A DNA stretch of 64,000 nt from Pempheris klunzingeri (taxonomy: Eukaryota; Chordata; Actinopteri; Acropomatiformes; Pempheridae). The translations under genes and the position numbers were made by a program. Shown piece after piece: positions 1-64,000 of this stretch. Position 1 is the first letter of the stretch. Every line of letters begins with the position of its first letter. The stretch covers positions 1,273,501-1,337,500 of the forward strand of contig NC_092030.1 of assembly GCF_042242105.1 (NCBI RefSeq). The letters are read 5' to 3'. The notes under the pieces are model-generated. The model was given only the letters and a program-made list of their open reading frames with translations. It was not told the DNA's origin and ran no database searches.

Positions 1-113
1 CTGAGCCTCAGACAGCAGCACTGCTCCTGCTCCCTCCAGCACCGTTAAGCTAGCAGCGTTAGCTGGCGTTAGCTGGCGTAAGCTAGCGTTAGCCGGCTAG
101 TTGCTTAGCAGTG
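1..113 (+). promoter_or_regulatory. cdc37l1 5' leader/promoter with GCTAGC/GTTAGC words
   Basis: The bases before the cdc37l1 start codon hold a dense set of GCTAGC, GTTAGC and GGCTAG words (about 46-101), including a repeated GTTAGCTGGC unit. Similar words appear near the rcl1 and edem3 starts. Whether they are bound by a factor cannot be told from sequence. Confidence 0.4.
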
Positions 114-6302
<6,189 letters not shown>

Positions 6303-6413
6303 GGGCTGTAGGATCACCCCCCCGCTTCCCTTCCGCCTCCCCCCCACACACACACACATCTAGTCACAATCAGAGTTTTAAGCCATCTTTACACAGCTGA
6401 CCAGAAAATCAGG

Positions 6414-6419
6414 AATAAA
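6414..6419 (+). terminator. Candidate cdc37l1 polyadenylation signal AATAAA
   Basis: Canonical AATAAA 112 bp after the stop codon. A second AATAAA lies at 6648-6653. Transcript data are needed to say which is used. Confidence 0.5.
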
Positions 6420-9400
6420 CAGACGTGGTGGAGAACCTGCAGGAAATGATGTTTTCCTGCTGGCAGCCGTTTCTCAGTGTGTTCGACTTTGCGTCGGTGT
6501 GGTTGGCGAGCTGGCTGCTGCAGGGCGTCGTGCCAGCTGAATGCATGGGCTGTGCCATCGTCCTGGTTTTACAGATGGAGGTCTCACGTCTTCATATCAA
6601 GCTGGCTGTCCTCGTTAAGCGGCAGCAAAACAATCTGACAAATTGGAAATAAAATCCAGACAACACACAGAATACCAAAGCGGTGAAGTCAGGTTGGTGG
6701 TCCAGTCCAGACTGAGGTCAGGGGGCACTGAGGAGTTTTGTTTGGGTCACTTTAAATGAATCATGTCAGCGACGAGGCGTGGCCCACAGATCGGTGGCTT
6801 TGGGTCCTGTGTGCTACGAGGTCATGTTTTTGCTAATCATGAACATTTTATGCCATGTTTTCTCTAATAGTGACGCCGGGGTCTGTAGCTGCAGACGGCA
6901 TCAGGCCTGTATGTGAAGCTGATATCAGAGGCTGGCTTTTATTTCTACTTCCCTCCATCTGATCAGTGTGTTATTATTTGGTCACATCTTAGTATGAAGC
7001 CTCCTCATTTACTGGGTGGGACTGAAAAACAAGTGATAACACTCAAGACTAGTAAGGAAGAAGAGCAAAGTGTTGAAAAATGCATATATTGTTGAATTCG
7101 TTAAATTAAAGTGATGGGAATGTATATTTTGCTTAACTGGCAGTACATTATGTGTACGTCCTGGTTTATTACCCCCGGCCTTTATTTGTTTGTGTCAGAG
7201 GCCTGACTGTGGTCGACGTTCACTATTAAGGCAACGTGCCTTTGAGTAAGCTTTTAAATCTACCTGGTCATGTGTCTACAGTGAGGACTGTAACACGGTG
7301 AGCAGGTGGGTGTCTGTTGAATAATCATGCATAGGAAAACATGCTAACGGCGTAATTAGCCACCTCAGAGCATGTGAAGGAAGAGAGTCTCAGACGTGTT
7401 GTCATTTTAGATTTGGTGAGGACATGCCTTGTCCTCATGTATTTTATTATTTTTAATTATCTGCTAAAACAGCAGTTTGTCTGAATGTGTAAGGGACACG
7501 GAGAGCAGATCTTCTCCGGCTGTGGTTACTTGGACGTGTGTGTGTGTTTTCTGCAGCATTTAACTCGTCAGGCTGGAATTAAAATTACAACCTGAGGGTA
7601 AATATATTTGATTTAAGGGGTTAAAAGCTTCACGACTGCATGTGAGGAGGTGAAAACCGTCCAGCAGGTCTGTCGTCAGGAGAGGATAAATAACGCTGTG
7701 TGTGTGTGTGTGTGTGTGTGTGTGGTGGGGGGGAGGCTGGTCAGGTAGCTGAATCACAGATGAAATAAACGAATGTGTCACGACGGGAGCTTTTGGTGCT
7801 AATTCTTAAACTTTTGCTTCTTTTATACATCGTTGTGTCAGTAGCTGTTAGTTGCCATTCGTTCTCGTGCCACAAAGCCATCAAAAACAGCCTTCCTCCT
7901 TTTTTTTAAAGTCTAAAATATATAAAATGAAAGAAACCGACAGACAGAATAGGATCTTACTTATTTTGCTTTGAACACTTTGACAGTTGGCGTCGTTTTT
8001 TGTCTTTGAAGGGCCGGAGTGGCTTTAAGGTCTAAAAAAAAGTATTCCTGGTGTTGTCTGGAGTCCTAACCAGTTTACCTCCTTCACATCTTCCACTAAC
8101 ATCTCTGACAATAAGATTTGATCCACCTGTGCACACACACGTTCATTAATTCGGCCAAAACACAGAACGCCTTTAATGACAAACACAATGCAGATCAGTT
8201 GGCTTCAGTAGCTGCTGTCGTGCACTTGGCTGCTCTAAAGCCTTTCTGGACAGCAGTGAGTTGGTTACTTATTTAAGCTGCTTAACATAAGACATAAGAT
8301 AATGAGCTAAAGCTTTTTAGAGCGTGAGACAATATAATAACTCAGCATTTATCACCCGACCGCTCAGCTTTGGGTGCAAACGTTTGTTTTAGAGTTGTGT
8401 GAGGGTTAATGTGAGTTCTCTGGATGTTGTCTGGATGTCAGAGCACGCTAACGGGAGGCGTGAAGAGGGCGCTGTGTTCGTCTTCTATTATTCAGCAGCT
8501 AAATTCTGCTCCCTTTTATTTTACCAGCCATTCATGTAATCAAAGCCTCAAATCTCAAAGCAGCTGGCAGACAGGTGATCAGATCGCCTCATCTCTCAGT
8601 ACAGGAAAGGTTTACTCGGCCTGCATATTTGTTTTTCCTGCAGAGTAAAACTAGCTTCCATTTGTCCTCAGCAGCTCGCCATCGGTACCCAACATCCAGT
8701 TTCCTTACACAAGTGCTCTGTGCAGACTGCCATCAGTGGTGTGGCGTTAGAGTTCATGATTCGGGGATCCACACCTGAGTTGGAGCTAAAAAATGTAAAA
8801 AGAAGCACCAGTATGGGGGGGGGGGGGGCTCTTCACAAAGACTTTTACTGTATATTTGTATGCAGAAAGGAACTCTGCGTCTGAATGTGTCCTGCACTTT
8901 ATTATTCTCTTTTCAAACCAGAGAGTGTTGGGTGGAGTTTTTGAAGCACTTGACTTGTTTTTCTTCCCCATATCCTGTTTAGATTTAGTCCCTTCTTGCG
9001 TTGCGTCACCAGTCGTGCAGACCTGAATCAGAAACATGTATTCAGAAGCAGGCCTCAGAGCCTCAGAGCTTTACAGCTGGTGTTTAAAATTGTGTGACAT
9101 TTCCTCGTTTTTACTTTTTGTTTGTGTCGGTGTTCAAAGGAGCGTTTGCCAGAGTCATTAGGCTTCCACTTAACCGCCCTCTTGACAACAAAACTATTTA
9201 AAGAGCCAAAATCAGAGCGAGAATCTGCTGATGAGCTGATTTTTACTGCAGACTGTGGGATTAAAGACACCATACGATGCATTAAAGTACAACACACCTG
9301 TTTATGACTGAAAGCTACTGTGTGATGCATTGCTGTCCCACTGATCATCATATCACAGATTTCCTTCCTCTGAATGCACAGCGCTGCTGTGGGCCTGTTC

Positions 9401-9652
9401 ACGTGTGGCATGTATGATCAATACTGTAAACATAAGCAGTGAAGCTAAACAGTGCTGTAGTGGTCTTCATTGTGTTTCTATTTCTGTTTTGTTTTCTTCT
9501 TTTAACCACGGTGACTTATCAACTATGCAAAACAATTGTATGGCTTAAGCTGTTGTACTGAGCCAGTGGCCAGTGTTCATTGTGTCTCACCTCCTTAAGT
9601 AAGAGCAAGACTTTCAGGAGGTTGATGCGAGCTGCTCGCCTCCTCCGCTGCA
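6420..9652. other. Intergenic DNA, no gene seen
   Basis: Between the cdc37l1 and ak3 3' ends. I found no exon-like frame that fits a known family. It holds a (TG)14 repeat at 7697-7724 and a run of G at about 8815-8828. The short open frames have no family signature. Confidence 0.6.
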
Positions 9653-9772
9653 GGCTCCTGTACGATGATTCGGCTCCTGTACGATGATTCGGCTCCTGTA
9701 CGATGATTCGGCTCCTGTACGATGATTCGGCTCCTGTACGATGATTCGGCTCCTGTACGATGATTCGGCTCC
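9653..9772. repeat. Perfect 19-bp minisatellite, about 6.3 copies
   Basis: The unit GGCTCCTGTACGATGATTC starts at 9653, 9672, 9691, 9710, 9729 and 9748, and a last GGCTCC begins at 9767. The copies are identical. It lies downstream of both convergent genes cdc37l1 and ak3. There are no spacers, so it is not a CRISPR array. Confidence 0.97.
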
Positions 9773-10240
9773 AATAGAAAACAGATTCTAAATATTTGTG
9801 TCTTGTTGTCGAACGCTACGGTTGTTTTAGGACCTGCAGTAACTAAATATTTAAAATTAAGGAGCCTGAAGTGGCTTCGTCGTTATATCCTTAAAGGGTA
9901 ATTCCACAGATTGTACATATCAGAGTGTGTTTACACATCCTGGGGAGGACTTTTTCTCAGTGAGTAAAAGTTATAAGCTCTGGGGGTCGGAGAGACGTGA
10001 GTCAAGTTGCTTTGTGGGTAATGTAGGCTCGAATGTGTGGAAGTAAAAGAAAAAGACAAAATCTTTGTTTCTGCTGCATCGATTTTAACATTTGTCAGTC
10101 TGACAGTGTTTAGGGGTACGACGCTAAATGGGTGCTGTGCTCTTAACCGTCTGTTTTAGGGGTTAAACCAGAGACTGGGAAGCTCTCCAGGTGTGTCCTT
10201 CTGCTGTACAGTAACAAACGACAGTGACCAGCATCAGAAG

Positions 10241-10246
10241 TTTATT
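10241..10246 (-). terminator. Candidate ak3 polyadenylation signal (AATAAA on - strand)
   Basis: TTTATT on the + strand, about 1.09 kb past the ak3 stop codon. It would give a 3' UTR of about 1.1 kb. This is only a motif match. Confidence 0.35.
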
Positions 10247-11333
10247 GTGATTCATAATAAATACTTATGATGACACGGTTGTTATGTTGTGTATGAAGAG
10301 GAGATTTAAAACGCTATTCAAGTGTTAAGAATTACACGCAGTACATTTCAGGTACCGTGCTGCATAAATCGACGGTTCACTGCAAGGCCAGTTAGCATTT
10401 CTCTGGGTTTTAACATGGTGACAAAGACACAGAGCTGCAGCTGACAGCCCCACGCAAACTGTGCCGTCACCGTCTCGAGTTAATACAAAAGGTTTCAAGT
10501 CGTCAAATCACTTTAAAGGACAAATATCAGCACAAATTTAACGACTTGGTCGGTGCAGGGAACGATGGATTTCCAAAGGCAACACCATTAAGACTGCGGG
10601 TGGTTAAAAGACGCTGTTACACAAAGATGGTTTCATTAAAAATACTCAGTAAGGTCAAAGGTCGTTTTCTACATTATTCAATCTGTGGTCCATCTTCATA
10701 GAAAGTATTTACAGGCTACATTCACTGAGCCACCTGTTAGTGTTTCTAAAGCAGCAAAAGGCACAAAGTGTGTGCAAAAGTGAGTTTACAGTAATTTGAT
10801 GGCACGATTCCCTTCAGGGCAGCGACGCTCTGCCCAGGAAACAGTCCAGACGTGGACTTTATGCACACCTTTGTTGCTCTCATAACGTTTCTAACAAAAA
10901 ATAAAAGCTGTTAAAGTCTCTTATTTAGCTCCAGAAGACTTCCTTTGTTTGTCACAGTGTCGCCAACATTAGTTAAGTGTGCATAACTCCACTCTGGGAA
11001 GTTTTCTGGGCAGAGCGGCCTTCAGGGACATCTCCTGGCTTCATAAAGGCACATTTGTTATACTCTAATGACTTCATGCACATGTCCTGAGGGTTTCCCA
11101 AACTAACTTCAGCAACACGGTGAAAACGGTGCATCATTAGTGTAAAAAGGACTTCATATGTGGAGTTTTTCCCATCGACATCTGCACTCTGACTATTTCT
11201 GCCTCATTTTGAACATCCAGAATATGTTATTACGCTGATGACTCTCCTCTCGGTTCACTTGAAGTGGCACCTGATTGGTCGATGTGTACAGAGCGGCTCC
11301 TGCTGGTAAACTTTAACCCTCGGTGTGCCTCTC

Positions 11334-16653
<5,320 letters not shown>

Positions 16654-17640
16654 CTCTGGATCCCTGCACGATTATTTGTCTAACGGGAGTTTTTAAGGAG
16701 CACGGGAGCCGTATCCTTCCCATCAAACCCCCCCTCCTCCGGATGACTGGATCGGAGCAGGTTTACTTTCCGTCTTCCCCAATAAGTGCGCAACGCAGCC
16801 AGGAGTGGGCGCGTCTTCTGCAGCCGGCCGGCCTCCGCTCCCACCCAAACCTGACTTTTATTCCTCTCTGCAGACACAGAGGGAGCAGGTGGGGAGGGAG
16901 GGGGGAGCAAGATGAGACCAGCGGCCAGCACAGAGCCATCGGGGAGGTGGGGGGGCTGCAGACGATGCGCTCCCACGACGCACGACGCCTGAAACTCCCC
17001 CCTCTTTGTTTTGGCCTTAATGTAAATGTGTTTATTTTATAACATTGTTATGCAATTGGGCTGACAGGCGGAAAAAAGCTTGTTGGCAAGGTTGCGGTGA
17101 TTAATCCCCTCAGAGCCTCGATCCCCTGAGAAGGACAGACCTGCAGACTGCCAGACAGGCTGAGCTGGACACAACCAGTCTGCTCTCTCATGTCAGCTCC
17201 TAAAATATTACTGACAAACGAATGATGCACTGAGTAACACTTCAACAGTTCTCTGAAAACAATAAGTTACTGGTTAGATGAATTATTGTGCACTAAAAGA
17301 CCTTTCAATCATTGCACGAGTGGTTTTTAACTAAACTGATTCTGCTTTAATGTCACTAAACCTGCAGTCCAGCATCTGTAACAGACAGATCACTTTTAAA
17401 ATATTGGAAATAACCAACTTGTTTACGTTTTAGTCACGTTTAAGACGTAAACACACACCCACGCTGTTTTCATGAAGGAGGATCTGGCGCCATCTTGTGG
17501 CCGAACGCCGCAACGCACCTATTAAGGAAAACGCCGCCTTTTTGACCCTCCTGCTTCGCCGTATCCTCGCCTCCCATCAACGTCTTCCTGGACAAACACA
17601 CGTGGATTTCCACTGACGCCGAGGCAGAAACAACAACAAC
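16654..17640. promoter_or_regulatory. Shared ak3 / rcl1 divergent promoter region
   Basis: The 987 bp between the two start codons must contain the start sites of both genes, and parts are GC-rich. A motif at 17487-17500 reads CCACAAGATGGCGC on the minus strand. That is one mismatch from the CTCF core, and it also contains a YY1-like GCCATCTTG, 140-150 bp before the rcl1 start codon. Transcription start sites cannot be fixed from sequence. Confidence 0.55.
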
Positions 17641-20600
17641 ATGGCAAGTCAGGGACTCGAGTACGACGGCTGCAACTTCTTCAGACAGCGGCTGGTTCTG
17701 TCCACCCTCAGCGGGAAGCGAGTCAAGCTGCGGGGCATCAGGTCGAAGGACGACAGCCCGGGGCTCCGCGGTCAGTTTGAGCCTCGGTCTGCGCGGGGCG
17801 GCGCAGCTAGCTCGGCGGCTAACGGGCTAGCTGCTACGCAGTTGGGAGTGTGTTTTATCTCGGGGCGTAGGAGGTGGGCAGACGGAGGGAGAGCGGTGCA
17901 AACGGGGCTCAAAGTCGATTTTAGATCTCTGCACAAAGTTGTTTCTGTGTTTTGCTCGTGTGGAGGTGCTTTTCCGAGCTTCACATTATCTCACTGACTT
18001 TTTCTGGAAAATGGGAGTGAGTTTCAGCAGAAGTTCCACATGTTCATGTTCTGGTGTTAATTAGGTCACATTCAAACTAAAAACAATAAAAAATAAGGTT
18101 TTGGATAAAGTCTTTGGTTAATTTGGCTTTAATTCCAGTAAAGAAGGTTTTCAGCTTCAGACCAGCTGATGGACAAACTGCACGTTTTGTCTGTTTCTTC
18201 TTCAGATTTTGAGGCCAGCTTCATCAGGCTGCTGGACAAAGTGACCAATGGCTCCAGGATAGAGATTAACCAGACAGGTGAGTGTTGTCATCGCTGTTGT
18301 AATGATTATTACCTCATGGCTCAGGCTGGGTGGTTCATTCAATTACTGTTTATTGGCACAGGGTTCAGGTTCCAGCAGCAACAACAGATGGACGCCACAA
18401 ATGCAAATAACAGGATTTTAGCTGAAGTTAATAACTGTTTTCTTCTGTATTTCTGTTCCCTCACATTTAATTGTACATGTCAGTTCTGCACGTTGTGTTT
18501 TCTGTGACTGTTACACAGAGAGAAATCTCACTTTACTGCATCATCAAGCAGAAAATATGACCATAAATATTTTATTTTCTGATCCACTGACCCTCGTATG
18601 TTTGTCTCCTCCAGGCACTGTGTTGTTCTACCAGCCCGGCCTGCTGTACGGTGGCTCCGTAGACCACGACTGTAACACGCAGCGCTCCATCGGCTACTAC
18701 CTGGAGGCCCTGCTCATGCTCGCCCCCTTCATGAAGAACCCTCTGAAGGCCACGCTGAGGGGGGTCACCAACGACGCCGTGGACCCCACGGTGAGGACAC
18801 GCAGCCGAGCCTCCGATCGCCTCCCTCTGGGTCAGTTTTGGCTCATGACCGCCCAGCAGGGCTGACACGTGTCGGTCGTACTCTCCAACATCAGGCTGCT
18901 AAAGAGAGGGAGGTGGTCTGGGCCGTCGGCAGATGGTCTACCGCCACATAACCGCACTCCACAGATTAATAAAACAAATACAAGGACGTCACAGGGTTTG
19001 AACAGGTGCTGCAGGTCCTTGAAGTTGCTTAAATTTTGATGTGTTGTTGTCTGAGGTCTGAAAAGTGATTGGATTTTGAGTAAACTGCTTGAAACTGGTG
19101 GAAAATCTACATTACAAAATAAGCCATAGAGAGCGTTTTTGATTTGAGTATATATAATTTACCTTAGCTGCAAGGTGCTGGAAAACCTTGAAAATGCTTG
19201 AAAGGTGCTTGAATGACACTTTGGAAAAGGTGTAGTAGCCCTGATGTGAAAGTAAAATGACTTTTGATTAGTCTTGGATTAATAACTCGCAGTAAAATAA
19301 TCAAAAAAATGTACAAAACAAGTCAACAACTAGAATTTACTTCAGAAAAACATCATTAAAGTGTGTGTGTGTGTGTGTGTGTCATTGCCATCAAAAAGAG
19401 GATAAAGGCTGCAGAGTGAAACATGGAAGCACATTTCTTCTTCTTGGAATCTGTTTCATGTTTCATCTGTTTTCTGTCCCTGCTGCTGTGACGGATGAAG
19501 CGCAGACTCTTGTCCTGGTCCACAGGAGGATGTTTGTATTGATTTAAACACTCTGTGCTGCAGGTCGACCTGCTGAAGTCCACGTCCGTCCCTCTGATGA
19601 AGAAGTTTGGCGTTGACGGAGACGGCTTGGATCTGAAGGTGAGGATGCGATGCCAGATATGATGTTTAACGCTCACATGTGCTGCTGCCGCCGTCGTTCT
19701 GCATCCTGGTCCCTCTGTCGCTGCTCCCTCAGGTGGTGAAGAGGGGTATGGCGCCCGGCGGGGGGGGAGAGGTGGTCTTCACGTGTCCGGTCCGCAGAAC
19801 CATGAGGCCGGTGCAGCTGACTGACCCCGGAAAGATCAAGAGGATCAGAGGAGTGGCGTATCCTTTTTCACAGCTCGGCCCTGATGATGATTGTCTATTA
19901 ATTATTCATGTCAGTAAACAGTAGAGCCTCAGATATCTTGTCATTAAGCCGTAAATATTCAGTTTACAGTGTTAATAATCAGAGAAAAGCAGCAAATCCT
20001 CACAGCAGAGGAGCTTCAGGGGTGGGTGCTGGAAATCCTTGAAAACTTGAATATGCTGTTTTCAAAGAAGTCTAATTACATTAATATAATAAATAGCTGT
20101 CTGACAAAATGAGATGGAGAGAGTCTGATGGCTGGAAGGTGCTGGAGAAGCTTGAAAAGTGCTGGAATTTGACTCTAGAAAAGGTGCAGGATCCCTGAAA
20201 TAGGAATAAAAAACAATGAAGTTGCTGAAATACATTTCTGCTGAGTAATCAGTTAATGCCAGAAGCTGAACTCGTCATCAGGAGCCTCACGATGTCGCTG
20301 AGGCGGTTCCCTCCAGTGGAGTCAGCGAAGGTCCTTGACTGTGTAAACCCAGATATTCGGTGCGAGTTTCTCCTCAGATGGCCAACAGGATCGTGGACTC
20401 AGCCAGGAGCGTCCTCAACCAGTTCCTCCCAGACATCTACATCTACACAGACCACATGAAAGGAGTCAGCTCTGGAAAGTGAGTGAGCATCTCAGCTTTA
20501 GTGCAAAGCTTCTGAGCTGTGAACAAGGACGGCTTACACATCATGCTAGAAGATAAACTACATGGATTTTTTGGCTGCAGGTCTCCAGGTTTTGGTCTGA

Positions 20601-23600
20601 CGCTGGTGGCAGAGACGCTGAACGGCTCCTTCCTCAGCGCAGAGATGTCGTCCACGCCTCAGGGGCAGGGAGACCCCGTGCTGCCGGAGGACCTCGGCAG
20701 GAGCTGTGCCAAACTGCTACTGGAGGAGGTGCATCGGGTAAGACTTCAGCTACAGCACACACTCCATCTGAGCACCAAACACACTCCTGTCTGAGCTTCT
20801 CAGGTCCATCTGGTTCACTTTTGTCATTCACTTGGAAATACGTCATAATCCCCCTTTTTAACAATGACTTCACATGTTCAGGCTGCTCTGAAGAGGCTTT
20901 ACAAGATTTATTTTTCATGCTGAACAGACACTCAGGAGTCACACTGTTGTTTGCTTCTGCACAAACAGGCTGTGTGCCAGCAAACATCCAAAAAGAGCAT
21001 TTTTAAACATTGTATTTATGAGTTGTGTCTTTGAATCAACATTCAGCACATACATTGACACCTCCACCCTCACAGTCCAAAAAGACAGGCTGAAATAAAA
21101 AAATCTTAATAAGAGCTATGGTACTACCAGACTCCATTGACAAAAATAGTAATTTTACTTGGCAGTGAACATGGCAGTGGCAGGTCTACTGCTGCCAGTT
21201 TGTTTGTGTCATTGTGTGTTCCACAAATATTTTGTTGGATCCAAACTAACCTGTCAAAACTCCAAAGTCACACAATAACACAAACAAACCAACCAATAGA
21301 GACAGCAGCAGAGCAGCAGCTCCTGTGTTCTGTGAGCTAAAATCAGTGTTTTCGTGAATGTAGTCTGGTGTGTGTGCTGTTTGTGGTTAAACCAAAAGGA
21401 TCTTCCAGGTCTCTCTCTGTAGGGATCCTTTCCATGATGCTGTCACACACTTAGAATAACACTCTGAGCCTGTCAGTGGATCAAACAAGCTCTTTTAATG
21501 GACCTACTGTGATCAGGTGCAGTTGACCTGACTTATTCTGTTGCAGCCCGTTTGGTGGCTGCCAGCCGAGGCGACCTACAGGACCAATTCCAACATGATT
21601 TGTACCTTATAGTAATTTCACTCCCACAGTGTGTAAAAAAACCAAAATTAGGGCCCAGGTTTAAAAACACAGGAATTGTCCTTTAATTGATCACAATAGA
21701 TACCACAAAGAAATACATTCCCTCATTTTTGATCAAACAAGGCTTTGTATTGATTTACAAAATGAAGCGTGTCTGTATGATTATAAGGCCGACTGTGGAG
21801 ATGTACCTCGTGAGGATCGGTGTGTGTCTCAGTAGCTTTAATCCTGCAGCAAACTGCTTCTGCTGTTCAAAACACCAAACCTGTCCTGGTTTATCTGCAT
21901 GATTCAAGCGTAGCATAGTGTCTGATAGCAGTTTACAGAAAACATCCACTGCTAATTTATGACGTGCTGACTGGGTTTCCCACTGTTCTGGTGGTCGGTT
22001 ACTGTGCTGGATGCTCTCCGTTATCTCTGGGAGGTGTTATCAGGTCTGAGACGCCCTGCACACAGCGGAGTCAGCTTTCAGTTCATGCCCGGAGAAATTC
22101 TCGGGGAATACCTGACGCACGGCGGCAGAGCACATGAGAGTCTGAGCGCGCAACAATGACGGCGTTTTGTCCGCATGTTTACCCACATTCCCCGGTAATC
22201 ACCGCAGTCTGGAGTTCAGCTGAGAAACGCTTTTGTTGGCAAAACCTCGGCGCAGGACAGAGCTCACAGGCCATATATCTGTTCAGATCGGGTGTTTTCT
22301 TACTTCCTTTAAGATGGAGGCTTCTGTCCCTTATTTTTTGTTACATTTAAAAGCTGAAAATCAAAAAATTAGACATCAGTTCTAGTATTTCATTACTTGT
22401 AAAGAATAAAGAATCTATGCAGCACCAAAGTGATCAATATTTAATATATAAATGAAGTGCTGTGAATATGAACAGCAAGTCAGGATTCATGATGAAATAA
22501 AAAGTGTCATGTCACCTCAGTAAAAACAAGAAAAGTTAAATTCACATACGATTATTTATTTCATAACGCTGAAATGTTCATTTATCATTCAACACTTTCT
22601 ACGTCCAGCTCACAGGTCGGCCTGTGCTCAGGTCAAAGGTCGGCAAGGTCAGGTTACGTTTTAGGCCGCGGGACGAGAAAAACCCCCACGTGTTTCCACC
22701 TGTGGAGGTGCGACACGCTAACTGGGCCGTTACTAAAAGCCACACAGGCTCGTATGATCTGACACAGTCACGCAGGAAAAAGGGGCGTACAATTGGATGC
22801 AGTGACTGGGCGACTTGAGTGTGGCACCACACGGCTCGGCCTCCCAGCCCTCATCGGAGTCATGTGAGTCCAGTTAGCTGGTCAGGGTACAGCTGATTAA
22901 CTCTGAAACAGGAATATTGTTTGGATGCATCCTCTTCACTCGGAGCAGCAGAGCGAGAAGCTAGCGCGTCTCTTTGGTTCACTCAATATCCTCCAGTTTA
23001 AATGCTTTTTTTTTTCCTCTTGAAGCTGCAGCCGCCGGTAGAACAGGTAGATTCACCTGATCCGAGGGCAAACAGCATTAGAATAACAGCACGGAGGAGA
23101 GAGGAGGACAGCAGAGCAACATGGATCTGAAGAGGGAAGGAAAAGTAGTGGATCCACACTGAAGGCCGTGGGCGCTCCGCATGTGTGCGTCTGTTTGTTC
23201 TGTGGTTAATCAGTACTTGTAGTAAATTAAAGCTGCACGATGGACATTTTGTTTTTGAGCGACGTCAACAGCGGACAGGAGCTGATGGAAGTCCGGCAGC
23301 TTTCAGGGTTTGTTGAGTTTTTCATGTTAAATGATCTTCTTGTTTCAGTTTGAGACCACTGACTCAGCTTTTGTCATGTACAAGTAAAAAAGTAGAGAAC
23401 TGAAGTGGATTTAAAATAACCCAGATATGGATTCAAATTCTAATAACTTTGAATCCACAGTGCTGTTGCTGCTCTCACTGAACTCAGAACATCCGGGTTG
23501 TTTTCTGCTGCAGTGAGGACGGCGTCTAATGAGGTTAAAATCAGGCTTTGCTCACTATTCAGACCCCAAATACAAAACATTTTCTCCTTATTCTTAGTTT

Positions 23601-26178
23601 TCTTTTCACTCACTTCATCTTATATGACAGTTTTACAGGTTTAGGTGAAGGTAGTTATTAAGTTTGACCCCTGAATTGACATTTTATTTTGTTGTCATGA
23701 CTTGTTTGAGTTTGCTCGTGTCTTCGTGAGGATTTGAGGGACTTTTCCGTTGGGCCTCGTGTCTGGCTGGGGGCCTCGTGGGACATCTCAACTGTCTCAA
23801 GTGTTTTGTTTGTTTTGTCTGGAAGGCCTGAAATTAGCTGTCAAAGATGGTGTTAACTCATGTTTCTTGTACTGAAATGAAGCTGCTCGATGTGCTGAAC
23901 AAAAAGTGGAAAAGAGGAAATAGTTGTGCAGTTATTTGAACAGCAGCTCAGAGATAAATAGTCAACTTTCCGCTCTCCGCTTTGTGAATAAAGTCGTAGA
24001 AATGTCGCTGAGGCTGGATAACGAGCCCAGTTTGGTTTTCACTGGAGGCAAATTAAGCTCGATTAGTAAAATGTTGTTGAGTTAATGTTAAAAATGTGAA
24101 AAATCCACCTCAGACATCAGGAAACACACACAGAAAACCTTTGTGCAGTAAAAAGTAATAACTGTGCTTCGTGCGCACCAGGTTTGATAAATGTCGTCCA
24201 CATGTAGAAGGAATGCAGAGTTTGTCCCACCACAGTCAGACAATGTCTCCATAGTTTCAGCTTCGTTGATATAATTATGTAATTGAATCATATTCCTGCT
24301 GACGAGCTGTCACGATGCCACAGTGCTGCATGACTGCGCCACATGCACACATGGTTCAGATGGAAGCGCGGCGCTGCAGACTGCTGCTGTTTCTCAGGTT
24401 CACACACAAACTTCACTACGAACTTAAAGTGACAAATTAACGGACAGTTTTTGAAGGGGATGTGATTTATAGAAGCTTTCGGGTGTGACCCATCTCGCTC
24501 AGCCATGGCCCGAGAGTGGATCCTTTCTCCTCTGTCCTCTGAATGTCTGGTATGTCAGAGAGGAGGAGGAGGAGGGGGGAGCAAGAAACATGTTGAACTT
24601 TTTATTATTCAGTAAAATAGAGTATAAACTACAGACAGTGTGCTCCAAGATGTTCCATTGCCAGAAACATAAATCCAGAAGTTTTACTTGTTGAGCTGAA
24701 TCTGGGGGCGGGACCTTCGCTGACAGATCTACGACACTGCTCTATTGGCTAACACTGACTTTTGTCTTTGCATTTGTACATCTTTAATCAACTCAAAGCT
24801 GTCGTGTCTTCATACCAGAGACCCCAGAGTAAACTTATAGCATAGTCTGAAGAAAGGAATGACTTTTTGTGTTGTGTGAACAAGAGAAACGCCTCAGCTG
24901 TCTCCTGAGTCGCCTGAGTCGGTGTGGATGCTGTTGTTTTTCCTCATCTCGTCCGTAACGTCTGTCTGTTTTTAATGTTGTTGTTGTTGTTGCTCAAACT
25001 CGTCGTCCCTCCTCTCTCCCTGTTTTAGGGCGGCTGCGTGGATTCGTCCAATCAAAGCCTGGCGCTGCTCCTGATGACCCTTGGCCAACAGGACGTGTCG
25101 AAGGTTCAGCTTGGACCCCTCTCCCCGTACACGTAAGCCAGCGTCATTCAATAATAGACACACACACACACACTCACACACACTGTGTGTTCGCCCCTCT
25201 GGACTCCACAAACAGGCCCTCGGCTGATTCATAAGTTATTAAACAGGTGCACTTTGCCACACTGAGGCCTCTCTTTGTTATTCTTTTACTCGTCCAGTCT
25301 TGGCAGGTGACAAAACTCCAAAGTTTTCAAATAAACATTGTTGGTTGGTCGGTCACGGGGGGGTAGATTTAATGTCCCAGTGCACCCAGAGGTTGATTCC
25401 TCTTGCTAGTAGTACACACTGACCCACTGCACTGCTCAGCGAACACGAGGAGAAGAGCCAAGAGAGCTGCTGATTATTCTTTCTTTTTTTAATGCAACAG
25501 ACAGAAAATAAAAAGCCCCAGGTTTGGATGATGTTACGTTGAAGGCATTATCATAGGACTTGGCCAGCTGTGTGTGTGTGACTGTGATGAATTAATAGAT
25601 TTACAGTTTAAGGAACAAGAACAGATGAAATACAATATTTGCTACGTCGACGTCATGGAGGAGCGAACTATGAACTGTCCATTTTCAGTTATCATGGTAC
25701 CGGTGCTGTGTCCCTCTCAAGTACAGTACTATGATAACTGAAGATTGGCAGTGCCATCACAATACACTCCTCCCTTTACTGAGCTGGTGCTGCCGCTCTC
25801 TTCTTCGTGGTTTAGTTTAAAGACTTTCTGCTAAACTTTTTGTTTTATGTAAGTTGGCTTTGACTTTATCATGCATGAGAGAGAAAAGAAGTCCTGAGTA
25901 GACCCAGAAAACTGTTTCCTGTTTTATTTATGTGCAGCTGGAATATAAACAGCGTAAAAATGAAACTGATTCTATCTCCTGTTTCCTCACTAACCTCCTC
26001 CTCCTCCTCTCGCCGTCCGCCCAGGATCGAGTTCCTCAGACACATCAGAGATTTCTTCCAGATCATGTTCAAGATTGAGGTTCAGAAGCCTTCAGAGGAC
26101 GAGAGGAAAGGAGCAGACAAGGTCCTGATGACCTGTGTAGGAGTCGGTTACAGCAACATGAGCAAAACCCTTAAATAA
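17641..26178 (+). CDS. rcl1: RNA terminal phosphate cyclase-like 1, pre-rRNA processing (9 coding exons)
   Basis: Coding exons: 17641-17770, 18206-18277, 18615-18790, 19564-19638, 19733-19857, 20353-20478, 20581-20737, 25029-25132 and 26025-26178 (stop TAA), giving 372 residues (human RCL1 is 373). Recognised by CNFFRQRLVLSTLSGK, LLDKVTNGSRIEINQTG, LYGGSVDHDC, the cyclase-family loop RGMAPGGGGEVVF (about 155-167), DIYIYTDHMKG and the terminus SNMSKTLK. RCL1 is a nucleolar protein of the RNA 3'-phosphate cyclase fold that lost cyclase activity. With BMS1 it acts in early cleavage of the 18S precursor. Intron 5 is U12-type. Intron 7 (4.3 kb) holds a foldback repeat. Intron 8 carries mir-101, as in other vertebrates. 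An AATAAA overlaps the stop codon. The gene is head-to-head with ak3. Confidence 0.96.
18985..19245. repeat. Dispersed 'CTTGAAA' repeat, copy 1
   Basis: In rcl1 intron 3. Words such as GGTGCTGGAAAACCTTGAAA, GCTTGAAAGGTGCTTGAA and TGGAAAAGGTG are shared with 20020-20205 in intron 5. It appears to be a diverged interspersed repeat; the class is unknown. Confidence 0.5.
19361..19382. repeat. (GT)11 microsatellite
   Basis: GT repeat in rcl1 intron 3. Confidence 0.9.
19858..20352 (+). other. U12-type (minor spliceosome) intron 5 of rcl1
   Basis: The donor is GTATCCTTTT, a perfect U12 5' splice site. The branch-site match TCCTTGAC at 20332-20339 lies 12-14 nt before the CAG acceptor, and there is no strong pyrimidine tract. 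Splicing here (phase 2) rebuilds the conserved AYSVRVSPQMANRIVDSAR segment. Other splits lose it. Confidence 0.9.
20020..20205. repeat. Dispersed 'CTTGAAA' repeat, copy 2
   Basis: Inside the U12 intron of rcl1. Shares GGTGCTGGA, CTTGAAAA and TAGAAAAGGTGCAG words with the copy in intron 3. Confidence 0.5.
21100..21682. mobile_element. TTAA foldback repeat, copy B (left end lost)
   Basis: In rcl1 intron 7. Its right half matches the right arm of the complete copy at 42630-43457 almost base for base over about 21380-21530. The right end reads GTTTAAAAACACAGGAATTG then TCCT, followed by TTAA at 21683-21686. Confidence 0.8.
21700..25028. other. Rest of rcl1 intron 7, no gene seen
   Basis: About 3.3 kb with no exon-like frame on either strand. 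A poly-T run lies near 23008-23016 and a short (TTG)n near 24977-24991. Otherwise it is unique-looking intronic DNA. Confidence 0.55.
25674..25752 (+). ncRNA. mir101: miR-101 precursor hairpin in rcl1 intron 8
   Basis: The 3' arm at 25722-25743 is the miR-101 mature sequence, with seed ACAGUAC; the variant with CUAUG in the middle matches the fish miR-101b form as I recall it. The 5' arm (about 25685-25706, CAGTTATCATGGTACCGG) pairs with it across a loop of about 14 nt. Flanks ACTGTCC and GGCAGT extend the stem. MIR101-2 lies in an RCL1 intron in mammals, so position and sequence agree. Same strand as the host, so it is probably processed from the rcl1 transcript. Confidence 0.95.
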
Positions 26179-26179
26179 A
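26174..26179 (+). terminator. rcl1 polyadenylation signal overlapping the stop codon
   Basis: AATAAA is formed by the last Lys codon, the TAA stop and the next base. GT-rich DNA (GTTACGTGTCGTCTGCTGTC) follows at about 26200. If used, the 3' UTR would be only about 20-30 nt. Confidence 0.45.
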
Positions 26180-26266
26180 ATAAGTATTTTTATAAAAACG
26201 TTACGTGTCGTCTGCTGTCTCTTTGCCCCCCCCACATACTAAACACAATATTTTTATGTCCTTTAA

Positions 26267-26558
26267 AAGATCCATCATTCTGCTCATTTTCAAGATCAGC
26301 TGTTTACATCCTGCCGCTTTACTCTGTCCTTCAGTATCTTTACCAGGAGTGAGGAAAAACAATGGCGGACAGCGAGGTGGAGTCAGTCGGCCTGCTGGAG
26401 GAGGTCACATGATCAATAGATCCCCTTATGACATCATAAAAGGAGCCAAATCTAACAGTTTTACACATTTAGTGAACTATGGAGCAGAAGAGAGAGAGAG
26501 AGAGGATGATCTGTAGACACGAGACATTAAAAAGTGCTTTTTATATAATATGGGACCT
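26267..26558. mobile_element. TTAA-flanked MITE, family 2, copy 2
   Basis: Lies between the rcl1 and annexin 3' ends. Left end near AAGATCCATCATTCTGCTC, right end ATAATATGGGACCT, flanked by TTAA at 26263-26266 and 26559-26562. About 292 bp, non-coding, with internal differences from the copy in ak3. Confidence 0.75.
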
Positions 26559-26563
26559 TTAAT
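26558..26563 (-). terminator. Candidate annexin polyadenylation signal (ATTAAA) at the MITE edge
   Basis: ATTAAA on the minus strand, about 262 bp past the annexin stop, made by the MITE end plus its flanking TTAA. I saw no AATAAA nearer. Confidence 0.3.
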
Positions 26564-26824
26564 GTGAAATTTGCATGTAGAAGATAATACTCATTAAGTA
26601 AAAACAGCACATCAAGCAAAAAGACACTCAGCAGCATCTTTTCAGGTCTTTGTGTTAATCATCTGGTCACTAAAAGGTATTTCTAGAAGGTTTGTTGGGG
26701 CTGAATGTTTCTGTGTGATGCTGTTGGAGGTCAGCGCCTGGTCGTCCTCATCATTAGGCACAGCTCTTTCCATCTGCTCTGGGGGGGAACACCACATGTT
26801 TCTCATCACGGGAGCTGGGAGGAG

Positions 26825-29800
26825 TCAGTCGTCTTGTCCACATAGACACTTCAGGGCGTCTCCATAACTGCCTGACACTTCAGACTGCACAAACAGAGAG
26901 AGAAACTGGGGAAAACGTCTCAACTAGACACAAAGACATTAAATTTTACTGAATGTTTAGGAGTAAACCTCTGGGCGTGTGCACTGACCTCTAACTGGGA
27001 GTAGAGGGAACATCCAAACAGCTTTTTGTACTCTGCTCTGATGTCCAGCAAGTCGATCTCTGAGCGACCGACTAGTATCCTGGTCAGAGTGGCCTCGGTG
27101 GTCCCTGCACCCTGGACAGGTACATTTGGGAAAGAAGGAAACAAATAAGGAGGAAGCCGTCTCTTCTTTCTTAGCAGCTGCTCGTATCACTTGATCACAT
27201 CTTTAAGCCTGCAGTAACGGCTCTTTATGTCTCTGCACTGTTGTGGTGCTTTTCAGCTTGTTGCCACATTTGAACCAGTGGTGCACATTTAGTCAAAGCA
27301 GCAGCAGCAATAAAACGGCAGCTTAACATTCCCTTCCACGCCGGTGCGGAACAATGCAGCTGTATGATGAGGCTGAAAAGGCCGAGGGTGCAACCAAACA
27401 ATGTGGGGGTTTTGTTTTGGCAGCCTGTGGTAGACGTGGGCTGGAAAAGGCCCCAGTTTACCTTCATGCTCTTAAAAAGCCTCTCGGCGAGGTACGCAGG
27501 GACGTTCTTCACACACTTAACTAGACAAAAACAACAAGTGAATGAATAAATTAGACTTTTTTGTGATGAGTAGATACAAGTTGAATGTTAATGTTCAGTG
27601 TGTGTGATGTTCATTTCTCACCGACAGCCACCAGGAGCTTCTCCAGGTCTCCAGACATCTCGCTCTCGATGCTCTCCTGCAGAGTCTTCTTGCTAATGTT
27701 CTTGTACTCCACCAGAGCTGCAAAGACAGAGACCTCAGCAGAGCGTTTTTCTCCTCTTGAAGGTGTAACAGACCTCTTTAATGTGTTCGCCATGCTAGCG
27801 GCGAGGTTCTATAGATGTGCATCTCCATCACTGAGGCCGACGTCATCAAGTAGAATTTATAAAAAAATATATCTGCAAATCTAATGACGTCAGCCCTCTG
27901 CTGTCATTTAACAAATACCTGCTTTGCATCAGCGACAGTTGGCACTGAGTGTGTTAACATGCTGCTGTGCCTCAGTAGAGCCTCACAGAGCCGTTAGCGT
28001 GCCTTTATTATATCAGCATCTACAGAAGAGATATGCGGAGGGTACCCACTCTGTCGAAGCTGGGGAACACTCCTGTGGCACAGGATGTCGATAAACTTCT
28101 CCTCATCGGTGCCCCACTTCTTCTCCCCTGCTTCATACAGCGCCTAGAGCGAGCGTGACAGTACAAACAGCTTCAGACTATAAAACAAACAGTGGAGACA
28201 AATTTCACGGCCAAATCCAGCGGCTGCAGGAACAGCTGAGGAAAGGAAAAGCAGCTTCAGACTTGAATCAGAAAGAGATTGGTCTTAGCTATGATGGACA
28301 GAAGTTTGTAAACTCCACACGTACACACAGAGAGCAACACCACCATCATTACTGTTCTTTAGTCTAATTATTTTATCTCACTTTTATTGTTTCTCTATTA
28401 GGCTCTGATTACTGATTCACTGCTTACACACGTTGTATTTATTACCTCCTTCTGTTTGCTCAGCTGATTCTGTCAACGCCCTCAAAAAAAACATTTCTCC
28501 AAACCCATTTTTACCGACCTGCCTTCCCTGAAAAGAGACTGTCCTCACTCTTTTGGATATCCCTGTATATGTATGCTTCTCATTTGTCTGAATTGTATTT
28601 CTGTTGCTGTTTGTAACTGTGTTAAACAAAAAGACATTTTACTTACTTACTCTATTGGTTTTATTCATATGCTGTTGTAATCTTTGAGCAATCTCAATCT
28701 CTGGGTTAATAAAGTTTTACCTGCTCTGGTGAACAGAAACAGTCGTGTGAACTACACGATGAACGACGATGAATACCTTAGCATCTGCTTTAGCTTTGGC
28801 AGAATCCACACTGCTGCTCTCGTCTCTCTTCCCCTGCAAAGATGCACACAGGAAAATATATTTGGCATTTACTCATTTAACTGATGAGCCTCTTTAGCTG
28901 CACATTGCTTGTACTGTGATAAAATCAGCACGTGTTGCGTGTACAGTACCTCAGCCAAGATTAACAGCGCTTTCCCATAATCTCCAGACACCTCGGACTG
29001 CAGATCGTGAATCATCGACCTCCCGGTTTCTTCAGGACGATGCAGACACATTAAATCATTCTAGGTCATCTGAGTTTCTCTCTAACCAGTGACAGTACAG
29101 ATGCTTTGTGTTGCAGACACTCACCTGTGAGGTACATCTCAGACATGGCCTTGATCTGCCTGTTGGACCTCGAGGCAAAGATTTCTGTCAGCATGCTCTC
29201 GGTGGTTCCTGCACCCTGTACGTCCCAGAGAAATGGATCTTTAATTTGACAAGTGACTGGAGTTTTGGGTGAAAATGCAAATAGAGCAAAATGAGTCTAA
29301 CTCTGGTGTTTTTAAACCTCTAAATGACTGGTAGGTACAGAATTGGTCCAGTAGGTCCACTGTGGGTGCTTGTTTTAGTGATCTGCTGGACTAATTTAAA
29401 CAAGTTTTTGTACCTAAAAGTAATTTCAAATCCAAAGTTTGTACAAGACAAAGCCAATAAAAGAGGACCAAGTTGTGTAAAACTTTTCCAGAGAGATCAA
29501 TAGACTGAATATCTGATGTTTCAGTCAATTTAAGCTTCCTTAATACTATAACTTATAAACTGTGTCTGCTGATCAGTCTCACCTTGATGGCTCTGATGAC
29601 TTCATGACAGTCGTAGACAGCGGGAGGCGTTACCAAGGCGACCAACAGGTCCTCAAAGTCCCCGTGAGTGTCGCCCTCCAGGTCGGCCGCCAGCGTCTGA
29701 CGGAGGACACAAGTCTTACTCCCCCATCATGAAACTCACAGCCGGTATCTGACAGAGAGTCCGTGCACTCACCCGTCCTGTGGCCTTCTGGTACGCCTGA

Positions 29801-31048
29801 GCGGTGAGCTGCCGCTGAGCGCTGCTGCTCCGGGTCAACACCTCGACGAGCGTCTTCTCCGTCGTACCTGTAGAGGACAGACCTGAGTTTACTGCCTCAT
29901 GTGAGCAGATACACAGTTGGTGTATTCGGCTGTGTTCAGTGAACAACTCAAACAGCCCAACACAACTATTACTACAGGTGGTTTCTCCACATTCAACACA
30001 ATATACCACTTTTATTATCCAACCCCATGAATAGGATCCCTCATAAGAGCACTCACTTGCAAATCAGGTGTTGTCACAAACACACCTGATGCAAATAACC
30101 AAAGGCTTCATCAGTGACAACAGTGACTGAGATGAAACACATCAAACACTCAGACTGGCTCTGTGTTTGTTCACAGGGACGCTTGGTTACACGTTGAAAA
30201 TATGGGGAAGTCAAGAGAAGAGAGAAGAGAGCAAAGGCACTGAATGATCCCAGAGATGCAGCTGGAAGCTAAACTACCTGGATGTGGCAGAAAGAGGACG
30301 TTATGAACAGTTGCCACCAGATTTGTGAGGAGGCAGGTGGACACAAAGACCTGCAGCTCCTACAGTAAGACCTACACCACCACCGACCCAAAAGCACAAG
30401 ACAAGTCGGCTTTTCAGGCGTGTGGATCAGCAGTATGTCTGGAGGAGGAAGAACGAGGCACACGCTGAAAAGAACAACCTCACAGTCCACCAAGGCTTCA
30501 GGAAAAGTCCTGGAAGACACTAGAGCGGCCGTCACAGTCAGCTGACATGAATCCCATAGAAAATCTCTGGTATTTCAAGAAGGCGGCTGCAGCACGCAAA
30601 CCCAAGAACATCAGAGAGCTGGAGGCTGTTGTCCATGAGGAACGGGCTCAGATTCCTCAGGATGTCTGCAGCAGGTCATAACAGCTGAAGGGTGCTCTAC
30701 CAAGTACTGAAGAGGTTTGACAAGAAGGGGCTGAATAACTGAGACTGCAGTCGTCAGTAAAAGTGGCCTATTGTGTTGAATTGGGAGAAACCACCTTGTA
30801 ATATTAGTGTTGAGCTAATTCAGTTGTTCTGTTCACACAGCTGAGAGTTAGAAGTTCTGCCAAAACACCTAATTTACATGATGCTGATAAAGAGGTAACT
30901 CATTAACTCACCAATGCCCTCTATGGCCTTCCTCAGTGCAGAAACGTCCTCTTCCACCTTAAAGTTGGCCTTGTCCTTCACCGTTCCTCTGGCACTGGAC
31001 TGACAGACACAGGTGTGAAGGTTCCTACCTGACCATATCTAATAAAGC

Positions 31049-31079
<31 letters not shown>

Positions 31080-31270
31080 GGGCCTCCAGCAGCACATGCT
31101 GCACAGTAAAAGGTGGGAGTCTTACTTACTGTGACAGTGAGGGAGGAGGGGGAGTCTAGGAGCAGGTCCAGGTCATCCTGCAGCACAAGGCAAGAAACAT
31201 GTTAAGTGTTCAGTGTGAACTCAGTCCTGCAGCCAGTGTCAGTGTCCATCCTACTCACCCACACAGACAT
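26825..31270 (-). CDS. anxa3: Annexin A3-like protein (13 coding exons)
   Basis: Coding exons on the minus strand: 31270-31259, 31177-31130, 30999-30912, 29867-29773, 29696-29583, 29215-29125, 29029-28950, 28833-28777, 28143-28050, 27717-27622, 27520-27462, 27111-26989 and 26884-26825 (stop TGA), giving 338 residues (322 without exon 2; human ANXA3 is 323). Four annexin repeats (about 39-104, 111-176, 195-259, 270-335) carry GIGTTEKTL, GAGTTESML, KKWGTDEEKF and GAGTTEATL calcium loops. Closest to ANXA3 by eye: RGTVKD, LVTPPAVYD, YEAGEKKWGTDEEKF, EYKNISKKT, NVPAYLAERL and RSEIDLLDIR. Annexins bind acidic phospholipid membranes with calcium and act in vesicle and membrane traffic. The isolated fourth-repeat pieces could suggest ANXA1, but the motifs above favour A3. 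Paralogue (a or b) not decided. Tail-to-tail with rcl1. Confidence 0.92.
29305..29445. mobile_element. Short fragment of the TTAA foldback family (copy G)
   Basis: In annexin intron 5. AATGACTGGTAGGTACAGAA and its near-inverse TTTTTGTACCTAAAAGTAAT face each other, as do the outer arms of the complete copy at 42630-43457. Confidence 0.5.
29975..30798 (+). mobile_element. Decayed Tc1/mariner-like transposon with intact ends
   Basis: In annexin intron 3, opposite to the host gene. Left end CAGGTGGTTTCTCC..CAACACAATA..CCACTTTTA and right end, inverted, CAAGGTGGTTTCTCCCAATT, form terminal repeats of about 42 bp flanked by TA. The 824-bp body is about half the usual Tc1 length. A broken transposase remnant includes NPIENLWYF and the downstream PKNIRELEAVVHEE-like block typical of Tc1 C-termini. 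Stops and frameshifts interrupt it, so it is non-autonomous and dead. Confidence 0.88.
31051..31079. repeat. (CAT)n microsatellite
   Basis: CAT/ATC repeat in annexin intron 2, about 50 bp from exon 2. Confidence 0.9.
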
Positions 31271-33633
31271 CTCTACGGCTGGAGAGAGAAGCTTCACACT
31301 GGGGAGGGAGAGAGAGAAAAGGACAGAGGGTCATATAATCTGTTTATTCAGCTCTGGACTGCAGCCTCCCCTCCGGGTAAATCTCTTCGTCCAAGCCCTC
31401 GTTTGACAGTTTGAGCCCAGTGGACGCGTGGAAGTGAGCAAAATTAAACTCCTGAGTCGAAAATGCGACTTCCCCGATTGGAAAAACGCCAAAAACACAA
31501 ACCACGGAACAGAAACAGAGAATAAAGGCACGAGCATAAAGTTAGAAGTCAGATCACGGTGTTGAGGGTCCAACCTGAGCAGAGACAGGACAGGATTGAT
31601 GTCAGAGGAGGAATTTCACAACGGGCCGAACTCGCCACACCTTTTCGAGAGGATCTGGCAGGAAACGCCCATCATGAGCAGGAGGAGGCTGAGTCACCGA
31701 GGCCTTCCTCACTAACTCCTCCTCATCAGGGCGCACAGCTGCAACCTCACTCCCTTTGCGCAACAGTCTCCATTTTAGTGTCAGCCTGAGCCTGGTGGTG
31801 TCATTAATACTCTCAGCAGAGACTAAAGTCCTGTTTGCTCTCAGGGAGGGATGGGAGTCAGAGACAAGCAGGATGGGACAAATATATTTTCTTTAAATCT
31901 CTTTATTTCATCTGTGAGGTGACTTCTAGTGTAGAGGTGGACACACGAGGCTGCCTCAGTCAGTCCAGTTCAACAAACCAGCTGTCTGAAAGCTCTGGGA
32001 AGATGTGTAGGCTTATAGATCAGGAAAAATAAAATGTAGAATGTAAAAAGTAAATCATAATAATAGTGTAATGGTGGGAGGTGGGAGGAGAGGGGCGGCT
32101 GCGCCACCTTGTGGTGAACTGGCGGCACTGCAGGAGGAATGAGACGAGATTCAGGGAGGAAGTTCACTGTTTACTGGGTGTGGACCAGTTAGTTTAGTTT
32201 ATCTAGCCTCCACTATGGGTTTCACTTACTTTAATTAATATAATCAGTATAAGTGTTAGGTTTTTCTTTTTTATCTATCTATCTATCTATCTATCTATCT
32301 TGCATGGGTGGATTATATGTATCCAACACAGAGATTCATAGTAAGTTATTGTATGAATTTCACAGAAATGTTCCCACAAAAAACACAAAAACAAAAACAA
32401 GCATCATGTCAGGAACAACATGAGCTGATAAAACAATAACAAAAAGAGGATGTAAATAAAATAAATCAATACAACCAGAGACAAATGAATGTCCTAATTA
32501 AGTTTAAATAATAAGAATTATAATAAATTAAAGTCTATTGACAGCTGATATCGTGATTGACTCCGCCCTCCTCATGACGTAGGCTCTGCCACCTGTAAGC
32601 TTATAGATATCTGCCCTCAGTACAGTCTGCCAGGGAACCTCGCCTTCTGGATAACAGCACGCCGTCTTTCCGCAGTCAGACTGTAACTTTAAGCCTAACA
32701 GTGAACATACATTTCTATAACTAACTAAAATAACTATATAAAGAGTTGATGCTACCGAAGTGGAGACTTTACATTTACCTACTCGGGAGTGATTGCTGCC
32801 TGACAGGCCTCACTCAGGGCAGAGCTTCCAGCAGGGTGCCCGTTGTTTGACAGCTCGGTGCTCGACGTCACCGTGTTGTGTGACCGCGCTAAGATACCTG
32901 GCGACGTGTCATCGACCATTTAACCGTTTGACAATGCGTTCACACGACAGGTGAACCATTTGTTCCCAGTCCAAGGTGGAGTTTACTCTGCCTGATGTCT
33001 CTCTGTGGCTATGAAGTTCAACTAGCCTTCGCTGCTAACGCGAGCTAGCACCTTGTTAGCTGTTAGCATCTGGGCTCCTCCCAGCACTGTGGTGGTTAGC
33101 TAGCTTTAGCTGACCTGCGCTCTAGCCACCTAAATATCTTCCTCATATTTCTTTGCATCTCTTGTTTTAACAAGAGGTGAGCTGTTAGCCGTGTTCGGGC
33201 TGTGTGTAACTAGCCAGCGCTTGGTGGTTAGCCGTGTGTCTGCTTACCGGCTAGCATCAACAGCTATTGTTTAGCTCAGCTGTAGCTAGCTGCCCCTATT
33301 GTTTACATGGATACAGCCAGCTGAAGGGCTCTGTTAGCATGTGCTGGTCCTAACCACACCGGAGCGACTGCAGAACAACCACAGTGGAAATATGAAAATG
33401 GAGCTGGGAGGTAGCTAACGTCTGCAGCCGACTCTCCAGCAACATGAGGATGATCGGGGCTCCAGAGGAGGTCAGCTGTGCCTGCAGGACTGTTTGACTT
33501 TGTGTGGGCGGAGGACAGAGGACAGAGGGCAGGGGGTTGTTTGTCCACACTGAGGCTTGGCCTGGGGCAAGACTGCATGAGGAGGTTTGGAAGTGAAGTG
33601 TGCTGGGGACCGGTCCACTCATCAGGCACTGGG
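31271..33633. promoter_or_regulatory. Divergent annexin / edem3 intergenic region
   Basis: 2.4 kb between the two start codons. Contents: a (TATC)n repeat at 32272-32300; a CTCF-like core at 32101-32114 (CCACAAGGTGGCGC on the minus strand, one mismatch); TATATAAAG at 32735-32743; and many GCTAGC/GTTAGC words at about 33030-33290, close to edem3. No coding exon seen. The edem3 5' UTR probably starts in the last few hundred bases. Confidence 0.5.
33577..33633 (+). other. In-frame upstream ATG extension of edem3
   Basis: ATG at 33577 is open to the chosen start and would add MRRFGSEVCWGPVHSSGTG. Several out-of-frame ATGs also precede it. Start choice needs transcript or protein data. Confidence 0.4.
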
Positions 33634-36600
33634 ATGTTGCTGCAGACCCTCCTGATCACCGGGCTCCTTGGCTGGGCGACATGTCAGGAGAGCCAGAGCA
33701 TGACACCTGAGGAGAAGACTGTCATCAGGTGAGGCATGTCTGGACAGAGCTGTTTAAACAGCGTGTTTGTCCATGAGTGGTTGTGGAAGTTTGTGCCATA
33801 TTCTCATTGGATGTATTTGTGCTTTATCTTTCATTTGCAGGGACCAGATTGTTGAAATGTTTGATCACGCTTACGGCAGTTACATGGTAAGGTGTTCACA
33901 GCACATTTATGGTATATCTGCGTGTTGCAGGAGCCCAGAAAAAGCTGAAGTGGTCAAAACTCCAACAACACAAGCATAAGTAATATAAAGAACAGCTTTG
34001 ACATAGCTTTGAACAGGGCTGTCTCTGAGAATCAGTGGACAGACAAAGGCCCTCAGTGCTGTTGGATCTGAATTAGTGGAGCTGTGCAGAAAGCAAACAT
34101 GCAGGATTTTGTTGCAGCTGCAGAGCAACAGATGCCTGCAGAACATAATGTGCAGGCATGTGCAAGACAATCCCAAAAGACAAATGCTACCAGTGGTTTA
34201 GAAAGACATGCACCAGAATTAACACCACCAAGGCACATTTTATATTAAAAAGAAATTAAAAATGTAAAAGATCAAAGCACTTGTATCAGTGTAAGGTAAA
34301 GTGAGCCGTTCTTGTACTTTAGTGTTGTGTTGGCTATGAAAAAGCCTCTGAGATTGATCCCTATTCACACTGAAGTAGCTTTACATAATTTCTGCACATT
34401 TTAGTCCCCTTAGTTTGCCTCTTCGTCATGGTCCTCGGTCCTTAGCTGATCAATACTGGAAATATCATGTCTTGAATTTAATTGTAAAAAGAAAATCATC
34501 AAAACAGTATTTTGGCTGACATTCATATTCTTACATAAACACAATATATTGCAGAAATATGCCTATCCAGCAGATGAGCTGATGCCTCTGAGCTGCAGGG
34601 GGAGAGTCCGCGGCCAGGAGCCCAACAGAGGGGACATAGATGACTCATTGGGGAAGTAAGTTCACCACCAACAAACGAGCCGCGTAGTTTCAATCCATCA
34701 GCTGGCATCAGTTCAGACCAAACCAAACCCACGTGTCCCTTTTTTAAGTTAAGGAGCTTCTCCACAGAGTAAAGCAGCTCATGGTAAAAATGGCACTACA
34801 TGTTGTCAGAATATTTATGTTTATTTATTTTTTTACTTTCTCCATCATTTATGTGGAGCCTCCTTGAATTTCCTGTTACTGTCCATAATATACTATAAGA
34901 TAGAGCTTTAACTGAGCAAAAAATTACTGCTTAAAAGTGCTTTTGGTTTACAATAATATGCATTTTTATTTGGAACAATAAAAGGTTTTATTGTTTAAAG
35001 AATGTCCAGAATACATTTTTATGGATAAACTATGCAAGAGAATATGGATGTAAGACAAAATGTGGTGTTTATGCAGCGCCATCTCTTTTTAAAATGTACT
35101 TTGCATCTTTCTTTATGCAACAGAATGCATTTCCAATCAGCTAATTCTGCATTAAGGAGATGCCCTACTTTCACAGGAATACATGAGTTAGATGCTAATT
35201 TAAGTGAATTTATTTACAAGAACGCCATAAATCATGGCCGTGCAGTAAAACACTTCTGTTTATGTTGCGTGATGTAATTTCACTGCATATTTAACAGATC
35301 TGACATCCGACAGCTCGTGGTTCATAAAAGTGACACTGGCTCAGTGGGAAAGTGGGACAGCAGCTCCACGGTGCCAGAGACTCTCCTCATAACATGTTTT
35401 CTGCCTTTTCTGTAGGTTTTCTCTCACACTCATCGACACCCTCGATACTCTGGTGGTGAGTACTTTCTCCTCCTCTGTTCTTCTTCCCCCTTTTGGACAG
35501 TAGGTGTCATTTATTTTTTCCCGTGTGTGTGAGCAGGTGTTGAACAAGCTTGATGAGTTCGAGGACGGAGTGAGGAAGGCCGTGAAGGATGTACGCCTGG
35601 ACAACGATGTGGTGGTGTCTGTGTTTGAGACCAACATCAGGGTTTTGGGGTATGAAACATGCCTTTTCTGCTCTTCTTAATGAACCCGTGGTCTGTCTAA
35701 ACACATCTGAATGTTTTAGATGATTCTTCTGAATGTAGAAGCAGCTCTCTGTTTGATTTTGTGTCTTTGAAACAAACCCCTCTTTTTCGTCCTTCATTTA
35801 TTTCTCCTCAGGGGGCTTCTGGGAGCCCACGTGATGGCCGACCTGCTGCGGCAGCGTGGGGAGAGGATGCAGTGGTATCGCGACGAGCTCCTGCACATGG
35901 CCAAAGAGCTGGGCCATCGATTACTGCCTGCCTTTAACACCACAAGTGGCCTTCCCTACCCCAAGGTATCCCTTCAGTAGTTGTTAAATATCACAGGTCT
36001 TATTTAACATGTTGAGAAACTAACAAACAACATATCACCTATTTTAGTAAGTAACTAAATATACTTTGAGCTGAGGGAGGTGACACATTTCATTTGACAT
36101 TTTTTTGGTTTTCCAGGTGAACCTGCGTTATGGAGTCCTGAACCCACTTTCACGAACAGGCACTGAATCGGACACCTGCACAGCCTGTGCTGGAACGATG
36201 ATCCTGGAGTTTGCTGCCCTCAGCAGACTGTCAGGAGAGTCTGTGTTTGAGGTATTACCCCCCTCTGCCTCTCTAGAAATGAGCCTTTTTTTATGATTAT
36301 TTTGTGTTTTAAGTGCCCCAGTAATGCTACAATCAGTTGTTTTTACCAGAGGTGTTTTATGGATATAATCATTATTGGTTCACAGGAAAATGCAAGAAAG
36401 GCTCTGGACGTTCTGTGGGAGAGGAGGCAGAGAGGAAGTGACTTGGTGGGGACTGTCATCAACATCCACAATGAAGAATGGGTCCGGAGAGGTGAGGCAG
36501 TTTAAACACACACACATGTGCATCGTGTAGAGAGCTGGGAAACCTGCACCTGTTAACCTTAAAAGCTGTAACACTTGAAATTATTGGTCTCTTTTTGAAC

Positions 36601-39600
36601 TTCAAAGCTTCCATTTTGAAATAATGTTACTTTTACTGTTTTACTGTCTTTTATTTTTGTTGTCTCCTGTGATTCAGTTGTTTGTTGCATGAGAATAGAA
36701 GAGGAAGATAATGAAATGTGATGAAGTACCATGTGGTTACTTTAAACTATTTCTTAATTGAATTTGCAGAACAGTTCGTGAAATAAAAGTACATATACTG
36801 CCACATCGCCCACCCCCTTGCATTGTATAAAACAATCAAAACTTTGATATAGACAAGAAATAAATGGAACTACACATCAGTCCAGTGGATCAACAAGATA
36901 CAGAACACATACACGTTCCACAGTTTGACTGTCTCTTCTCCTCTGTGTCTGCAGACAGTGGCGTCGGTGCTGGTATCGACTCGTACTATGAATACCTGAT
37001 GAAGGCTTACATTCTTCTGGGAGACAACGTGTTTCTGGAGAGGTTCAACATTGTAAGTGCTCCACCACGACAGCCCACACTGAAACCTGTGTCCAAGCTT
37101 CTGGCACCTGCTGTATCACTGCCCCCCCACCGCCGGGCGTTTTGTTCATATTGTCGGTGTGTTTTATTTCACTAATATGTTTTTCATGTTGATTGTCTGT
37201 TAAAGCACTACAGTGCCATTATGAAGTACATCAGTCAGCCCCCCCTGCTGCTCAATGTACACATGCACAACCCCACTGTGAGCGTGCGCAGCTGGATGGA
37301 CTCTCTCCTGGCTTTCTTCCCTGGTTTACAGGTCAGAGATCCTGTCTGTCTCCTATATATGCAATATATCACATTTCTATGTGCACATGTTTCTGCAGTG
37401 ACATTTACTTTTCACGCAGGTTTTGAGAGGAGATCTGAAACCAGCTATAGAGACTCATGAAATGCTTTACCAAGTCACTAAACAGCACAAGTTTCTTCCA
37501 GAGGTAACAAATCTCTGCTTTTTTGGTTCTATTTAATGACACAGAGCAGGTAAAATAAAGTATCTATGTCACTCAGTTTGGGTTGGTAATATGGATATAA
37601 CAGGAATTTATATTGTGATATAGTACATTTTCTGGAAATTGAGATGAGTACTGTAAACGGTAATCAAATGGGAATGTCTGCTGTTGCCTAATCCTGAGCC
37701 ATGTGTCGCAGGACATTTTATTTGGGTCATCAGATAGCCCACATTTTCAGAATTTCTTCCTTCTTCTGCTATTTAGAATTCATTTCTGCAGTCCACTGTT
37801 GCACAATATGAGCTTGTTGCGATTTCTATCTAATTTATTACTCACTAACTAAATCTTGAACATCCAGTACTGCCATTAAGGAGTCTAACATCACCTGCGA
37901 TAACCAAATAATGAAGTTTATTCAAGTCTGTATGTTAACTAATAGGTATGCAGCAGCTGCAGCACATCATTAAGGTTGGAGATAAATTATGACACCAGGA
38001 AATAATAAAAATGGAAGATTAACCACAAAGAATTTCGTGGTAGAAGTATTTTTATTACTACTACTAAATTCCTGTCTTGTGCTTAATGAAATTTGAAGTT
38101 TATTCATTCATTTATTCATTAAAATCTGTTTAATAATGTTGCTGTAAGAAGAAGCCAATGGAGTCGCTGACGTCTTTTGCTCTTTGCAGGCTTTCACTAC
38201 AGAGTTCAGAGTTCACTGGGGCCAACACCTACTGAGACCAGAGTTTGCAGAAAGCACCTACTACCTCTATAAGGTAAGAAAACTCCAGCGATTATTAATG
38301 CAACCCCTCCACTCATGTACACACAAAGCATTTTTAGTTATTGGGTTTTCTTAAAGAGATGAACAAAACTAATACATATGTGGCAACTGGGAATAAAACA
38401 CAATAAAATATAATAAATAAAAGTGGAAGAATCATCTAAATCATGTCTATAAATATAAATAAGTATACATACAAATACACACGTGCATATCCATTTCTAT
38501 ATACACATCAACCCATCATGATTCTGCTCTGTAAATTGGAAGATGTGAACCCTCAGTGTAAGTATGTTGCAGGTCTTATCGTTGACCCATGGTTAAGCCG
38601 TTTTGACCGATTTTCATCACAGATGTCAGTCTGAGTTTGCTGTTTGTATATTTTGATCTCTGCAGGCCACTGGCGACCCCTACTACCTCAGAGTGGGACA
38701 GTCCATCGTGGAGAAGCTCAATGCCTACGCCAGGGTGCCTTGTGGCTTTGCTGCTGTGCAAGATGTCCGCACTGGGACACACGAAGACAGGTAGACTAAT
38801 GCTGTCACACACACATACCATATGGTGGAGTAACCTTCGATGGTCTGGTGCTTTTAAAACCTTTCTGTTGAAGAAATAACTGTTCCAATCTTCTGTGTGT
38901 GTAGGATGGACTCGTTCTTCCTGGCTGAGATGTTTAAATATCTGTACCTGCTGTTTTCGGAGAAGAGCCAGCTGCCCATCGATATTGACGACTACATCTT
39001 CACCACGGAGGCTCACCTCCTCCCCGTGTCTCTCTCCACCACCAAGCCGCCCTGTCAAGGCAACACGACGGTGAGAGCTCTCACTTCATCACAAGCACAG
39101 ATTCTATTTTATTTCCATTTTGAAGTTAGAGTCTCCGATTCAGCTACAAAGTGAGCTAACTGCTGGACATTGGCTTCAGGAGACTGTTCCCACTTCTCAA
39201 GAAGAAGATCTGTTCACACACTCGTGTCCCAGCCTGGAGACGCTGTTCCCAAACAACCCTTCGTTTGCCAAAACCATCCGGGACGGCTACAAGTACCTCA
39301 CTGGGGTGGGACGAGCCTTCCACCCCTTACCCATCAGGTGGGTCTGGCTTGATGAAACCTGCTGGCTATGATTACTTTAAGGTTTAATTTGGGTGTGTTT
39401 GTGCTTCACAGGGAAATCGAACTACCGCTCCACGATAACGGCATGGAGCCCGTGGAGTTCTTGAAAAGCATGGGCATCTCTCTCACTCCGCTGAATGAGG
39501 CCATGGCAGGAGACCCCACACATCAGAGGGTACTTCTGTTACTGAATACTCACCTCATGCCACTCAGACTGCTTCTTATATTTTTATCTCTGCGTGTAGA

Positions 39601-42120
39601 CCTTCAGGACTCACATCCCTGAAGAATCGAGCCAGTGCATCAAACTCATTCCTTTTAAAACGGCAATTTTTACAGTTCAGAGTGATTCTTTATTTAGCAT
39701 CTTGTGTTGCATAATGCACTGCAGGATGTTTCTCCTAAAAGCAATCATGGAGTTACAGATATGTAATAAAAATATGTTAAAGGCGTAATTGTGTAATTGG
39801 CTTGCAGGCAGTTCAGATTCAGTAGTATTATTATGTCCCATGATATGTTCACTGTGTAGCCTGGATCTCCTCTATGCTGAGCAGTAGTGACAGTTGTTCT
39901 TTCCTAAAGTGAAACCGAGCTGGTAAAATAAAAATCACCACGATGCTTTTCAGCAGGTTTTAATAGCAGTTTTTATCTTTACTTCAAATTATGTAAAACA
40001 TGTTTTCAGTTCCAGATTTAAGACTTGAATTTGTCTGTTTGCTCCACTGATGCACTCTAATGACCCACTGAACCTTGAATGTTCATGCTGTAAGCAAACT
40101 GCCAAAACACGTTGGTTATATAACCTGCTGTTGAACCAAATATATCGTTCAAATTGTACAAATAACAGCTTTGAGCAGAGTGGATTTTTGAAAATTATAA
40201 GCTGCTTTAATCAAAAGACACTGATTTGTTTTTAACAGATTTCTTCATCATCTTGTCAGCCATGCTGCTCTCAGTTCTGTGTTTACTTGAGCAGTAAGTG
40301 TGCGCCCTCTGGTATCAACAGTAAGGCGGAAATGTGTCGATCACAGTAAACAGATTAACAATTTAATTTCCCCGGTTTAAAAAGCATTTGATTAATAGCA
40401 ACGTTAATGGAGGGAAAACTGGGTCAAGGCTTTGAATGTAAAAATGTCTTGAATGTAGGTTTTTATCATTTATCTTAATGTCCACAAACTGCCTGATAAA
40501 CTATGATGAAATCTGATCTGGCGATAGCATAACGTTGTCTTTCATTGTGTTTTCAGGAGCACAAAGGAGTGTACAGGGTCAAACTGGTGGCAGAGGTGAG
40601 CCAGGCGGCAGAGGAAGAGGAGGTGGTGCCTCATATTGTTCAGCTCATATCGCCGCCGTTTCTGGGCAGGACGGTCCTGACGGCGGGGCCCGCCAAGTTT
40701 GGAATGGACCTCACCAAGCAGGAGCATGGGGTGAGCTTCCAATGTGCCAGTAATACGCTGTACAGAACCAGCAGCAAAGATCCCAGCTGAAGTTCTCTTT
40801 ATCTCCATCCATTTAAGAAACACGATAATGTGCAATAACAGTCAGACTCCTGTGCTGCAGGTGAAGGGCAGCATAGTGAAAGCCTCCCCCTACACTGCAT
40901 GTGGGCCCATGGATAATGCCGTAGACCTTAAAGGCCATATCGCCGTGGCACTGCGTGGGGACTGCATGTTCGCTGCAAAGGCTCGCCGGCTGCAGGAGGC
41001 AGGAGCTGTGGGAGTCATCTTTATAGGTGAGGAGCTGAAACCTGCTCAGAGCTCGGGCTGGACCGAGGAACAAATCAAACTCCTTTATTCTCCTTCTCAG
41101 ACCACCGCGAGGGAAGCAACAGCGAGGAAACTCCCCTCTTCCAGATGGTCGGAGACGGCGACTCCACTGAAGACATCGCCCTGCCTTTGGTGTTCCTGTT
41201 CAGCCGTGAGGGGGCCGTGCTCACAGCGGCTCTGGAGGAACATCACAACGTGGACGTGCTGCTGCTGCCCAAGGAGAGGCAGCTGGGACACGGTGAGGCC
41301 CAGGAGGAGGAGCAGGGATAAAACCAACGATGTTCTGTTTTTGTTCAAATGTGCTGCGAGAGTGACGTATCTTTGTAGGCAAAGGTTTATGATACTCACT
41401 ATGATATGACTGACTGACTACATCAGGGTCACGTGACGATCCATCCAACCATCTCTGTAGTCTCATTTAGCCACTTGTTAGCAACAACCGCTTTTTTTAG
41501 ACAAATAAAAGCTTTAAAATTCAAGAGAGAGGTATTTACTAATGCATACTTCATAGAACAAACTGTGAAAATCTCTTGCCGCTTGTGGGAACCACAGACC
41601 TGATTTCAGGCAATAAACCTCAAATCCACTGACTTCCTGACTGAGAGGAAGCAGGAAGTGGACTCATTCCTGCAGCCCTCTGTTGTCAACAAACCCCACG
41701 AAAAGGCCAAACCCAACAACACGATGCTCTGCCTTTCAAGTCTTTCCATACTTTTACATAATGACGCTACCACAATTACATGAAATGTCAAATCTAAGTT
41801 ATCAATTCTCTGTTCTTGTTCTATTTTCTCATCATTTATCTTCCCCTCCTCGTCCAGATAAGACAGAAAAACCTGTCAGCATGAACATCAAACTCCGCCT
41901 GGCAGAGGAGGGGGAGCTGGAGGAGGGAGCATCCAAAGGGCCCACCCTGGAGTTTGTCTTGGAGAAAGACGAGGTGCTTCTGAAGGAGGAGGAGGAAGAA
42001 GAGCTCCGAGGACAGAGGCAGTTTCAGCAGGTCTGCACGACGGCAGCAGAGGCCGACAGGACTGAGCCGTGTTCATCTCAGACCTCAAACTCTAACCGTG
42101 GACCAGACCCAAACCCTTGA
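33634..42120 (+). CDS. edem3: EDEM3-like ER alpha-mannosidase with PA domain (20 coding exons)
   Basis: Coding exons: 33634-33728, 33841-33886, 34555-34655, 35416-35455, 35537-35649, 35812-35965, 36117-36251, 36386-36491, 36955-37052, 37206-37331, 37420-37503, 38190-38273, 38666-38790, 38905-39070, 39180-39337, 39412-39529, 40557-40730, 40861-41026, 41101-41292 and 41858-42120 (stop TGA), giving 847 residues (human EDEM3 is 932). Signal peptide about 1-18 ([18 protein letters not shown]). GH47 domain about 33-490, with likely catalytic acids E125 in [12 protein letters not shown]272 in [10 protein letters not shown] and E384 in RPEFAEST, and a calcium Thr in FTTEAH. PA domain about 608-745, which marks EDEM3 within the family. 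EDEM3 trims mannose from misfolded glycoproteins in the ER for degradation. The tail is acidic and has no KDEL. An in-frame upstream ATG at 33577 would add 19 residues; I prefer 33634 because it starts a clean signal peptide. Confidence 0.93.
39530..40556 (+). other. edem3 intron 16, no other gene seen
   Basis: About 1 kb of AT-rich intronic DNA between the GH47 part and the PA-domain exons. I see no conserved frame or clear repeat. Confidence 0.5.
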
Positions 42121-42625
42121 CCACTGCTGACCCCAAAGCACTTTCCTAACGCTGATCCCTCGTCAGGTTCTGAATGGCATGTGCCTCAGTGCCCCTCACT
42201 GCCCTACATGACGGAGCCCTAACGGACCCAGCCTGCATGTTTACAGCCAATGGAGGAGAGTCGAGCGGCGTGATGGCCTCACTCCCATCCGGTCTTTGAC
42301 TTTGGAACCTTAACATGGTTCTGTATTTATAAGACAGAGAGCCACAGTGCAGGTCTCTCTGAAGTGAGGCATCTCATGAGACTAAACTAGCCAGTGAAAG
42401 GCCCAAAGGCGGCTGGGCTCGTGCTCCACAACGAGCCTATAGTGTTGCTTCTGTAGGCACACACCAGGTGTTCATGGTGATAATGACATAGATCATTGCC
42501 TAGAATTTAAAATTACCTCACCTTAGAGGAAAACGTAGATGAGGCAAAAATGTATCTAGCTAGGTTTTTATGCAATGCAGCTTGTTTTTAATGTAGATTG
42601 CACCTTTTCACCTCTACAACTACTG
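42121..42625 (+). other. Presumed edem3 3' UTR
   Basis: Follows the stop. I saw no canonical AATAAA here, so the poly(A) site may be a variant or lie farther on (AATAAA at about 44930). Confidence 0.35.
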
Positions 42626-42629
42626 TTAA

Positions 42630-43457
42630 AGGATAACTGCTGCATTTTTAAACATTGGCCTTATTTTTTTTTTTTTTTTTTACATATTCTGGGTTTGAAA
42701 TGACTGGTAGGTACAAAAACATTTGGAGTTGGCCCAGTAGATCACCTCAGCTGGCAGCGGGCAAGCTACAATGACTGTAATTCTTCAGGGCAACTGCACC
42801 CAATCACAGTAGGTCCACTAAAAGAGCTTGTTTGATCCACTGGAAGATCCTTTTGGTTTAACCACAAACAGCCGTTATATCGCTCTCTGCACACACACCA
42901 GACTACATTCACAAAAACAGCCATTTTACATGGCTGCTGCTGGTCTACCTCTGTCTCAATCAGTTAGTTTGTTTGTGTTATTGTGTGATTGTGGTATTCT
43001 AAATGGTTAGTTTGGATCTAACTCATTATTAGTTTGATGCACAATAACACAAACAAACTAATCAATCAGGGCAGCAGCGGACCAGCAGCTCCTGTGTTCT
43101 TCAAGGTAAAAATAGCGTTTTTGTCTATGGAGCCTGGTAGCTTTTAATAGCTGCAATATAACGGCTGTTTGTGGTTAAACCAAAAGGATCTTCCAGGTCT
43201 CTCTCTGTAGGGATCCTTTCCATGATGCTGTCACACACTTAGAATAACACTCTGAGCCTGTCAGTGGATCAAACAAGCTCTTTTAGTGGACCTACTGTGA
43301 TCAGGTGCAGTTGTCCCAAAGGATCACGTTGCAGCCATTGCAGCCCGTTTGGTGGCTGCTGGCTGAGGTGATCTACTGGACCAGTTCCAACACTTTTACT
43401 ATCATTCAGACACCAAATGTAAGGATACGTCCCAGGTTTAAAAATACCAGTTATCCT
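42630..43457. mobile_element. Complete TTAA-flanked foldback (long inverted repeat) element, copy C
   Basis: 828 bp. Left end AGGATAACTGCTGCATTTTT, right end inverted AGGATAACTGGTATTTTTAA. The two halves mirror each other over most of their length: for example AAGAGCTTGTTTGATCCACT at about 42822 and its inverse near 43266-43285, and TTTTGGTTTAACCACAAACA and its inverse near 43167-43186. TTAA lies at 42626-42629 and the mismatched TGAA follows the right end. There is no coding capacity. Related copies are at 4240, 21100, 29305, 45165, 52330 and 54360. Confidence 0.88.
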
Positions 43458-43666
43458 TGAAGTAATCAGTAATGGTGAACTGATCTCCTGGCCAGGCGGT
43501 GGAGTTCACTCCCGTTGCTCCTCAGTAATTTAATGTCAGCAGATGAAGGAGATGAACTGGGGCCAATTTGGAAAGTTTTTTTTTTTTTATTTTGTACAAG
43601 TGAGCAACTTCAGGGAATTTCAGGAGTGAATGCATTTTGCTGGGTTGGCCTGTTTGATGAGATGTT

Positions 43667-43721
43667 TGTGTGTGTGTGTGTGAGTGTGTGTTCTGCTTTT
43701 CCTTTCTGCTATAATGTGCAG

Positions 43722-43749
<28 letters not shown>
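43667..43749. repeat. Two (TG)n microsatellites
   Basis: TG tracts at 43667-43682 and 43722-43749 separated by unique DNA. Confidence 0.85.
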
Positions 43750-43752
<3 letters not shown>

Positions 43753-44964
43753 CAAGGTGTGCACTAACTATAATACCCAAGAAAGTCTCTCAGCTGATAT
43801 GTGATCGCTGTCGGATGAAACCCGCCTGTCTTTACAAAGTCATCGTGCAAGGAATGAACCACCACCGTGAATTTTTTTTTCCCAACCTATAAATAACTGT
43901 GTGTAAACGTTGTTGATTTGAAATGAATTCTCTTAAAAAAAAAAAAAAAACATTTAAAAAACGACCAAAGCTGGTTTTGTTGCAGCTGAAGTCGGCGTGT
44001 AACTGTGGTTGGTTCCAGGAGCGACGTCGCAGGTTGGTCCGCAGTCCCAGACTGTTAATGCACTTTGAAACACGGGTATGATCGTCTGCGGCAGATTCAG
44101 ACACACGTGACCATTCAGCCTCTTTTTGCATTCGTTGGCTTGTGCTGCAGTTTTGATTGCAGTCGTCTGTTGTCTCATTAACACTCTGTGTTGATGCAGT
44201 GTTCCTATCCACCTAAAAATGTGAGGAAAACTCTACAGGGTTCGTTTAAAAACAGAAAAAATAACATGTTTGGTGTCATCTTTTAAAACTGCTGGTGGTT
44301 TTTACATCCTCTAAAAGGCCAAATGAGTCCTGCACGTTGTCTCCAGTATAATTGGTGCAGTTTTGTCGTCTCTCTTGTCAAAACTTAAATATACGTGCTG
44401 TCACACTCTCCACACAATCTCACCCGTATTGTGGCTCATTCCTGTGTGTTAAAACTCTTATGCAACAATGCAGAAAGATGCAGAGCCCTTGAGTCACTTA
44501 CTTCATCCTCACTCACTGTGTTGCATGATTTTTGTCTTTTGTGGTACATGAAATGTGAGCTTATGCACTTTTTGTGCCGGAGCCTGTTCTCTGTTTAGTT
44601 TGTACAGTGGACCTGATGCTGCTGAGTTAATCTCAAGTCTTAATCCAACATTTTATTTTTAATTCTTGTTTAACCTGTTTGAGGCTTTGCCAACCGGTGT
44701 ACCTCAGGACTGTGTCTGTTAGAGTTCACAGAGAAAAGGCCCACAGACAAGATAGAGTCGTCATTAATTTTTATTACATGCTATTTAATTTTGTGTTCAG
44801 CTGTTTTCTAAACTTTATGTTGATCGGTGGTTAAAAGTGCCAAAAGAGGTGCATGACGTGGCTCCTGTTTCTGTTTCACATCTCCTCTCTATTTAGTTCC
44901 AGACTGTGAGCTCAGGCAGTCACACCAATAAATTTAAAATCACAATTTCAAACCTTTTTTTTCT

Positions 44965-45630
44965 CCCCCTCTTTTTGTCCCCTCCTTCATGACAGAGATT
45001 ACTACTCTGCATTATCGGCATCAGTGGCAGGTGTGGCGTCTTCTCAACCATTTCATGTCACCTGAGTCCAGGACATTTTTAAAATAACATTTAGAAAGAA
45101 TGTGGTTAATATGTGGACCTAACTGGTCTTCTGCTATTCAACAGGGATTGACCTCAAAGAGTCATTTCAAAGCCACCAGACTCCATACGCAAATATAGTA
45201 ATTTTACACAGGAGTTCCTGATCTACCGCTGACTCAATCTGCTACTTTCTTTGTATTATTGTGTGACTTTGGTGTTTTTGGAGGGTTAGTTCAGACCCAA
45301 CTTGATATTTGTGTAACACACACAAACACAAACTAACTTAAACTCAATGCAGCAGTAGACCGGCGGCTCCTGTGTTCTGTGAGGCAAAAGTGCTGTTTTT
45401 GTCTATGGAGTCTGGTGTGTTTGAAGAGAGCCATATAACGGTTGTTTCTGGTTTAAAAAGAAGGATCTTACTTCCTCCTTCTTTTTCCAGCTTCATTACA
45501 GATTCATGTTACTCTGCGTTTTCAGCATCAGTGTCGCTTGAGTCTAAAACATTTTTTAAAAACCATTTACACAGAATGAGGTTGCCATGTCGGCCTAATT
45601 GGTCTTTGCTATTCAACATCCGCAGTGATC
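44965..45630. repeat. Direct duplication flanking foldback copy D
   Basis: The block at about 44965-45150 (ACTCTGCATTATCGGCATCA ... CTATTCAACA) recurs at about 45473-45625 (ACTCTGCGTTTTCAGCATCA ... CTATTCAACA) in the same direction, with a small internal deletion. Between them, 45165-45470 is a foldback-family fragment (CCAGACTCCATACGCAAATA ... GTCTATGGAGTCTGGTGTG). Confidence 0.65.
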
Positions 45631-47938
45631 TTGGTGATTGTATTATTTTACTGTCGTAGTGACGTGTTTCACTGGTTTACACCCACTCAGGAATAGATTT
45701 TTTTTTCCTATTTAAGTAATCAAATCTGGAAACTGGAGCACTCAAACACTTGAGTGCTCAAAGTGCTGAAGCAATTTGCCAGTAAAAATGTCTACTTCCT
45801 GTTTTCACTGCAATAAGAAATAATTTCTGTGTAGTTTTAGCTTTTCGTTTAAAGGATGAAGCAACAATGATAGAAAATATTAACATATTTGTCATCTACA
45901 CATTTAACTAAAGCTAATTTATCGCGCTCCTGTTCCTGATCGAACCAGTTCTGAATGCTGAATGTGGTTTTTTTTTTATTATGTTTTTTGTGAGGAAAGG
46001 ATCAGACAGACCTTGGAGCCTTTTGTGCCAGATGGGAGCAGCAAACACAGCGCGATGACGTGTGAGATGACATTATTGATAATGACACTGATGGTGCTGA
46101 CAAATGCAAACACCACAAATCTGCATCTGATTCTCAGTCAAATTATAGTGAAATTACATTCAAGCCAGTCAGATTATCTTCACTTTAATGATAAATGAGC
46201 CGAGCTGTTTAGAAAAATGCTCATTTCTACTTTTCAGTGCTGATGCACAGATTTCATTCCACTCTGGCAGGATGAGGTGACTCTGAGATTACACCTGATG
46301 AGTTTATTTATTTCATGTCCACACACATGTTAGATTATGTGCTGCTGCGTCATTTTACTGCACCTGTTACATCCTGTTTACTTGGATAAACTGACACTGT
46401 TTGCTCATCAGCCGATATCTTCATTCGGCTGTTATTAACCAATCAGAGTTGCTTGAAGATCAATTATTTGATGAATGACTGGCTGACAAAGTGTGAACTC
46501 ACCTGGATTAAAAAGAGATTAATGTCTCTGGGCTCATGTCTCTAGCAGTGTCTAAACTGTGAACAAACACAGCAGGTTGTCTAACGTTATTTAAACCTGT
46601 CGTACGTCATCACGTCTCACGTACGTCCTGACGTGCCCCGTCTCTAATCTGACAGTAAACTGATGCCTTCAGGTGCTGCGGGAAATACGGACAACTCCAT
46701 TGTAAGAATCTGCATGCAGAGGATACCGTACAGGTATGACAGATTAAATTTAAAGGTGTAAAATCCCACTAGTGTTTTAGTTGTCGTGGCCTGAGAGAGA
46801 TTAGATATTTCTTTTTAAAAACAGCTCAATCAGTGAATTATAGCTGCGTTTTTAATCATTGCACTTTTTTGATGACATTCATTTTTCCTCCATCAAGCGT
46901 TTCTTTGCCATGTGACTTTACTCAGGTGTGATGGAGATACTTTTGTCATCATGCAAGCTTCCATATCCCACTTTTTTTTTTTATTCCAGTTAATGTAATT
47001 GACTTTATTGGCATGAAAAATGTAGGATGAACATTGCCTAAACAAACAAATTAATAAATTAAGAAATACAGGAAGCATGGACAGTACGTGAACAGTAACA
47101 GGACGTGGAAACTGATTAATTAAACTCTTAAGTCTGAAATGACAGGAGCTGAAAATCTTACTTAATTAACTGAATGTTTTTATTCTTATTATTTATTATA
47201 GGAGGAAGCAGGTCTGTCTACTGTCATGTAGTCATGTGATGACACCTGATTAATCACCGTGGTAAAGTTAGTTTTAAGTGATATTACAGGTTGCCTATAA
47301 TGTCGACAGACACCAGGAGTTAAAACCAGAGTACAAAGCAGGCCTACGTGGCAGGTTTTGTAACATAATCTATTAAATCACACATTAAATCACACATCAG
47401 CTCTAATCTGAACACTTTTGGGTGACTTCAAAATCAATCAATGAACACAACCACAAATATTCTTTTTTCTCTTTACACATTTCAAAACATTTTTCAATGT
47501 AAATTAAATGTATTTTGCATTTTTGAAATTTCCCTCAGAGAAAGCGTCCTGGAACAAACTCATTCAAACAAACTTTTGAATTAGTAATTTAAATGTACAT
47601 TTTAAATTATTAAAACATAGACTTTAGACTTTCTTTATTTCTTTATTTGTTGTTACAGCAGCAACAATATAAACAGGGAGAGTGAAGAAAACAAAGCAAT
47701 AGAAAAGACAAAAATAGCAAATATAAATATAAATATATGGTTGTGAATAATATAAAATGCATAGAGTAGGATACTGTCTATTTACAGGCGGAACAAACAC
47801 ACTTTATGTTTCTGTCACATGGATGAAAATAATAATCATATAATAATAATCATATTTATTTAGATAGAAGATAATGTGGGAAACTCAAGTCCTCAAGTGT
47901 TGATTTGTGTTTGAGGGTTTACGAGGAGTCCCTGAAGG

Positions 47939-47940
<2 letters not shown>
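45631..47940. other. Intergenic DNA between edem3 and npdc1, no gene seen
   Basis: AT-rich, with short poly-A/T runs and no frame fitting a known family. It may hold regulatory DNA for npdc1, but no specific site is convincing. Confidence 0.5.

Positions 47941-47941
<1 letters not shown>

Positions 47942-47997
<56 letters not shown>
47942..47997. repeat. (AC)28 microsatellite upstream of npdc1
   Basis: AC repeat about 245 bp before the npdc1 start codon, at the edge of a GC-rich leader (48000-48240). Confidence 0.92.
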
Positions 47998-47998
<1 letters not shown>

Positions 47999-48241
47999 CT
48001 CCCTCGGTGCTGAGGCTCCGCTATCTTTAGCCCTGCTCTCCGGATTACGGTGCGCAGTGAGCGGTCAGGCTGAGCTTGGTGCGACCTGCTCGGCTTATCG
48101 CTGTGCGTACTTACCGCTGAGGCTCCCCGTCGGTCTGAAAACAACCACAACTACAACCGCAGAAAAGAGGAGACGTGATGGGGGAATGACAACAACCTGC
48201 GTCCCCGTCTGCGGTTCTCCGTCCCCGACTAGACCCCCAGG

Positions 48242-48888
48242 ATGCCACCGCCGCCGCTGCTGCTCTCCTGCCCGCCGAGCGGACGCCGGCGCCGGGCCTC
48301 TGTGCTGCTGGTGGCCGCGGTGCTGCTGTGCGCCGTCCCTGTCGGTGCCAGCCTGCCAGGTAATGAACTCACACACACACCGATTGCCTCCACAGGTAAA
48401 CTCATTTCCTGATATCCCGGGACTGTGTGGGTCAGTACCTGGTGGTCCCTACCTGACAGGAGCTTTATTATAACTCTAATTTAATCTGAGGAGGACTTTT
48501 GTGCGGTGTTTTATTCTCTGCTCTTGTTGCTGCTGGGTCAGTTTGGCTGAGGCTGAGGCTGAGGCTGAGGCTGAGGCTGGGACATGGTCTGGACAGGTTA
48601 AACAGGTAGAGCACGGGGAAAAGGCGAAGGTGGAAATTACACAAACTCCCTTCCTCCTCAGGCTCAAAGACTTTTATTTTGTGAACTAATGACCTGAGCA
48701 GCAGGTCAGATTTCATGAGTAATGATGGAAATAAGAATATTCTCATAAGATATCTCAGAAATAAAAGTGCAGAGAGTCACTGACAACAGCAGCGCTTCTT
48801 TAATCTGCTGTTTGAACTTCATGTTTGAATCTCTGTATTTTTTTAGTCAGGTTAGTAACTGGAGCATATTTGAGTGCAGTCTTATGCC

Positions 48889-48951
<63 letters not shown>

Positions 48952-49059
48952 TGATTGCTGTGTGCAGTGGAGATAATCTGCTTCTCAGCTTTTACCACAG
49001 AGACCCTGTGGGAGAACCAACAGCTGGACGCTCACATGCAATCTGTAGCCTTCATCTGA

Positions 49060-49145
<86 letters not shown>

Positions 49146-50207
49146 CTTGTCCTGGACGCAGACCTGTGTGAATTTAATGAAATCAGGAGGCCATGTGGCA
49201 GGATGGAGGACGGAGAGGATGTGACGCAGCTGTTTCCAGTGATTTTCCACTTTGCATCTCGTCACAAATCTGAATTTCACCGATGCAAACCTCGCTGTTT
49301 TCCTCCCAAGAGTGCTGAAAAGCTAAACTGTGGGGAAAAAAGCTAATGTTTGGAGACGTGGAGGAGTTTTTCCAGCTTCAGTATGAAGTCATGGAGCTCA
49401 TAGTGTCACCAGACACAAGCTCAGAACTCAACAACATGAGCAGTCGTAGTGTGATGCGTGATGCTTTTGACACCTGTTACACTTGAATGCAGCTTGTTTT
49501 TCACAGTGTGTGTGTGTGTGTGTCAGTGTGTGTGTGTCAGTGTGTGGGCTATTGTTCCCATGTGTTGTGTTTAAATAACAAGTCGAGGAGATTCAAGACA
49601 TTTTCTTCACTCCAGTGTGACATAAGTCATCGCTGCATAAACCACCTGCGGAGGGATTTTATTGATCATAGCCACTCCACAGGCACTTTTTAAGCAAATG
49701 GCACTTAACCAAAGATCATTAAAACTCGTTGGAGGCATCTCCAGAAGCTCACAAAGCACATTCAGTGTCCACAGCGAGTTTCAGGGTGATCCTGCCGGAG
49801 TGTGACAACAGCATGAAGTGCATAGTAATCAGGTGGTTGATTCAGCAAACATCGACACACCATCATGTGCAAATATGCCAGGATGTTCTCACAGAACAGA
49901 AGGAGTCCAACACCTCCCTCTACTTATTATCATTATTACCTCAACGGGCAGAATTTGTTGTTTAATTTGAGCTCGGCACGCCACGACGACACTGTTTTCA
50001 CTCAGATGTTTTGTTTGCATGTTCTCGCAGCTCTAATTTTAGCTTTTCTCTGTGGGTCATTGTTCTGCTGCCACCTTTTCAAATGTCAGGTTTGTCATTC
50101 ACCAAACCCACACGGGACCGGAGCGATTACTATTCAGAGGGCCGCCGCCACCTCCTCCGGCCTTTTCTGCCACCAGGATTAAGATTTAACATTTTACATC
50201 CTCACTG

Positions 50208-50255
<48 letters not shown>

Positions 50256-52747
50256 CTCAGCTTTTTCAATCACCTTTTTTTGTGCCCTGCAGCAAAACCC
50301 GTCATGTGTATTGTGTTGGAGCAGAGAACAGTCAGGGGGAAGGACACATTCCCTCTGCCAGCAGACATAAAGACCACCGAGTCGATGGTAATGATTCGTA
50401 CCCCCACGGGTTCGGACATTAAGTGTATTTATGTATGAAATTAAAGGAGCAGCTGGGGCTTTTTCTCTTCCTTTGGGTTGGAGAGTGAGTCTGGCCTTTA
50501 ATCTGAGAGCTGATTGGAGTGGGCCACGTCCTCCACCTCTGAAAGGTTCTGATGGGAAATCACTAAATCTGTCGTGTATTTTTCTGCCCTTAGTTTCATG
50601 TATTGCATGTGAACTCCAGGAAGTCATTTAGAAGATGCAGTTTGAAGCCAACAGGCGCTCGCTCTGGTTTTAAATGGATCCCTGTGGTGGCTTGTGTGGC
50701 GTTCATCCGGGACAGAGAGGGGAAATCAGCAGTTATACCGTGGAAACCATTGTTCTGAAATGACACAGCAGCCAGGAAAGACTTATCGATATTATTGATC
50801 GGGCCCATTGTGGGCCGTGTTGTCTCAATGTGGAGATCTTCCCTCTTTCTTTCTTTCTTTCTTTCTTTCTTCGGCGGCTCCTTGATTTGAGAGTGTGCTG
50901 TTGCTTCCAGACCTCTCCAGGAAATGAGAGGCCAACAATTAATCAACTTACAGAACGCTTACAGACATTAGACCGAGCCGGAGTCAGCACACTTCGGCTG
51001 GAATAAATCACGCTGTGCTCCTGCAGTTTTAGTACCGAGCTCAAACCGAGCTGTCGTGCCTTTTATTAACTCTCTTTTATTGAATCTTGTGATGGAACTT
51101 TAATACATCAGCGGTTCTGCATGCACACGTTTGCATCAGTGCGTAGCCACATCCTTACCAAGAATGACGGTATCTGTGAAACCTGGTTTAAACGGAAGCA
51201 CCGGTGATCCGTCTGCTTTAGATAAGACAAGTGCCACAACTAACCATCACTGGTTAACATTGGTCAGTCACTCTGTCCAGAAAATGGTGAAAATATTTCC
51301 CATGATGACGTCCTCAAATGTCTACTTTTATCCATAATCCAAAAATAATCCGTTTACTTTCATAGCGGATTAAAGAAACCAGGAAATAGTCACATTTAAG
51401 AAGCTGGAATCAGAGAAATTTGACCTTTTTTTTTAAAAAAAATTAATCTATCACAGCAGGTGCTTTTGATAACATGACTCAGGTTAAAGAAAGAAAAAAA
51501 AGAAACCTGATTTTAAGGTAATTCTGAGCCAAAGAAACACTCAGTAAATGAATTAGCTCTAAAAACAATTGAAGTGTTGCAGCCAAAGCTTGATAAACAC
51601 ACGGCGAATGGAAAAGGAAATGAAAAAAGTAAATCAGGTAGGGGTTTTTTTTTTCTTACCGCATACTTGCTGCCACTGTCTAAATGTGTTTAACCTCTGT
51701 CCTGTTTGCTGCAGGGTGTGCTGCTCTGCTCCACTCTAGCGATGATCAAACACTGATTATCCCCTGTGTAATGGGACTCGTCATTGTCTGACATGACAGA
51801 ATTTACTGCAACACAGAAGACAAATGACGCAGGGAGAGATAAGGCAGAGGAGGCACCACCCGCCTCGCTCTTCCACTAACTTAAAACCTACCGAGAATGA
51901 CATTTTTTAATTCACTTCCTTTTTACCTTCATCTCTCCACACTTGCTCAAACACCAGTGTATTTCCTGCCTCAGCATTACAAAGCGTCTGCTCGTGTGTG
52001 TGTGTGTGTGTTAAACAGGTGCTAGGTCATGACCCATTTTCCACCAAGTGTGGCAGAAAATTTTACATTTAGGAGTCACTGCATCAGGTGGTGGTGGGAA
52101 ACTACCAGCTAGACCACAGGGAGCATACACTGAAACTGATGATGCAGACGCTTTCCACACATTTAGTCATCGAATTCAGACTCGGGGCGTTCTGACACTG
52201 GTTTCTCAGAATTGAATCTACGTTTATGTGGCAGCTTTTTTCTGCTCGTTGATCTTACTGAGCATCCCATGGGGTGCTGTGCCCACTTAAATGATAAGTG
52301 CTTGTTTTAGCCACTGACAGACTGCTGTTCTAAGTGTCTGATAACATTGTTGAAAGGATCCTCACAGAGATAGACCTGGAAGATCCTCTTTGTTCAACGG
52401 CCACAATATCGCTCTCTTCAAAGCCACCAGACCCCATTGACAAAAACAGAAATTTTACATGGCCTTTCCCAGTCTACCGCTGTTGTGATCAGTTTTTTTA
52501 TTTTTGTGTTATGGTATCACTTTGATGTTTCAAAGGGTTCGTTCGGATACTACACAATAACACAGACACACTAACCGATGGAGGCAGACCAGCAGACCAG
52601 CAGCTCCTGTGTTCTGCATGGTAAAATCCCTGTTTTAGTGAATGTAGTCTGGTGTGTGTGCAGAGAGCAGAGCTCGTCCCAGTTGGTGCCCATGAAAACA
52701 GAGCACCAGAAACATGCATTTGTTTTTGTGTCATTGAGAGTGAGGAG

Positions 52748-52816
<69 letters not shown>

Positions 52817-53102
52817 CATCCATGTCCAGTGAGGAGCACCAAGCAGAGCTCTTTAGCGTTTCCACTTGATTTGGAGTGTTTGGCTCACTTCCTGTCAGCT
52901 ATCAGAGCGTCAGGAAACACACACAATAGGAGTGTGTGACCCTCCTGACCTCCCCATTTTCCTACATCCTGCCTAAATCCCACACACACACACACACACA
53001 CAGAGTTACAGCCTGGGTGACATTTGTTGTATTGAATCTGTAGAACAGCTTGAAGGAGCACAAGTTGACAGAGACATGAAAGTGTGCGCTTGCTTGCTTT
53101 GT

Positions 53103-53155
<53 letters not shown>

Positions 53156-55552
53156 TGTAGGTGTGTGTGAGAATGCCTCTGTTTGCCTCCCGGTTCGTCC
53201 TGGCAGAGCTGCTGCTGAACACACCGCCTGACAACAGCAGCAGCAGATGGTTGGGAAAGTCACTTTTCACTCGTTCCAAGGACTAGTTTCTGAATTGCAT
53301 AATGTTTTTTCACACCTCCACCGTCTTCACTACCGAGTGACCTGATGTGCTGCAGGAACGTGGGCTCCGCTCCCGTTTCTCCTGTTTTGTATTTCTCCCC
53401 CCGTCTCCTTGATTGCGCTCTCTAATTAGCGGCATGCGCTGTGTGGGAGGGATGTTGATGCGAGGCCACCTCCTATGGCGGCTTGACATTCACTTCTGCA
53501 GCTCCTTTGTTTTGCTGTGAACTAGATTTGAGCGTCTTTGCTGTATTATTATCACGATGAGCATCTTTATTGGTTCAGCTGTGTTCAGAAAAAGTGACAT
53601 TATGGAAGTGTGAGTTTGGTAAAATAATAATAATGATTAAATCTAAGTGTCCTTTTCATCTGCTGGTTCACCAAAAGCATCCTGCAGCAGTGTAGTTAAA
53701 ACAGAAGGGTCGTCTGTTGGGGAATCGTAATGAAAGCAGATTTTGATGTGTCAGATTTTCACACCTGCTTTGCTTTTTCTCACCCTCTTTTTCTCACCAC
53801 TGGCCTCCCTCACACACCCATAATGAAGCACCAGGTTTGCGTCTGATTGTGTGTCTTTGGGTTTATTCAGGCACTCGTGTGTGTGTGAGGAGAATAATTA
53901 TCTGCTTTCATGCGACTGCAATTGGTTCCACCATATTAACTTCCCACGTAATGAATAACCGATAAAGTGCCGGCCAGGTGGAAAACACACAGAGCACATT
54001 TCTTTTTCTCACCGTCACACCGGGGATTAAATGCCTCTTCCCTTGTTTCTTAGACACCAGTGAGTCATGTGTATGCGGCAGGGTTTGCAAGTTGTCTTTT
54101 TTGTGTTGGGTGACACGTCGGGTCGGGACAGATCAGAGCGTAGATGTATCTCCACTGCAGAGCTGTTTGTCTGACATTAAAATGACGGCACCCGTGAACA
54201 CATTGTTGTGTGTTAGAAAGCTTTCGTTCAACTCGTTTGTCCAAAAATGTGAGTGAAACTGACAGCTCTTCATAATGCAGTGAATAGATGTAATGAAAGA
54301 ATCTGTCTCACAAGGCCCCTGACAGAGAGCCACTTTGGTCTTCAGATATTGTACTTTAAAGGATAACTCCAGTATTTTTAAATCTATTCTCTTTACAGAT
54401 TTTGGGTTTGAAATGACTGGTAGGTTAAAAAAAGCTGGTCCAGCAGCTGAGAATGGTGTGTGACAGCATTATGGAAAGGATCCCTACAGAGAGAGACCTG
54501 GAACATCCTTTTGGTTTAACCACAAACAGCACACACACCAGACTACATTCACTAAAACAGGGATTTTACCATGCAGAACACAGGAGCTGCTGGTCTGCTG
54601 CTGCCTCGATCGGTTAGTGTGTTTGTGTTATTGCTTGTTACAGAAATATTATGTAGTATAGTGATACCATAACACAAAAATAAAAAACAGTGGTAGACTG
54701 GAAAATGCTGTGCAGAATTACTGTTATTGTCAGTGGGGTCTGGTGCTGCCCATGATGGTACTAATGATAATAATAATAATAATAATGAATAATCATGCTC
54801 TGATTTAAACTTCTATTCAAGAACCTCCTCTTCTTGGGCGACTTCCAACAGAGATATAAACAAGATATCTGTAATAGTTTCACTGTGGATGGATGGATAA
54901 AGTCACACTGAAGTAGTTTACAGGAGGAAAAACACTGATTCAGTCTTATTTTGAGTAAATCAGTGTTTTTTTGCATGGAGTCTTGCACAGTCTTATATGT
55001 GGCGTGTACACGTGCACGAAGAACGAGTCCCTCTCCAGGCTGAGGTCATGTGACTGAAATCAATAAGAACACGTGGAAAGATCAGAGAGACGGTTTGATA
55101 CCTGGAGGGAAATGAAAAGGAAGACACGTGGCAGGTAAAAATAGAAGCCACGGCGACTGAGGGAGGAAGAGGAGAGACAGTAATGAAGAGAGTGATCAAT
55201 GTTGGATGGGATCAGGAATGAGAGCACATGAGCATTGTACACTCACTGGGATGTGGAATAACTTGGCAACGTGGCCGAGAAGATGAGGAGGCAATTAAAC
55301 GTGGCGGCGACGGTCGCTAGGCCGCAGGAACGTGACTTTAAACATCAACCAGCCATCAAAGTGTCTACCTGCACGTCAGTATTGTGGGGAAATGGATTGA
55401 TGGCACGAATTAAAGCCTTTTCTACCCGTAAAAACAGCAAATAAACCATGAGAATTATCAGAAATACTCATGAGCTGCTCTTCATTGTATCTGTGACACA
55501 AACAGGAAAACACGGCGTCTCAGATTACACCTGCGTCACTCCCCGAGGCCGA

Positions 55553-55588
<36 letters not shown>

Positions 55589-57435
55589 CCGCCTCCTGAT
55601 GTGTAGACAACACATGGGTGTGTATTTGTCTTCCTATCTATTCATCAAAAATCTTTTCCTGTAAATGGGACCATAATTGACTACATGAACATCCTGCTGT
55701 GCTGAAGAAGACTGTAAACTAGAGACTGAGAGCAGAAACTGTTCACTGAGCTGATAAACCAGGAGAGAAGTCTCCTCTTTCTCTTATAGACTTACATACA
55801 ACCAGAGGCCTTTTTGCAGCCCTGCAGACCCAGAGGCCTCGTCCACCTCCTCTTACAGTCTATGGTTTGTGCAGGAAGGGGCTTAGGACGGAGGGGGGGG
55901 AGCTTCTGGCTTGTTTTGCCTTTTCCAGAGAACTGCCTCCTGCAGCTGTAATCGTCAAAATCTATTTTGTTGGTTTCATTTCTCTGATTCCAGCTTCTTA
56001 AATATGAATATTTTCTGCTCTCTTTCCTCCTTGATGATCTTTGAGTTGTGGACAAAACATTAACACATTAACGACGTCAGCTTGGACTTTACAAAACACT
56101 GATTGACATTTTTTATTTGACCATTTTCTGAACCAAACAACCAATCGATTAATTGAGAAACTGATCAACAGATTAACTGATTCTCATTAAAGAATTAAAA
56201 ACCGTGCTCAACATGACGTTTTTGGTGCGTCATGAAGTAACCTATAAAACAACACACGAGTGCAGAATAAATGCACAGATTTAGATTAAAAGTGATGATT
56301 AAATTATCACACATAAGTCAGACAGAGCAGCAGCAGCAGCAGCAGCAGAAGTGTAGATGATGTATGTGTGGATGATAATAACACACTAAGCATGCACACA
56401 GGCACAGAGGGCAGTGGCGGCCCCCTGCTGCCCCTCGTCCCTGGTGTTACAGGCTGAGCTGCCGTAGAGGTCAGGGAGTCTCTCATCTTATGGAGCGATT
56501 GGAAAACAGTGGTTGAGGAATGAGGAAACAGAAAAACAAAGAAGTCATTAATGAATAAAGGCCTGTTTAATATCTCTTTAAGGTCTTTAAAACCTGTCAG
56601 CTGCACACATGAGCAGCCCTGACCTCTGAGAAAACACCAGGTTCATCCGCTCTCTTCCTCCTTTCATCCCCTCCTGTCTGTTATTACCGCCATCGACCCC
56701 CGCTGTGCCGTTCAAGCTGTGCGGCTCTGCTGGGCTCATTATCCGCTCTCAGAGCTCCACCTGCCCTCCGCTACCAAACACACCTGCTGGTTCTGTGACC
56801 CACTTCCTGCTTTGTTTGTATGTCAGGCTGAGTGTGTGTGTTTTTGTGTTAAAGCAGTGAAATCAGGTCAGCTGATTATCTAACCTGCTCCGTGAGAGAG
56901 CACTCTTTACTTTGGTTGAACCTGACTCGCTCTGCCAAACAGGTGGAGCTGGCCTCATTGTGTAATGCAGAAAATGATTAGAAATGCACCTTTGTTACTG
57001 TCCAGGCCTCTGACGCAGCTCGCCCCTGTGGGAGCCACGGTGAGGCTTCAGCCAAACGCTGCTGTGCAGACCTGAGTGAAGCTGTGATATAACTCTGACC
57101 CGGCAGGCTCTCTGTTCCAGGGCACACGTCTCGTCTCTGAATGGGGCCGAAGAGCCGACACGTCAGCTGTAAAGTTGAAGCATCTCCTACTGAGAGCGTT
57201 TCTTTCAGCTGCCTCTAATGAACCCGTCTCTCTCTCTGTCTCTCTCTGTCTCTCTCTGTCTCTCTGACCCAGCTGGCAGTAAGTGCCCTCTCCATATAGA
57301 CTGTGCCAATGAGGGACGCCACTTCTGCAAGCCTGGCTCCTCCCACTGTGGCCCCTGCCTCACGCCACTGGAGGAGAACGAGGAAGGACGCTGCATGGCG
57401 AAGAGGAGGCACCATCAGCACGGTATGGAAAAATA

Positions 57436-57468
<33 letters not shown>

Positions 57469-57821
57469 CTCAGTTCTGCACAAAGCGATTCATGGAGAAA
57501 CACGGTTATTCTGAGTACATCCTGAACTCCAGTGGTAGTTCTGTAGTTGTACTGACTCACTCAGTCTCCTCCTTCACATCTTCTCTGTCCAGCTGCTCTC
57601 TGTATCTCTGCTGCCTCCATCTCTCTCCTCCTCCTTAATATTACCTATTGATTCTGTGCCCCCCCCTCCCTCCCCTCCCCGTCACCTCCCATGTCTGAGT
57701 CTTAGTTTGATCTCTTTATTCCTTCACCCTGTCAGTGTCTCCTCCAGTTCTTTCCCCCCTCTGTATATCTGACAACTACAGTCTGATCCTCTGTGTTTTT
57801 AATCCACCCCTGCTGTGTCTG

Positions 57822-57873
<52 letters not shown>

Positions 57874-58128
57874 CCACACTGGCGGCTTTAATCACTTAGA
57901 TGACATGCATCTCTCTCTCTCTCTCTCTGTTGCCCTTCATCTCCATCACTGAATGTAATGTCGTTCTATGAAAGAGCCAAGCTGTGAAAAGAAATCTTAT
58001 TTTCCTCGTTTCCACGTCGCGGCGGCTCACTGCTGGCACGTACACCATGTTTCAAGACGCCGCTGCAGAAATTAGAGAGAGAGATGGAAACGTCTCGTGT
58101 CTGTTGGAGCACACTGGCTCTGCACAAA

Positions 58129-58164
<36 letters not shown>

Positions 58165-58965
58165 TGTGTATCTACGCCTGTTGGTGGGCATGTGTGTGTT
58201 CTCTGCAGGATTAATAATTTAGATGGGTCTGCGGCAGGAGAGGATACGGTGCAAACTTGGCTCAAATTATTGGCGGCAGCATCAGAGAGAGGAGTAAACA
58301 TGAGAGGGAGGAGAGACAAGAGTGTGAGGACGGAGAGGGAGAGAAAAGGTCACGTCGTGCAGCAGAGGAGAGGGTTTTCATTAGTGTTTGTTCTGTGGAG
58401 CATCTTCCCGGCTCTGATCGTGTGCATTTTTCCATATGAAGAGTCAACATGTGCGAGGCTGTCGTGTGTTTGTGGTTCTGTGAGTCCAGCACATCCCTCG
58501 GCCTCGGATAAGCCCCCTAAAGTGGTTACATAAACTCCCGAGACGCCACAGAACACAGTGATCTGCACGGGAGGCCGACTCTGTCTCTCTCTGTCACACT
58601 CAAAACGGACCAATGAACTGCCTACAGTCTCGCTCTCCTTAATCCACCACATTTGGTGTATTTGGTTTGTCGGGGGGGCCTCACCGCATCAAAACACAAT
58701 AAAGAGCTGCGATTCAGCTGCTGCCGTGGTTTGGCAGCAGATTACACCTCTGAATCCACTCACTTCTGGGGAGACGTGGTCGGTTTTCTGGACTAAACAG
58801 ATTTTATAACACCGTAGTGACAAAATACACATTTTCAAACCTGAATGTGTGATTTGCTCAGAATAAATCCGTTCTTTCTCTCTTGTTTTCAGCAAGTTTG
58901 AGTGAGGAAATATCTCCATTTGTTCCTCTAATTCAATTTCCAACCGCAGTTCTGAAAAGTCACAT

Positions 58966-58997
<32 letters not shown>

Positions 58998-61753
58998 GCT
59001 GACTCACTGGCTCGGCAGCGTGGCTTCTGCTGTTTTATAGAATAATCACAGTGAGGAAATGTACGTGTTTCATAGGTCCCACGTTCTGCTGCTGTTTTCA
59101 AGCTTGTACTTGTATTTGGAGGTCCTACTAGAGCAGGTTTGCACAGTTTAATGATCAAAACACACGTTTTAGAAGAACAGAAACACGTGTTTGTGTTACT
59201 GGTGAGGAAAAGGAGAGAAAGGGTGAGAGGACGGTCTCTTCTCATAGTTTGGTGGTCTGGAGACACAACAGGGACTCGTGTTCATGTGGAGAAGGAAGTG
59301 GCTCGATGTGTGCAGGATGCAGCCATGTCCTCAGAGTAAAGCAAGGTGATGAAACATGAAACACCAGCCAGGATTTCACCTGGTCAGCCTCCTCTGGCTG
59401 CCTGCAGCGAGTCACATCACCTTCAGAGGCCTGGACATGTTGTGTGAGGCTGCTGTAACAGACATTAGGCTCAGTGGTCCATCATAAGTATAGAGATTAA
59501 TTATATTCTCTGTCATACATCATTATACTTCTGTGGCCTTGCACTGGTCGGTTTGTTCAAAGCTTGATTGCATGTAAATTTCAAGGCTGAAAAGAGTCTG
59601 TATGGGAAGGTCTAGTGCTTCATGCTCTCAGGATGAGAGTGCACAGCAGGAGAACAGGTGAGGCAGCACTTTTTATTGGAAGTAGGACCTGCTTGTGTTT
59701 GACATGAAGGCGTGCACTGCCATTGGTAAACATGCAGCCGGCTCTGCCTGTAAGCTGTGTCCTTTGTTCAGACGCACACACTGTGGATGCTATGTGTTCT
59801 TTATGTCTCCATGTAGCCTGATGCTTTCTGTCTCTCCTGCAGCTCTCTCACATCCACACGTGAAGACAAACACAAACTGGACGTGTTTATAGTTTTTACA
59901 TCATGTAGAGTTCGACGGAGCACTCAACAAGCTGTAGCCACCAGCTGTCGGAGGCTCAGCGACGACATGCAGCATGAACAAATATCCTGCAGCCGTTTGA
60001 GTTGGTGACACCGAGTTCAGATCATCAAACCGACCCATAGAGAGAGAGAGCAGAGAAACAAACATTGTTTTATAGCCCTTCAGCGATGGAGCCAGTTCTC
60101 TAACAAGGCACTCAGCTGAGATCACTACGGTCTCACGTCAAAGTTATTATGTTACTAGCTATTATTCCCCTTTGTACCACTAATCCAGACAGACAGACAG
60201 TCTCCTTCACTTCTGGTCCTCCTCTCTCCAGCGTCAACGTACGCCACCTGTGAGCAGGATGAGTAACAGCAGGGGTGAGGAAAGAGGCTGTTTCTGTGGT
60301 TTAGATTCAATAATAATGATAATAAACTTTATTAAACAGCACCTTTTGCACATTAAACGTAGCTCAAAGTGCAAAATAACATTAATTTTATAAAAAACAA
60401 GACATACGAAGTGAAATGTACCAATAAATAATGATAAAACAACAAAATAGATAAAAACAATGTTAAAAAGGAAAAGAATTTAAAAGCAAGATCATGAAAA
60501 TAATTCCTAAACTGTTTCTTATGACCATCATACAATGAAATAGATAAAACAATATTAAAAAGGTAAATCTGATTAAAAGCCTCAATCTCGAGCTGTTTTT
60601 TAAAACTGTCAGCAGAAGTTTTGAGAGACTGATGATGTTAACATCTGTGATCAGTGACAGTTTTAGTTATTAAAACTGTGAGTACGTTTTATGATGAATT
60701 ATGTGAGTTGTATTGAATGAATTGTGTATTTTCTCTTGGATATTCAGCTTTTTCACTTCACTTTGGAAAAACAACAGTGTTGTTATATTTCCAACGCTGA
60801 AGAAAAGAAGACTGACTCACCCTCGGTGGTTTATTGCACACTGTAGATTGTTTCACGGTTAACGGTTAACGGTTTATTGAAGGTTTGAGGGACATTTCCT
60901 ACATTGGCTCGGTGCTCTGCAGTCAGCTGTGACTAACTTTTTACAGCAGACAGGTGGGAGGGTGACTCACTGCCGCCGTTAAAAGGTTCACCAACTCACT
61001 GACTTCTCATTTCAAAATGACATTTTAACTGAGATCCACTCCTTCATTCTCAGACTAACTAATAAAGCAGATACGGGTTTGTTTAAACGGTGACCTTTCT
61101 GGACGCCTCCCTCCAAACAGTGAGGACAGAGCACTTTAATGAGGAACACCTGAGACCGGCCCTCTTAGGATCATGTCAGCTGAAGTCTCTCACGCCTCCT
61201 TTTACTCACCCCATGTTTTATTTGCCCCACTAGAGGGCAGCAGGACACACTGAGGACACACACTCTGCATCAGCTCCAACACATTAACAGCTGACTGACA
61301 CAATATTAGACATTCAGGTTGCTTATTTCTCAGTTAATTTGTTATTTATTTGCTGTTCAAGTAACAAATAACTGATTTCACAATAATCTGAAATATATAG
61401 TTGGATGTAATGTAAAGCCAGATGTTGTAAACCGCTGGCTGATGTTTTAGCCTGGTTTGTATGGTGTTTCTCATCAGAGAGCTTTAGGTTCTTCAGAGGG
61501 TTTTATTTTTGTTTTTTGATTTAATCTAGTGTCAATTTAAATTGTCTTGTTGCATTGAGACGTTTGCACAAGTGTACTAGTTTTTAATGATGATATTTTT
61601 CCAAACAGCATGACTGAAATACAGTTAATACTAAAATACACAATAATAGATAAGGAGATGACTGCATTTAGAATACAATTTATGAAACAGGAACTTGAGA
61701 AAAGAAGGAACTGATCACTAGTGGGCTTTTAGAAGTTTTTAAAAAGGGGTATC

Positions 61754-61791
<38 letters not shown>

Positions 61792-63951
61792 TGGTTTGGG
61801 GAAGGGGAAAGAAATGGTGAATGGTTTTTAAGTGGGAAAGTGGATCAGCACAGATGTGTGTGTGTGCCCCTCCGCTCCTGTTGAGCTGTTTAGTGTTTGT
61901 TTGTTGTACCCCCCCCTCCCGCCCTCCCGCCCCCTGGGTGCCTCTCAAGAGGTTATGGGTCATTATCAAGCCGGTGACAAAACTCTCCTACACAGGGAGA
62001 GGTGTGCGTGCTTAGTCAGCGTGTGACAAACCACACACATACACAGTCAGCCTCAGTCCTGGGGATTTCCCTATAAATAAACACCGCCCATCCATTTTAA
62101 CCCCCTCCCCCCCTGCAAACTTTAAACCAATCAGCACTGCAGAAATACCACAAATAAATCTCTCATCTTTTCTGAGCCTCCTGTTAAACCTGCATCAGCA
62201 TGGTTGGAGCCCTCAGCCACCTGCAAAGTACAGATGGTGCACCCCGCCTCCACAGACACCTGCTATGGAGTGCACTAAATGGCCATTAGTGGAGGGGGGT
62301 AAGAAAAAAACAAAGCAGGCAGTGAAAGTGCTGGCGTGTCATATCATAGTCTTCAGCTGAGCCAGATGGCCGGCCTTCTGGGGCGAGAGTGACACTGTAA
62401 TCATTAATGTAACGTGGGTGGCTGTAAAAACATGTCGATTTACCCACACGGGGCATTTATTTCAATTTAAATCAAATCAGCTGTTTGTGTGTTTGCTCCT
62501 GGATGCTGATTGGACCATTCTGCTTAATTCGCTTTTTATGTGAGCACCTGTTGCTGTTTTGTGTTTTTCATACTCTCAACTTGGCCCCGACGTGTTGCTG
62601 TCGTTCCAGCTTTGGGGGCAAACACCTCTGATCTGATATTTGTACTGAAACAGCACTTTGATCACCTCCATTAGCGGCAAGCTATGGGATCTATTGTGCA
62701 TGTAGCAGCTGAAGCCCAGTGAAGCTGAGGTTTGGGTGATTGCTCCTGCCCCCCGCGGTGCTTCCTCCCCCGGCCACACACACACACACACACACACACA
62801 CCATCGTCCGTGGTCGTCCTGGAGACGTCGGCAGCACTACAGGAATGCGGCCCTCTGTCTGGTCGTGAGGGCTGTTAACAACAGTTTAGTGTCGTCTCCT
62901 TTTTTATCCGTCCACAAACAAACGGCACACATGGACACGCTCCCTGTCCGCCACTGCAGAGGGCACAGAACCCCTGAAAACCCCCTGCAGAGGCCGGGGG
63001 CAGGCGTGTATACCAGGCTGAATCATGCTCGTGTGCCCTCTGTCTCTGCCTTGCTTACACACAATAAGCACACTTCACCTGCAGCTCCAAAGTCAAGCTC
63101 CTGTGGGCTCATCAAAGAAAAGTAGAGCTGATCAATCAGATCGATTAGTGGACTGACAGAAGGTCGGTGTCTCGGCTGTGAGGACTTTCTCGCACTTAAA
63201 GATGCTCAAACTGGAGTCGGTTTAATTAGAATCTCATCTCTCGTTTGTTCTTCAGGCAAAGTGAAAGTCTACCATGACCTGGATGAAGAGATCGATTACC
63301 TCCACTCTGTCATCGAAAAGCAGGAAGAGTCGGAGAGCAAACAGCAGAAGAAGCAACGTAAACACCCTGGTAAGAACCTGAGAGCAGCCATTATAGCTTT
63401 AGAAGTACCAAACGCTTCCTGTTTTGGCCTGAGGAATATAGATTGAGACGTGATCTTCTCCCTACATGTCCTCTAATTAACAATCTCAGCCTCTCTCCCT
63501 CCAGCTGCCGCTGCCTCCCAGGCGGACGTTAAGAAGAGCAAGACAGACGCCTCCAGACACAAACAGAAGAGCCAGATGAGCCCAGATGAGGCCCGTCATG
63601 CTACCACTCCAGCTCCCCAGCTCCCTACAGCTTCTGCCCTCCCTAACACACCGACCCCCCAGCCCAGGGCCACCGCGGCTGGGGGCCGAGCAGGTCCGGT
63701 AGCTGTTCCGGCACCTGGGAATGACAGCATCATCGTCAGTGAGTGTGATTTCATTTCTCCAGGCCTGTCGGCGTGTTTCTCTGCCTGTTCGCTGTTTTTA
63801 AGATGATTTTAGATGTGATTATATTTATCCCCCATGATAAATGTCCCACTCAGTATTTACCCCCCCCCCTGTCGTTTCCTGCAGTTATAATCTCGCTGTG
63901 CGTGGTGGTGGGCTCTGTGGCCGTGATCCTGGCTACTGTCTGCTTCGTCAA
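48242..63951 (+). CDS. npdc1: Neural proliferation, differentiation and control 1 (5' part, 5 exons, runs off window)
   Basis: Coding exons seen: 48242-48359, 57273-57422, 63256-63369, 63505-63738 and 63885-63951. They encode about 227 residues, ending inside a codon at a GTAAGT donor, so the cytoplasmic part lies beyond the window. N-terminal signal sequence about 18-37 (SVLLVAAVLLCAVPVGAS). Residues 44-85 hold six cysteines spaced as in NPDC1, including CGPCL and EGRC. Then come an acidic DLDEEIDYL block, a Lys/Gln-rich part, a Pro/Thr/Ala-rich stem in exon 4, and one membrane helix from about 206 (IIISLCVVVGSVAVILATVCF). NPDC1 is a single-pass neural membrane protein linked to restraint of proliferation and to vesicles. 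Introns 1 (8.9 kb) and 2 (5.8 kb) are large. Paralogue (a or b) not decided. Confidence 0.92.
48545..48579. repeat. (GGCTGA)n hexanucleotide repeat
   Basis: About six units just inside npdc1 intron 1. Confidence 0.85.
48892..49142. repeat. Facing (GT)n and (AC)n microsatellites
   Basis: GT repeat 48892-48950 and AC repeat 49061-49142, separated by 110 bp of unique DNA in npdc1 intron 1. They are complementary and could pair in a transcript. Confidence 0.9.
50217..50252. repeat. (CA)n microsatellite
   Basis: CA repeat in npdc1 intron 1. A (CTTT)n tract follows at 50844-50871. Confidence 0.9.
52330..52675. mobile_element. TTAA foldback repeat, copy E (internal part)
   Basis: In npdc1 intron 1. 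Shows both arms: CCAGACCCCATTGACAAAAA on the left and AGCAGCTCCTGTGTTCTGCA with AATGTAGTCTGGTGTG on the right. The ends are lost. Confidence 0.65.
52748..52814. repeat. (CA)n microsatellite with one CG break
   Basis: Long CA repeat in npdc1 intron 1. Other CA/TG tracts of this intron are at about 52980-53002, 53106-53146 and 55557-55587. Confidence 0.9.
54360..54740. mobile_element. TTAA foldback repeat, copy F (right end lost)
   Basis: In npdc1 intron 1. Left end AGGATAACTCCAGTATTTTT preceded by TTAA at 54356-54359. The left arm matches copy C through CCTTTTGGTTTAACCACAAA and CCAGACTACATTCAC. The right arm is short and diverged. Confidence 0.75.
55600..57225. other. npdc1 intron 1, last third, no gene seen
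   Basis: No coding exon found. A (CAG)n tract at about 56328-56349 and unique DNA. A CT/GTCTCT-rich tract follows at 57226-57270 and serves as the exon 2 pyrimidine tract. Confidence 0.5.
57437..57872. repeat. (CA)n tracts after npdc1 exon 2
   Basis: CA repeats at 57437-57466, starting 14 bp after the exon 2 donor, and at 57825-57872. Confidence 0.9.
57900..60300. other. npdc1 intron 2, first half, no gene seen
   Basis: Simple tracts only: (CT)n at about 57911-57929, GA-rich at 58146-58162, and (ATC)n at 58967-58998. No frame fits a known family. Confidence 0.5.
60311..60400. repeat. Possible retroelement tail
   Basis: AATAAACTTTATTAAACAGC and AGCTCAAAGTGCAAAATAAC resemble a widespread fish repeat end (the TTTATT..GCACCTTT..AGCTCAAAGTGC type). 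Class uncertain. Confidence 0.35.
61227..61240 (+). promoter_or_regulatory. Consensus CTCF-type site CCACTAGAGGGCAG
   Basis: Matches the CTCF core consensus at all 14 positions as I recall it. Lies in npdc1 intron 2. Binding is untested. Confidence 0.55.
61756..61790. repeat. (TG)n microsatellite
   Basis: TG repeat in npdc1 intron 2. A CA repeat lies at about 62776-62801. Confidence 0.9.
62040..62570. promoter_or_regulatory. Candidate conserved non-coding element in npdc1 intron 2
   Basis: Complex unique sequence free of simple repeats, with homeodomain-like words (TCATTAAT at 62401-62408, CTTAATTC) and an E-box CAGCTG. Suggestive of an enhancer only; no conservation data are available here. 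Confidence 0.25.
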
Positions 63952-64000
63952 GTAAGTCTGGACACACAAAGTCAGGAGTGAAGCTACATTTGACCCCAGA

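Follow-up and report, generated by a model that had tools for sequence, protein, structure and literature searches.

An intact mir-101b gene very probably lies in intron 8 of rcl1 in the window (the whole stretch of 64,000 nt of Pempheris klunzingeri DNA that was analysed); its hairpin would be cut out of the host pre-mRNA, and the 3p arm would enter Argonaute. The family, the mature sequence, and the host intron are all already known, and the locus is an ordinary member of its family; it extends to this fish a host link already described for human, mouse, and chicken. The elements of the locus are:

17641..26178 (+): rcl1 coding region, nine coding exons, 372 amino acids (tblastn, phmmer, and Pfam)
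17641-17770, 18206-18277, 18615-18790, 19564-19638, 19733-19857 (+): rcl1 coding exons 1-5
20353-20478, 20581-20737, 25029-25132, 26025-26178 (+): rcl1 coding exons 6-9
25133..26024 (+): rcl1 intron 8, the host of the hairpin, 892 nt
25676..25750 (+): mir-101 precursor hairpin (mir-101b), full-length match to Rfam RF00253, fold z −6.07
25686..25707 (+): predicted 5p (star) arm, paired to the 3p arm in the MFE fold; putative ends, placed by the miR-101-5p register
25722..25743 (+): miR-101b-3p, predicted mature guide strand, UACAGUACUAUGAUAACUGAAG, equal to miR-101b in the table of PMC4783888 and unique in the window

The host gene was located by tblastn with a human RCL1 query, and the splice sites were then fixed. 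All eight introns have GT..AG borders, and the open frame is intact once the exons are joined. The 372-residue product is 78% identical to human RCL1, it matches the human RCL1 structure 7mq8_SH of the PDB with an E-value of 2.9e-202 (phmmer), and it contains the Pfam domains RTC and RTC_insert. Intron 8 begins with the donor GTAAGC at 25133 and ends with an acceptor AG just before 26025. The hairpin is situated about 540 nt past the donor and about 270 nt ahead of the acceptor, on the strand of the host.

Human MIR101-2, mouse mir-101b, and chicken mir-101 have the family, the host gene, and the intron number in common with the window locus. In a table of PMC3675212, human mir-101-2 is placed in RCL1 intron 4, 7 or 8, a numbering that we read as isoform differences, and the mouse and chicken genes are placed in RCL1 intron 8; the human intron 8 placement is also found in PMC4794718 and PMC4231742. 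For fish, no statement of a host link between mir-101 and rcl1 was found in the open-licence papers searched, and annotation databases or other papers may well have it. The link would be at least as old as the common ancestor of this fish and of human, mouse, and chicken. A first-pass annotation had placed the hairpin in intron 8, on the same strand as rcl1 and at the location of mammalian MIR101-2. The intron number is confirmed by the donor and the acceptor between coding exons 8 and 9, the strand by the forward orientation of both the hairpin and the nine-exon gene, and the location by a published table that gives RCL1 intron 8, the same intron as here.

The hairpin itself was evaluated by family matching and by folding. 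Of 4227 Rfam families scanned against the window, one alone passed its curated threshold, RF00253 (mir-101) at 25676-25750 on the forward strand, with 86.6 bits, which exceeds the gathering score of 60 bits, an E-value of 2.9e-19, and coverage of model positions 1-75 of 75. The 106 nt from 25660 to 25765 have an MFE of −42.4 kcal/mol, whereas shuffles average −23.0 (z −6.07), and none of 200 shuffles was as good; the same was true of the wider piece 25633-25792, which has a fold z of −5.37. The MFE structure contains 34 pairs in a stem spanning 25670 to 25757, with both arms paired. The first-pass annotation had proposed a miR-101 identity and intact arms, and had named a stable fold of 25660-25765 as a check; the bit score and the full-length model match bear out the first, the 3p arm at 25722-25743 and its paired 5p partner, together with that match, the second, and the shuffle comparison the third. 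Ranked by raw MFE among 100-nt segments across the gene, the hairpin is not the lowest; GC-rich segments at exon 1 and a small number elsewhere fall below it. What sets it apart is the comparison with shuffles of the same composition, together with its Rfam family match. miRNA processing motifs comprise a basal UG, an apical UGUG, and a CNNC, the usual place of which is +16 to +18. Candidates for the first two are present at 25671-25672 (UG) and 25707-25710 (TGTG), and CNNC occurs at +12, +24, +26, and +27 and not at +16 to +18, which counts against the reading as a working gene. No tandem repeats were found at 20000-27000.

The mature arm proposed at 25722-25743 reads TACAGTACTATGATAACTGAAG and has an A at position 10. 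Human miR-101-3p has a G at this position, so that human MIR101-2 differs here from the window copy. With up to three mismatches allowed, the pattern TACAGTACTRTGATAACTGAA has one occurrence in the window, compared with 0.01 expected (a match turned up in 1 of 100 shuffles). Positions 2-8 of the 3p arm form the mir-101 family seed, ACAGUAC, and UACAGUAC at 25722-25729 carries it at exactly these positions. Deep sequencing in snakehead yielded an identical 22-mer, which is listed as miR-101b, the G10 form being listed as miR-101a (table of PMC4783888). The predicted mature form is the one that is named miR-101b in fish (A10), which refines the plain miR-101 reading. The name miR-101b is also borne by zebrafish dre-miR-101b (PMC7756072) and Asian seabass lcal-miR-101b (PMC3055879). 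The seabass form is described in the latter paper as fish-only in conservation; the 22-mer of the window is printed as ssc-miR-101b in a porcine cloning study (PMC2644714), which counts against a strict fish label. Because the A10 change is outside the seed, miR-101b and miR-101a are expected to have similar targets. Target sites for miR-101 near its own gene were considered and rejected: GTACTGTA occurs three times in the window, compared with 1.5 expected, one of the three is simply the miRNA read on its reverse strand, and 18 of 100 shuffles reach three.

Transcription of mir-101b would most likely occur as part of the rcl1 pre-mRNA, from which Drosha/DGCR8 would cut out the hairpin, followed by Dicer, and the 3p arm would enter Argonaute and repress mRNAs that carry seed-matching sites. 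Co-transcription with rcl1, processing, loading of the 3p arm, and targets are all proposed by analogy with known miRNA biology, and the position of the hairpin suggests that mir-101b and rcl1 are in the same transcript. A study in HeLa cells found that the level of the mir-101-2 precursor went up along with that of RCL1 and that DNA fragments taken from upstream of the RCL1 start codon had promoter activity; its authors conclude that one promoter serves both (PMC4794718). Alternatively, an intact miRNA could be driven by its own promoter within rcl1, e.g. in the 4.3-kb intron 7, and not by way of the rcl1 transcript. Intron 7 (20738-25028) has 4291 nt and is far longer than the other seven introns (94-892 nt), and human pre-miR-101-2 is reported to have a distal AP-1 control region, located 16.4-17.4 kb upstream of it (PMC4231742), so that the host promoter need not be the sole control. 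The shared intron position across human, mouse, and chicken (PMC3675212) and the co-expression with RCL1 in HeLa cells (PMC4794718) speak against an own promoter, which we regard as unlikely.

The genome (645.9 Mb, 439 contigs) contains two exact matches to TACAGTACTNTGATAACTGAA, i.e. the window locus and a G10 copy at G000:C6:21829197, and no match to the reversed control pattern; the number of two copies refers to exact matches of the mature pattern alone. The features around the second copy are:

G000:C6:21829151-21829225: second mir-101 hairpin (G10, miR-101a form), matched by Rfam mir-101
C6:21825697 to 21819067 (opposite strand): AK3/4-like gene upstream of the second copy
C6:21861674-21865264 (same strand): JAK-family kinase downstream of the second copy, about 32 kb away

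The C6 hairpin has 93.3 bits with Rfam mir-101 and a fold z of −5.19, and none of 200 shuffles was as good. The kinase was labelled JAK-family by its match to a JAK2 domain, and we take it to be JAK1. Human MIR101-1 is located near AK4 and JAK1. In PMC4231742, human mir-101-1 is termed intergenic. No rcl1 was found at E 1e-3 in the 80 kb surrounding the C6 copy. Relic rcl1 exons were also rejected, the best tblastn E-value among the 21 pieces listed for the nearest 20 kb being 0.73. In a positive control with the same settings except for the cut-off of 1e-3, the RCL1 query retrieved eight rcl1 pieces from two 10-kb pieces of the window, all with E-values of 4.6e-11 or better. When the DNA of rcl1 introns 7-8 was compared with these 20 kb of C6, the best match was the hairpin (73 letters, 78% identity, E 6e-10), and the other 24 matches were 16-28 letters long.

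Both copies are mir-101 hairpins with an AK-like gene upstream on the opposite strand. The C6 copy differs in having G10, in the lack of any rcl1 match in its surroundings, and in the JAK-family kinase that follows it. The pair would appear to go back to an old duplication, the rcl1 host having been kept by only one of them. We give even chances to a specific history, in which an AK - mir-101 - JAK block with rcl1 as the original host was duplicated in the early vertebrate genome duplication, C6 lost rcl1 and kept the miRNA between AK and JAK, and A10 was fixed in the hosted copy. If this were true, the C6 miRNA would have outlived its host gene. A JAK kinase domain was found neither in the window nor in the 30 kb before or the 40 kb after it (134 kb of contig examined), and the block is therefore incomplete on that side. 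A search of the open-licence literature on mir-101 with JAK1, AK4, JAK2, and RCL1 gave no paper on an AK/JAK block by title. With the two copies, mir-101 with and without a host can be compared within one genome, and neither the host link nor the second copy changes the understanding of miRNAs.

Between the window and the C6 hairpin, identity is 21/22 in the 3p arm, 17/22 in the 5p arm, 8/14 in the loop, and 14/37 in the flanks. High identity in the arms and low identity in the flanks is what a working miRNA would show. In a pair comparison of two sequences only, with the structure predicted from the window copy alone, 21 of the 34 window pairs are unchanged in C6, seven are changed but still pair (three on both sides, four on one side), and six are not standard. 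The position-10 change is two-sided, 25695-25731 being U-A in the window and C-G in C6. The six non-standard pairs, five in the lower stem and one near the loop, count against the reading as an intact gene. A silent relic hairpin that has lost its processing is nevertheless extremely improbable, as the 3p arm has 1/22 differences compared with 23/37 in the flanks, and as the mature sequence is identical to one sequenced in snakehead (table of PMC4783888).

A gene that neighbours rcl1 in the window is:

11337..16641 (−): ak3-like gene, arranged head-to-head with rcl1 (coordinates span the pieces matched by tblastn with human AK3)

The tblastn search gave five pieces of the ak3-like gene with 44-77% identity and a best E-value of 1.5e-25, and 1 kb separates its first matched residue from the start codon of rcl1 (16641-17641). 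The 2-kb bin 16001-18000 has a GC content of 0.507, the second highest of the 32 bins. The head-to-head arrangement at a distance of 1 kb, together with the high GC content, makes it possible that the ak3-like gene and rcl1 share a promoter. Further downstream, an open frame at 40735-41406 (+) with a PA domain (Pfam E 1.6e-12) is part of another gene; a PDB search with this frame gave no significant match. At the other end of the window, positions 4731-5207 (+) weakly resemble the middle domain of CDC37 (E 0.0015, short of the Pfam cut-off) and are possibly an exon of cdc37l1, a gene located near AK3 in mammals.
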